This document shows positions 1 to 64,000 of a stretch of 64,000 bases of DNA, piece after piece. Each line of letters starts with the position of its first letter. Within the stretch, counting starts at the first letter, position 1. Made by a program: the position numbers and the translations under genes. The notes under the pieces were generated by a model. The model saw only the letters and a list, made by a program, of their open reading frames with translations, ran no database searches and was not told where the DNA came from. This stretch comes from Tetrapyrgos nigripes (taxonomy: Eukaryota > Basidiomycota > Agaricomycetes > Agaricales > Campanellaceae), in assembly GCA_013368315.1 (NCBI GenBank), contig JAACJM010000138.1, positions 157,640 through 221,639 of the forward strand, read 5' to 3'.

Positions 1-3000
1 ACGTGCACTGCCTTGAGAGGAGTTGAGGGTGAAGTGATGGAGCCTACTGCCTTTTGATTGGTTGTAGAGAGGTTTAGGTATGAGACAACCAGAAGTCTAC
101 ACAACGATGGATCGATCATTTGCTTACCTTGAAGATGGCCATAGGGAAGGAGCTGACAGCTTGGCCGACAGTGAATGTGACTGATAAAGCATACCACTGT
201 CAGTATCTATAGTTCAAAGAATCTATAAAAACTAGCTCACCTGGTCCCCATCTGCTCATACAGGTATCGCTTGGGCTGAGATAGGAATGTCAGTCACTAA
301 ATAAAAGGTTAGGCTTGATATACTAGAACAGAATGTACTGCGTGGTCTCAATTTTACTATGAACATGCACATCAGTATGCTTATGTGAAATGAACAAAGA
401 AAGACGCACTCAGCGTTCAAGAAACCTCTTGGTATTCCATCAAGGTCACCAATTTGCCAGATTAATGATTGTTTTATTTTGTCAGTTTGAGGTCTTATCC
501 TTGACACCTTGAAATACTCACTGAGAACATGGAAGTGATATTGGAAGTCGTCATTCCACCAGCACTTACAGTAACGGATTGACTTCTGAGAGCTAATTTG
601 ATGCTGTACACTGTACAATAAGGAAAAATCCATATGGTCAGAGAGACGAATTAAGCCTTTCTAGTGGCAAATGTGTGATACATACAGGCTATGAAAGTGA
701 AAGGCCAATCAGTCATGAGAAATTGGCCTATCTTTGAGTGTCTTGGCTCACCTTCATGAATGGACTGGTGAATCTTCCTGAAGTGTCAGTTCGTACCCTG
801 CAAACATGAAATGAGACCAGCTCCATACCAAAACATAGACCAAGTACAAGGAGTAAGCACATCACTATATGTATTACTTATGAAGGGGTCCAAGTTATAT
901 TAGAAACTCACTAGTACTGGTTGTTTGAGTTCGACCAGCTGATACTAATCAAGCTGCTGAACTGAGATTGAAAACCTGTAGCTTGGCCAGTGACTTGTCC
1001 ATGACTGGATTGAGCAATGAATCTGTTAATGGGTAGGCTGGCCCAGAAGGAGGTGTCTAGAGGAGGAGTATTCTCTCAATAAATTCTTGTATAATGGTTA
1101 CATATGGCAAGTAAGTAGTGCCACCTGTGGTGAACCAGAGGGTGCTGCCAGAGAAAGCTGTTAGGATAGATTATAATGGGTTTAGTACAGTGATGGAATA
1201 TTGTGTACTATGGGCCATGCAGACCCTGGTAGAAAGCTTCTGGGTTGGTGCATCCAGAGTTCTGAGAGATATTTCAGTACTTATTGGTGAGTGAAGTTGT
1301 TGAATTTGTGCATACATACTATGTCTGTGAACCAGAAGAGTAAGAACTGTCAGCTATATCTGAAATGTTTCTGAAAAAGAAACTTAACACGTACAGAAGT
1401 AGAGCTCTTGCACATCACCTCCTTGGTTATCACCAGGGAAATGTGGGCCCCCATGTATGGGGGCAAGTATGAGTCTGAACACCACTAACACTTTACATCA
1501 AGTATAATAGAATCACAAGCATTTGGATACAATAAAGGTAATGAAGATAACAATTATATATTATTCTCTTATATACATTACACAAACCACCTTTCTACCT
1601 CTGCAGCTGTTCAAGTTGATGTTCCTTTCTCTCAGACAACCAGCCCATCTGAAACTTCCACCACTTTCCAGTCCATCATAATAGAAACAACGTAAAGATC
1701 TATCAAAAACTCAAGCTGTAAAATGTTGACTTCTCACTATTTCTTCCATCTCCACCTCTTTCCCTCTCTGCCTTATGCCATGACTTGGTTGTGGCTATAG
1801 CCTTGACTTGGTTGAGGTTTTCACTGCTGACTCAGTCAGTTCTGCTGTCTGTGAATTGGTCTAGTGAAACTAGGGGCCAACTCCTGCAGGTGTATTTGTG
1901 CCTCTTAACCATCTAGATCATGAAGCAACAGTGGTTATCCTGATTACTCTTACCAAAATCAACAACCCTCATCATTCCTCATGCCTTACAGGCTGTCATT
2001 GCCGTTGACCTGCTCAAGGACTTCAGATCTGGCCTTTCCAACAACCATCCCTTGCTTTTTTCACGTCTTCATTGATCTTCAACTCTTCATTCTATTCCAA
2101 CTCTTCCCACTCTTGGACAGCTTTGCACCTTCTTACAAAATCAGTAAGCTGTATCTACACTGTTCTCCATGTGCGAGAAGCTGACGTCCCTCTTACTTGT
2201 CAGTCGTTCCAGTTTTGTGTCTGAAATGATGTTAAAATACTTTGTACTGAACAACTGCTGATTAGTCTTAGCTGTCCTTTGTTGACCAGCAGCTTCATAC
2301 ATTTTGAGGATCTTCAGGACCTCCTTTCTCAAGGGTGGTGTCCTGTCAGTTTCAGATCACAGGACTGCGAAACTTTTGGTTTTGATGTGGTTGGTTTTGT
2401 GAAAGCTTCTGGTTGCATTTGACATGCCCTTGACAGTGAGTTCTTACTGTGTACCATTTGTGTAAGCACAGAACCAATGTACTGAAAGCCATACAGATAC
2501 AACATCTAACAATTATTGAAGTGTCACCATTATGTTAACTGAATAAATCCTGAAACAAAGCAGTGCCATGAACAATGACTTCCTTCGTTGCATTATCAGC
2601 TGAAGTGTACAAAACACTGCCATGTTTCATTCAGAAACATTTCCACTGGTGCTGCAAGCAGATAACTAGTGCAGACCTTCACCATATGGTAATTGCAGAT
2701 GCACTATGTCAATGAATATAACCCTTTTTGATCCATTTTGCCCACATGTAACATATGGATCATGTAGTGGTGGTCTATGCCTTGACAACTCTCATACACG
2801 ACCCACCAGCTGCTTGAAGGATTTTATAACATTTGACATGGACAATGAAAACCTTCTCATGTTATGATGTCATGGCAGTAACTCAGGGGAGTCATGTACT
2901 CGACTCCCTGCAATTTTGCCTCACATGATAGCAATACCATTTACACCCAATCCCCCCTTGCATCCTCTGGTGTACTCACAAAAACAAACCACTCAAGCCT

Positions 3001-3049
3001 AACCTGAAATATCAAGATGACTATCATTCAAAGTATACACTGACTAGTC
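1..3049. other. Non-coding or unrecognised stretch
   Basis: I find no gene I can support here. The longest open frame is a 125-codon minus-strand frame at 256-633, rich in Cys, Trp and Phe. It resembles no family I know and has no clear flanking splice sites. The sequence is AT-leaning and lacks the codon regularity of the genes further right. It may hold fragments of decayed repeats. Confidence 0.4.
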
Positions 3050-3766
3050 ACTATACGCATACATTGTCATACAACCTATGACAATGTAGAACCAGAAATA
3101 TAGTTATACATCACACACCACTTAGACTTGGATGACTTCTTCACAACACCTCCAGTAGGCTTTGCCTTAGCCCAACCACCTTTTGCTTGCCCATCCTCTT
3201 GCTTGCTCAGTGACACAATCAACTTGGACATGGCAATTGCAGTGGCAGCCTTGGCAATGTCTTACTCACCTTTAGCCTTGGCAATGACAACGACAAAGAG
3301 AATGGAGTGAGACATCAAGCTACCCTGAGGCCTGTACCTGTCTTGGCTGTTATTCATCTATGATGACAGCCTATACCTGATGAGGACAGCGTCATTGATG
3401 TCTATGTTTTTCTGGTCACCCCTGATGTAAGAGGGCAGATTGTACAACGTCCTCCAGTCTTCTTCAGTGCACCAAAAACCAGTGTACTTAGTTTCCACCC
3501 TGCCATCCAGAATTGGCACTGAAATTGATGTGGTTGTCAGCATGAGGACAATGTGAGGAGGTAGAGAGAAAGACTATTGTCAATGAATGAAGACTCACTG
3601 TTATCATCCAGCTGCAATTGCATAGGAAACTGGAATGGTTGGAGTGAAGACAAGAACAAAGTTGAAGCAGAAGTGGAAGGGGCTGAGACAGGGTCTGGCT
3701 GGAAACTATATCTTGATGCAAACAATTGAATAGCAGCCTTGATAGCAACAGCCTTTTTAGGGCTCA
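3050..3766 (-). CDS. Partial hypothetical protein, intron-containing relic
   Basis: A minus-strand gene fragment with believable splice signals. The first visible exon (about 3766-3600) encodes a Ser/Leu/Pro-rich stretch ending at a GTGAGT donor near 3600. The next exon (about 3530-3385) follows an acceptor ending TTTCAG and encodes VPILDGRVETKYTGFWCTE and then DWRTLYNLPSYIRG, which has the look of a conserved domain. A further exon near 3260-3110 ends in a Lys/Ser-rich basic tail. No start codon is visible upstream, and one frame disruption lies near 3270. I do not recognise the function. Absence of an intact start and the neighbouring repeats suggest a truncated copy of an accessory-genome family. 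Confidence 0.4.
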
Positions 3767-4229
3767 CTTAGGGGCTCACTTAGGAGCTTCAAAGCATACT
3801 TCATATCAACTTTCTGGCTTGACAAAGGTCAGTCAAGCCTCTCCATACAATATCAACAACACTAACTATAGTCTACGGTCAAGGAAATCACAGGGGACAA
3901 GGGGTTAGACACTGTATGGGGCAGTGTCCCTTTATCTTGGAGAGTATTCAGCCCAGAGCAAGGACAAGAAGAGATCACCTTCAGCATGCAAGGGATCCTG
4001 GTGGACAAACAACTCCCCCATACTACAATGAGTATGTCAATTACAGGTTCAGCCAAAAAAAAAAACAGAGCTAACTTCAGGATGCATTGCACAACACATG
4101 CAAATGCCAACACTCTGGTTGGAACACCACCATGAACACCACCATCAACCCTGGCTTGGAGCAACAATGTATCCAGATTTCTGGCTTTGGCAGTGAACTC
4201 TTCTCCAATGCTATCACTGGTGTGACAGC

Positions 4230-4900
4230 AAAAACTTGAATGAAGGTGTAGTGCCCACACTCACATTTGAAAACTGTTTCTTCACTTCAAAATGCTACAC
4301 CCTGAACAAGCAACTGGTATTATTTTCAACAGACATTGACCCAACAGGTGCCTTGGTTGCTATGTGCAGAAACAAGTGGGTTCACATTGCTGAGAACAAT
4401 GTAAGATATTTCAAGAGGAAACTGAAAAAAAAAATGGGACAACTGAGTAAGTGTCTGACATCTACGCTAGGAAAAAGACTTGAAGGACTCACCAAATTCA
4501 CAGTTACAAGGCCATCAACCCCAGTCAGTTCTGAACAGGTAACATCATTGAACATATCAGTCTGAGCAGCCAACAAAAACATTGAATACACTACATCCCA
4601 CACCAACTAGCTTTGTTGATGTGAGTGACCAACTTTTTATCAGTAGACAATGACTTACTGTATGGGAACCACTGGCAGATGGCTGCTGAACATGCCCTGG
4701 CTACAAATGGTTCAGGTGCAAAGCACAAATTCATGGATCACCACAAAGAAACAGAGAGTGAGGTGAGAGAGAAAATGGATGCTCTAACTTTGATGACAAA
4801 TGAGGAAAACCCAGCTATGAGAGTGAATGAGGATTTAGTATTGTATTTATTGTTAAATCCAACGACTTTCTTGTGCATGTTGATGAACTGTTAAGCATGT
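4230..4900 (+). pseudogene. Decayed hypothetical protein fragment
   Basis: A plus-strand open frame at about 4260-4565 encodes a segment with FENCFFTSKCYTLNKQLV and, later, DPTGALVAM and VHIAENNVRYFKR. This pattern, an aromatic-rich domain followed by an I-H-x-x-[ED]-N-x-V-x-Y motif, is reminiscent of a large uncharacterised Agaricomycete family, but I cannot name it. The reading stops at 4565, and a charged open frame follows at 4625-4894. There is no convincing start or continuous splice structure, so it is best treated as a relic. The opposite strand is also open at 3862-4260 but looks compositionally accidental. Confidence 0.25.
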
Positions 4901-5084
4901 CAAACAATATGGTTCAAACAGTCTGACAATGTGAACAGCAAAAACTGCAGTTTTACCTGAGGTTGAAAAGTGGTGCCATAGGCAGGTGCACCTGTGACAG
5001 AAGCACAATAAACATACTGTCACGAGAATGGAAATGAAAATAGAGGCCCAGCAGCAAAAACTTTGGTATTATACAATTACAAAC

Positions 5085-6170
5085 AAAAAATGTTCGTTTA
5101 ACAGTGCCATCTGTGCTCAAGCTGTTGACTATTGAAAAGCTTCTGTATTATACATGTACAAACAAAAAAGTGTGCTTAACAGTGCCATATGCTCAGTTCT
5201 CAGTGTACAAACAACTAACAAACAAAAAATGTGTGCTTAACAGTGCCATACACTCAGGTCTCAGACTGTGGCTATGTACTCACAGGGTGTACAAACAACT
5301 AACAAACAAAAATGTGTCCTTAACAGTACAATATGCTCAGGTCTCAGACTGTGGCTATGTACCTGCAGAGTGTACAAACAACTAACAAACAAAAAATGTG
5401 CACTTAACAGTGCCATATGCTCAGGTCTAGTGATGTGCAGGCCAGGGCCTAAAGCCTGAAGCCTGCCCAAGCCTGGCCCAGCCCAATGCTAGGGCTTATA
5501 GGGCCTGAGGGCTGGGCTTCAAAATTTGGGAGGCCTGAAGCCCGAGGCCAGGCCCAGGGCCTGTCAGATATTTCCAACACATACTCGGCACTTGACAATG
5601 GCACATATTCAATGACAATATAAATTCTTGTAGTCAAATGGAGCTATCATAGGTGTCCTACTACTGAATTGTACCAATGTGTATGCCTGTAATTCCTTGG
5701 TAATTCCTTCACATGGTACCCTTATATCTGACACTTGAGTTCTGCTGGAGTTCTGCCAACTTCTGGCATTGAAATAATGTCCTAGAGACCAGAAACAACC
5801 AAAAGTACACATTAATGGTCAACTTTGGCATGTATGCATGTTTATAAACCAACCAGTAATGGACAGAAAATTTTGGTAAAAAGCCCAGGCTTAAGCCCAA
5901 GCCTGGCCCAGGCCTTGTTCAGGCTTGTGCTTAGGGCTTGGGCCTTGTAAAATCCTACAAGGCCCAAGCCCTATAAAGCCAGGCCCGCACATCACTACTC
6001 AGGTCTCAGACTGTGGCTGTGTACCTGCAGAGTGTACAAACAACTAACAAACAAAAAATGTGCGCTTAACAGTGCCACCAGTGATCAACTGCATGCAGTG
6101 GTTGTGCACTCACAGATTGTACAAACAAGACCAAAAGATGTACACTTAACAGTGTCATGAAACTCAGGGT
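5085..6170. repeat. Imperfect 80-90 bp tandem repeat array, split by a MITE
   Basis: Six or more imperfect units repeat with a core of ACAAACAACTAACAAAC, then ATGTG, CTTAACAGTGCCATATGCTC and a variable CAGACTGTGGCTATGTAC segment. Units begin near 5085, 5157, 5205, 5290, 5375 and, beyond the inserted MITE at 5428-5997, near 6030 and 6120. Two right-hand units are more diverged. The array lies just outside the left terminal repeat of element A. No coding function is seen. Confidence 0.8.
5428..5997. mobile_element. hAT-like MITE, 570 bp
   Basis: The insert begins TAGTGATGTGCAGGCC and its far end, read on the minus strand, begins TAGTGATGTGCGGGCC, giving terminal inverted repeats of about 16 bp with one mismatch. 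It is flanked by an 8 bp direct repeat, CTCAGGTC, at 5420-5427 and 5998-6005. TIR form and 8 bp duplication fit the hAT superfamily. It holds no transposase frame, so it is a non-autonomous element. Internal sequence near both ends is rich in GGCCTGRGCC/AAGCCC words, which form subterminal repeats. It sits inside the tandem array and therefore post-dates it. Confidence 0.85.
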
Positions 6171-6262
6171 TAAGACAATTCCTCATTTCATTCGGACTTG
6201 TAAATCTAATTGGAATGTAAAGGCCACATAAGCACTATAGGCAACCATAAAACTATATCTTC

Positions 6263-6372
6263 TTAGACTGAACATTTGATACACTTTTTACCTCTAAGAA
6301 GAGGCAGTTCCCGGGAAATTCCCTGGCCAGAGGGACTTCCCTGGCTCCATCAGGGACTTCCCTCAGGGAAAT
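6263..6372 (+). repeat. Left terminal inverted repeat of element A
   Basis: This 110 bp block starts TTAGACTGAACATTTGATAC and is matched in inverted orientation at 24727-24836 with only a few mismatches by eye. Inside it is GC-rich, with GGGAAATTCCC and GGGACTTCCC palindromes. Weaker similarity (GGCAACCATA) continues about 23 bp further out on both sides. I could not find a clean target-site duplication at either candidate boundary. Confidence 0.85.
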
Positions 6373-7000
6373 GACCCCCAGTTCCCCAGGGCACTTATAC
6401 TACCTCAGTTGGCTCCTGTTGTCTGTTGCTCAGCATTGAGTTCATGTGGCCTCATAGCTGACATGTCATACTGTACACCAATTGCAGACTGGAGTTGCCA
6501 ATATCACATTACATTATTATTTCTAATAACCCCCTCCCAAGGTCCCAATGTATCAAAGTGTGCAATATTCAATCTGCTTATCTTCTAGAATGAAGAGAGC
6601 TTCTTTTGTCTGCTTAGAATTTGCTAAAGATCTAACCACCTTCCCTGCATTTCCCTCACTCTTAGGGAACTCCCTGTATTTCCCTCCCTCTTAGGGAATT
6701 CCCTGTAATTCCCTCACACTCAGGGACTTCCCTGTACTTCCCTCTAAACCAGGGAATTCCCCAGGACATAACTCTGGGGAGGTCCCCCAGAAGTGTTGAA
6801 GGGACTTCCCTGAAATCTAGTTTTGTTGGTTGTTCAGGGGAATTCCCCCCACCACTCTCACAGGGAAGTCCCCTAAATATTCACATCACACTAGTGCAGG
6901 GAATTCCCTATACATTTCTTTTTAAACCCAGGCAATTCCCTCGATATTTCTTTTAAACCCATGTAGAGTCATAACTTACATGATGGTCAGATTTGGTAAA
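6373..7000. repeat. Left subterminal array of GGGAATTCCC palindromes
   Basis: Clusters of AGGGAATTCCCT and one-base variants (AGGGACTTCCCT, AGGGAACTCCCT, GGGGAATTCCCC) occur at about 6665, 6694, 6722, 6750, 6800, 6838, 6861, 6898 and 6931. Spacing is about 25-40 bp. The part from 6400 to 6640 is otherwise featureless. A mirrored cluster sits at 23990-24305 inside the other end of element A, as expected for transposase-binding subterminal repeats. Confidence 0.75.
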
Positions 7001-7266
7001 CCACTGGATAATTGTGGCTCAAAAATTTACAGTGAGGTCAAACTACCAGACCCTATACAGCTCACCCTTTAGTGAAAAAAAAAAACACCAAGTTTATTTT
7101 ATTAGATATCATGCGCCTTTAGTAGTTCATTCTTTTTAATTATAGTATCTACATTGTAACAGTTTCTAGGCCTCGAAATTTGTTGAGGAATATGGGGGAC
7201 AAAAAACGGCGGGGAGGATATCCCATTGAACACAATAATACCTACAAAAAGAAAACAAAGTACTCT
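7001..7266. other. Spacer downstream of the KDZ-A gene
   Basis: AT-rich spacer between the palindrome array and the stop codon of the transposase gene, presumably its 3' untranslated region. No gene or distinct repeat is seen. Confidence 0.5.
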
Positions 7267-10200
7267 CTACAGAGCTCCCTGCTCACCCGAGTTGCTCTCA
7301 TCCACCCCAGCCCCATTCTCCATCTCCTGCGCTGCCGACGCTGTCATAACACCCTCCAAGTGGCCCTCTAGCCCTTCATCAACGTCTTGTTCAAAATCCG
7401 GATCAAAATCTGACTCCTCATCCTCGTAGTGTTGTATTGGCACCGCCGACGAATTTTTTTCGATGGCCCATGCCTCTGCCAACTGCTCAGGCAACGGACC
7501 CCATGTCCCATTCCAACCATCTATGTCCCATGTCAGCGCATGCTGCCAGAGAGCACAAACCCGAAGCAAGTGGCGCTGTCGTACGTCGAACTGATACTGT
7601 AGATAGTTTTCTGCCCGTCATTGTCAGCATTTTGCAAACGGTAATGACAGTGCAAGCTCTCACCTTCATGTGCTGCCTTTGCTCTCTGGAGCACCATCCA
7701 CTCCTCTCTGAACCACTCCACGATCGCCTCTTCTTCCACCCTAAGCTGTTTGTCCTCTTCTTCACATCTGTCCAACTCCAGCATCACCCTTATCCCTTTT
7801 CGAACTTTCTCATCAGACAACCATTGAGGTGGTAACCCTCTGCCCACTCCATCCTCATAATCCAGGCCCACATCCTGCCAAATATCATCATCGACGTCCA
7901 GGTTGAATAAACCTTCCATGTCAATAGGCCGAGGTGCAATCGCATTATGAGATGCTTTCTTCTTGATGATGAGCTCTTCCATCTTCTTCACTAGACCATT
8001 ATACTTCCGCACAAGTTCCTTGATACCTGGATCCCGCCATTTAACCGCCTTCTCCATATGCTCGTTCAGTTTTTTCTCTACAATTGTGAATAAATAGACT
8101 GTTCAGACACCAAATACATGACTCTTACCACTGCGTTGCTGACGACACGACCGTTCTACTCTGTCCATCTCAAATTTCCGCCCTCTCAAACGTTCCCTGA
8201 GTCGAGTCTTGAGGGCTAGGGCGTTCATTCTTGCCGCTATGAAGGTGTTGTTGACCAACGTCAGCAGTTTTGCCTTGTCGTCTACGCCAAGTTGTTGTTC
8301 CTTCAAACGTACTTTTTCTGTTGTTTCGTTGAAATGTGCCATGGCTACGGGCAGATCCACTTCAGCTGCCGCTATCTCATAGGGAAGGGCGTTTGGATTG
8401 CTGATGACTTTTTGCAAGCGTTTGACCTCACTGTTCTGCACCTCTCTAGCTTTTCGTAAACGAACCACCTCCTCAACGGCTCTTCTACCCCTGTTTTTAT
8501 GTTGTGCTGAGCAGGTATCAGCCTGCAATCGTGTACATGAAAGTGGACAACCACTCACCTGGTAAAGGTTGCGTCTGTGCTCCTACTTGGTCCTCCCATT
8601 CCTCTCTGAGTATCTCCATACTCACGCCGCTCTCCTTGAACACCCTTTCCGCCATCTCCCATCTCTCCTGCAACAGACGATGCTTCCGTTTCATCCACTC
8701 GCCCAAACGTAGCAAGCTCTCAGCGTTGCCAAAATGTAATTGTTGATCAAGTGTGTAAATTTGTAGATGATACTGTAAATAGAATTCATGAGTATGATCA
8801 ATAAGTCTGAAATCCCAATTACTCACCCCTGCAACCCGAGTGTAAGATATCAGGCGCTGCGATGATAACCACAATCTCTCTGCCCCTTCCCCATCTGTCA
8901 GCCCAAAACCCATGCATTTGCGAGGATGGTACACCAGTTGACAATGCCATTGATGACCGAATGCGTGAAAGACCGAAATTGCAAACACCAGTCGAATCAG
9001 AACCTGCTCCTCTAGAAATCCCCACCTCACGCAGCTCCATTCTAATTGACAACTGATATTGTACAATAGACCTACAGTCACCAAATCGGGAAGGTGCTTG
9101 AAAAGTTTGTCCAGCAGGGCAATGGCGTAATGCTGCCGCTCGCCCGGAGAAGTCATGTTAACCAGGAACAATGGGCGGTCATAACAGCATAGAAGAGCCA
9201 TAATGCCAGTCACATCGCATCTGTCAGGGATTACCTTGGCAATGAACTCTTGGGCAGCGGTGAAGCTGCCACCACAGGCATCGAGTACCGCCCTTGAGAC
9301 TTTCATCCCCTCCTCATAATCATCCCTCTCCATATCCCCAATGTTGTCCTCAGGCTTCATTTTTTGTTTTTTCTTCCTTGGTTGTTCAGCTCTTTCCCTG
9401 GCAGCGTTCACTCATTTCTCTGCTTCGTCAACCTCCTCTTTGGACAAAAAGAAAGTGTCCAGGTGTTGTCTAGGTGGGTCTTGGCCACGTCTATTATGTC
9501 GTTGTGTAAAGCATGCATCTAGACAAACAAGAACGTCTGACCTGAACCGTTCAAGTCATCCGTCAGTCATTGTACTGCTGAGGGATTGGACAGTTACCAT
9601 TTCAGGCGATTGCTCTTCTCAAAACTACCTCCAAAGCAAGCAGGACATCGAGAGTGCAGATATTCGCTAGGACGAGATAGAGGAGGAGGGTTCCCATCTG
9701 TAGAGTCCTCATCCTGCGAGTCTTGTAAAAGACTTTCACGATTTCTTTTGTGGCGTCTGCTAGGCGTTTCAATGTCTTCTTCGTCCCCCACGTCTTCCAG
9801 GGAAGCTCTCTCCGGAACTCTCAGTCCTGGCACTGAGGGAGCGATGTCACTGACCTCCTCAGTGTCGCCGTTAGTCCCGGTCATCAAACTACTCCTTTTA
9901 TTGGTCACCAGAGCGTTGAGGTAAGATTCCGTGGAAGCTTGGAGACTGTTGAACCACAGAAGGCAGTTACTGAATCTGTGCCGTAAGGAATCCTATATAC
10001 CTGGGTCAGGACTGACTTTCCAGAGACCATCACAATGACACACTCACTTTACCGTCCAGTTTATAACCCTGATTCCGTAGAAAATCCTCTAATGCTCCAC
10101 ACCAAGCGGTATGGTTTGGGGCAACTCGCGTGAAGAGCCTCGAAACGAAATCCAGCATGCAAATGTCCACGGCCAGAGAAGGAAATTTTGGTGCACAGGG

Positions 10201-10772
10201 AAAAAATCCACTCCGAACCAGTTGTTCAGCTGCTGGCCTGCAACTGCACACCTTGAGTTTGATGCTTTCGAGTTCTGGCAAAGTCCGTCTAAACTTTAAT
10301 CCTTCATCAGTCAATAATACTACAAAACTCACTGTTGAAGCACACAAGTTGGACAGTCCGCTCGGTGCAGTCAGAACAGTTTATACATGCACGCAGAGTC
10401 ATCAATGATGAAGCTGGTAGGCAGAGACTCTCTGTTTGATGCAGAACCTCCATATAAGGCTGACGAAGCCGAGGCAGGAGCCCTTGCCACCGTACATATT
10501 GAGCTTGACGTTTCTGATTGTGATTGGACAGCGATGGAGGAAGCTGACCATCTACAATCCACCCTCGGTTACCCGGACGTTTTGAAGGCGATTTGGGGAC
10601 GTGGGTATTTGCACGAGGATCCTGCTGTAATGCACGGATGGTTGGCTTCTTGACCAGAGGGCACAGAAGTTGGTTGGAGGTCCAGGGACGGCGCTGCTTT
10701 GGTGGGACTGGATTTCTTCCTACGAGGCCTCAGACTGGACATGGTGTTTACAGCTGGCACCACAAAACCCAT
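7267..10772 (-). CDS. CxC1-class KDZ transposase, multi-exon, probably decayed
   Basis: This is the DDE-type (RNase H fold) transposase of the Kyakuja-Dileera-Zisupton superfamily. From the start at 10772: a basic Ser/Pro leader; a cysteine-rich CxC1 region (10030-10347) with KVCSCRPAAEQLV and FLRNQGYKL; SRCPACFGG (about 9640); the first catalytic block VCLDACFTQRHN (about 9530); a large exon (9411-8518) with CGGSFTAA, FGHQWHCQLVYHPR and FGLTDGEGAERLW; then coiled-coil exons (8518-8103, 8057-7533); and a tail with LCALWQ and an acidic C-terminus ending at 7267. The usual YDI block reads YNISCQ, an Asp-to-Asn change at a conserved acidic position, and an in-frame TGA lies just upstream of the 9411 exon. 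Both suggest loss of function. It is divergent from the gene at 10969. Confidence 0.85.
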
Positions 10773-10773
10773 A

Positions 10774-10794
10774 GTTTAACGTCATTGCGGACGC
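10774..10794 (-). promoter_or_regulatory. Conserved 21 bp leader motif, copy 1
   Basis: Read on the minus strand this is GCGTCCGCAATGACGTTAAA plus C, immediately before the ATG (10772-10770) of the KDZ-A gene. The same 21 bp with one mismatch recurs at 12959-12979, also just ahead of a minus-strand ATGGG. It could be a promoter or initiator element, or a remnant of a duplicated gene start. Confidence 0.5.
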
Positions 10795-10907
10795 GTCCCT
10801 GAATCTCACTAACACACCAATCTCAATCTTGAAAAAGTAAGACCGATGCATTTGGGCACAAACAAGTACAATGTCCTCCTACGCTAATATTTGCTGCAAT
10901 CCTTAGA

Positions 10908-10915
10908 TATATAAA
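10908..10915 (+). promoter_or_regulatory. TATA box for the 160-residue protein gene
   Basis: TATATAAA lies about 60 bp before the ATG at 10969 and is followed by a CT-rich stretch (CATTCTCACTCTCC), a layout typical of strong fungal promoters. Confidence 0.6.
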
Positions 10916-10968
10916 GCCATAGCCCAGCATTCACATTCTCACTCTCCTTTCACTCTTCCTTCTACCTC

Positions 10969-11451
10969 ATGCCTCAGCAACGTCTCATCGAGCCACTCTT
11001 TCCCTTTGACAACTTCGGTGTCTGTCCTCCAGAGCCGGTCGCCGAGTGGGAACTGGAATTTATAGATGTCAGCGACGCTCCTGCATATCTTCGCAATGCG
11101 TCCCGTGTAGGCAAGGCCAGATTCGTCATCCTCAGGTACATGTACTGGGGACTCGTTGACTTTGTCTCGGAGTGTCCGCGCGCCAAAAAGCCTCACAATA
11201 TGTTCCTCAGCAAGCAAGGCCGGCTTAGCTTCCACTGCCAAAAATGTAATCGTATCACTCTCTGCATTCCTCTGCCCAAGTTGGCCCAGGATCTCCTCAA
11301 TGACTATCTCCAGAAATGGAAGGAGTTTGACAAAATCAACTCCAATCGCCAAGAAAGACACGAGCGCTGGAGGCATTGGTTCAATGGAGTCCTCGCGGAA
11401 ATACATCAAGGCAAGTTCAAGTACCCTTCTCTCGTCCATCCACTCAACTAA
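10969..11451 (+). CDS. Hypothetical 160-residue CxxC protein, intronless
   Basis: An intact single-exon frame that starts at an ATG 60 bp after a TATA box and ends in TAA at 11451. I do not recognise the family. The protein is acidic and aromatic in its first half (LFPFDNFG, EWELEFIDV, YMYWGLVDF). It has a FHCQKCNR segment near residue 88 that could form half of a zinc site, then an amphipathic Lys/Arg/Glu-rich helix (LNDYLQKWKEFDKINSNRQ). There is no signal peptide or membrane segment. It is transcribed away from the KDZ-A gene with about 200 bp between the two starts. An intact frame among decayed neighbours hints at recent activity. It may be distantly related to the protein at 12036. Confidence 0.6.
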   Translation: MPQQRLIEPLFPFDNFGVCPPEPVAEWELEFIDVSDAPAYLRNASRVGKARFVILRYMYWGLVDFVSECPRAKKPHNMFLSKQGRLSFHCQKCNRITLCIPLPKLAQDLLNDYLQKWKEFDKINSNRQERHERWRHWFNGVLAEIHQGKFKYPSLVHPLN

Positions 11452-12035
11452 CTTGACACTGCCTTGACACCAGCTCAGTCTTTGTAGGGTTTTCTGCCCC
11501 CCCCCCCCCCCCCCCCCTCTCTTTCACTCACTTCGCCCTCTCTACCACACCACTTCCCTTTTTCAACTCCACCCTTCTCAGCACCACCTTCCCTTTCGTT
11601 TTGATCCTTTCCCTCACTGACTACACTACCTCTATAATATCCTCCACCGTTCTCTCCTGCATCCTATAGCATTCTTTCTCAACTTTTTATTTCGTTTCCA
11701 TGTGTAGATTCTTTGCGTCGTTAGTCCACCAATAGAGTAATTTCCATATAATGTAATTCATTCAATGTTTGCCATCCTGGTCCATAAATGAAGAGCAGTC
11801 AGGGAATGACGATAATGTCAATACAACAGTCTAACAATTATCCAATGCTAACCTGCGCTTACCAAGTGCTGCAGGTTCATATCTGGCATCAAAGCCTCGG
11901 TGTGCCAGGATCTACGATTGCCGCTTTCCACGTTTGAGAACGTTTGGTTTCTCCAAAAGTATGCTGCGACTATACTTATAACAAGACATTTAACGACATT
12001 CTTTTTAGAGCCAGATCTTGCACTTACCCCCTGAG
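11452..12035. other. Spacer with a C21 homopolymer
   Basis: Downstream of the 160-residue gene, an uninterrupted run of 21 cytosines spans 11497-11517, embedded in CT-rich sequence. The part from 11820 to 12010 may be the 5' region or first exon of the next gene, since TTCTTTTTAG near 12000 looks like a 3' splice site. Nothing else is recognised. Confidence 0.5.
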
Positions 12036-12401
12036 ATGAACATTGACCGGCCCAGCACTATCAACCCTAACTGGCTACGACGCTCCAAGCTCGCACCCTT
12101 CATCAACCTCACCCTGGATTACGACTCTCCTCGTATGATTGATACCATTCGGCGACACTTTATTCGCTACTGGAACATCCACCAATGCTCAGTCTATTCC
12201 TCCCAGGTCCACATAGTCTCCATTGATCCTCTTTGGTTGGATCTCCAAGTCTCTTGTTCCTACTGCCACATTCACCGGACCATCAAACCTCTCACCGCCG
12301 ATGAGCGAAAGGAGCTTCGCGACATCTACCCTCATTATCGCTTCAGGACTGAAGGCTATGTCCGTGAGTCCAAGGTCTTTTCTATCCAAGTAATGTACTG
12401 A
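12036..12401 (+). CDS. Hypothetical small protein with a CxxC pair
   Basis: A plus-strand frame from ATG at 12036 to TGA at 12401 (121 residues). An acceptor-like TTCTTTTTAG at about 12000 suggests an upstream exon, so the true start may be further left. Visible features are RPSTINPNWLRRSKLAPFIN near the N-terminus and CSYCHIHRTIKPLTADERKE near the middle. The second has the same layout as the Cys-x-x-Cys segment of the 160-residue protein at 10969 (hydrophobic strand, CxxC, basic residue, I-x-x-P-L). I infer the two may be diverged paralogues, but similarity is too weak to settle by eye. Function unknown. Confidence 0.45.
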   Translation: MNIDRPSTINPNWLRRSKLAPFINLTLDYDSPRMIDTIRRHFIRYWNIHQCSVYSSQVHIVSIDPLWLDLQVSCSYCHIHRTIKPLTADERKELRDIYPHYRFRTEGYVRESKVFSIQVMY

Positions 12402-12951
12402 CTTACCCTTCAAGCCTTAGCTGCATATTCTTCATCTCAGGTTCCAACTCAGACGTTGGCTCCTCAGGGACATCGCTATTGCTCCCCGCCTCCTCCTTAT
12501 TTGCCTCCTCGTCTTCCCACAGCTAGTTTCTAAGGGGCGGGCCACAGGCAAGACCCCATCAATCTGGATTCGGATGAACTGGGTAGTCATTGTAATCTGA
12601 TCGTGCTTAGTGATTTCCGAGCTCGAAGAGGAAGAGCGGGAGGTGGCTGAGGTCATGACCCTGTGCTTGGAATAATTCTTCGGATATATCTGACGCAGAA
12701 TGGAGAAAACCTGTCCTGAAGTCAATAGTCAGCCTCAATCGTATCACGGAACATGTATAACGTACCTCAAAAAACCATAATCCATATAGCCAGATCTTGC
12801 TTGTATGAACCTGCTTCCCCGATCCCTTGGTCCGTTACCAGAAAGCACAATACGCCGAAATACTAATCAAACAGGGAGTCGTCCCTAAGCGTGTGTACTG
12901 CGGCCAATAGAAAAACAAACACCCAGTACTCACCACGACATACAGCCCCAT
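12402..12951 (-). pseudogene. Putative truncated gene start related to the KDZ-A leader
   Basis: On the minus strand, the 21 bp motif at 12959-12979 is followed by ATGGGGCTGTATGTCGTG and a GTGAGT donor-like site. This echoes the KDZ-A gene start, where the same motif precedes ATGGG. Further down, a 97-codon frame (12432-12725) is Ser/Arg-rich with no recognised domain. I infer a decayed or partial copy of a KDZ-type 5' end, or an unrelated short gene using the same promoter element. The coding assignment is weak. Confidence 0.25.
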
Positions 12952-12958
12952 CTATCTA

Positions 12959-12979
12959 GTTTAACGTCTTTGCGGACGC
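12959..12979 (-). promoter_or_regulatory. Conserved 21 bp leader motif, copy 2
   Basis: Matches 10774-10794 at 20 of 21 positions, in the same orientation and at a similar short distance from a minus-strand ATGGG. The sequence around the two copies is otherwise different. Confidence 0.5.
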
Positions 12980-13320
12980 TTCTTATTTCTCTTAATTTCT
13001 CGAGTACTAATCCAAAAACACCCTGAATAGATTGGCCATACGATACATTTACATGAATGCAATAAACTATTTTAAACAGTGCTTTATCTTATTGTCTATG
13101 GCTATGTTAAGCTGTAAGATTATCAAGAAGTCCGATACAGAACACCTGTAGAAGTTATGTATGCTACAAAAAAGAAAGCATCATGACAGCAGTAAGAAAG
13201 CAAGAAATACAGCAGCACAACAAGGATCAAACGTCCCCCAACCGAACACAAACGCAACAGACACGAAACAAAAAGGAGAGAGCCAAAGGAGACCAAGGAG
13301 ACCTAGAACTGTCTTGTGTC
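12980..13320. other. Spacer downstream of the SPT5-like gene
   Basis: A-rich non-coding sequence on the 3' side of the minus-strand SPT5-like gene. No distinct gene, repeat or terminator was recognised. Confidence 0.4.
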
Positions 13321-16300
13321 TCATTCACAGCGGACTCTTGGCCTGGGCCTTTTGTTACGGGCTTGGGCCTCGTCGTGCAACCGCTTTATCTCTGCCTTGA
13401 ATTGTTCTCTATTGACGTCTCCAGCTGCCTTGGCATATTCTTCGGGCCTGACCAGAACAAAGCCTTCCACCCGATTTTCAATATCTTCTCCCCAGTCACG
13501 GAACTCCACAGCCATAATGGCCAGCTGCTGTTCCTTCTCCCCCTCTACATCGATAAAATCATGGTAGAAGGGCCAGAGGTATTTGCCTGTGTGCTCTCCA
13601 TGGACAACCAGCAGCGCATCGCGGTTTTTCTTGTGGGATTGATTAAGATGTCCTTCCAACGGATGTATCTCGTTGGGAGGAACGTCTCGCCACCCATTGC
13701 GATCGGTGATTCGCACCAGCCCAGTCCTCGAGTTCGGTTTGGCCACAACTTTCGGTTCTCCAGGACCTTTTGAAGGTATCCATCGGGCGAAGAATTCCTT
13801 GCCATGCAGACGAGAGTCAACAGCCCAGTGAGTAGATAACGTCGAAGTGGAAGCATTAGTGGCCGTGGACATCTCATCCGTTGACTCACTACCTCTCCAT
13901 GGCAGCGTCTTTCCCAGCTCGAAAGCAGGCCCAGGAAGCGCAGGGAGAGTATTTTGGGGTTTGAGGGGTGCTGGTTTAACAGGAGAGACATATACTAACG
14001 GCTCCCAATAGGCTTCTCTGCTCCAGAGAGGATAACGAGCCGCTAAGAAAAGTCCAGTTCTGCAAAAATAAGACAGATAGCTTGCAAAGAGTCCACATCA
14101 TATTGAGACAATTCAACTTACTGGTGGTCTCTAACCCAAGTGTAGTCCACCTCGATGCAGGGATTCCCTCCCCTCTCAATGCGTATCATGTACAGTTCTA
14201 CTCTGATAGTCAGCCTGCTAGGACGAAGATGATCTCGTCTCACGTCCTTCACGGTTCCCAAGCTCCTCGTCAGTCCCTTTATGACACTGACGTCCTGCTT
14301 TCCGACCCAAGGGCACACGGAAGGCTGATATACGAGACTGTTTTCTGGTGTCAGTACCTCTCCAGAATGGACGTCGTAGATTGGTTTTTCCCAGCCGTCT
14401 TGGTCCAACTCAACCTTCAGATTGGGAGCTCTCGGCAATGAGTCAAGCTTTGTGGAGTAGGAACTGGTGTGCTGATGAGGTACAATGTGCTCAGCAGAAC
14501 CGTCGGTCCAATTGAGCTGTCGAAACTGCATTTGATGTGCCTGAAGTGGGAATTGCTGCTTGAGTGGTTTCTTAGACCTACGGAGTAAGTCAGTAAAACA
14601 TACATTTGAGGGGAAGCGCAAACTCACTGATGCTCGACAACGTCATCATGGCGCAGAACAGCAGTGACTCCGGCCATAGGAATGTCCACATGAACCATAG
14701 TGTAACCCTTCCTCGACATGGATACATCGACTACGAAGCCAGTATGCTGCTTATACTGTTTGCCTGCAGCCACCAGGACATGAGTATTGATCCATGGCAC
14801 CGCAAACTCGGGCCTAGGTGACTGCAGTCGGCAGGTATTGGGATGGACTTCAATGTCCTGATGAAGCAGTCAGTGATTAGCACTGTTTGAGGGATTAGGG
14901 AATGGACATACCTCGCCGTCTGGTGCATCCGGTGTCTTGTGCCATAAAACCATTTTTACTTGGATATCACTATGGGAGACAACCCAGCCAAGCAGTCCTT
15001 TGTGTCGACCTCTCTCCACCTGAACCAGGTCTCCTACTTTGAATGTTTTGAGCAGATTACCATTCGGGATTAAAACAGCGGTCTTGGCCTCGTCGAACCC
15101 ATCGTACTCAGAAAAATGAACCCTGCATCCATGAGACTCCACAGACTGGACTGTTCCCTTTCGGAGAATGCGTTCCACAGGAGGGAGAATCTCTACACTC
15201 GTCCTGCCAGCCTCTCGAACTGCCCGAACCGTGTCATTGGCAAAGAAAACCCATTCGCGGGGATCGGGAAAATCCATTCGGCCCAGGTAAGGATGACCAC
15301 TCATGACGAACAGGATATGTGAGTATTCGTCCATGGTAATGTCAAGTATTGAAACTGAGCTGTATGGAACGGACATTTGAAGGAGTCCGAAATGAAACTG
15401 GTCTTCATCCCAAACGAAGTGCTGACACGCCAGCTTTTTCGTCCACTCTTGCTTTTTCAGCCTCGCCAACCTGTCTACTCTGTTTTCTGACTCATCTATT
15501 TCATCCTCGGTGTCCTCGTTCATCTCAGCCTCAGTCAGAATACGCTTGGCTCCGGGAAATTCTACAATGGAAAACAGATGTTGGGCTGGCCTCTGAGAGT
15601 TTTTGAATGCGGTAACTGAGACATTCCAGTCTGCTAAGAGAGGTGGTACAATTCACGGTATCACCAAGACTTGAAGACGTTGTTGCCCATCATGATGCTC
15701 CTGACGAACTACCGCGGCAAGATCGCCACTGTAAATCCCCTTGGTGATCCTGACCCATTGACCAGGCTGTATGTCAGGAGGAGGTCGCCAGCTTAGCAGC
15801 TCAGCCACCTGATTCTTCGTTAGCTGACGCATACGCACCCATGCACGGGACACTCCAGCATCGTGGCGTTGTTTGACTGAGACTGAGATTGGCACAGCGG
15901 GATGAGAATGAAGAAAAGCCACCACATCTGTTTCCTGTGGGTACTTTCCTAAGTCTGCTTCCAAACAGACATAGCTGGAGAGCCTGGCAACAGCGAATGC
16001 ACTGAAGATCCTGGCATGGTAGACCCCAGGAGGAACTATACCATGCGCATCAGGCTGACTGCATTGCAGTACAGGCGAGGGTATAACGTAGGCTGAGGGA
16101 GCCAGCGATGACATGGTACAGTTCTCTGAGCTAAGCCACTCAGTCAATGCAGAAAGAGTGACCGTTGAGTCTTGAGAAACAATCCATTCCAGGAGATGAG
16201 GACGATGTTCTTGTAGATATCGATTCCGTCTATGTTCAGGGGTTTCGTCGGGGTCCAAACCGGTGGAGTCTATCGCACATAGCCAGAGAGATGGCAGAGA

Positions 16301-17342
16301 CGGTAACTCAAGGTCGATGGCAAGCTGGTCAGCAAAAAGACCGTTGTTCCCGTCACTGCTCAGGGCGAACTCTTCTATGTCCTTGGTGGCTTTCAAAGCC
16401 TTGCATACCCAAGGAGACCAAGAATTGTCACCATGTGTGGCTGGCAGTACGGTGGGAGCCTGTGCAGATGACCTAGAGGAATTGGGAGGCGATAAAATTG
16501 GCTGAGAGGTGGTAAAGAATGTATGGTCATAGGTGACATGGGTGCTGAGGGGAATGGAGGAAGAGGTGCGGAGGTGAGAGTAAGACGGATGCTTATTCGC
16601 CCAGGCAGTGCTAGGAGGCATCAGAGCTTCAGATGGTCCAGGTGTGGACTCAAGATAGTCCAAGCCCGGTTTCACGTCCTCCCCCTCCATTGCAAAGCGC
16701 ATGATATCGAAAACCAAATTATTTTCCTGTCCATGCTGGGGGACAGGTCAGGTGAGCCAAATGGTCTCTCAGAGATTGAACAGAGAGGACCATACTTTAC
16801 AATTCAGCTGCCAGAACGACTGCTGAGTGTCTATGGACATGACAGCGTTCCTGACAGAGCTGGGAAAGTTGAGGTTGTCGTGGTCCTCAGAGTCACCATA
16901 GTCCCGATGGCTACGACGCAGTCATTGCACTAGGTCGTCGTACTGATCCTCCTCTGCGAGTCTATCGAGATAATCTTTGTCGTCAGCATAGTCGTACACA
17001 TCTGGTAGTACCATGTTTCGTTAGATCAATAATGTAGTGATTTGAAAAGTACATACGTCCTGCACCCATCATACCTTCCTCTTCATCACCGCTGTCCACC
17101 GGAGCACTTTGTCCGACTGCCAGATTGTCAACATTGTCTTCAGACCCTGTGTCTCCTGCTGCATCGTCTAGAAACGCGTCCGGACGTTTTCCTTTGCCCT
17201 TGGACTTGACAGGGCGCATATCTTCTTCGTCAGACTCCCCCGCCTCAATATCAAGAAAGCTTTCGATTCGTTTGCACTTGGCCCTCTTCGATACCTGACC
17301 CTGACGATGCGGGGTTGGTTCCGAATGCTTCGGTTGTGTCAT
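13321..17342 (-). CDS. SPT5-like transcription elongation factor with NGN and several KOW segments
   Basis: A multi-exon minus-strand gene starting at ATG 17342. Exon 1 is acidic with repeated FLD(I/D)-acidic blocks, like the N-terminus of eukaryotic Spt5. After a GTATGT intron comes an NGN-like region: FWQLNCKHGQENNLVFDIMR (about 16830-16690), a long insertion, then VYHARIFSAFAVARLSSYVC and PGQWVRITKGIYSGDLAAVV (KOW1, about 15760). Further KOW-type segments are VGDLVQVERGRHKGLLGWVV (about 15020), WINTHVLVAAGKQYKQHTGFV (about 14780, one residue trimmable), VGKQDVSVIKGLTRSLGTV (about 14270) and DALLVVHGEHTGKYLWPFY (about 13600). Spt5 binds RNA polymerase II and aids elongation and chromatin transit. 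This copy is divergent and has an in-frame TGA near 16940, so it is a paralogue rather than the housekeeping gene. Location inside element A suggests cargo. Confidence 0.75.
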
Positions 17343-17564
17343 ATGGGCGACCCTGTAGTAAGAGACGCTTTAATCAGTCTTTCTGTGCCTTTTTCAGAGA
17401 CGTCATTGATTAAAATCCATTAAATAGCGTCTCAAAGTCGCCTTTTCACTTCAATAATATATTATTTGGCACTCAAAGGAGTGGTATAATACTGTATTCT
17501 ACTCCACAACTGAAAGATAACTCACCGACGTTGTAGCGGTTGCTTCAGAGCTCTGGTGGACAGC
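17343..17564. other. 5' region of the SPT5-like gene
   Basis: Upstream leader or promoter of the SPT5-like gene on the minus strand. AT-rich with no clear TATA box. It runs into the inverted repeat at 17565. Confidence 0.4.
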
Positions 17565-17752
17565 GATGATGAAGGTAACAAAGAAAGAAAGAGACTGAGA
17601 ATATGAAACCCAGACCAGGTTGTAGGCCCGCGCTAGGCCATCAATCTGTAACGGACAACTCCGTTACAGATTGATGGCCTAGCGCAGCCAGTGTTGACGT
17701 GCTCGACAACATATTCTCACGGTCTCTTTCTTTCCTTTCTACCTTCATCATC
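17565..17752. repeat. Perfect 26 bp hairpin inside a longer inverted repeat
   Basis: The arms 17630-17655 and 17660-17685 are exact reverse complements (core TCTGTAACGGA / TCCGTTACAGA) separated by the 4-base loop CAAC. Outside them, after an unmatched gap, 17565-17605 and 17710-17752 also pair in inverted orientation (CATATTCTCA, GTCTCTTTCTTTC, TACCTTCATCATC) with small indels. The structure is upstream of the SPT5-like gene. It could be the abutting ends of two head-to-head elements, a foldback, or a regulatory cruciform. Confidence 0.9.
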
Positions 17753-19390
17753 CCTTCGTCATCGTTTCCTTCCGTACCCACTGAACCTCCAGTGGTGACA
17801 ACTTACCCACATCACCCCCTCGTCGTCACCTGCATCGTCCCGCCTTCTATTCACACTAATACTCAAGCGACAACCTTCTTCGCTATGCACTCTTTGACTC
17901 TTTGCTTGGTTACCGCCGTACCCTGTCACAGAGATCCTGAGAGGGAGATGGTGGGAGATATCGAAACGGAGTGAGGTAAGGTTATTATGTGGAGTGCATG
18001 GGATTTTCTAATAGACCTGGCTTGCAGCCAAAGTCTTTGACCATACAATAGTCAGGAAGTCTGGATGGGGAAGGGTAGAATGAGGATGTATGGGTGAAGA
18101 AAGCCCAAAAGGGTCAGTGTACACCGGGGCTGGGTAGCTACTATGGTTATTGTATAGATAAGTAGTACCATCAGAAAGTTTAATACATAGTGAAAAAAAA
18201 TTGATACCTGTCCCACGAGTGTTTACCACGTGTGTTCTCATGTGAGCGTGTCGTGTTGTGTTGTGTCACGTCTTGGTAGGCTTGTCTGAAACGACGGTAA
18301 ACTACCCATCAGCACTGTGAGTGCTGTTTCTGAATCAAGGACTCGATCACTGACTCCTGTCTTCACAGCAAGCATGCATATGAATGGAGATAACCCGGTC
18401 AACACTACTGGGCACAGGGATATAGCGCTCGGACAAGACATACGGCATTCTTGCACACGTTGGTTGGTTTTTGGGCCAGCTGAAGCTTGTAATGTAGGCT
18501 CATTGATATTTCCCTAGTTTTCGAGACGTGGCGAAGGGGCTCCGCACGATTTTCGAGCACCCTCAGGGTCGGGTGTGTGAACAATGAGGTGTCGATTACT
18601 CGTAAAAATAAAAACTAGTTTATTTTCATGTGTACGTGCAACATGCACTTCTGTATCTCAACAAACCAAAGTCATGGCGTTGACGAAATGATCTACGATT
18701 GACGTGTGCTGTGAGACAACGATTTAGAGCGTCCTCGGGGTCCGGAATGACCTTAAACTACTGCTGGCCCCCATTGACCCTGACGAGATAGGGATGTTGG
18801 GTGTCAAGAATGTGGTTGAAAGGGCACTGTTGTCCAAGGGTCAGGTTCGGTTAGTCGTGATATGGTGTCGTCGGAAAAGATGTTTTGAAGAAGACAAACT
18901 AGCAGGTGCCATCTAAGAATGAGGTAAGTGATTAGATCCCTGATGGGCACGATGTTGAGTGCTCCATTTGTGCAGCTGTCTCTTAGAACGGAGACCATTG
19001 GCCCGATACCCGACATTGGTGGACTTTGGCGTTGGATTCGTCACTTTGATGCGCCCGCATTGACCCTGGATCGACCAATTTTAACTGTATTTTCTAGCCA
19101 TGAGGCCACGAGGCGAGAGTATGGTGAGAGGCTGCTTTGGCTCTGAGCCAACAGACTATAACACTGACTTTCTCCATATGATTAGTGCTGCGCGTAAAAC
19201 AAAGAACAAATTATGTAGGATCTCAGATGGGATCTTGGCATGGGTCGCTGGCTTAGGGAAACCTGGTTCCCTCCTCCCATGTTTTCTATCCCTTGGAACC
19301 TCTTTAGGTAGGAACCGAGATTTCTCTGGAATGTTCGAGGTGCTGAAGTCTTGATTTTAGTGTGGATTTGATACCTTCTCTGGCAGCACC
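17753..19390. other. Non-coding spacer between the hairpin and the long repeat protein
   Basis: Several short open frames on both strands have no recognisable domain or splice structure. The first 200 bp are CT- and AC-rich, like a promoter leader, but no believable gene follows. Part of the sequence before 19391 is likely the promoter of the downstream gene. Confidence 0.4.
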
Positions 19391-22300
19391 ATGAAACGTT
19401 GGACTCGGGCAGCAGCCAATGCAGAAGCCACACTGCTCAAAAACGGCAAAAAAGTTCAAAGGGAGGCGTACATCTCCCTTCCACAGTTTAAACACATATT
19501 GAAGAAGGACGAATGCGAGAGACTGGAGCTTGCCTCAGTGTCTACAGGTCCGGTTGCTTCTGCGTCATCAAATCTGGAAAATCTCGCCGGGGAGCTCGGA
19601 GAGGAAGAGATAGCTGAAAGGGCTGAGAACAAAGGCATGGAAGGAAACCTGGATCCTGTTGCTTCAATGTCCACAGGTCTCGAACATCGCGTCGGAGAGC
19701 TGGGAGAGGAAGAGATGAATGTTACTGGCGAGGAGGACTCGCACATGGAAGCAAATGAGGAAAATTGGGAACAGGCAGAAGACCAATGGGAAATGGAACT
19801 CGAAGACAGCATCTATGCAGCCTACATGAAGCAGCACCGGCGGGATGAGGTGCAGTTTACCAATCTATGCCTCTTGAGAGAGTATCAAGAGATTCCGATC
19901 TCCCGGCCTCCATCGTCTGCTCTGACTCCGCTTCCGGCTTCATCCTGTCATACAAATCCAACAACGTGCAGAGGTGAATCCTCTCCCTCAGCATGGGCCA
20001 GCTCTGTTTTGCCTGTATCCAGTCCATCTGGAATGGGGAGTCAGACCAATGCAGAGTCTTCACTGCTGCCTAGTGCGTCTGGCGAGCCTGGTGTGGAGGA
20101 TAATGATGTTGGAGGAGAATCAGCTACACCACCCCCCCATGCCAAACCGCTTTTGCCAGTATCCACTCCATCGGGTGTGGGGAGTCGAACCAATGCAGAG
20201 TCTACACAGGTGCCCAGTGCGTCTGGCGAGCATGGTGCGAAGGAGAATAATGCTGGAGAAGAATCAGCTACACCGGCTCCCCGTGCCAAATCACTTTTGC
20301 CAGTATCCACTCCATCTGGTGTGGGGAGTCGGACCAATGCAGAATCTACACAGGTGCCCAGTGCGTCTGGCAAGTGTGGTGTGGAGGAGAATGATGCTCG
20401 CAAAGAGTCAGCTACACCGACTCCCTGTGCCAACTCACTTTTACCAGTATCCACTCCATCTTGTGTGGGGAGTCGTATCAAGGCAGAGTCTAGACTGCTG
20501 GTGGATGCTTCTGGCGAGCCTAGTGATGCAGGAGACAAGTCAACACCAAAGCATCAAGTGAAAGGCCCATTCATAGGTATGTATTTAAGCTCTTTCAGCG
20601 CTTAGGATGGCAAATACTTACTTGATTGTCTAGATTTCAGGAAATCACAGTTCAAGCCAGTGATCGCCCCGCCAGAAAGAGCCACAACTGTGGTGGGTAG
20701 CAACACTGGTCTAGGGGCCCATGGGACGGTGCTGGAGGAAGTCGAAGAGGAACAATTCGTAGAAGGTTTCGAGAACTTCGGCCAGCCATTGGGGGAGGTG
20801 CTGGAACAAGACGAAGAGGAACAATTCTTAGATGGTTTCGAGGACTTCAGCCAGCCATGGGGACAGGAAGATTGGTATGACGAGGAAGAGCAGGGCAAAG
20901 AGAGAGAAGATGAAGGTGACGAGGGGCGACAAGATCATGAGGAGATGCGGGGGAGACTGGAAGAGATGCAACTGGGTGATATGGTCGAGGAGGATGTTCA
21001 GTCCAAGGAAAGTGAACAGGAATCACCAACGAGATTGCCTCATCCCAAGCCCCTGAGAGCTTACGTGCTGGATGACGACGACGACGATGAAGAACAGGAG
21101 GCGGTGCAGAGACGTCCAAGGCCACGCCGCAGGCGTGATGATGTCATGACCAAGACAAAGTACATTGAACCTGATGAACAAGACCAGGATGATGGAAAAA
21201 GAGTGCAGTGGGAGGATGATTCAGAAGCAGAGGTCGACCCAGGGGCAAAGAGCACAGGTCCCAAAGAGCACACCATCAAAAAGACCAGGACAACATCTGT
21301 TACTCATGCTGCGACTGCTACTAAGTCCAAGCAGAAGCCTGAGAAACCAGCTAAGTCTGGGGTTGAGAGTAGCAAGGGCATACAGTCAAAGAAAAAAGGG
21401 ACACCTGACCTTAATACCGACACCGAATCCTCCGCCGACGTGGATGGGAATGCACATCAAGGACAGAGGAAGGGGGGCAAGGACAAGAGCAAGGAGAAGG
21501 GCAAGGGAAAGGGGAAGGGGAAGGGGAAGGGGAAGGGAAAGGGGAAAGTGAGGAATTCAGAAGACGAAGATGATTTTGAAGATATTGAGCACCTTCCCAA
21601 GGAGTTCAATGATCCCTGGATGACCCAGAGAGTCTCGAGTACGAGCCTCAGGTGGAGGTGTACACCACAAGCTCCGGACCACTCCACAAAGAGGCCAGAA
21701 AAGAAGTTCTGAAGGCTCGCTATGAATACGAGACAAAGATCTATCAGCTAGCGAGAAAGCATGGGAAGGCCTCTCACCTCTTGTTTGAGGTCACTGGAGA
21801 TATAGTCAGAGGGAACAGGAACGTCAATCCGTGGAACGCGTGGCTTGCGTGGATGGCTGATAGGGGTCATGGACCTAAGGAGAAGGAACCAGTGGCGGAG
21901 TACATGGCGAGGATGAAAGGGAAGTACGAAGAGCTGTTGAGGAAGAAGTTGGGGAAGGAGTGGCAAAACGTTGACGCTCGTTGGAAGGCACTGATGCCTT
22001 ATGTCAATTGGTATCAGGACCGTCAGGACGAGGAGATGGAGGATCAAAGACGTGGAGGGGTTTCGTTGGCCACCATGAATAGATGTGTGGACAAAATGAT
22101 GAAAGTGGTCAGTCTGGTCTGTCTCTAGCATCGTCGGTAATGCTTGAACTAATGCACATCAAACTTTTCCTGCAGGCTCAAACCATTTACAACACTTGGG
22201 GGCTGATTGTGATTGGGGAGGTGCACGACATCAACAACAACAACCGTTCTAAACGGTTTGGTTACGGGGAGCAGTTCAGAATCTTGGTTGAGACGTATAA

Positions 22301-23569
22301 AGAGCCATTAACCACTCAGCTCAAGGACAACAATGCAAAGCTCAGGCTGGCGGACGCAGATAGTCGACTAGGGATGAACGACAACGATGCAGAACGGCGA
22401 GCCATCATGTTGGCTTACAGACAAGATTTCAACAACAAAGACCACATGCGTACACTTGTTGCACGGATCTGGGCATACGATTTGAGTGAGTAATAGTGCC
22501 TGAGCTGGGTCGTGAGCGTTAAATTCAAAGGCATTCTTTCTACAGAACATTGCACCAAAGGGCAGCTGAAAACCATGAGCTATGGCGTTTCATTTCAGCA
22601 AGAAAGCCTACGCGCACAAAGTGAAGATGATCGATTGGCCAGAAGATGTCCCTTTCCCCGACAAAGCAAAGCAACTTAAGAAGCCGACTACGGAACAGAT
22701 CATCAAGGCCAGATGCGAGTATATGATTGCGTGGGGCACGAGCGAAGATGCCAGAACTGAGGCTGATGAGGAGGTGCTGGCGGCAGGTCTGACAGGGGCA
22801 AGAATTGTAAGCTGGAGTGATGGTGAGTGATCATAAATTATTAAACGCGCTGTCGTCATTGTAACTGAAGAATTCTATCTTCTGTTGTTGACAGAGGAGT
22901 GCAGTGCACCTTTGGCCAAGCAAGGGAAAGTGCATCTCATCAGCAACGTCAATGGAGATGCAGTGCTTACTGTGATGGATGTATTGGATGAGGTGGAGGA
23001 AGGCGAAGATGACGATCAAACGGTTGAAGAAAACCACACTGAAGTCGACGGTGGAGATGTCAGTGACATGCCTGCTCAGCCTCAACGGTCAAACACCCGA
23101 ATGACGATGATATCCCGTTCCAGTTTCGCTTGGACAGCAAGACCTCAATAGTGGGAAAGCAAAGACAACGGAGCAACCAACTTCCAGCCGACCACCTGTC
23201 CCCAGAGGAATGCAAACTCAGAGAACGACCTCGAAGCAGCCACCGCCGACCCAAGTGACTCGAGGGAGCAAGCCAAGGAAAGCAACACCGGGCCCACAAG
23301 ATGATGCACCAACAGAGGACGAGAGTCCCTCTCGTGCACGATCCGTACGACATCGACATCAACCAAGCCCCAGGAAGCTAGCTGTGGAGGTGAAACAGGC
23401 GGAGTTGGCTGCTTCTGGCGTCAAAGGAAATGTGGATAACCATAGTAGGATGAAGCCTCATGGAGGTGAAGAGGATTCCCATAAAAAACATAAGAGAAAA
23501 CAGGAGGTGAAGGAGAAGGAAGAGGAAGAAATGCCCCCGAGAAAGAAGAAGAGAGGAATGGCAGAGTAA
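19391..23569 (+). CDS. Long element-borne protein with 48-residue repeats and acidic/GK tracts
   Basis: Starts at ATG 19391 (MKRWTRAAANAEATLLK). Domains in order: a basic N-terminus; a Glu-rich region; four tandem 48-residue repeats with PVSTPSGVGSRTNAES (20007-20560); an intron from the GTATGT at 20577 to TTGTCTAG near 20634; a long acidic region with VVGSNTGLG and two EEEQF(L/V) repeats; a Gly-Lys run near 21490-21550; a probable globular domain with NPWNAWLAWMAD and LGKEWQNVDARWKALMPYVN (21650-22110); further exons at 22175-22490, 22590-22830 and 22890-23150; and a Lys-rich tail ending at 23569. The frame must shift near 21620, by a small intron or an indel. Function is unknown. The basic tail and tryptophan-rich core suggest a DNA- or chromatin-associated protein, like the divergent cargo gene in element B. 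Confidence 0.55.
20007..20560 (+). repeat. Four 144 bp tandem repeats in coding sequence
   Basis: Units start at about 20007, 20151, 20295 and 20439 with exactly 144 bp spacing, keeping the reading frame. Each encodes a 48-residue unit rich in Ser, Thr, Pro, Ala and Glu, probably disordered. Units 2 and 3 are the most alike, which suggests duplication of the central units last. Confidence 0.9.
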
Positions 23570-23989
23570 TTGGTGTTGAGTTGGGTTATGGTGGGATATC
23601 CTTTGACTCCTTTCTTTGGATGTGTCTCTGGTTGTTTTGTGCTTGCCGTGGTTGGTTGTCTCTGTTCTTCGTTGACTTGGGCTTGCCGTCTCATGTTCTA
23701 TCTGTGGCACATACATGTTATTTTACAATTTCTAAGATACACCTGTTTTATGTAATATTCTATTAATCAAATGACATGGTCTATAAGAGTGTACATGTTT
23801 TTTGACCTTCGCAGAAGGTACAGCAAGATCAGCAGCTCTTATGCTTAAGCTGGGCTGGAAATCTGATATGAATTGCTCTTGTAATAAAGAGAAAATATAA
23901 AGGAATGTGGTATGGTGCATGTGAAAATCTGATATGAATAACTCTTGTAACAAGGAGGTAAGTTAGATCGGGAATGCGGATTTGTTCTG
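23570..23989. other. 3' region of the long repeat protein
   Basis: TG-rich sequence after the stop codon, then AT-rich sequence containing a short diverged direct repeat (AAATCTGATATGAAT near 23862 and 23927). No gene is recognised. Confidence 0.4.
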
Positions 23990-24305
23990 GAGGTAGGGAA
24001 TTCCCTGGTACAGATATTCCACTGACAAAGGGAATTCCCTGGCATAAATTTGGAGGAAGGGAATTCCCCAGAATGCATGAGGAGGGAATTCCCAGTCCCA
24101 TCACTGGGGAATTCCCTTGGGTTGAGGAAAACTGGCAGTAGGGAATTCCCTGGGACCTCAGGCTGCTTAAAGTGGGGAATTCCCTGCAGTTCCCAGTCCT
24201 CCAGGGAATTCCCTTCAGTTCCTCAGTTGTCCAGGAAACTCCCTGGAGTTCCCAAATCCCCTGGGAAGTCCCCATAGTTCCCCAGTTCAGCAGGGAATTC
24301 CCCAG
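23990..24305. repeat. Right subterminal array of GGGAATTCCC palindromes
   Basis: About eleven copies of AGGGAATTCCCT or near variants lie at roughly 23997, 24030, 24058, 24083, 24107, 24139, 24175, 24203, 24232, 24262 and 24291, with a mean spacing near 30 bp. Units differ in the spacer words (AGTTCCCAG, CTCAGTT). This mirrors the array at 6373-7000. Confidence 0.85.
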
Positions 24306-24726
24306 AATCCCTGTTCTATAAGGTAAAAGTATTGATTAGCATGGTTGAAATGATAAACAAAATGTATTTGGCAGCTGTAAAGTAAGATGTGGTGTCTGAA
24401 CTAGTGTTAAGTCAATATAATTCCAGTAATTATGTGCTTGCTCATTCTTGGAGTTTGGAATTGAAGAGTAAAGTGCAATGTCATTTTGTGTTTCTATTTG
24501 TGTTTATGTTAAGTTTGCACCTCTGGTGTACAGTGAGATGTGTGTGTAACATGTGATGGAGGCCTGCAGCAGAAACAGCTCAATAATTTGGGTATTATTT
24601 GGACTGTGCTAAAATGTTTTTATGGGGTGGAGTTGCAAAGCTGGAGATGTCAAAAGAAAGAATATATTGACCTGTCCCAGAGAAACAAATGTTTTTATGA
24701 TCTAAGTGTCTGGGGAGTTGAATGTG
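24306..24726. other. Spacer between right array and right terminal repeat
   Basis: T- and G-rich non-coding sequence. No open frame of note and no repeat other than isolated GT-rich words. Confidence 0.4.
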
Positions 24727-24836
24727 ATTTCCCTGGGGGAAGTCCCTGATGGAGCCAGGGAAGTCCCTCTGGCCAGGGAATTTCCCGGGAATTGCCTCTA
24801 CCTAGAGGTAAAAAGTGTATCAAATGTTCAGTCTAA
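24727..24836 (-). repeat. Right terminal inverted repeat of element A
   Basis: Inverted match of 6263-6372. It ends CAAATGTTCAGTCTAA on the plus strand, contains GGGAATTTCCCGGGAATT and GGGAAGTCCCT, and has the same order of words as the left copy. Confidence 0.85.
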
Positions 24837-25432
24837 CATGACCTAGAATATGGTTGCCTGAGTTGGCATAAGGGAAGGTGACTCTGACTATTCAATGACA
24901 ATCATCTGATGTATGTCACGGAAAAGGGTCCTCCAGAGCTTGCTTCAAAACCTGTACTGGGGACAATCTAGACATTGATGTGAGATTCCACAATGAAATT
25001 AAATTTCCTAGCAAGATGTAAGTAGTGACATATCACCCAAGCAGCAATTCCATTCCCTTTCACTACTTTAACGGTGTCATCAATAAACTGCCTGCTGGAG
25101 TAAAACTTGGACTGTGTTTGTCTATTGACCAAGAAGATGTCACTAGTTCCACCCTTTATGTCAGCTGCTGGGATTCTGTTGGGAAGAGTAGCCCTGTTAA
25201 GACGGGCAATAAAACAAAGTTTGCCAATGGAGGGTTCTGCAGTAGTGCTAGATAGTAGGTAGGGGGTTAAAAGTTAAGATGGCAGTCTTGAGCCTGAGTG
25301 ACACAACAGTCAAACTCACAATGTAGCCATGTGAATAGCAGGATCTCCATTATGGGCGAGGTAATATCTAGTTGATGAAAGGCGTCAATTGAGGATCACA
25401 CAACTTCTATGTAGAGGGAAGATCTAGATGGC
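24837..25432. other. Flank to the right of element A
   Basis: No gene supported. A 76-codon plus frame at 25025-25255 starts at GTG rather than ATG and has no recognised domain. Confidence 0.35.
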
Positions 25433-25717
25433 TTACTGTGTCAAAGTGCTTGTTGTACAAGTGATCAAAATAATATTTGAACTAGGTTGAGATGAGCTAC
25501 ATGAAGCACTGATACCCGAAGCAATCTGAGAGTGCTTGCCAGACTGGTCCTGGGCTTGGATCCCGTTGAAAAGTATGGATGTGATATCACCATTGGTACG
25601 GTCAACTGAGGTGTCGACATTCATATTGTTGTCAGATGTAGTGATACCGAAACTGAGGACAGAAGGCAACAGCAAGGCTGCATGGACCAATGCCATGCTC
25701 AGGAATTTTCTGATCAT
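25433..25717 (-). CDS. Candidate small secreted protein, 94 residues
   Basis: Starts at ATG 25717. The first 20 or so residues (MIRKFLSMALVHAALLLPSV) form a classic signal peptide: a short basic head, a hydrophobic core and a small-residue cleavage region around LSFG. The mature part is short, Ser/Thr/Ile/Asp-rich, with two cysteines (SASCSSS and ITCTTS). A TATAAAA box lies on the minus strand at 25786-25780, about 63 bp before the start, and a pyrimidine-rich leader separates them. The frame may extend by splicing at its 3' end, since the C-terminus (STLTQ) is not distinctive. The family is not recognised. It could be one of the many lineage-specific small secreted proteins of mushrooms. Confidence 0.5.
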   Translation of the reverse strand: MIRKFLSMALVHAALLLPSVLSFGITTSDNNMNVDTSVDRTNGDITSILFNGIQAQDQSGKHSQIASGISASCSSSQPSSNIILITCTTSTLTQ

Positions 25718-25779
25718 TTTAGTGACCAGGTGGGGAGTTCAAGGTAAGGCTGGTTGCATCCAGGTTGAGGGAGGGTGTG

Positions 25780-25786
25780 TTTTATA
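25780..25786 (-). promoter_or_regulatory. TATA box for the small secreted protein
   Basis: TATAAAA on the minus strand about 63 bp upstream of the ATG at 25717, within a smooth promoter-like layout. Confidence 0.5.
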
Positions 25787-25914
25787 GTGTTGTAAGAAGT
25801 GAAAGTGAAATGCCTTGGTTTTTCCATATCCAATTTCCAATTGGCAAACAGAGACTGATAATGGTAAATTAGGTGAGAGGCACCAGACCACAGTTGTATG
25901 CTGGTCCAAGTGTT

Positions 25915-26385
25915 GAAAAAATCAATCCAGAAATTGCACATTTTCACCCAGATTTCAGATGTTTTGTTCCAGAAATTCTGGTAGGTTGTCTGGATATACT
26001 CATGCTATTCAATCTGGATATCCTGGCCAGTGGATCCAGATTGTCTAAAGACTAAGAGGGTGGCGCCAAGAAAGAGACCAAACACAGAAAGCCTATGCAC
26101 CACATGTCATCCAACTTGGTCCCTCCTGCATCTCAAGGTATGCTCTCTCCATCTCAGATTACATCATAGAGCACTCTAGGATGTGTGGGAGGGTAACACA
26201 GAAGTCAACTGATGAATACTGTGAGACTATGCTGTCCAAAACGTTGAAAAAATAAAATTTCCAGATATCTATCAGTACCATCTGGAAATTCAATTGTCGC
26301 TCCCAGATCATTTGGAGAGTATCAATCCAGATTTAAACAGCATCATTCTATCCAGAAATTGAGAGATTCTTCCCAGAAATTCATA
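25915..26385. repeat. Cluster of CCAGAAATT / ATCTGGA words
   Basis: Within 470 bp there are about a dozen copies of TCCAGAAATT, CCAGATT or their complements (AATTTCTGG, AATCTGGA), including TTCCAGAAATTCTGG at about 25969. Related words recur at 29425-29480. The pattern resembles the subterminal palindrome arrays of element A but with a different word, so it may mark the end of another DNA element. Confidence 0.45.
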
Positions 26386-26426
26386 CCAGAGTTTCCTCAT
26401 GGAGTATGTGCAATGGCAAAGCCTGC

Positions 26427-28083
26427 TAATAGGTGCTAGGAACTACACCCAAACACAAAACCGTATACAAATGTAAATGAGACGAGTGTTCCGAGTAGTC
26501 AGAGTACTCAAACTCCCAGTTTATTTGTACTATAAGTACTTTTGATTGGGGTTTTTCAATGAAGTTAGTGCTTAGCATGTGACACAATAAACACAAGTTT
26601 AACACCAAATCAAACACTTGTAGGCCACAGTTGCCTTAAAATCAAACACTTAATAGACCAAAAGGTCAACACAAAGATCACAGTTATAACCACAAAATGT
26701 TCAATTTAAACTCTATTATCTCCAACACAATGTTTATACTCGTAGAGAGTGCAGTTAAGTTTGTTTAGAAGCTTTAGCTGTGTTTCACGTCCTCTACTAT
26801 TGCTAGTGAGATCCAATACTCTACAGTACACAGTACATGGCTTGGGTAGCTACTTGTAATATCTGGTCCTTTTATATTACTTGCAGCTACAACTATACGG
26901 TTACTTATTTCTTTTTGATGTCTGCTAAAAGGTACATAGAGAAAATACAAAACAAATCGAAAAGTCCACTAGCGAGTTCTACCTATTTCCTCATAAGTAA
27001 AGACTTGCTTATTAGGGTATACAGAAACCATTCAATATTATCTAAATATTTGTAGGAACTTTCTTCAGTCCTCTTTGTAAGCCATCTGGTGTTTTCGTGT
27101 ACCGTCCTGGTTTAGCAAGCATCACATCTCTGACTCAGAACGCTCCACTTATGACTGCTAGGTCTCTCATACATGTCCTTACACTAGGGGTGTAGGGCTT
27201 TCTCATAGTTTCTTTATTCTGTTTGGTTTTCCTTTCCCTTTTCTCCGATCTTGCTTTATTCATGTCCTATGTATTGCCAACAGTCTATTACTGCATCCTA
27301 CATATGAGCCCAGCTCTTCTGCAGTCCTGTTTGCATACTTATTCATCCTTCAATGCTTTCAATGCCTAGCTAGACGATTACTGACAGATTTATCCTTATC
27401 CAGAAATACCGTTACCCATTTGGGTTGTATTCCGATCATTTGGATGTACTGTGACTTAGCACTTCTGTCCCTTATATCACTGTGTAGAGATGTCTGTTCA
27501 CTATCCCCTCTGTACTGATGGATAGCTGAACTCTCTGGGATCCCATACATATATACTTTGTCCTACTTTTGTCCACATGTACCTTTACAGATACTTAAGA
27601 TTCCCTCGAAGCAGTCTTAGGATTACAGGATTTACCGATACATAGATCTAGACCTAGCATGCTTGTCCACATGTCCAATCTTAGCACTGTCTTCTCTGAT
27701 TGACCTTTCAGCTGAGGATTGTGCTGCTTACACATTCCTATGCCCACGAATAGGGGCCATCTCACGCTTCACTGTCCCTTTAGATCACACTAGTGGTACT
27801 AGTCATTATAATAGGATTCGAAAGCCTTTGTAGGCTATCTTTATTATTTGGTGGGTCTGCAATCATAACTCCAACTCATACATATCTATCATAGTACTTA
27901 GAATGAGTTGTTTCTCCATCCATAAGCACTTAATATTATTGTACCGTTGTTTTCTAGTCCTACTAGGTATTAAGTAGCAGTTCAGGGCTCACCCTAGTCC
28001 TCTTATTCCCTTAAATAACGTCAAAGACTGATATTATGGACCAAAATCGAAGTATGTATACAGCGATTTTGTACAGTGTATCA
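26427..28083 (-). repeat. Solo-LTR-like repeat, copy 1 (about 1.66 kb)
   Basis: Non-coding repeat that aligns end to end with 30012-31726 at clearly diverged identity. Shared blocks include GAGTGTTCCGAGTAGTCAGA near the left end, TGGCTTGGGTAGCTACT in the middle and CCATCCATAAGCACTTAAT near the right. Read on the minus strand it begins TGATACACTGTACAAAA. The flanks show CTGC on the left and CCAC on the right, which could be a decayed 4 bp duplication of CCGC. It probably is a solo LTR in minus orientation. Confidence 0.6.
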
Positions 28084-29789
28084 CCACATGGGAATCAATT
28101 CGGCATGTCCTGTTCACTCTCCGTCACCATTTAAATGCATCTTGCTCTGATGTATACATGTATACTAACCTGAGAGTAGATCCATAAATAAACCCATGAC
28201 TCTGCCTGGGAAGTAAATCAACTGGGGAAAGGTGCCACTGCTTTGCATGGTAAGATACGAGGCCCTTTCCCAGTGAACATTTCTTATCAGTGGAGTAGCC
28301 TAGGGCTACTCTAGAGAGGGATGCCTCAGTCCAGTGGATACTCATTCCATCAGCATCATGATAGATCATAGAAAGTTGTTTTCTGCAGGGATGGGTCTCT
28401 ATCAAACTATATTAACTGCCAACATACTGCATGCATCTCTTGTTCTCAATTGATTTAGTGGCCCTTCCCTTCCAGTGGGTACAGGTTTTCAGGTGGGTAC
28501 AATTACATTCAAAAATACCCATGGGGTGGCTGCACTGTTCATTACTGCTGAACTATCTCATACTGAACTATCTGATGCCATTAAGTTGGTTGTTATCTAT
28601 CTTTCTACAGCCACACATGCACAGTCAGTTTTAACAAGGAGTAGTAGTAATTGAAGCTCAAAGTTTATCAGCTCGATAATTGGCAGTTGAAAATAGGCAG
28701 AAAGTAGACTGAGGCCCTGGAATCCCGAGAATCGAGATGACACTGTTTGACTTGACTCCTTGAGTGGAGCATGAGTTTGCACTGATTTTCAAGATGAGGC
28801 TGTTCTACATGACTCCTATGAGTTGAGTATCAAGCAGCATCAACCTGTACTCATTTCCATAGGGTCTTGTGCAGTGGTACATGATGATCTTTTCTAGTGG
28901 ATTGCAACATGTTACTCAAGAATTTCAAAAGGTGAATGATAGGCAGGTCATGGGGAGCCCTGAAACAGCGACTCCCCTGGGTATATGAAGGAGATGTGGG
29001 CCACCACTGTGTGTGGCAATAATGAGGCCCAAAGGAAAGGAAGTGATTGGCAAGTGCTAAATGAGTGCTGTCAACTGTTCAGTACTGGCTTTGACTATCA
29101 GATTCTGAGTTGGAAATTAATGAGAAAATTGTATATCTAATGCATAGCCACATGCAGAAGCCTCAGGTTATAGGAAAGTCTCTAAAGGGCCTTGTAACGC
29201 TGTAACCCTTATGGAAGCGTGAGCAGCAATGAGCAGCAATGAGCAAGTGTGAAGGATGATGGGTGTCAAATGGGTGTCAAGGGAGGATATAGGGTTAGAA
29301 AAAATTTTAATGTGTTTAGCTTTATAATTTACACAAGTCCCATGGGAATTATTTTTGTAATGAGTATCCTTTCACTTGAAATGGATTGCAAACACATTCT
29401 GTCGTATTGAGCAGACAGCGGAAAATTTATCCAGAAGAGCTTACAAATAAATTTTCTGAGTCAGGGATGTCCAGAAGGATTAAGATATGACTACCCAAAG
29501 CACGTCGTATCAGACGAGGACAGAGCCAACACCCAGAGACTGAAGGTCAAGCAAAGGCTGCAAAAGACAGATGCAAACAAACTTGTATTTATAGGTAGTT
29601 CGAGTAAAGACAGTGGTACTTGGTTTTTGGTTGGTGATGAATAGAGAATTTTTACAATGTGATAGTTGACAGTATGGATGAGGGTATGTAAGATGTTAGT
29701 CACATAGAGGAACTGTGGTGTAGACGACTTGTGATGATAATGAAAGGTATAGATAGTAAACTGGTGTAAGATGACATTGGGGAAATGGA
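28084..29789. other. Non-coding stretch
   Basis: No supported gene. A short GAGCAGCAAT tandem duplication lies near 29221. AT-rich sequence around 29280-29480 may be the 3' end of the DIRS-like element read on the minus strand. Confidence 0.35.
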
Positions 29790-30011
29790 TTATACACCAA
29801 GACGTTGGTGTAGTTGCTTGCGTGCATAGACCTTGTCAATGTGGATGGATGCACAGGTGTGGAGGTCTCCAGTACCTAGTGAAGGCACTGGATTTCCATC
29901 TGCCACACATCTTGACATACTCAGGGTCGACACCATCCTGAAGGAGAGTTGTACCTCCAATGCAGAAGGAGTGTCCTGTGAAGTGAGGGTAGCCTTCAGC
30001 TGCCCAGACAT
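29790..30011 (-). pseudogene. Tyrosine recombinase, C-terminal catalytic part (DIRS-like)
   Basis: The minus frame reads NVWAAEGYPHFTGHSF then CIGGTTLLQDGVDPEYVKMCGRWKS with a final SAFTRYWR. These are the hallmark boxes of tyrosine recombinases: the H-x-x-R box (here HSFC, so the Arg is replaced by Cys, codon TGC or TGT in place of CGN), the GRW box and the terminal nucleophile Tyr in RYW. Such enzymes cut and rejoin DNA in DIRS and Crypton elements. The N-terminal half lies at 31727-32460, beyond a 1.7 kb insertion, so the gene is broken. The Arg-to-Cys change fits CpG decay. Confidence 0.75.
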
Positions 30012-31726
30012 TAATAAGTAGTCTTTGGTAAATATGTACTTTATGTACTAAAAACACAAAAACCTTTATACAATCTTGAAAGAAGACGAGTGTTCCGAGT
30101 AGTCAGAGTACTCAAAGTCTCAACCAATCTTGTACTATAAGAACTTTTGTGGGGGTTTTGATAACACTTTTGCGCTAGCACGCAAAGACACAAATATAAC
30201 ACCAAATGGACTAACAAGCCCCAAAGATCTAACACAGTTTTTGAAGGCCACAAATGCCTTAGTTCAAAATCACAAACACACACACACAAAGACCAAAGGT
30301 CAAACACAATAAGTTCACAATTTTATAACCACACTTGTTAAATTTTATAGACACTTGTTATAACCAACACACAATTTATACTCTTTTGGAGTGCAAGGTA
30401 AATGATAGAAGCTTTAGTCCAGTGTTTCATGTTTCCACTAATTACTAGCGAAATCCGGTACTCTACAGTACGTGGCTTGGGTAGCTACTAGTAATACCTG
30501 GTCCTTTTATACTACCGGTAGCTACAACTATACAGTTACTGCTTTAATTTGAATGTCCGCAAAAAGGTACGCAAAGAAAATTACAAATGCACAATAAAAT
30601 CGCTAGCAGGGTCTACCTACTTTCCTCGTAAGTAAAGTCCTGCTATATCGGTATCTAGAAACTGTCCGTTCATTATCTAAATTTTGGTTAGGGATTTCTT
30701 TAGTCCCTCTTGCTTAATCCGTCTCGTTATTCTGAGTACCGCTCTGGTTAGCGCAGCCAGTATTGCTGACACACCAAGCTCCACCTATGACTACAGTATC
30801 CACTAGTGCACCTTTCGCTAGGAATATACTCGTGTAGCCGTAGTTTCTTTAGGCCACCGTTATTCCCATCATTCAACCTTACTCGTCTAACGCCAGGCCG
30901 CCCCTGACTAGGTAAGTACCATATTTATCTTCTACTAGAGTCCAGCTCTATGTAGCACTTTATTCTACCTTCCTAGCGTTGTCCTACACTCTTCAACACT
31001 TTTTCTAGCGTTTGCCAAGCATATAGTCCCAATCTGGAAATACTGTTACCCATTCAGGTCGTATTCCGATCTTTCAGATCTGCCGTGTTCTAGCGCTTCT
31101 ATCCTCTATATCTCTTTATAGAGTGTCCTGCTAGGCATCCCTTCTTCATAGTTAGATTCCTGACATTTCTAGGGTTTTATACATATACATATTGTCCTAC
31201 TTCTGCCCACAGATGCTCTGTAGGATCCCATAATATTCCTCCAATACTCTCGGTACCTTCAGAATCCACCAATCTCATAGATCTAGACCCTAGCGAGGCT
31301 AGTTCCGAATGTCTGATACCGCTATAGCCTTTCTGATCAGCCTTCGGCCGAGGCTTGTGTTGTGTGCACGTCTGCCCTTGCTCACGAATAGGGGCTATCC
31401 CTACTTCACCATCCCTTTGAGTTACCTTAGTGGTACTAGTGGTAGTAATAGGATATGTTTATAGTCCCTTAGGACCTCTATCTATATCATTACTTGGGTC
31501 TGCTATTACCACCTTGGATAATATACATCTATCATAGTACTTAGAATGAGCATACCCATCCATAAGCACTTAATTGTTATTATATTATCACTTTTCTAGT
31601 CCGCTAGGTTTTAACTAGCAGCTCAGGGCTCACTCTAGTCCTTATATTCCCTTAAGAGATGTCAATACTGCTTTATTATGGACTACGCTAGGTGTTTTAC
31701 TACTGCAAGTTTTGTCCGGCGTATCA
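30012..31726 (-). repeat. Solo-LTR-like repeat, copy 2, inserted in the recombinase gene
   Basis: A 1.7 kb non-coding repeat matching 26427-28083. It interrupts the recombinase frame exactly between LCNDV and WAAEGYP. On the minus strand it starts TGATACGCCGGACAAAAC and ends near CTACTTATTA. The left flank shows ACAT (30008-30011) and the right flank ACGT (31727-31730), consistent with a 4 bp target duplication in which one CpG has become CpA. Confidence 0.65.
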
Positions 31727-32460
31727 ACGTCATTACATAGGGATAGGAAAAGTGATTTCATCATGACTTTGAGGCTGCCATTTTTGTCTCTGTACAACAT
31801 GAGTGGGTCGTTGGGAGAGAGATTATTGGCCCAGACATGATGGTGAGTGGCCTTGGTTGTGTTGAGAGAACTGTGGTATGTGTGTATGTGGATGTGGTCG
31901 CCTCTGGATATGGAGGTTTTGGTGCTGGAGAGGAACATAGACAGGGGGCTGTGTTTGGACTCAGGAGTGGGAGGTGGCAGTTTGACAACATCTTGTACTT
32001 GTGGGTGCTTGGTGGGATTGAAGAGGTGAGGATCTGAATGACGTGGTAGGATCTCACTGAGATAGAGTTGACCCAGAAGGCTACACTTGGCTGCTGTGTT
32101 GGTGCATTTGTGGTTGCCATGAGTCGAGGTGGACCATGTGGTGTGGCAGCTACACATCATGTCTCATGTAATGGGGGGACATTCAGGGTGGTGTGAGGAT
32201 GATGGGGATTGGCGGTTGACTCCAGTGAGTGTTTTGCATAGAAGATCAGCACCTTGCCATCTGAACCCTAAAGTTGTGTGCCATGTCTTGAGGGCACTCA
32301 GTTTGGCTTTGACAGTTCCTCCAGCCAAACGTCCCAGGAAGGATGCTGCGAACTCACACAGCACAGCCTCAGGAGCTGGGAGAACCTCATCAGGGTGTAG
32401 TCCCATGTCATTTGCCCACACAGCGAATTCTGTAATGGTGAGTTGTTGTTGACAATGTGT
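31727..32460 (-). pseudogene. Tyrosine recombinase, N-terminal part (DIRS-like)
   Basis: The minus strand encodes the core-binding region (FAVWANDMGLHPDEV, FLGRLAGGTVKAKLSALKTW, GADLLCKTLTGVNR) and, after a frame change near 32160, the start of the catalytic domain (LLGQLYLSEILPRHSDPHLF). Helical bundles of this kind precede the catalytic half of fungal DIRS/Crypton recombinases. The fragment ends at SLFLSLCNDV, where the solo-LTR-like insert begins. Stops and frame changes show it is dead. Confidence 0.7.
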
Positions 32461-32805
32461 TTTGGGCTTGACAGCTCCTGCTATGGCAGCTGCTGCTGGA
32501 TTGGAGTGTGCTGAAGTTTGGTTTGTCAGTGAAACGGGGTGGAAGGGAAGTGGATTGTTTAGAAGGGCATGTTTTGAACTGGGTGGGAGAGATAGAGCTG
32601 CTGTGAGGCATCATGGAGATAGTATGTGTATGGATGATGGTAGAGATGGGAACAAGTTGGACAGTTGATGGAGTTTGCGTGTGAGTTTGGTGCTTCACTT
32701 TAAGATTAGTCAATTGTATGGAATTTCTTGTTTGGGTTGTATTAAGGTACATAATTTTACAGGGAAGTTGTTATCTGGTGAGGTACAATGACAGCAAGAA
32801 GTGGT

Positions 32806-33780
32806 TTAATCAATGAATATTGGTGTAATATGAGGGTCATGGAAGTCTAAAGGTTTACACAGGTATGGGGAGAGTTCTTTGGGTAACTTTGGGGGACAGG
32901 AATGTAGTGTATCTCTGGAAGGAAATAATCCATGTGAAGGATTGTTGGCAAGGTTGGAGATGGATGGTATCCAATTGACAGTTAGCCAGATAGAGTGTTC
33001 CTGCATTAAGGAAATGATGTGATGTAATCACGCATTTTGAGCGGGGCCTTGAGAACATCCAGCTTTAAAGGCTCCAACTATGCCTTGGTTATTGTAAAAT
33101 ATGCAGATATGGGTGTTTTTGACATGAGAAGTGACAAGTGTGAGAAGAGCTAGTTCAATTGCAACCATCTTGGCCCAACCAATGTGCCTGCCATCTCCTG
33201 ACCAGTTTGGTTTGTATTGCCATGCAAGCCATCTGCTGTTAAGGATGAGACTGACTCCCCATGAGGTCGAGGTGTCTCAAAGTGTATTTGATCTTCTTTG
33301 CTTCTGGTAACTTGACCATCTTCTTGTTGATATTCCAATAAAAACCAATGTAGGTGAAGAATACAGTGAAGGTGATGAACTTGGGTAGAGCCCATGGCCA
33401 ACCCAGCTCTTCTGCTATAGACCATACCAGGCATTCGTTGTATGAATACATGTGTGTTGTTACCACCACAAAAGGACAATGAGGAGGTGTGCGAGTTGGA
33501 GGAGCAGGAGTTATATGACTGATGGTTGTCGTGTACCCAAATAGACAGGTATGAATTGATGCCTGCAGGGAGGATGGTCGTGTAATGGGCGCACTGGGAT
33601 ACAATCCTCTGGTGTAGGTGGTCCCAGACAAGTTGGACCTTCCAGGACTTGGGGGTGGATTCCCAGTCATGCAACATCTCCTGCAGGTAGAGCACAGCAG
33701 TAGGGAAGTTGTTGTAGAGAGTGTCCAACTCAGCAATCAACATAATGAGTGTGTACCATTCCTCAGCTACCCAATGGGCA
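32806..33780 (-). pseudogene. Reverse transcriptase end and RNase H of the DIRS-like element
   Basis: From right to left on the minus strand: a segment with AEEWYTLIMLIAELDTLYNN (33780-33690), a frame-shifted region, then WSIAEELGWPWALPKF and FTYIGFYWNINKKMVKLPE (33430-33300), which match the end of a DIRS-type reverse transcriptase palm/thumb. RNase H follows: LNSRWLAWQYKPNWSGDGRH and IGWAKMVAIELALLTLVTSH (33240-33120), a degraded NQG strand, and the QEHSIWLTVNWIPSISNLAN end (33010-32940). Much of the palm, including a clear YxDD box, is missing or unreadable. Several stops and shifts are present. Confidence 0.6.
33776..33780 (+). repeat. Target-site duplication of Gypsy-1, left
   Basis: GGGCA immediately before the 5' LTR, repeated exactly at 46464-46468 after the 3' LTR. 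Confidence 0.9.
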
Positions 33781-34161
33781 TGTAAGGGGACAGTTTCCTT
33801 TTCCTTCCCTTCTCCTTTAGGACTTGTTTGTTCTTGTTTTATCTGGACTTCATTGACTTGTTTATCCCTGTTTCATTGTTTCATCATCCATCACTCATTG
33901 TTCATCATTTGATCTCTTATCATTCCACCTTTCTATTACTTCGTTTCGACTGTACAGTTTTGCAGATCTTTTCCCAGGCCTTCATACAAGTATATATACC
34001 CCTTCCCTGCAGGTGAGTATCCTTGAGTTTCTCTCTTTGGATCTCCTCCTGCAGGTGCATAGTATGTTAGCCTTGTAGCTTCTAGTTTTGATTTATATAT
34101 CTTTGGATCTCCTCCTGCAGTTGTTGAGTGAGTGCCTCATGTGTCAGGAGTCACCCTTACA
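33781..34161 (+). repeat. Gypsy-1 5' LTR (381 bp)
   Basis: Begins TGTAAGGGGACAG and ends CACCCTTACA. It has a TATATATA promoter box near 33993 and repeated TCCTCCTGCAG words near the 3' side. Same length and near-identical to the LTR at 46083-46463 and the Gypsy-2 LTR at 47762-48143. Confidence 0.9.
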
Positions 34162-34178
34162 GTAGAAAAACTCCTCAT

Positions 34179-35405
34179 CAAGTGGAATAGTCATCTTTGG
34201 CAACCATTTCTTTCTGAGCTCCAGATACCAGTGAGAGTGACTCTGATAGCACTCACACTGCTCTTACTCCTCCTCCTACAGTTCCCCAAGACGACTCCTC
34301 CACTCCTGTCTCTTCTGCTTCATTACCTGGGTCTCCCACGATGTCTGAACAATTTGATGCTTGTCTTGCCCACTTAGAGCAAGCTTCTCAGAGTCAGAGC
34401 AAGCAACTCACTGAGATCCTTGCTGCCCTCCAAGGCTGAAATCCCCTCCACCTTCCCAACCCACATCACACCACCCCACTCAACCTCCATCCTCCACCTC
34501 ATCTTCACCTCCTCCCTCTCATCACTCTTCTGGAGCTTCACAGTCTAAGGCATCTCCACCTGGCATCTTCAATGGTGAATATGCTAATGGCTGAGTCTGG
34601 TGGACCAGTGCGATCATTTATGCTAGCACTGTCCATTTCCAAGACAACATTGCCAAGATCATGTGGGCATTGTCCTATTTTCAGACAGGTTGTGCTGCCA
34701 CCTACTGCCGAAGCCTCATTGACCACAAACACCTCTACGGCTCCTCCTGCTTCAATACCTGGCAAGAATTTGAAACCGAGTTCATCAAGGAGTTCATGCC
34801 AGAAGATGAACACACTCAAGCTAGTCTCACCCTAGAGAGTATGGCTTCTGTTGATGAATACGTCAACAACTTTTGCACTCTTATCACCATGGCTGGCCTT
34901 AATGTCAAGCCTGTCCTCTACTCTGCAGACCCCACAGAACCTACCATCAAGGCCTGACTTGAAGACACAAAACATGTTGGTCAGACAGTGGTCCTCAAAT
35001 TCCAATGTGGACTGCAGCCTACTTTAGAGAAGAAGGTTGCAGAGGCAGAAGGTTGCCCACAGGAATGGGACATCATGGCTTGGTATTCCCTGGCCAAGAG
35101 ATTTGATAAGCATGAACAGGAAGATGCAATCTTCCGTGGTGCTCAGAGAAGTGTGCACCCTGGTCCACCCAAGCCTACTTTCCCCTCTCATGCTCAACCT
35201 CAGGGTTGTTCCCTCTTCCCAATCCAGTTCCCTACCCCTGCTTCTGCCTATTCCTGCCCCTCATGTGCCAGCCCCTGCCCAAGCTCCTCTTCCCCAAGGC
35301 ATTCCCATGGAAGTTGACGCTTCAAGGCAGAGGTTCCTAGCCTGCCACACCTGCTACACATGTGGCAAAACTGGTCACTTCTCTGCAGCATGTCCAGACC
35401 ACTAA
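34179..35405 (+). pseudogene. Gypsy-1 gag remnant with CCHC zinc knuckle
   Basis: Structural nucleocapsid/capsid polyprotein of a Ty3/gypsy element. A capsid-like stretch (YFQTGCAATYCRSLIDHKHL, TWQEFETEFIKEFMPEDE, SVDEYVNNFCTLITMAGLNV) is followed by a Pro/Ala-rich linker and a zinc knuckle, CYTCGKTGHFSAAC, near 35356-35397. The frame is broken by TGA codons (near 34437 and 34957) and shifts around 34660 and 35230. Gypsy-2 has CGA at the second site, so that TGA is a direct C-to-T change. Confidence 0.8.
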
Positions 35406-35539
35406 CATGAACATGTTCGCGTCGTGGATATGTCTGTCAATGACTGACAGGAGATCACAGAAGCATATGCAGCTTTCCAGGATTTCCAAGCTGCTCCAAC
35501 AAACGAGCCCACTCAGGAGGATTTTGCCAAGGACCAGGA

Positions 35540-37476
35540 GTGATGGACACGCCCTCATGGTCAAAAAATAATTACTTGGCATGTTTATCTACAGACTCTA
35601 CCAATGATAATGATTGTATCCCTGTTCCTGAGTCCATGTGTGAAGTAATTGCCTCAGTCGAGTCTCTCCCTGCCCCCTCTACTTCCCCTTCCATTCCTTC
35701 TGTTCATCGACCAGTTCTTTGGTGCTGTCTCAAGTGTTGGGAATGCCATCTACCTCACAAATTAGTAATCTCCTCTAACAGAAGCCACTGCCTAACAGTC
35801 CCAATAGAGCTAGAGTCCATATCTAACACCTCTCTAATCTCTAGTGGAGCCAATAGTATGGGTTATGCCAATGCTGAGTTTATTACCAAGAACTCTATTT
35901 CAACCTGGAATCTCCAAAAGCCTATATCTGTCTTCAATGTTGACAGCACTCCTAATGAGGCTGGAGCCATAACTGAGATCTTGGACACTATCCTGAACAC
36001 ATCCAGCTTGTGGTCACTCAGCTCAGCATCCAGGACATCATTCTTGGCTATGGATGGTTACGAGCCCATAACCCTGAGGTGGATTGGAACAGTGGCAACA
36101 TCAAGCTCAGCTAATGCCCAAGGCAGTGCTCTACATGCCATGAGGAGGTACAACAAGAACATCAACTATCCCTATCTGCTGCCCGTTGTCAATGCCAAGC
36201 TCTGGAACGTTGTTGGGAAGGTCCATCTCCCCATGTTATTGAATTGGACCCCAATGAAGATGAGATGAACAACCTTGAGACCTTTGGCTGTGATGACTTC
36301 CCTGACGATGTTTCTATTGAGGAAGGTGACCGCATATTTGTTACCTTGGTTCCTCCAGAGTCAGAGTTCATCAAGGCAATGAGCACCACTTCTCAACATC
36401 TAGCAGAAGCACATGTCAAGGCTTCGAGGAACCCTCATGATGGCCTCCCTGATTACTTCTATGAGTATGTAGATGTCTTCTCCAAGGACTCTTTTGATGT
36501 GTTGCCAGATCACAAACCATGGGACCATGCAGTAGAATTAGTTGCTGACTCTAAACCTGCCAACTGCAAGGTCTACCCACTCACTCCTAACAAACAAAAG
36601 GCTTGATGAGTTCCTCACAGAGAATCTGTCTACCAGTTGCATTCGTCCCTCCAAATCCCCTATGGTGTCTCCAGTCTTCTTTGTAAAGAAGAAGGATGAA
36701 AACCTCTGACTTGTCCAAGACTATCATGTGCTAAACGAGATGACAATTAAGAACTGTTATCCATTGCCCTTGATTAATGAACTTGTTAATAACCTCAAAG
36801 GTGCACGATACTTCACTAAATTGGATGTATGCTGGGGTTTCAACAACATCTGGATTTGTGAAGGCAATGAATGGAAGGCAGCTTTTCGCACCAACCATGG
36901 TCTCTTCAAACCCCTTGTCATGTTCTTTGGTCTCACCAACAGCCCTTTGACCTTCCAGACGATGATGAATGACACTCTCTATGATCTCATTATGGAGGGT
37001 GTTGTATCTGTCTACCTTGACGATATCTTGATCTACACCAAGACTGTTGAGGAGCCTAGTCCTAGACCAGTTGTGACAGGATGCCTTCGACATCATGAAG
37101 TCCCTAATCACCATGACTGATGACTCTCAACCATATCACTTGGAGTCAGACAGCTCTGACTATACTATGGGAGCAGTTTCATCCCAGCAGTCTCCAGATG
37201 ATGACAAGTGGCACCCCATTGCTTTCTACTCCAAAAGTCTTAATGCCATTGAACGCAACTATGAGATCCATGATAAGGAAATGCTAGCCATCATTCAAGC
37301 CCTCAAGGAATGGAGACACTTCCTTGTGGAGATCTGGACAGACCATAAAAACTTGGAGTACTTCCAAACTGCAAAAAAGCTCAATCGACATCAAGCTCGT
37401 TGGTCCCTGTACCTCTCTCATTTTGACTTCCAGTTACATCATCACCCTGGCCACACTATGGGCAAGCCTGTTACAA
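35540..37476 (+). pseudogene. Gypsy-1 pol remnant, part 1: protease relic, RT, RNase H
   Basis: After a leader (SWSKNNYLACLSTDS) the protease region has lost its catalytic block: the LISGSALIDSGA of Gypsy-2 is reduced here to LISSGANSMGYA. RT follows with YPLPLINELVNNLKGARYFT, VMFFGLTNSP and an intact YLDD catalytic box (about 37010). A deletion near 37075 then joins RT directly to RNase H (YHLESDSSDYTMGAV, WHPIAFYSKSLNAIERNYEI, HKNLEYFQTAKKLNRHQARW). The frame ends at HTMGKP, where Gypsy-3 inserted. Several TGA stops interrupt it. Confidence 0.8.
37464..37468 (+). repeat. Target-site duplication of Gypsy-3, left
   Basis: AAGCC, repeated exactly at 44418-44422. The host reading HTMGKP continues as NALSR after the right copy, which confirms the junction. 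Confidence 0.9.
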
Positions 37477-37878
37477 TTTCTCACCCCTATTCTATAGGAC
37501 TCTCTGACTCGCTCTTTCTTTTCTTTTCTTTTCTTTTCTTTACTTTGTTTCATTTCTTCTTATCTAACACATGTTTCCCTTTCATTCGCTGTGCTCTATC
37601 CTTGCTTTCTTTCTTACATGCTGTTTGACATAACTACTACAGACAATTTACATGCTTTACACATATTGTACTTTGACTCATAGTTACAAGACATCCTTGT
37701 ATATAGGTAGAGTACTCTTCGAGCTAGATTCCCCAGCTTGACCTTATACATCTTTCTACAAGTCTTACTTCAAGTAATACTCATCTTCAGAAGTCTTGCT
37801 CAAACCTTTCTTCGATAGAAAGGTCAACGAACAAATGAATGAAAGGTGAAACCTTGAAGTGTGACTTCCATCGTAACA
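37469..37878 (+). repeat. Gypsy-3 5' LTR (410 bp)
   Basis: Begins TGTTACAATTTCTCACCCC and ends ATCGTAACA. Contains a (TTTTC)n run near 37515-37540. It lacks about 110 bp that the 3' LTR has, lost between two CTTACATG direct repeats. Confidence 0.9.
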
Positions 37879-37933
37879 AAAGGTCGAGCTGAACACCAAA
37901 TGCTGACCTACCGAGGTCTAGGCACCACGAATC

Positions 37934-38970
37934 ATGAACCAAACCATGGATTATCAAAGAACACCAGTTCTTGACATGAATGAACCTCAGGAGGAAAACT
38001 CATACACCCCTGACAACGAATATCAGCAGGAAAATCAGTACACCACTGAAGATAACCAGTCCACTTCAGAACATGAACCTGAAGAATTCTTCGAATCAGA
38101 ACATGAATCTGAATGATCCCCAGAACCCGAATACTCCTCAGAGTCAGAAACCATGGATGACCAAGGACAGACAGCTACTCCACCGAACACAAATCCCCAG
38201 AATCCTCATGTTCAGATTCCCCATAATGTCCAGACTCATCCAGAAGCACCAAATCATGCAGCAAAAGAGATCAGGATCTCTACTCCTACTTGGCAGATGT
38301 CATTCTGTATTTAGGATGTAATCAAGAGATCTATGACACTGACAAAAAGAAAATCTCTTTTTCCCTTTCTTATCTGAAAGGCAGATCAGCTGCAGACTGG
38401 AAATTAATCCATGTTCAGAAATATGTGAAGGATGGATGGCCAAACTGGGACAAATTCCTTAAAGAATTCAATGAAACCTTTTCACCAATCGACAAACAAG
38501 GAGACACTCAGATTAAACTCTGGAACCTCAGACAGACAGGAAGAGTAGATAACTACATCTCAGAGCTCCAGCTTTTAGCTGCACACTCTGGGATTACTGA
38601 AGACTCTGCCCTCATCAAGTACTTCATCAAAGGGTTAAACCCTAAGATAGTGGAAAACATGTTTGACAGAGAAACAGTACCAACTCAGGTCAATGATTGG
38701 TACAAATATGCAGCAATCTATGATAGTAACTATCAATGAGGAAGAGCCATTGCTGGTTGCATTAAAGCATACAACGATTCGAGAAAGAGTAACAGAAACT
38801 CTTACACATTCCCATGATACAATCCAGGAAACACTTCCAAAGACCCAAATGCTATGGACATAGATAGATTATCCATGGAGGAACAACAAGAGTATAGGAA
38901 GAAGGGACAGTGTTTTGGCTGTGGGAAAGTCAGACACATTCGAAGAGATTGTCCTGGAAGACAAAACAAC
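37934..38970 (+). pseudogene. Gypsy-3 gag with CCHC zinc knuckle
   Basis: Begins at ATG 37934 (MNQTMDYQRTPVLDMNEPQE), followed by an acidic/Gln-rich region. A capsid-type domain follows at 38290-38739 (SAADWKLIHVQKYVKDGWPN, KFLKEFNETFSPIDKQGDTQ, VDNYISELQLLAAHSGITED), then a zinc knuckle CFGCGKVRHIRRDC near 38912-38953. A TGA interrupts the acidic part near 38114 and others follow the capsid. The layout is typical of Ty3/gypsy gag in basidiomycetes. Confidence 0.8.
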
Positions 38971-39117
38971 CAGGCAAACAATCAAAACAGGAGGACAGAA
39001 GAATGAACATCGCCAAACAGAAACTTTTGGCCAGGATCCAAGCAATGGTACAAGAAGCAGGAGAACAAGAGGCTAACAAAGCCTTAGACAAGTTGGAAAA
39101 AGAGGGTTTTCTTTAAG

Positions 39118-42100
39118 GGGACTCAGATCGACACTGAAGTCTCCTCCGATATCTATTTCAAACCTTGTACTAGCTACCGTTGATTGGAATTCAATGCGTG
39201 TTCCTATACTAGTCAAGGGGAGAAAAGAAATCGTCGAAACACAAGCCCTCATAGACTCCAGAGCAGGAGGAACCTTCGTCAGCCAAGCCTTCATTAAAAA
39301 CCACCAAATACCCACCAGGAAACTTTGAGATCCCATTCGAGTTTACAATGTAGATGGAACCAAGAACAAAGAAGGAATGATCACCAACAGAGTACTTCTG
39401 CAGGTGAATATAGGAGGACAAAGAAGAGTCATCTTGTTCTTAGTCTCAGGACTAGGAAAAGAAGACTTTATATTCAGATTTCCATGGCTACGAGAAACAA
39501 ATCCAAACATAGACTGGAAAAAAGGAACTATTCAACTCAAACCCAGATTAGGATTCACTCAATCTTTCACCAAACTCCAAAAGAAATATTTTTGAAATGA
39601 ATCTCTCAATCCTTTGGAAACATACAAACCCGAAATTCTAATTAGGGTGAAAACTACCTTTTCCCAAACCCTTGCACAGGAAGGGACAGAACTGAAGAGG
39701 GAAAAAACCATAGAAGAACTGATACCAGATTACTGTATGAAATATAAAGAAGTTTTTGAAAAGAAAGCTTCTGAACGATTTCCAGAATCCTGACCATATG
39801 ATCATGCCATAGATCTGAAACCCAATTTCATCCCCAAAGACTGCAAAGTCTATCCTCTGTCCCCTGCAGAACAGAAACTTCAAGATGAGTTTATTGACGA
39901 AAATCTATGAAAAGGATATATTCGACCTTCGAAATGCCCTATGGCTTCCCCTTTCTTCTTTGTGGCCAAAAAAGAAAAAGGAGCATTGAGGCCATGTCAA
40001 GATTATCGACAAACTCAAAGGGGCAAAAATATTCACAAAAATGGACTTATGTTGGAGATACAATAATGTTCGGATAAAGGATGGAGATCAATGGAAAGCA
40101 GCATTCAAAATGAACAGAGGGTTGTTCAAACCAACAGTCATGTTCTTTGGAATGAGTAATTCCCCAGCCACATTCCAAGCACTTATGAACGACCTCTTTC
40201 AAGATATGATTGATGAAGGATGGATAGTTATCTATATGGATGATATCCTAATCTTCTCAAAGGACTTTGAAGAACACCGAATCAGAACTCTACAAGTTCT
40301 AGAACAACTCCAAAAGAACAACTTGTTCTTGAAGCCGGAGAAATGTGAATTCGACAAAGAACAAGTAGGATTTTTGGGACTCATTGTCAGGCCTGACACC
40401 CTCACCATGGACCCTACAAAACTAGCAGGGATTCAAGATTGGAAAGCCCCAATGTCAGTCAAAGGAGTACAGTCCTATTATAGGAAATTCATTGGAAGAT
40501 ATGCAGATATCACGAAACTGCTTCATGGACTCATGCAAAAAGACAAGAAATATGAATGGACTCCAGAATGCCAAAAAAAAAGCATTCGACAAGTTAAAAG
40601 ATAAATTCCTTCAAGAACCAGTCTTACAGATGCTGGACATAGAAAAACCATTTGTCATTGAATGTGATGCTTAGAAATGGGCAACAGGAGCAGTACTCAA
40701 ACAACAAGACATGAACAAGGATTGGCATCCTTGTGGATATATTTCTCATGCTTTTATCAAAGCAGAAAGAAATTATGAAATCTACGACAGAGAGCTTTTG
40801 GCTATAGTCAAAGCTCTCGAAGCATGGAGACATTATCTACAAGGATCAAATCACGTAATTACTGTCTTGTCAGATCACAAAAATCTCACTTATTATCGAA
40901 ACGCCCAGAAACTAAACCGATGACAAGCCAGATGGAGCCTTTTCCTTTCTGAGTTTGATCTTAAACTGATTCATACTCCGGGAACAAAAATGATACAATC
41001 TGATGCCCTGTCCAGACGAGAAGACATGGTCCCAGAAGAAGACACCAATAATGAAAATGTCACCATGCTCTCTGACAAACTCTTCGTTAGGGTAGTAGAC
41101 ACAGAACTCCATTTCCTTATCGCAGAAAAAACTATGAAGGACGACCTGGTATCAAAAGCAGTGGAAGCCTTGAAAACAAAAGGAATACCACTGATAAAAT
41201 TCACACTATCAGACTGGAAAATCAAAGGAAACATCTTATTCTTCATGAATAGATGTTATGTACCAGACAATGAAGAATTGCAAAGGAACCTTGTAAAACG
41301 ATATCATGAAGAGATATCAACAGGACATCCTGGACAATACACGACACTGGAATTGATCCGAAGAGAATACTGGTGGCCAGGAATGTATTCTTTCATCAAA
41401 CAATACGTAAAAGGATGTGCCATTTGCCAACAAATGAAGATCAATACACATCCTACAACTCCACCTTTACATCCCATCCCAGGATCGAAAAACGCCTTAC
41501 CTTTTACTCATCTCACTATGGATTTGATCACAGACCTACCAGAGATAGACGGAGATGATTCTATCTTGGTCGTGGTAGACCATGTGGCTACAAAGGGGGC
41601 AATTTTTATCTCTTGCTGCAAAACAATTGATGCAACTGGGATAGCTGTTCTTTTGTTAGACAATGTCTACAGAAGGTTCGGTCTACCAGAGGAACTCATA
41701 TTCAATCAAGACCCTAGATTTGCAGCAAACATATTCCAAGAACTAGGACGACTTCTTGGAATCAAACTCTCCATGAGTACTGCATATCATCCACAAACTG
41801 ATGGAGAAACTGAACAGGTCAACCAAGAACTGGAAACCTGTCTTCGATTGTTCTGTGCAAGGAACCCCTTGCCTATGGCAGAATTCACTCACAACAACCG
41901 AATTCACACTGCAAGGAATCACTCCCCCTTCTACCTCATGATGGGATACAATCCCAGACCCTTACCAGCAGCTTTCGGAGAAACCAACATACCAAGTGTA
42001 GCTGACCAATTGGCCAGACTACAGAAAACTTGAGAAGAAATGTTTGCGCTACATGAGTTAGCCAGACAGAAGATGATTGATCAATCCCACAAAAAATTCA

Positions 42101-42159
42101 CACCATTCGAACAAGGACAGAAGGTATGGCTAGAAGCCAAGAACCTTCAACTCATTTAT
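39118..42159 (+). pseudogene. Gypsy-3 pol: protease, RT, RNase H, integrase
   Basis: The protease block reads ALIDSRAGGTFVS, with Arg in place of the usual Gly of D-S/T-G. RT has a small deletion near 40005 (after CQDY) that removes one block before [12 protein letters not shown], then VMFFGMSNSPATFQAL and YMDDILIF. RNase H covers about 40640-41000. Integrase has an HHCC zinc finger (GHPGQYTTLELIRREYWWPG, CAICQQ) and a DDE core: LTMDLITDLP, FNQDPRF and VNQELE. In-frame TGA codons occur near 39327, 39791, 39908 and 40921 and before the EEMFALHE block, each where Arg is expected, and TAG occurs near 40673. The C-terminal part continues after the solo LTR. Confidence 0.8.
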
Positions 42160-42716
42160 TGTCATGAATCCCTTCATGCCTTCGCTTCTAGACCCTGTTC
42201 TTTGTTCTCCTTTCATCATTCTTCTCCCTTCCATCATTCTTCTCCCTTCCATCATTCTTCTCCCTTCCATCATTCTTCTCCCTTCCATCATTCTTCTCCC
42301 TTCCATCATTCTTCGCTTCTTTGGTTCTAGATCATGTTCCTTGTACCTATGGCTTCCATCTTCTTTGATGCATCATTTCTCTGATTGACAGATCATATCT
42401 GTACCTGTTACACATATTGACATCACTTAGATACCTGATTATCATTCCTTGATTGTTTCTATCAGTACCTGCTGATCTAATCTTGTTCTCCTTCGCACTT
42501 TTGTATATATACTCCAGGGCTTTGTAGATAGTTCCTTAGTCTGTCCACTTCTGTCCCTCTGATCCATACTGCTCAGCATTGTCCTCAGTACTATGTAGAC
42601 TCTGGCCCAGTACTGGCTTACTCATCTATACCATCTATTTGCCTTATTGCTTCGTCTTTGGTTCCTGTGTGGTGGCCTGAGAGGCATCCAGTCCCTATCT
42701 GAACCTGTTCTTGACC
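42160..42716 (+). repeat. Solo LTR (557 bp) inside Gypsy-3
   Basis: The pol reading KNLQLIY resumes as PSRKLAP across this insert, and TTTAT is duplicated at 42155-42159 and 42717-42721. It starts TGTCATGAATCCC and contains a TATATAC box near 42505 and an 18 bp minisatellite at about 42210-42318 (six or so copies of TCATTCTTCTCCCTTCCA). No internal region or second LTR is present, so it is a recombination product of a third LTR family. Confidence 0.8.
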
Positions 42717-43171
42717 TTTATCCATCTAGAAAACTTGCACCATGAAGAGAGGGTCCATTCACTATTGATAAAGTCTTAGGACCTTTGACATACAAACTGG
42801 ACTTACCACTGCAGTGGAAGATTCACCCCATGTTTCATGCTTCACTCTTAACTCCCTTCAATGAGAACGAAGCACATGGAAGAAACTTCCTAGAACCACC
42901 TCCAGATGTAATTGATGGACAAGAAGAATACGAAGTAGAGGCAATCCTTTCACACAAACCAAAGAACAAACCTCGCTATTACCTCGTGTCTTGGAAAGGA
43001 TACCCTTCCACCTCAAACTCATGGGAACCTGAAGGAAACCTGGAGAATGCCAAAGAAGAGCTTGAAGGATATAAAAAGAGGAAGAAGTTGAAAGGAAAGA
43101 CGACAGCGAAAACTAAATCTCACAAAACCACCAGAACTCAAACAATTTCCCTTTTGACAACTTCTCTTTAA
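42717..43171 (+). pseudogene. Gypsy-3 pol C-terminus with chromodomain
   Basis: Continuation of integrase: GPFTIDKVLGPLTYKLDLP (SH3-like end domain) and IHPMFHASLLTPF, then a chromodomain, YEVEAILSHKPKNKPRYYLV and WKGYPSTSNSWEPEGNLENA. Chromodomains direct integration to modified chromatin in chromoviruses. One TGA lies just after KLAP. Confidence 0.85.
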
Positions 43172-43173
43172 AC

Positions 43174-43853
43174 ATGTCTTTCAACAACAACGCCATCTGC
43201 GTCCCCATTCCTCTTCGGAGAGAAACCTACTGAAGACCACTTCACCATTATGAAAAAGGTTCTTACCAATAACTTGAACGATGAAGAAGTATGACAAGCC
43301 CTAAAAAACTCAATTCATATCAAGTCAATGGCCGAAGCCACCTTTATGATGTGGGGACATAGACACCTACTTCAACAAGCAATGAAGGAGGTAGATGAAG
43401 AGTTGGACAAACATACAAAGGAGATAGCAGACAAAGGGTTTGTGGGGAAATGGGAGAAAGAGTTGGAAAAAAGAGAAAGGCTTCGTGCAGGTAGCGTGGC
43501 TAAAACCAGAGGAGTTTTCAAAAGACCAACTGTTAATAGCCCTGCCAGTAGCTGAGGCAGATCTGCATTTGGGACCAGGAATAGACCTATCGTCATCAAT
43601 CGAAGTCCCTCACCCACAAGCTCCAACACTGTTCACTGCTACTGGTGCCACAAGGATGGACACTTCACTAGTTCCTGCAAACGCTTCAACTGCTACATAT
43701 GTGGGGAGTTCCAACCAGGTCACTACCCTTCTTGATGCCCTCATAGAAGCACAACTGGCAGAAATCAACACGACTATAGACTGGATTCACCAGAGCTTGA
43801 CCCAGAAGGAGGATTAGACAATGTAGCATAGGTGAGCATCACTGGAGAGCTGA
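43174..43853 (+). pseudogene. Extra Gypsy-3 frame downstream of pol, two zinc knuckles
   Basis: Between the chromodomain and the polypurine tract lies a frame separate from gag-pol. It begins near ATG 43174, and a one-base shift follows within 40 bp. The body has GEKPTEDHFTIMKKVLTNNL, a charged helical stretch (EVDEELDKHTKEIADKGF) and a perfect CCHC knuckle, CYWCHKDGHFTSSC (43637-43678), with a second incomplete one, CYICGEFQPGHYPS. Three TGA codons interrupt it (near 43293, 43553 and 43733), each readable as a former CGA. A third frame with its own knuckle is unusual for Ty3/gypsy. I do not know its function; nucleic-acid binding is a fair inference. Confidence 0.6.
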
Positions 43854-43899
43854 TGGCAGATTATTGAAGTTGGAAACTTCAATCTTGAAAGGGGGGTAA

Positions 43900-44417
43900 T
43901 GTTACAATTTCTCACCCCTATTCTATAGGACTCTCTGACTTGCTCTTTCTTTTCTTTTCTTTTCTTTACTTTGTTTCATTTCTTCTTATCTAACACATGT
44001 TTCCCTTTCATTCACTGTGCTCTATCCTTGCTTTCTGTCTTACATGTGTAGTACACATGTCTACTATTACTTACACATTGCTTACATGCATCACATGCAT
44101 GTTTCCTCTGCTCTTATCCTATACATGCATTGTATGCATGTTTCTTATTACTTACATGCTGTTTGACATAGCTACTACAGACGATTTACATGCTTTACAC
44201 ATATTGTACTTTGACTCGTAGTTACAAGACATTCTTGTATATAGGTAGAGTACTCTTCAAGCTAGATTCCCCAGCTTGACCTTATACATCTTTCTACAAG
44301 TCTTACTTCAAGTAATACTCGTCTTCAGAAGTCTTGCTCAAACCTTTCTTTGATAGAAAGGCTCAACGAATGAATGAACGAAAGGCAAAACCTTGAAGTA
44401 TGACTTCTGTTGTAACA
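43900..44417 (+). repeat. Gypsy-3 3' LTR (518 bp)
   Basis: Same ends as the 5' LTR (TGTTACAATTTC, TGTAACA). Carries an additional block of about 113 bp around 44045-44158 with GCATGTTTC and CATGCAT words that the 5' LTR lacks, and one TTTTC unit fewer. Confidence 0.9.
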
Positions 44418-46082
44418 AAGCCCAATGCATTGTCCCGCTGACCTGACCATAGTACTGGTACTCATGACAATTCAGACATTGTGCTACTCAAGCCAGAGAC
44501 ATTCTCAATCACTGCTGTTACTACTGCAATTGATTTGACTGGTGAGGAAGTTGAGATTATGAGAGATGTCCACTTTGCTGTTCATGAAAACAAGATAGAG
44601 GAACAAGTCATGCATGCTATGCAAGCCTTGTGCAAGTCCCACACCTGCTCTATTCACAGTGTGGAATGGGATGAATGAGAAGGGCTGCTGTATTTCCTCC
44701 CTCCCATGACCTCCACTGTCACATGGTCTCCAAACACCATGACACCAAGGTCGCTGGTCACCCTGGATGGTTCAAGACCCTTGAACTTGTCTCATGAAAC
44801 TACTGGTGGCCCCAGATGTCTCAGTACATTGGGCTGTATATCAAGGCTTGTGATCTGTGTATGCAGACCAAGACTCATCGTCACCTCCCCATTGGAGAGC
44901 TGGTCCCTTCTGAGACTCCCACTGAGCCATGACAGTCAGTGTCAGTCAACTTCATTGTCGAATTACCAGAAGCTCATGGGTACAATGCAGTCATGGTGGT
45001 CATAGACATGTTGGGCAAGAGAGGTCACTTCCTTTGGACTCATACAACAGTTACTGCTGAAGGAGCTGCACACATCTACTTCAGGGAAGTATGGAAGCAC
45101 CATGGGATGCCCAGATCAGCACGCTCTGACTGTGGCCCACAGTTTGTTGTGGACTTCATGTGGGAACTCTGTAGGATGGCTGGTGTCAAACAGGAACTTT
45201 CTACAGCCTACCACCCACAGACAGATGGGCAGACCAAACATGTCAATCAAGAGCTAGAAGGTTACCTGCACCGATGGGTGAGTCAACGCCAGGACAATTG
45301 GGATGAGCTACTGCCCACTGCTGAGTTCTCCTACAACAATAAGGTCCATGTGTTGACTCAGCAAACTCCCTTCATGATTGACACTGGTTGAAACCCTCAT
45401 ATGGGTTTTGAGCCTCACATACAGTGGTCAGAAATGGAGAACGTCAATGACCTTGTTGATTGGCTTAAGTCAGGCTGGACAGAGGCACAGGCAGCACTCA
45501 CAAAGGCCAAGTCAGAGTATGCCCAATACTATAACTGTCACCATATCCCTGCCCCTGTCTTTAAGCCTGGTGACAAGGTCTGGTTGGATGGCTCTGACAT
45601 CAACACAACCCATCTATCAAAGAAACTCAGTCACCGTTGGCTTGGGCCTTACACTGTTCTTCAAGAAGTCGGCAAGGGTGCCTACAAGCTGAAACTTCCT
45701 CCGTCCATGAAACACCTCCATCCAGTCTTCCCTGTCATCAAGCTCGACTGCTATACTGACAATCCTATCCCTGGTCATAGACCTGACCCACCTCCTGACC
45801 CTGAAATCATTGATGGCGAAGAAGAGTTTGAGGTTGAAGAGATTTTGGATAGTTGTTGTTATGGATGTTGGAAAAAGTTGCAGTACCTCGTCTGATGGAA
45901 AGGCTATGGACAACAAGAGGACTCATGGGAGCATGCAGAGGACTTGGTACATGCTCCAAAAGCAGTGGCAGACTTCTATGCAAGGCATCCTGATGCTGTT
46001 AAAATGGTGCAAGTGTCACAAGCTGATCATTCCAAGAACTGGTGTGCTGCATTGAGGTTGCCACAGATCTAGTAGGGGGTGA
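44418..46082 (+). pseudogene. Gypsy-1 pol remnant, part 2: integrase and chromodomain
   Basis: Resumes at NALSR after Gypsy-3. Visible are an integrase zinc finger (GHPGWFKTLELV, YIKACDLCMQTK), the DDE core with SVNFIVELP (the first catalytic Asp is Asn here), SDCGPQF and VNQELE, an SH3-like end (KPGDKVWLDGSDINTTHLSK) and a chromodomain (FEVEEILDS, WKGYGQQEDSWEHAEDLV). TGA stops occur near 44932, 45389 and 45893. The Asp-to-Asn change alone would abolish strand transfer. Confidence 0.85.
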
Positions 46083-46463
46083 TGTAAGGGGACAGTTTCC
46101 TTTTCCTTCCCTTCTCCTTTAGGACTTGTTTGTTCTTGTTTTATCTGGACTTCATTGACTTGTTTATCCCTGTTTCATTGTTTCATTATCCATCATTCAT
46201 TGTTCATCATTTGATCTCTCATCATTCCACCTTTCTATTACTTCGTTTTGACTGTACAGTTTTGCAGATCTTTTCCCAGGCTTTCATACAAGTATATATA
46301 CCCCTTCCCTGCAGGCAAGTATCCTTGAGTTTTTCCCTTCGGATCTCCTCCTGCAGGTGTGTAGTATGTTAGCCTTGTATCTTCTAACTCTGATTTATAT
46401 ATCTTTGGATCTCTTCCTGCAGTTGTTGAGTGAGTGCCTCACATGTCAGGAGTTGCCCTTACA
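46083..46463 (+). repeat. Gypsy-1 3' LTR (381 bp)
   Basis: Begins TGTAAGGGGACAG, ends GTTGCCCTTACA. Preceded by a purine-rich tract (TAGTAGGGGGTGA). Followed by GGGCA, the right target duplication. Confidence 0.9.
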
Positions 46464-47761
46464 GGGCAGTTCTGGATCCAACATCTTTGCCCTGACAGTA
46501 ACAGTAGTAGCACAGGATTGCTGAACAAAGGTTTCAGGCAATGTCAATGAGGTCAAATTCCTGCAAGAGGAAGATCGAGGGTGCATGTATGCAGCCCTCA
46601 CTTGCACAGAGAACAGTGAGCCACTTGCGCATGAGTCTAGCACTGAAGAGAGTTAGGGGCATGTGGTACCTCCAGTAATCTCTCAGGTTGTTGGCAACAA
46701 CTGTTGAGAGGGAGAAGGCAGAGTTTGAGAGAGGACATTGTTCTGATTCCAAGTCAGAAGAGGAAGACAAAGAAGAAGAGGATGATGAGGACAAAGAGGA
46801 CAAAGAGGAAGAGTAATCCAAGTCATAGTTGCATCTGTGACAAGACTTAGACTTCTTCTTATCCTTCTTAGAGTCCTTCCTGCCCTTCTTAGACTTCTTT
46901 CTCAGTTTGCTGGGTTTGTACTTCTTCTGAGGTGTGGACTCATCCTCAGACAAGTCAGAATCGTCTCTCTGGTCTCAGGCCCTGCAATGGGAACAGCATG
47001 AGTCCTGATGGTGGGGATCATCACTGGAAGAGGTGGGTTGGATTGGTACAGAGTCAAAGGCATGAGCTTTCCCTTTGGCCATGGCAGAGATGCAGTCTGA
47101 AGCATCCAGGTCAGGGTCAGTCTCTCTCTCCTTGTGAGGTTGACTCAGGCCAGGCACAGTCTGGTCAGGAGGGTTACAAGGGTGAGGTCTGGAAGGTTGC
47201 TGTTTTGAGGAATGATGCCAGGTCCATCAGCAAAGCCAGAGTCCTCAGTGGAGGAACACCCAACATCGGCACTTGCACTGCCTAAGGTTCAGGTCAGGTC
47301 ATGGTACAGTTCTGGTTGTTCCAGTTGGCAGGTTCAGCATGTGCACACCCAGGGTCTGCAGCTGCACCATTGGTCTGAGGTCGGTGAGCTCCAGAATCAG
47401 TCATTGGGTGCAAAGTTGCACCGTCTGGATCATCAGAGTCACTTGGGTCAGAGATGTCTCTGCCCATAGGGTGGTGACATGGCCTCACTGGTGGGGCTTG
47501 GTTTGGCAGGATGGCATGGTTAGACTGTTCCTCACCTTGGTTGGGAGCATGAACAGGTAGGTGGTCTGCTCAACGAACTGATCATCATTGAACTTGGGAA
47601 GGTTCCCATTGCCAGTGTCACCGCCAAGAGCATTATCCACCAAAGGTAGATCCCTGGTTGCACATGTAAAGTGACTGTCTCTACCCCAGGAGCCATGACA
47701 GTGAGTGCTGAGGTCAGGTTGGAATGGCAGTTGGAGTGAAGAGAAAACTGATAAGGGTGAG
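46464..47761 (-). pseudogene. Gag-like 5' part of the DIRS-like element
   Basis: On the minus strand a charged, low-complexity protein: acidic/His segments at 47488-46975 (DISDPSDSDDPDGATLHPMT, MAKGKAHAFDSVPIQPTSSS), then a stop, then SEDESTPQKKYKPSKLRKKS with a Lys-rich run, a poly-Ser tract and a globular-looking end (NNLRDYWRYHMPLTLFSARL) near 46690-46600. The junction sequence at 46464 continues into the reverse transcriptase fragment at 33780 if Gypsy-1 is removed. The region resembles the gag-like first frame of DIRS elements in composition and position. Stops and shifts are present. Confidence 0.5.
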
Positions 47762-48143
47762 TGTAAGGGGACAGTTTCCTTTTTCCTTCCCTTCTCCTTT
47801 AGGACTTGTTTGTTCTTGTTTTATCTGGACTTCATTGACTTGTTTATCCCTGTTTCACTGTTTCATCATCCATCATTCATTGTTCATCATTTGATCTCCC
47901 ATCATTCCACCTTTCCATTACTTCGTTTCAACTGTACAGTTTTGCAGATCTTTTCCCAGGCCTTCATACAAGTATATATACCCCTTCCCTGCAGGCGAGT
48001 ATCCTTGAGTTTTTCTCTTTGGATCCCCTCCTGCAGGTGTGTAGTATGTCAGCCTTGTATCTTCTAGTTCTGATTTATATATCTTTGGATCCCCTCCTGC
48101 AGTTGTTGAGTGATTGCCTCACATGTCAGGAGTTGCCCTTACA
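47762..48143 (+). repeat. Gypsy-2 5' LTR (382 bp)
   Basis: Near-identical to the Gypsy-1 LTRs (TGTAAGGGGACAG to GTTGCCCTTACA). Preceded by GTGAG, whose duplicate would lie beyond the window. Its 3' LTR must be on the far side of element B. Confidence 0.9.
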
Positions 48144-48178
48144 GTAGAAAACCTCCTCATCAGGTGGACTAGTCATCT

Positions 48179-49546
48179 TTGACAACCATTTCTTTCCAAG
48201 CTCCAGATACCAGTGAGAGTGACTCTGATAGCACTCACACTGCTCTTGCTCCTCCTCCTACAGTTCCCCAAGACTCCTCCTCCACTCCTCAGTTCTCTCC
48301 ACCCTCTGTTTCTTCTGCCTCATTACCTGGGTCCCCCACAATGTCTGAAGCTTTTGATGCTCATCTGGCCCATCTTGAGCAGGCTTCCCAGAGTCAGAGC
48401 GAGCAACTCACTGAGATCCTCGCTGCCCTCCAAGGCTGAAAACCCCCTCCACCTACTCAACCCCCATCACAACACCCCACTCGACCTCCATCCTCTGCTT
48501 CGTCTTCTTTTCCTCCCTCTCATCACTCTTCTGGAGCTTCATATGCTAAGGCATCCCCGCCTGGCATCTTTGATGGTCAATGTTCTAATGGCCGAGTCTG
48601 GTGGACTAGTGCAATCATTTATGCCAGCACAGTTCGTTTCCAAGACGATATTGCCAAGATCATGTGGGTGTTGTCTTACTTCCAGACAGGTCGTGCTGCC
48701 ACCTACTGCCAGAGCCTCATCAACCATGACCACCTCTATGGCTCCTCCTGTTTCGATACCTGGGAAGAGTTTGAAAAAGAGTTCATTAGGGAGTTCATGC
48801 CAGAAGAAGAACGCACTCAGGCTAGTCTCACCTTAGAGGGTGTCTCCTACTTTCAGGGCCCAGCTTCTGTTGACGAATATGTCAACAACTTCTGTGCTCT
48901 CATCACCATGGCTGGCCTTAACGTTGAACCCGTCCTCTACTCCACGAACCCTACTGCACCTACCATCAAGGCCCGACTTGAGGACGCAAAACATGTTGGC
49001 CAGACAGTGGTCCTCAAATTCCGACGTGGACTGCAGCCTGCTTTAGAGAAGAAGGTTGCAGAGGCAGAGGATGTCATGGCTTGGTATTCCCTGGCCAAGA
49101 GGTTTGATAAACATGAATGGGAAGATGTGATCTTCTGTGGTGCTCAGAGAAGTGTGCACCCTGGTCCACTCAAGCCTACTTTCCCCTCACGTGCTCAACC
49201 TCAGGGTTGTTCCCTCTTCCCAATCCAGTTCCCTACCCCTGCTGCTGCCCCCATTCCTGCCCCTCGTGCACCAGCCCCTGCCCAAGCTCCTCTTCCCCAA
49301 GGCATTCCCATGGAAGTCAACACTTTGAGGCAGAGGTTCCTAGCCCACCGCACCTGCTACACATGTGGCAAAACCAGTCACTTCTCTGCAGCATGTCCAG
49401 ACCACCAACATGAACATGTTCGTGTCATGGATATGTCTGTTGATGACTGGCAGGAGATTGCAGAAGCATATGTGGCTTTCCAGGATTTTCAAGCCGCCCT
49501 GATGAATGAGCCTGCTCAGGAGGATTTTGCCAAGGACCAGGAGTGA
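48179..49546 (+). pseudogene. Gypsy-2 gag with zinc knuckle, one stop
   Basis: The first part (SLPGSPTMSEAFDAHLAHLE) ends at TGA near 48437, where the same TGA also occurs in Gypsy-1. The frame then continues unbroken through KASPPGIFDG, YFQTGRAATYCQSLINHDHL, EEFEKEFIREFMPEEERTQA and SVDEYVNNFCALITMAGLNV to the knuckle CYTCGKTSHFSAAC and ends at 49546. The shared TGA suggests that it was inherited by both copies, or is a recurrent hot spot. Confidence 0.8.
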
Positions 49547-51370
49547 TGGACACGCCCTCATGGTCAAAAAATAATTACTTTGCATGTTTATCTACAGACT
49601 CTACCAATGATAACGATTGTATCTCTGCCCCTGAGTCCATGTGTGAAGTAATTGCCTCAGTTGTGTCTCTCCCTGCCCCCTCTATTTCCCCATCCATTCC
49701 TTCCATTCATCGTCCAGTTCCTTGGCACCGTCTAAAATGTTGGGAATGCTGTCTACCTCACAAATTAGTAATCTCCTCCGACAGAAGCCCCTGCCTGACA
49801 GTCCCAATAGAGCTAGAGTCCACATCTAATGCCTCTCTGATCTCTGGCAGTGCACTCATCGACAGTGGAGCCACTAGTATGGGTTATGCCAACACTGAGT
49901 TTGTCACCAAGAACTCTATTCCTACCCGGAAACTCCAGAAGCCTATCCCTGTCTTCAAGGTCGATGGCACTCCTAACGAGGCTGGAGCCATAACCGAGAT
50001 CTTGGACACTATCTTGTGTTTCAAGGATCACTCTGAATGCATCCAGCTCACGGTCACTCAGCTTGGCAGCCAGGATGTCATTCTTGGCTATGGATGGTTA
50101 TGAGCCCATAACCCTGAGGTGGATTGGGACAATGGCAACATCAAGCTCAGCCGGTGCCCCAGGCAGTGCTCTATGTGTCATGAAGAAGTACAACAGGAAC
50201 GTCAACTATCTCTATCTGCTGCCTGTCATCAACGCCAAGCTCTGGAATGTTGTTGGGAAGGTCCATCTCCCCATGTTATTGAATTGGACCCTGGTGAAGA
50301 TGAGATGAACAACCTTGGGACCTTTGGCTGTGATGACTTCCCTGACGACGTTTCTATTGAGGAATGTGACCGCATATTTGTTACCTCGGTTCCTCCAGAG
50401 TCGGAGTTCATCAGAGTGACAAGCACCACTTCTCAACGTCTAGCAGAAGCACATGCCAAGGCTTCGAGGAACCCTCATGACAGCCTCCCTGATCACTTCT
50501 ATGAGTATGTAGATGTCTTCTCCAAGGATTCTTTCGATGTGCTGCCAGACTGCAAACCATGGGACCATGCAGTAGAGTTAGTCCCTGACTCTAAACCTGC
50601 CAATTGCAAGGTCTACCCACTCACTCCTAATGAACAAAAGGCCCTTGATGAGTTTCTTACAGAGAATCTGTCTACTGGTCGCATTCGTCCCTCCAAATCA
50701 CCTATGGCATCCCCAGTCTTCTTCGTAAAGAAGAAGGATGGAAACCTCCAACTCGTCCAAGACTATCGCGTGCTAAACGAGATGACGATTAAGAACCGTT
50801 ATCCATTGCCCCTGATTAACAAACTTGTTAATAACCTCAAAGGTGCACAATACTTCACTAAATTGGATGTACACTGGGGTTTCAACAACATCCAGATTCG
50901 TGAAGGCGACAAATAGAAGGCAGCTTTTTGCACCAACCGTGGTCTCTCCGAACCCCTTGTCATGTTCTTTGGTCTCACCAACAGCCCTGCGACCTTCCAG
51001 ACGATGATGAATGACATTCTCCATGATCTCATCATGGAGGGTGTTGTATCTGTCTATCTCGACAACATCTTGAGGAGCATCATCGTGTGACTCGTCTAGT
51101 CCTGGACCGGTTGCGGCAACACAAGCTGTACCTTAGAGCAGACAAATGTGAGTTTGAAAAGACTTGCATTGAGTACCTTGGCATCATCATCTCCCATAAT
51201 CATGTCAAAATGGACCCTGTCAAGGTGTCTGGTGTTGCAGAGTGGCCTGTACCCGAAAGCAAGAGAGAGGTCTCCTCCTTCCTTGGATTCACCAACTTCT
51301 ACCGTTAGTTTATCCAGGACTTCTCTCATCATGCACAACCGCTGTTCGAACTGACCTGAAAAGACACAGC
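49543..51370 (+). pseudogene. Gypsy-2 pol fragment: protease and RT
   Basis: Overlaps the gag stop by 4 bp. Protease retains SGSALIDSGATSMGYA with the D-S-G triad. RT has [40 protein letters not shown] and VMFFGLTNSPATFQT. The catalytic box reads SVYLDN, with the second Asp changed to Asn, followed by a short deletion. The thumb region (KLYLRADKCEFEKTCIEYLG) is present up to QPLFELT. Stops are at 50101 (TGA) and 50915 (TAG). Confidence 0.8.
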
Positions 51371-51477
51371 TGATGCTGTAATACTTTTGTATAGTACCCC
51401 AATACCTTATCTGGTAGGCTTTTGTAAATGATGCGGACAATAGATATACTGGGCCAAATCCCTCTGGGGCTTGCCTA

Positions 51478-51497
51478 GCCTTCCTAATTAGGAAGGC
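51478..51497. repeat. Perfect 20 bp palindrome near the left end of element B
   Basis: GCCTTCCTAATTAGGAAGGC is self-complementary. It lies about 110 bp inside the inferred boundary, among the first CTTTTGTAAA copies, so may be part of the terminal recognition region. Confidence 0.8.
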
Positions 51498-51651
51498 GAG
51501 TCTGGAAGCCATTGGAATGCCGTCAGTTAGGAAGCGGCTACTCGGCATCATGACTTTGGGTCGTAAATTACGGCCTTTGTAAAATATGGTCAGGGAGTGC
51601 GCTTTTGTAAAAAGGCAATCACATACTTTACAAATCTAGAATATATACATC

Positions 51652-54600
51652 TTAGTACTGCTCATCCTCTAGCTCTTTCAGCATGAGCGTGATATTGACA
51701 GCCTCCTTCTCTGTCTCCTCCTCCTCATCAGAACCATCATCCTCCATCGCTCTGCTCTCAAACTCTTCCCCTTCCAGCATTTCTTCCTCGGCCTCATATT
51801 CTTCTTCGTCCTTGTCCTCTTCTTCATCCAGATCTTCATTGTCAGCCTCAGCTAATCCTAATGATTCATTTCCCATCTCCTCATCTCCTCCTTGTCTTCG
51901 TCATTTCGGCTGGTAGTGTGACTTGTGTTGAATAGATCTTCGAGGCTAAGATTTCCAGTGTCAAATTGCAGGCAGGCCTTTGTGGCCAAGGTATCCCAGA
52001 TGCTCTTGAACCTCTCTGCAATAGATCAGCGAACAGCCGCTTGTTGATATGCATAAGCACTCAAACCATCCAATCTTTCTCCCTCAAAGTTGGGTAAATT
52101 GGCTCTGGACTCCCATTGTTTGGCTTGCCATTCAAGGGAAACCAGGCAGTGGCACATCTCTTCTCGGAGAATCATTATCTCTTCCCTCCACTGTTTGACT
52201 TGTGCATAGGCCTTGCACCACTCCATGCGTAGCCCTTTTGTTTTTGTAAATGTGGCTGATAGGTGTAGCCAGATTTTTAAATTGAGTTGGTCAAATGGAA
52301 TTCCAAGAAATCCCATGATCGAAGCCAGATTTTTGCGGAGGGAAAGAGGAGACCAATAGGTTTGTAAGGTGGGCAGGTGTCCAGAAGAAAGAGCATGAGA
52401 GTTGTAGAACGGGTAAAGGATTCAGGGTGGGTGTTTTGTAAAAGATAACATTCAAGAGATAGGTGGTTTTGTAAATGGGTTGGTGACCAGATATGTCAGG
52501 AAAGTTTCGTTAAATGATAGATTTATGTTAAAGGCCAATCACCATCGGCAGATGGAAGGATTTGTAAATGTGGATGATGGGAGTTTGAGAGTGCATTTTG
52601 TAAAACAATGGAATAGAGAATCAGCAAGTTTGTAAAAGTCAGTGACAGGCAAATGCACTCACCGTGATATAGAACTTGGTCAGTTACAAGTTCACCAGTA
52701 CTGACCCCATGCCAGATCCAGGAAACTCTTTCCTGTGCTTCTCCCGTGCCCCTTCAACTGCGTTCTCACCATGCAAGCTTTGTCGAGCAGCCTCAGCTCT
52801 CTTCGCTTTTGCTGCCTTGATGTTCTTCTTTTCAACCTCCTGCAAGTCCTCCATACAAATAATATCCTCGTTCCTCAATGGATTCCATTTCACCAGCGTT
52901 ATATTGCCCACCAGTGATAGCTTCGCCTGCCATGCATTTTGATAGGTCAATGCCACAATTTTCACCTTCTTATCTTGTCGTATAAGAAGTGAACAAGAAC
53001 GAGTGGTAGCACCTTGATTCATTGCATTGGTTTTCTTGTAGCAAAGCAGCTGTTGCTTCACCAGCAGATGATTTCGGAGATGATTCAGGGATTCATTGAG
53101 CTGACCCTCACAAAGTCAGAGCTCGAAATCAGTGAGCTGTGAATGATAGTTGTCAGAGGAACTACAGTCCTCAACAGAAAGTTTGGAAGGCAGAAGAAGG
53201 GGTAGATCTTCAGCATTAAGAGACGCTTTTGAAGGGGGCAGTGTAGCAAGTCGTTGGAGGGATACAGGTGAGTAAACCAGCTGGAGAGCATGAAATCGTT
53301 TGATCTGCTTTGTTATCTTTGTCCTTCGATCAACGAGGTGAGTTAGTTGTTTATTGGTTGGGTTACTAATTGATTTAATATCCTCGCGAAGGTCTCGTCT
53401 GTAAAAGGAAATGTATCTTAGATGCAGACTTTTTTGGAAAAGAATAGTTACCACTTACTGAAGCTGCTCAATCTCCAGACCAAGGAAGAGGAATTCCCCT
53501 GGACTAATTTCAAAGTCTGGAAGGTCATCAACCTCCTCATCACTGCTATCCTCTTCACCAACAACCATCCTTTCCTCTGACTTCATCTCCTTCCAAGCCT
53601 TCTTCTCTTCTTCTCAGGCTAGTTCCAGGCAGGCACTTTGAAGAGTCTTGCCTAGTATTTATAGATGAGGTCATGATGAATTTACAAAAATGTGGGGTAA
53701 ACTTACCACTAATCGGTAAAGCATATAGATTCATTTCAGTTTGCTGAGTCTCATAATCATCGACTATCTGTTTCCATTGTGGAGCATGTTCCATTTGCTT
53801 TTCTGTGAAATCCTTCCAGACTTGAAACTGGATCTGAAACTGTGCAACAGCATTTATGAGACGCTTTTTCAAAAGTGCACCTGAGTTGTTTTGTAAAAAC
53901 ATAAGTCAAGCCCCAGCTTTTGCAAAAGCGACACATACCAAGACCACAAACTTTTTGCCAGTTCCAATGGCCAATGTGATCGTCCAGGGTGTCATGATGT
54001 GAGCCAGGACCCATTTCCTTCGCCCTGACCACACTCTTTCAATTCCCTCTGCATCAGTTTGACCTGCGCCATGCATGTAATTGGTGGAGAACTTTTCCTG
54101 ACATTTCAGAAGGTGACCAAGAATGTGAAGCTTAGGAATCACAAAGCGAAGGATGTGAAGAGTAAGGTTCAATCGAACTAATGCTGGGAGTTTCTTGAAT
54201 CGTTCAACAAGTTTCTTTGACCATTGACAAACAATATCATAACAGATGATTAGAATAAGGGTGGCAGCAATGTGACACAGAAGAGAAGCCTTGATGTAAT
54301 CCATATTAGCATATCTGCAAAAAGATTAGCTAAGTCCTAAAATTTGAATATTGTCGATTGCTTTTGTAAATGAGCTTTGGATTTTTCGAGCACATTTACA
54401 AAAGCAGTCGACAAAAGAAATAATAAACCTACCTCTCTCCAATCTGTGTTGGTCCCATCCCATTCCTACAAATCAACTCATGCCAAGCACAGGATCCAGC
54501 ACCCTCTCCACTATTGTCATAACCTTCATAGAATTTTGTGTTTGCATGGTCAAGTGCAGCCAGCCCAGTACAAGTGCTCATCTGGAGCACAGGAGTTAGT

Positions 54601-56169
54601 ATTAGCAATTTTAAATGTTGATCACATTCTCACCTCCTTCTGGTCCTCCATCATTCGGCACCATTTCAAATAAGGTCCTGATTCAACAAAATAAGCCATG
54701 CCATCCTGCAAGCTGGGGTCTCTATCCCAGCTTGAAACCTTCTTTCTTTTCAACCGGAAGCAAGCGTCAAAAGAGAGGAACATGTAATATATAAAACTGT
54801 TTGTTTTGTAAAAGGGAATATCAACTTTACAAAAGTCGTGTAGGAATTCAGACTCACCTCTTTCCAAGTGGAGTCTGGTCCCAGTTAGGAGGAAGGTTGA
54901 CTGCTGGATCTGGACAAGCTGGACAAACGAAGCCAAGCTCCCCAGGCTTCGTTTCCTCAGTATTCCTTATCCCATCATTTCCTCGACCACCACGCCTAAG
55001 CATCTTCAAATTTCTCCACTGTCAAACAGTCCGTAGGAAGGTTGGATAACGATTCTGCAAGAATGTACTGTTGGTCAGACATTGGTGGAGTGAGGTACAG
55101 AATTGACTCACAGGTATTTTTGTACCGGTGTTATCTGTGAGCTTCTCCATTGACTTATAGTAATCGAAAGGTGTTGTCTTTCCACATAGATTCAACATTT
55201 GAAATTGGGTCATCGTCTCGAATGTAAATGCAGTACCCAGTCTTGTGTGAGTCCCAGGAAACCAACGAGCATGCATGAGTTGCTCCCATTTTTGATGTTG
55301 CATGCCAGTTGAAAGTGACCTTGACCTCGTACATCCACAGTAGTTAAGGCGAACGCGATGACATCCATTGGTGTGAAACACTACAAATTTGGAGGGGCCT
55401 TTCATGGGAAGGTCACATTTTGACCCATCTGGATGACTGAGCTGAATGGTGAGACCCAACCGTTTTAAGGAGACCTTTTCAAAATATTTCCCATTCCAAA
55501 ACTTCAAAAATGTAAGTGACTGTCGAGCGCTTTTACAAAAACTAAAAGCCCACCTCTATGTTGTGCAGCAGATTGGAAAGGTGACTCTCCACGCAGCAGT
55601 CCTGGCACACCAATCCACCATGGGAACAGTAAACACATCGGAATGTTGGTTCCATTGGTACATGGTCTTCTGGGCAGCTAGGACAGGTCGCCGGTAGACA
55701 ATCACCCTGACCCTTCAAGATCATCAGAACATTGAGGTATTCCTCTCTATGCTTCAGGAAGATTCGCATCGGTCTGTCCTGAATAGGTTTAGGTTAGGGT
55801 AAAGCCACACAGAACCAGGATAAAATTCACTGATGCGTATAGCTTTCTCCTTTGCCCAACTTTGGTGACATGACCATTCTTAACTTGGTAGAGAAACCCA
55901 TAATACATCCTCTGTGGAAAATCCTCATCCCCTAAATCTGACCAATCTGGATCTGCCTCAATGGCAGTATACACACGTGCTTGATGGCTAGGAACTGTGG
56001 TCATGGAATTGTATGCCCTCCTTCCATCAGCGGAAACGTGCGAGACTTCTGTGATAATGTTGTCATTGGGATCATTGTAGTTGACTCCAAGTGCTGCTAA
56101 GGAAGTGATCCCCTTGAGTGCATTGATATCAGCTTTTCTGGGACGCTTTGCTGGCCTGGACGTTGACAT
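51652..56169 (-). CDS. CxC2-class KDZ transposase, about 14 exons
   Basis: DDE-type transposase presumed to mobilise element B. From ATG 56169: basic start (MSTSRPAKRPRKADINALKG); the CxC2 cysteine cluster (CPSCPEDH, FRCVYCSHGGLVCQDCCVES, about 55690-55600); GKYFEKVSLKRLGLTIQL; NYCGC (about 55340); QLMHARWFPGTHTRLGTAFT; LTDNTGTKIP; CPACPDPAVNLPP (54920); first catalytic block SFDACFRLKRKKVSS (54770); CAWHELICRNGMGPTQIGER; second block YDIVCQWSKKLVERF (54235); HILGHLLKCQEKFS and TDAEGIERVWSGRRKW (54080-54010); coiled-coil exons; and an acidic tail ending at 51652. Asp, Asp and Glu positions look conserved, but TGA codons near 52024 and 53616 stand where Arg is expected. GT-AG introns often contain the element's palindromic motif. 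Confidence 0.9.
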
Positions 56170-56386
56170 GGAGGCAAGTGAGAAACAGAATTTAAGCGAG
56201 GATGACGTGGAACTCTGATGACAAGGGCTGAGGTAGCACAAAGACCTGTTGACTTTACAAAATTGAGCCATACAGACCACTTTATTTTACAAAAACATCT
56301 GATCATAACTGACCACTTTTACAAACACTGATATAAAACGACCTAAGATGTACATAGATGGAGTGTCGCAGAAAGGACAGACGACT

Positions 56387-57213
56387 TCAAATGGCAGCAA
56401 TAAACTCTTCAATGAGGAAACGATCAACAGTGGCACGCATATCAGGCTCAAGCTCTCTATCCAATAAATCCCAGAACGCAGCAATAGCACTATCCCTGAG
56501 AAAGGTATGAGATCACAGAAAAGGGCTGACTTTGGAAAGATACCTTGAACTATAGAAATCTATGCCACCAAGATAATGAATGACGAAAACAACAGCTTTG
56601 CCCTTACTAGAACTGGTAAGGGTTGATGCTGAGGTGGTGTTGAGCTGGGCCTTTGATGGACTAATGCTTCAGGATCTGGGTTTTGTGGGAGACTGGGGTG
56701 GAGTCTGAATGGCTGAAGGTGCTGGGAATGGATGAGGATATGAGACGCCAAGGTTAGGTTGAGCCTCACAATTGAGAATAGAAGTGTCGACCGGATTTGC
56801 TGGGAAGCCCTGCCTTCTGGGAGCAGCCTGTGTCTTGGCTTCAACCTTGAGCTCTGAGTCAAATGGTCTGACGAGAGGTTGAGCTTCTGAGCCTGAATGT
56901 TGGTGAAGGTTGGAGCAATTGAACATCCAAGTAGACAGAATGGTGTCTTTCTCGGACTCATGGTAACCTTTTGGCTCAGGCTGTTGTGGTTTGGAGAGGC
57001 GGGCTAGGTTTGAGGCCAGTTTTCTTGAGGAAAAATGAGCTGAAGTTTGCGTGAAAAAAGAATGCTTACTCACTGATCCAAGTAAATACCAGCAGAAGAA
57101 CCACAGGGAATAAGGTAATATTTGAAGTTCTGATGAGCAGTAGCAAAATAAGGCCCAACAGTCTGTATGAGCTTTGGAGAGCATCCACGAAAGTCTGCTT
57201 GAGTTGTCGACAT
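56387..57213 (-). CDS. Element B hypothetical protein
   Basis: Start ATG at 57213 (MSTTQADFRGCSPKLIQTVG, then NFKYYLIPCGSSAGIYLDQ). A GTGAGT donor follows near 57074 and an acceptor ends TCAAG near 57024. Exon 2 is Pro/Ser-rich (SKPQQPEPKGYHESEKDTIL). A last exon, after an intron at about 56545-56498, reads SAIAAFWDLLDRELEPDMRA and ends EEFIAAI at 56387. The YYLI-x5-GIY segment faintly resembles the short viroplasmin/RNase H N-terminal fold (a W/Y-Y-x-V-x-x-G-x-x-x-G-V/I-F/Y pattern), but I would not assign it. It sits between the TET/JBP and KDZ genes on the same strand. It may be an accessory protein of the transposon. Confidence 0.5.
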
Positions 57214-57790
57214 GAGTGTAGAAGGTGGAGGTTGGATTCGTCGGAGCTGGAAAATCGTGTATGTTTGAACATGCACGTGGGTCCTGAGAAGCAATTGATA
57301 GCTTTTACAAAAGCTCCGCTCCAAGTCCATGTAGATTAGAGCTAAGATGGAGCATGGAAAGAAAACAAGCACAACTGATACAATATTTCAATCTTGCAGT
57401 GCCAGATTGAGTTGTCATTGTTGAAATCAATGAATAGCCATTTTGAGTTGAAACAATGATTCCAAAATGCTTCAAACGGACTTAATCATGAGGAGCTGAG
57501 ATTGATTGTTGAACATTCAATGTTTGCCTGATCCAATCTTTGATTTGATTAGAAGGAAGATTTGACTTGGAACAGACTCAGAGTTAAGTTGTAAGTTCAC
57601 TTCCGATAGGAGTGGAATAGATCATATAGATGCATCTATGGTTCATTCCACTAAACAAGTCATTGGTTTAATGTGGAAGATAGATCAGATACACTATATG
57701 TCTCTATCTATCTTTGCTTCACCTCAGTTTCCTCAGAGGAACCTATGTATCTCAGAATCAAGCAAGAACAACTTGAAATCAACATATCAT
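57214..57790. other. Spacer between TET/JBP gene and the hypothetical protein
   Basis: AT-rich. Contains ATTGAATGTTCAATAA-type imperfect inverted words near 57400-57560, and one CTTTTACAAAAG at 57303. No gene is recognised. Confidence 0.4.
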
Positions 57791-59654
57791 CTATTTAGTT
57801 TCGTACCTCTCTCTAAGCTGCTGCAATGTAGAGTATTTATTTAAGTCATCTTTAATCCTATCCTTCTGCCTCTTTTCAGCTTCTTCCACTTCTAAATCAG
57901 ACATCTGACTTCTCATTTTAAATCCATCCTCAACATACCAAAACAGGTCTCCTGTAGTATACTGTGTAAATGAATAACATGTTTCATCAGAGCCAATAGC
58001 AGTGTTGCAATGCTCAAGATAAGCGGAGGGTAAGAAAAAGGTCCATCCAGGGGGAAATTCAATGACAAGCTTGAGCTTCCACAAAACAATATGCCCTCCT
58101 TTCCTAAAGTCGAAATCTCTGAAGGCAGTGATAGCACACCATCCAGCAATGTAATTCTTGTGATCGATGTGGCTGATACATTCCGTCTTTGGTCCAAAAT
58201 TGTATGTGACACAACAGAACATGGATTTCATGAAAGTAAACACCAACGAAGGGTCGTTTGTCTTCAACTTGGTCCTTATTTCACCATACTATTCATAAAG
58301 GTTTGGGGACCAATGAGCAAAGCAAGCAGATGCATGTCCAGCCATACGGATAAAGCATTGCTTGTGTCGAAGGTGATTCAATGCAGCAGCGGTCTTCTTT
58401 GAGTGATACAGTCTTTTGGGGAACTTTTACAAAAGTGCACATTTATTATTTTGATTTTACTAAAAAGGTCGGGTCTTACAGTTTGACCACCCCCAGCAGA
58501 AACACCATCTGCCTTGACTCTATAAGTGCCTCATCTATGAAATACCTGCTCAGGTGGAAACAAAAGCCCTGGCTTCATAACAACAAGAACACCTTTCCTT
58601 TTCTTCTTTCCACCCTGCTTAACAACCTCTCTAGGATTGCATTCTCGCTCCAGTGCTTTAGCTGCTGGCTCAGCAACCTTCTTGATCCAATCGGCCTCCT
58701 TGACGTCCTGGGGGGAGGTACCAAGCATCCAAATACTATGTTGTTGGAATCAAAGAGTGGTCAGGGTGTGTTACTTTTGTAAATGCATGGTATAAGCAAG
58801 CTGAGACATTTGTAAAAGTAAAGGATAATACTTGCCTTTTCACTTGCACTAGAGTAAAACCTAGACCTCCCTCTCCACAGAGCTGCTCCATTGTCCAGAC
58901 TTCATTCTTCAATCCCTCAATACCGTTTGCCCGACCAATATAGCCCAATGTTGAATTTACCATTCTGCCTATACTATAACTGTTTGGAACCTTGGTTTTG
59001 ACGCTCTTCAGCATTTTTTGGCCAGCGGGGCTGCGGGGCTGATATGAGCTTGGAGATGCGAGAGACCTCTGTTTCGATCTTGAGACATGGGAGCGGATGG
59101 TTGACTTTTTGGACATGTTAGAGACAGTAGCTTCTGGTAAGTTTGATCTGGCTTTCTTGGGCTTGGAACAACGAGTCCTTCTCTTGCATTTACCAGTTCT
59201 TGGGGTTGATGCAGATGGCTCGGACTCCAATGTTGCATCTGATTCCTCTGTCTCAGGATCCAATTCCTCTGAGGAGAGGGCGTGTGTGGCATTGAGGGGT
59301 GGGTTGTCCTGAACCTCGTCTAATTCTGAGGGGTGAGGCTCCCCATGAAGCAGCATGGCCAGGTCAAAGTCGAAAGGCATAGGTGGTTGAAAATAACTGC
59401 TGTCCCACACGGTGAATACATTCCCAGACCAGGTCTGGATGGAAGCAGCGTAAGACATACCGGGGAAGTAAAAAAATGCGTACCTTTCTTATCATGAGTG
59501 GGTGGGGACCGAGTGAGGATGCTGAGTCCAAGAAAACTGGGAACCGGTCTAAATAAAACATTAAAATAAGCATATAAGAGAATGAAAGAAAACACATACC
59601 TTTATTATCACGAGCCTTGTGGATCCTAGAAGAGAAAATATCAGCATGCTGCAT
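57791..59654 (-). CDS. TET/JBP-family 2-oxoglutarate/Fe(II) dioxygenase, probably inactive
   Basis: This family oxidises 5-methylcytosine or thymine in DNA. The likely start is ATG 59654 (MQHADIFSSRIHKARDNK). Introns follow at about 59599-59551 and 59485-59436. An acidic/basic linker (59435-59000) and a region with GMLGTSPQDVKEADW lead into RMAGHASACFAHWSPNLY and the double-stranded beta-helix (58267-57880): FGPKTECISHIDHKNYIAGW with the H-x-D iron site, CAITAFRDFDFRKGGHIVLW, KLKLVIEFPPGWTFFLPSAY, distal His in LEHCN, and ETCYSFTQYTTGDLFWYV. Family members normally have Arg at the ETRYSF position that binds 2-oxoglutarate; here it is Cys (TGT, from CGT by one transition). A TAG lies in frame near 58306. 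I infer a recently disabled gene. It is divergent from the gene at 59977. Confidence 0.85.
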
Positions 59655-59976
59655 GTGGCAAGTAGGAGAAGAGTAGTGAACTGTGAGGTCAACATAGATG
59701 CTCACAGGACGTGCCCAGGATTGAGAACAGAGTGGAGCTATCAAGTCGACATCCACAGTTCACTACTCAAGAGATTTGGGCTGTAAATGGGACTTACTGA
59801 TCTATGGTTGTAGTTTGTGTTTGTGTTTGCGTTGGCAGCAGAGAGGTTCTTTGAGGTCACATGACACCTGTTCAAATGCTGTCAAAAACCTTCAGCCTGT
59901 TGCCACTCAGAAGCACGCTTCTTCAAAGTTCCACGTCCACATTTACAAATCAAGCCTTATCAGTATACCGGTTACA
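59655..59976. promoter_or_regulatory. Divergent intergenic region of element B
   Basis: About 320 bp separate the TET/JBP start and the ATG at 59977, so the two genes probably share a bidirectional promoter. Further 5' exons of either gene could lie here. No clear TATA box was seen. Confidence 0.35.
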
Positions 59977-62900
59977 ATGGGAAAACAAAGCAAGTCCAAA
60001 AAGGCTATTAGCAAGAGGGCCAAACACACTAAACTGCCCAAAAAGCATGCCAACCCTGGATACTTCGCCGGCGATGCGCTTGAGTTTCTCGAGTCAAATC
60101 TCCAGAAGTACATCGACTCAGAAGATTCACGCGAATCGTTTTGGAACGACTTCTTTCAGGAGTATCACAAGAAGTTTCCAGATGATTTGACTGCCAATGA
60201 GAAGTTGGAGGTGAAGAAGTTGATCCAAAAATACAATTTGGATCGTGATTGTGGAAGAAAGGATGAGGATAAAGAAGAAGATGGTGAAGGGGACAGCGAT
60301 GACAGAAATGAAAATAGGGAAGAAGGAGCAAGGAAAAAGGGAGAGTTGGAAAAACGTGGGAGCGTGGTCTCCTCAACAGCACCTGACGCATCTGATGCAT
60401 CCAAAGCTAGTCCAGCACCCGAGTCTGATACCGCCATCCCTTCCCAAACCGTCAGTCAAGCGCCCAAAGCTGGTCCAGCACCCAAGTCCGATACCGCTGT
60501 CCCTGTCACTCAAGCGCCCATCACGTCCGATTTGGCAACTCAGCAATTGAATGCTGGCGTTGCCGTCACAGGAACACGCTACTGCTGCCGCTGTTGCAAC
60601 CCCTGCTTCCAATGCCCAGTCCTCTAAGACGACTGCTGAGGACTCCTCTGCATCTGTCCCTTTGGATTCAACAGCTCGAGCCCCAAATCTTGGTAAAGAC
60701 ATCACCACTGCTCCTTCCAATGACCCGTCTTCCTCGACAGGGGTAGCCAACGGCAACTCCAAGAAGAAGGATCCGATTCTTCTGGATGATGAAGACAACG
60801 CTCCTGTGAAGAGAGCCCATCATTCCCAGAGGACGGAGGAGGAGAACCATCTGCTGGCAAGGGGTGCTACTACCACGGTAAGTTCTCCTCTAGATTTACA
60901 GAAACTTTTACAAAAGTGACCTTTTACTAAACCAAATTTTCAGAAAATAAAGACCTGGTTCTCAAATCGCAACACGAAGCACAGGGCAGTTCAAAGGCTC
61001 ACCGGTCAAGACCTCGTCTCCACCCTCCAAATGAAGTCTCTCCCACCTGCTCGCTGTACCACCACTGCTGCCAAGTTCTATGAGAGTCATCCCGATTACA
61101 AGGCGAAAATTGATGAGAAATATATGGAAGAGTATGGGCCAATTGACTCCAACAACAAGAACTACCTCCAGAGACACACCACCATCGCAAAGAAGCTGTT
61201 CGAAGAGGAAGATGAGGAGACTTGGGCAAAGATTATTCAGGAAGCAAAGGAGCAGCAGAAAGAGGACAAGGAGGCTTGGGAAGCCCTCAAGAATCAGGAT
61301 CCCTTTGACAACACTGACCTTGAGTCCTTGGCACTGTGAGTACCCCTAGAGCTTTTGTAAAAGTTGAAGTTATGAATCGTTCATTCTAGTCATCGGCAGC
61401 AACTGGGCCCAACGCTACATTCCCTTTTGACCAACACAAAGATCTCATTGGTTGCAATCGGGAAGGCTTTGGATAGTGAAAAGGAGGATGATATATTCAG
61501 CTGCAGGTAAGCTTTCTTGACACTCACTTTTACAAAAGTAATAAGCTAATCAGGTTTTTTTGCAAAAGCGTTCATGCTGGTACAACTCCAGGGGAAGATG
61601 GCAGGACATTTGCTCAGTGGGATGCTCGTGGTTTCAAGTTCCATGCAGCTGTCTTTGGCGAGTTTGTGAAAGCATGTATTTGGCTAGAAAATGGTAAGCT
61701 CTCGATAAACTACTGGCATGTGATTGTCCACTAACCTTCTATCAGGTTTGGACGCTTGTCCTGCAGATTGGCCGAAGTTCTTCGGGGTCAGTGAACCTCC
61801 TGAGGATATCATGACCGTGCCGGTGTATGTGCCTCCCAAGGAGACTGCTGGCTCATCGAAAGATGGTGCCGAGGCTCAGCCATCGTCTTCAAAACCTGGG
61901 CCCAAACCCAAAGGTAGTGCCAAGCTGAAACCCAAGTCAAAGCCCAAAGTCGTCCTCAGTGCCAAAGCAGCTGGGAAAAAGAGGAAGAAGGACGAGACAA
62001 GTGAGGAGGAGGCTTCGGACAGTGATTATAGTGGGAAAGATGGGAGTGGTGAGGATGAGGAGGATGGAGAAGAGGATGAGCTGCAGAATGAGGAGGATGA
62101 TATACCCATGCTGCCATCCACTCCTCGGATTCAGAGGACTCGAGAGGCATTTGTAATGGATGCTATGGAGGACGAGCTGGCTGCTATGGACACACCCACT
62201 CGGAGGAAGGAATTACAAAAGCTCTGTGACATGGATGTGCACGCATTTAGGAGGGCCAACGATGCTGCCACAATGAGGAAGCTCAAGGGAGATGTCGGAG
62301 TCAAGGGCGCTATGAAAAGAAATGCCAGCTGGAAAGAAGGGAAAGAAGAATGCCAAGAAGACCAAGGCGAAGGGGAAAGAGGTTGAGCCGGTGGCTAAGA
62401 AACAGAAGATGGTCGTCACCGTCATGCAAACCCACAGCAAGAAGAACCAGACTGTAAACTTTGAGGAGAGGGCCAAGTCTTCAGTACTGTTGCCTGCTCC
62501 CAATTCTGTGGTCCCAGCACCCACCCCAAAGCCTGTGGAAAACTCCCAGTCTGGTCCTGCTCAATCCAAACAGCAAACTGCACCCCCCACACTCAATCTT
62601 CCCATGCCCTCCAATGCCAACAAGGAACTCTGCCTCTTGAGGGACCTTATTCTCTGCTTGCCTTTGGTTGTTGAAGAGGGGAAGGACAGCAATCCCATTG
62701 CCGTGTCATTCTACTCAGAGCAGGATGAACCGTGGGAGAAGACATGTCTGGCCCTGACTCATGGGAACATTGGGATAGCTTGTTGAACACTCTTTTGCAA
62801 AAGTTGGGACAGAGAGTGAGGAGGTTTATGTGAATAAGCTGGTCAAAAGGGGCAAAAAGGGAACAGCGGCGTTGTACTGGGCTTTGGCACATGTCATGGA

Positions 62901-64000
62901 GCATGTCATCGACCCCTGTATGCTAGAGGGGAAGATTGATAGGGTGATTAATGCTATCTAAATCAAGTAAGTTGTTTCTTCTATCATCCACTTTTGCAAA
63001 TTGGTTGGCCTGGGTCCACTGTTGGTCTTTTGCAAAAGTTGACACCATGCTATCTCCTGTTTTTGTAAAAGCCTTATACTGAGTTCTACACTCCAAGGTG
63101 CCCAGAACTCAAAGTCCCGCTGAAATCTGCACCCATCACAGCACTGTTCCCCTCCCATCCAACAGTCCTACAACACACCTCTGTTCCACCCATTGCTACA
63201 TTGTCAGAACCTGGTCCCTCCACCACTCCCACATCCTTTCTTTGACTTCGTCCTCCAGTATCTGGAACAAACACAGTCTTTACACCATTGCGACGTACAC
63301 CTTCCCTTCCCCTGGTCCTGCTCCTGAAAAGGAGTCACCACAGAAAGGTGGAAAAAGGAAGTTTGAAATGGTTGCCCTGACCACTCCTGATGATGAACGA
63401 CCACCTTGGGTAACCAAAATGGAGAACTACCTTTCCTGGGGTGTCTGGTCCAGCATGGACAGAGGCTATCGACAACCTGATCGTCATGGAATCGCTGTTT
63501 GGGTATGATCGAGGAAGCAAGACCCTCTCTACAGTAAATCAGCCGGAAGCTGTCCAAGCGTGGGTAAAGAGTGGCAGAGAACCTCTTCTTCCAGCTCTCA
63601 TTGCATTCAACCCTATGGAGAAGGACTATCCGCAGCTTTTACAAAAGTTTGCAAACTCTATAGTGACTTGGTGGAATGCACTGCAACCAGACTGGAGGAG
63701 AATTGAGACCAATCCTGATGACATTGAGTCTTATAGCTGGGTGAAAGAGGTGAAGGGTTCATGGGATGGGCTGAGGTGCCATGGAGTCAATGGGTTTCAG
63801 TCCCTATTGGCCCTGTTGAAGTGGTGGATAATCCTGGATCAGAAATTCTTGTGGAGAACAAGAAGAAGAAGATTGAGGTTGATTTGTCCAAGTCAGCCGA
63901 CTCGCAGACTGGTTCATCTGTTTGGACCAAGACCCTTGCTGACATCGTCTGGGTCATGTGGTCCATCACCCAGGGGATGTATAGCAGCCAAGGACCCCTT
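59977..64000 (+). CDS. Element B divergent gene: basic/acidic protein with homeodomain-like helix, runs off the edge
   Basis: Start ATG 59977 (MGKQSKSKKAISKRAKHTKL). A helical segment (SFWNDFFQEYHKKFPDDLTA, NEKLEVKKLIQKYNL) is followed by a long acidic Pro/Ala linker. After an intron (about 60881-60942) comes KIKTWFSNRNTKHRA, which resembles the recognition helix of a homeodomain (x-x-x-WFxNRRxKxx). Next are VSTLQMKSLPPARCTTTAAK, further exons with KISLVAIGKALDSEKEDDIF and FKFHAAVFGEFVKACIWLEN, a Lys-rich/acidic region, and a Trp-rich end (TWWNALQPDWRRIETNPDD, WDGLRCHGVNGFQSLLALLK). Frame changes near 60560, 62330 and 63820 may be indels. It could be two genes. Function unknown; DNA binding is inferred from the helix. 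Confidence 0.5.

Follow-up and report, generated by a model that had tools for sequence, protein, structure and literature searches.

The 64,000-nucleotide stretch of Tetrapyrgos nigripes DNA analysed here (the window) ends inside a KDZ (Kyakuja-type) DNA transposon of ~13.2 kb, whose copy in the window runs past the contig end at 64000 so that its right end lies off the contig. The element contains a CxC2-KDZ transposase, a TET/JBP-like oxygenase and a homeodomain-like protein, and it carries many copies of a short palindrome, CTTTTGYAAAAG (Table 1). The left limit proposed in the original prediction proved right: the left terminal inverted repeat begins at 51367, with the first 8-mer core of the palindrome following at 51421.

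Table 1. Genes, introns and motif sites of the element in the window
Feature	Position	Strand	Content or basis
Left terminal inverted repeat	51367..51430	+	starts CAGCTGATG; TTTGTAAA at 51421, partial copy CTTTTGTATA at 51384; left end common to siblings
Motif triplet (51576, 51604, 51627)	51576..51634	.	3′/subterminal region of transposase gene
CxC2-KDZ transposase gene, several exons	51653..56170	-	Pfam; exons by eye
Long transposase intron	52233..52660	-	six cores (52243, 52435, 52468, 52561, 52597, 52629); limits by eye
Transposase intron	53880..53936	-	two motifs (53890, 53919); limits by eye
Transposase intron	54326..54434	-	two motifs 32 bp apart (54363, 54395); limits by eye
Intron B, 3′ of CxC2 exon	54780..54862	-	two motifs (54805, 54826); homologous introns compared
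Intron A, 5′ of CxC2 exon	55500..55545	-	one motif (55532); homologous introns compared
Three motifs at exact 32-bp steps	56254..56325	.	~85-155 bp upstream of putative transposase start
TET/JBP-like 2-oxoglutarate dioxygenase exon	57791..58288	-	conservation, AF2 model, Foldseek
Motifs 58426, 58776, 58809	58426..58816	-	presumed introns of TET-like gene
Homeodomain-like gene	59977..62960	+	splicing worked out on sibling C11b; helix-3-like WFSNRNTKHR at ~60950
Intron just before helix-3 exon	60878..60943	+	contains CTTTTACAAAAG; splicing on sibling
Two further introns of homeodomain-like gene and exon between	61336..61568	+	motifs 61354, 61529, 61559; sibling splicing
Motifs 62794, 63638/63648 (reading frames) and 62993/63029/63062 (intron or spacer)	62793..63655	+	

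A Kyakuja-type element and its proteins

The transposase reading frames match two Pfam families that mark Kyakuja/KDZ transposases, CxC2 (PF18803, E=2.7e-37, at 55022-55555) and KDZ (PF18758, E=7.9e-24, at 53906-54325); a third transposase match at 54622-54966 (E=4.7e-4) falls below Pfam's cut-off. The 55022-55555 frame of the window copy has a TGA stop at its end, where the siblings have CGA. None of 20 reading-frame pieces has a Pfam match to MULE and the transposase is KDZ, which by transposase places the element outside the VANDAL/VANC family; no RNA family was found in the window at gathering score. We use the name Kyakuja, as opposed to Zisupton or Dileera, on the basis of the target duplications, the ends and the type of TET, following their description in PMC12730594. 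Two copies show CA..TG ends together with 7-bp target duplications: C227 (CTGGCAT/CTGGCAT) and C7 (GTGTTCA/GCGTTCA). In its KDZ transposase, TET/JBP-like enzyme, ends and duplications, the element thus resembles the TET-positive Kyakuja of Agaricomycetes described in the available text of PMC12730594. Unlike two L. bicolor Kyakuja families, stated in that text to be without terminal inverted repeats, it has repeats of 64 bp, the left one sharing 57/64 bases with the right one of sibling C11a; we take this as a difference between families that does not exclude the element from Kyakuja. The repeats also contain the motif, and the left one is matched at 27 places genome-wide.

The TET-like exon was identified by its fold, because sequence searches against the PDB with the single sequence or a profile gave no TET match; Pfam gave no match at all. 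In an alignment of 40 sequences H40 and H93 are invariant and D42 is at least 90% conserved, and the AF2 model (pLDDT 88) superposes on CcTet (8jkk) at 2.3 Å over 93 columns and on NgTET (5cg9) at 4.4 Å over 118. The best Foldseek E-values belong to gamma-glutamyl carboxylase, yet those matches have an rmsd of 8.7-20 Å and CcTet is by far the better fit. Alignment, model and fold agree on the double-stranded beta-helix with an HxD...H iron triad that is characteristic of TET/JBP enzymes. By its modelled fold, then, this is a TET-fold oxygenase encoded in the element, and it is predicted to oxidize 5-methylcytosine. Relatives of the exon are present in named Agaricomycetes.

The homeodomain-like protein contains the sequence WFSNRNTK, and its sole PDB match, 3a01, is weak (E=0.21 over 27 residues). 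The protein has no Pfam homeobox match, and a search for its relatives found none; the helix exon has 41 matches genome-wide.

Distribution and geometry of the palindrome

Counting both strands and each site once, we compared 51385-64000 with 1-51384. The full 12-mer CTTTTGYAAAAG occurs 9 times against 0, TTTTGYAAAA 18 times against 0 and the 8-mer core TTTGYAAA 36 times against 2, confirming the predicted enrichment. The earlier count of well over thirty copies therefore holds if 8-bp cores are included and is too high for the longer forms; the positions listed then differ from ours by no more than a few bases where we compared them. When mismatches to the 12-mer are tolerated, the element (from 51367) has 21 sites against 0 in the left part at up to one, 34 against 4 at up to two, and 52 against 65 at up to three. 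As had been predicted, the motif sits mostly in introns and spacers, with 33 of the 36 8-mers outside reading frames (exons read by eye); those at 62794 and 63638 are read as LLQK codons.

The sites share a defined geometry. The layout is CTTTT-NN-AAAAG with a fixed 2-bp centre, as each of the other half-site spacings tested (0-8) yields at most one site per sequence, and there is no strand preference (17 AC versus 12 GT), which suggests that the motif acts in DNA rather than RNA. In subfamily 2 the GT/AC centre becomes GC and TC. Sites are often paired at ~32 bp: 13 of 36 gaps measure 28-36 bp when 0.9 are expected, and 5000 simulations gave at most 5. Genome-wide, two CTTTT-NN-AAAAG sites lie within 5-35 bp of each other 47 times per strand, versus 0 for the reversed pattern. 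In one sibling, 11 motif cores stand in a tandem array. A GTAATAC sequence in locus L016 was set aside, as it looks like a piece of a local duplication.

Across the genome the 12-mer outnumbers its reversed control ~16-fold (299/304 versus 19/19) and clusters in relatives of the window element. We recounted sites by a fixed rule, taking those no more than 10 kb from a clade gene (CxC2 or TET at ≥52%) or of any terminal inverted repeat match, a zone of 0.9% of the genome. On contigs C1-C19, to which the 12-mer recount was confined, 46 of the 70 listed sites fall within this zone, as do 41 of 73 sites of CTTTTTCAAAAG; the equivalent 10-kb zone around 60 CxC2 exons that are more distant covers 1.2% of the genome and contains 0/70 and 0/73. 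In 11 regions comprising the window and its siblings, TTTGYAAA occurs 267 times in 100.5 kb inside the elements and 36 times in 108.4 kb outside. The original prediction had named a background density, or absence from sibling elements, as outcomes that would speak against it; instead, the density greatly exceeds that of the reversed word in the genome, with the homologous introns of distant relatives as the matched control, and the siblings carry the motif in number. An element-wide motif array is thus well supported.

Most of the related copies examined (56-67% protein identity) have the motif in the same introns too, while the rest of these introns look unalike. Homologues of intron B in C48, C270, C472 and C489 carry CTTTTGCAAAAG; those of intron A have four copies in C185, one in C48, one core each in C270, C472 and C489, and CTTTTATAAAAG in C10 (at 676 kb). 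The motif is absent from both introns of C43 (53% identity) and from the part of intron B shown for C185. More distant relatives lack it in the same introns at the loci examined, and no dense motif is evident in the 3.4-kb subfamily-3 loci L026, L027, L029 and L030, in which only short pieces are readable. Among siblings, motif bases have changed mildly less than their flanks (12/2195 versus 93/8815), a difference too mild to indicate strong purifying selection.

A second contrast involves the homeodomain-like gene. In ~200-bp stretches at the start of the helix exon, the helix is preceded by a core in 7/7 subfamily-2 and 0/10 subfamily-3 loci, 3 of these 17 loci having been assigned to a subfamily by the helix itself. 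The recognition helix is mostly WFS[NT]xxTK in the motif-bearing group versus mostly WFH[HR] in the motif-free group; the exceptions are WFLT in C10 and WFSH in C243. This correlation of motif and helix is a single contrast between two clades and may reflect a single event.

A candidate reader of the array and its rivals

The original suggestion that the motif is bound by an element protein explains it best, given its clustering in one clade, its persistence in homologous introns, its fixed centre, its strand neutrality, the ~32-bp pairs and the difference in the helix; binding itself, the identity of the binder, its dimeric state and the recruitment of TET are what we infer from these patterns. 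Our tentative proposal, which we rate as plausible if somewhat short of probable, is that CTTTTGYAAAAG is the site of a dimeric element-encoded protein, most likely the homeodomain-like one, that would coat the whole element for self-recognition and TET direction. These patterns speak neither for nor against the CxC2 domain, also named in the original prediction as a possible reader. The proposed protein would bind the palindrome through the core TTTGYAAA, and with sites across introns, spacers, promoters and both terminal inverted repeats it could cover the element from end to end. Once bound, it would direct the TET/JBP-like oxygenase, and possibly the transposase too, to the element's own copies, where TET would remove or alter 5-methylcytosine and so counter silencing while the rest of the genome stays closed.

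The CpG content of the copies bears on this proposal. They are strongly CpG-decayed, with 42% of consensus CpGs changed versus 0.9% of other bases, as expected of methylated DNA. Decay is unrelated to distance from the motif (Spearman 0.007, p 0.90, 355 CpGs), so motif-local protection was rejected, and pairs of copies show much the same CpG excess whether or not they bear the motif; there is thus no footprint of motif-directed demethylation. Decay that followed silencing would hide a footprint of protection. The other original suggestion, a mark separating element from host, fits the array and is the VANC-like reading that we favour, but it gains nothing from this flat pattern of decay.

Other readings account for part of these observations. 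The palindrome might be the site of the CxC2-KDZ transposase or a partner and serve transposition, internal copies aiding synapsis or titrating the enzyme. Each terminal inverted repeat does have two motif-like copies, and with TNPA of Spm/En a DNA-binding protein that is encoded by an element and acts on repeated sites is already known (PMC2613891, available text), but the first terminal copy is CTTTTGTATA and only the second is a good core, and the sites span the whole 13 kb, many of them in introns and upstream regions, with no pile-up at the ends; we consider this reading unlikely. We also think it improbable that the sites form a transcriptional enhancer array for a host or element transcription factor, unlinked to DNA methylation. 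Intronic enhancers are common, three copies at 32-bp steps precede the putative transposase start and one lies 35 bp upstream of the homeodomain-like ATG. However, clustering in one transposon clade and the empty zones around the 60 distant CxC2 exons do not point to a host factor that acts on general targets, and distant relatives that have CxC2 and homeodomain-like exons manage without the motif in the stretches examined.

The strand and intron data also weigh on a signal in RNA, such as a splicing enhancer or 3′ splice site context. The majority of window copies lie in introns, and by eye the 3′ splice AG falls inside the motif in intron A of C48, C270, C472 and C489 and in intron 3 of the homeodomain-like gene; yet the motif is strand-neutral, it also occurs in terminal repeats, upstream and 3′ regions and reading frames, and homologous subfamily-3 introns do without it at the loci examined. 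We set a splicing signal aside as having only a very slight chance of being right. A functionless by-product of A/T-rich composition, shared ancestry or repeat expansion is very unlikely in our judgement. In its favour, the siblings are mostly 92-96% identical, so their motif copies are not independent; one of them has the tandem array described above; and of four scrambled words tested TTAGYTAA is itself commoner inside elements (10 versus 2 outside). Against it, two other scrambled words are not enriched inside (0 versus 6 and 6 versus 11) and the reversed word is at background genome-wide and in siblings occurs once inside versus 9 times outside, so we rejected simple A/T composition in spite of the one scrambled word; the motif is also kept in introns that are otherwise unalike between subfamilies. 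Dispersed direct repeats were rejected as the origin of the window motifs, since none of at least 30 bp links the copies; the only such pair in 48000-64000 lies left of the element.

For a protein that reads the array and directs TET there are partial parallels in plants. TNPA has a role in demethylating Spm in maize. As our candidate would be, it is an element DNA-binding protein that is separate from the catalytic transposase and reads a repeated short motif (available text of PMC2613891); Spm sites are subterminal, unlike those described here, which extend across the whole element. The best reading of the array, by analogy, is that it works like the anti-silencing motifs of VANC/VANDAL with TET as a putative effector. 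According to the available text of PMC5735166 and PMC10398659, VANDAL elements (Arabidopsis MULEs) have a short motif that is dense in introns and upstream regions of one family and rare in other elements, related families differ in motif and in the element gene product, and motif-bearing tandem repeats vary in number. The element described here likewise has a family-specific short motif dense in its non-coding DNA. It differs in superfamily and kingdom, in having a 12-bp palindrome, often in ~32-bp pairs, rather than mainly tandem repeats, and in carrying a homeodomain-like candidate instead of VANC together with a TET-like oxygenase, features known here from sequence. A literature search found nothing joining Kyakuja to homeodomain, or KDZ and transposition to homeobox, and published occurrences of CTTTTGCAAAAG were provisionally judged unrelated. 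The words homeodomain, CxC2 and VANC are absent from the main text of PMC12730594, the available part of which speculates that this TET transposon type is untargeted.

TET-carrying fungal transposons are already known, and the question addressed here is what would steer the enzyme towards the element that encodes it. It is possible, though doubtful, that this Kyakuja clade practises self-addressed demethylation, in which the homeodomain-like protein on its palindromes would bring the element's own TET, motif and helix having changed together, as an independent fungal counterpart of VANC/VANDAL. If true, a VANC-like strategy arose independently in another kingdom and transposon superfamily. A clade-specific site array with a candidate reader makes TET self-targeting directly testable, and the palindrome is a ready diagnostic for this Kyakuja clade.

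Distribution and spacing of the palindrome

The original prediction held that a short palindrome, scored here as a 12-mer, a 10-mer (TTTTGYAAAA) and an 8-mer core (TTTGYAAA), is dispersed across the transposon and ends at its inferred left edge, and the counts bear this out: 9 12-mers, 18 10-mers and 36 8-mers lie in 51385-64000, against 0, 0 and 2 in 1-51384. Its placement of the motif mostly in introns and spacers, on both strands, also stands. With exon limits drawn by eye, 33 of the 36 window cores fall outside reading frames (table), and relative to the gene the asymmetric centre reads AC in 17 cores and GT in 12, with 6 symmetric cores besides and the terminal core omitted. The motifs at 62793 and 63637 lie in reading frames, both with LLQK codons.

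The 37 consensus sites leave 36 gaps, of which 16 are 40 bp or shorter (4.2 expected; simulation maximum 12, n=5000) and 13 measure 28-36 bp (0.9 expected; simulation maximum 5, n=5000). Because ~32 bp is three helical turns, such pairs would set two dimers on one face. Genome-wide, pairs also occur at other spacings, such as 24, 30 and 38 bp.

The 98.5-Mb genome contains 299 forward and 304 reverse copies of CTTTTGYAAAAG, with symmetric ones scored on both strands, versus 19 and 19 for the reversed word, a control for composition. Paired CTTTT-NN-AAAAG motifs 5-35 bp apart number 47 per strand, and the reversed pattern 0. In sibling copies, TTTGYAAA is found 267 times inside the element (100.5 kb) versus 36 outside (108.4 kb), and the reversed word once inside and 9 times outside; two of three scrambled words show no inside enrichment, and TTAGYTAA gives 10 inside versus 2 outside. 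The outside sites include a tandem array in contig C325 (L034 3952-4495) and sequence left of the C10 element that resembles the sequence at C185 and C97.

The C325 array (L034:3900-4560; C325:12.3-13.0 kb) is an ~80-bp repeat with 2 cores per unit; it lies outside the part common to the window and, by eye, allows an in-frame reading as FAK-containing repeats. A second array type, in which spacers with TATAGCATATC link the motifs, occurs on many contigs, mostly with no scored Kyakuja exon nearby, and perhaps represents subfamily-2 element ends or a non-autonomous relative.

Placement of window cores, arrays with TATAGCATATC spacers and third-helix sequences
Feature	Count or sequence	Location
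Window cores	14/36	Transposase introns
Window cores	4/36	Homeodomain-like gene introns
Window cores	3/36	TET-gene introns
Window cores	3/36	Intron or spacer at 62993-63062
Window cores	3/36	3′ of transposase gene
Window cores	3/36	5′ of transposase gene
Window cores	1/36	5′ of homeodomain-like gene
Window cores	1/36	Another spacer
Window cores	1/36	Terminal repeat
Window cores	3/36	Reading frames
TATAGCATATC-spacer arrays		C4:1129323-1129396, C10:732247-734116, C62, C113, C131, C197, C257, C428
Helix 3	WFSNRNTK	Window
Helix 3	WFSNQSTK	C185
Helix 3	WFSTRLTK	C104, C211
Helix 3	WFST*LTK	C48
Helix 3	WFSTHLTK	C270, C489
Helix 3	WFLTCPTK	C10
Helix 3, subfamily 3	WFH or WFY, then H, R or Q	Nine loci
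Helix 3, subfamily 3	WFSHKRIQ	C243

The palindrome in related elements

We scored 150 CxC2 exons in this one genome, about 0.3 Mb of which was read, and divided them by protein identity into subfamily 1 (at least 78%, most >90%), subfamily 2 (52-67%) and subfamily 3 (at most 47%). Subfamily-2 loci (3.4 kb) carry the forms CTTTTGCAAAAG and CTTTTTCAAAAG, and C185 chiefly CTTTTGTAAAAG. Among subfamily-3 elements, represented by short pieces, CTTTT-NN-AAAAG is absent from L026, L027, L029 and L030 (3.4 kb each), and two 8-mer cores are present in each of L027 and L028.

The transposase introns 5′ (A) and 3′ (B) of the CxC2 exon allow homologous positions to be compared. Both hold a copy in C48 (59%), C270 and C472 (58%) and C489 (56%). 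In C185 (67%), intron A holds four copies and the visible part of intron B lacks the motif. Intron A of C10:676 kb (61%) contains CTTTTATAAAAG; no copy was seen at its intron B, where the exon is seemingly rearranged. The motif is in neither intron in C43 (53%), nor in the subfamily-3 loci L026, L029 and L030. The C48 and C270 exons differ at 22% of non-CpG bases, and their introns look unlike by eye. Adjoining the C48 element, GTATTAC/GTAATAC occurs eight times in about 300 bp (L016:3141-3447), apparently as part of a local duplication.

Clade places were assigned by rule (CxC2 or TET matches of at least 52%, and all 27 terminal-repeat matches), so that 0.9% of the genome lies within 10 kb of one. 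Near them are 46 of the 70 12-mer sites on contigs C1-C19 and 41 of 73 CTTTTTCAAAAG sites; with all 41 homeodomain-like matches added (1.3% of the genome), the numbers are 49 and 48. Near 60 CxC2 exons of at most 47%, the first 60 qualifying of the 150 (1.2% of the genome), there are 0 sites of either form. Some remaining sites are motif clusters with no scored exon (C4:1129 kb, C10:777-781 kb, C435).

Candidate readers and proposed purpose of the array

The array is best explained as binding sites of an element-encoded dimer, a reading favoured because the palindrome has fixed geometry, frequent pairing and strand neutrality, and because it is element-wide, clade-specific and present in homologous introns whose remaining sequence looks different. 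A host factor or the CxC2 domain could possibly be the reader; the strongest candidate is the homeodomain-like protein, because its recognition helix correlates with the motif. We fetched 17 of its 41 matches, about 200 bp each, choosing those that start near the query start and excluding near-identical subfamily-1 copies. A core precedes the helix in 7/7 subfamily-2 versus 0/10 subfamily-3 loci, which is one contrast between two clades, not a series, with C48:342 kb, C211 and C7:56 kb, near which no CxC2 or TET exon is scored, classed by helix sequence only. At C185 a GY core lies about 70 bp upstream, and CTTTTATAAAAG closer. In canonical homeodomains, WF is followed by positions 50 and 51, which are main base contacts.

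The candidate's gene, at 59977, can be spliced in sibling C11b into a long frame that carries one internal stop ahead of the helix exon and more stops late in the translated stretch. Its product holds a helix-3-like WFSNRNTKHR and is weakly supported as a homeodomain protein.

The TET-like frame at 57791-58288 matches 187 relatives; of the 120 listed, all that carry a name come from Agaricomycetes, one of them from Dendrothele bispora at 59%. Across 40 aligned sequences, no change is seen at H40 or H93, and D42 is nearly invariant. The predicted model (pLDDT 88) superposes on Coprinopsis CcTet at 2.3 Å over 93 columns; the same search gave its lowest E-values to gamma-glutamyl carboxylase, at 8.7-20 Å rmsd.

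The window element and siblings L031-L050 deviate from their consensus at 42% of its CpGs, the changes being almost entirely to TG or CA, and at 0.9% of non-CpG bases where six or more copies cover the position. This very strong decay signature of the methylation type suggests young, heavily methylated copies. Motif bases change at 0.55% versus 1.06% for flanks, which hints weakly at constraint. Because a TET-like enzyme is carried and CpG decay is strong, the most economical purpose of the array would be anti-silencing, with the enzyme performing a proposed demethylation step. CpG decay in element copies shows no dependence on distance to the motif, and the motif-free pairs L026/L030 and L027/L028 have a CpG excess similar to that of motif-bearing pairs; together, these speak against protection of resting copies. 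PMC12730594 proposes methylation escape through TET and speculates that the TET type carried here acts untargeted. Among the papers searched, the published system closest to the array is VANC/VANDAL (PMC5735166, PMC10398659).

Element ends and insertion site

The presence of CxC2 and KDZ domains places the transposon in the KDZ class. Siblings, mostly 92-96% identical in longer matches, define its left end at 51367; the window stops at the end of its contig, C135, and the element continues beyond it. A right end is visible in C289, C11a and C325b, and in C289 lies 592 bp beyond the point matching the window end, so the element is about 13.2 kb long. Both ends carry 64-bp inverted repeats (57 identical positions) that contain a good core and one CTTTTGTATA apiece, and the 7-bp target duplication is perfect in C227 and has a single mismatch in C7. 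The CA..TG ends and 7-bp duplications match Kyakuja as described in PMC12730594, which reports the two Laccaria bicolor families as having no terminal inverted repeats, whereas ours are clear (51367-51430).

The window CxC2 exon has TGA where siblings have CGA. By its reading frames, judged by eye, the host site is a Ty3-type retroelement. The window element (flank 48440-51366) and the C289 copy (right flank) both lie within a Ty3-type pol, at a similar place by eye, and retroelements are possibly a preferred target.
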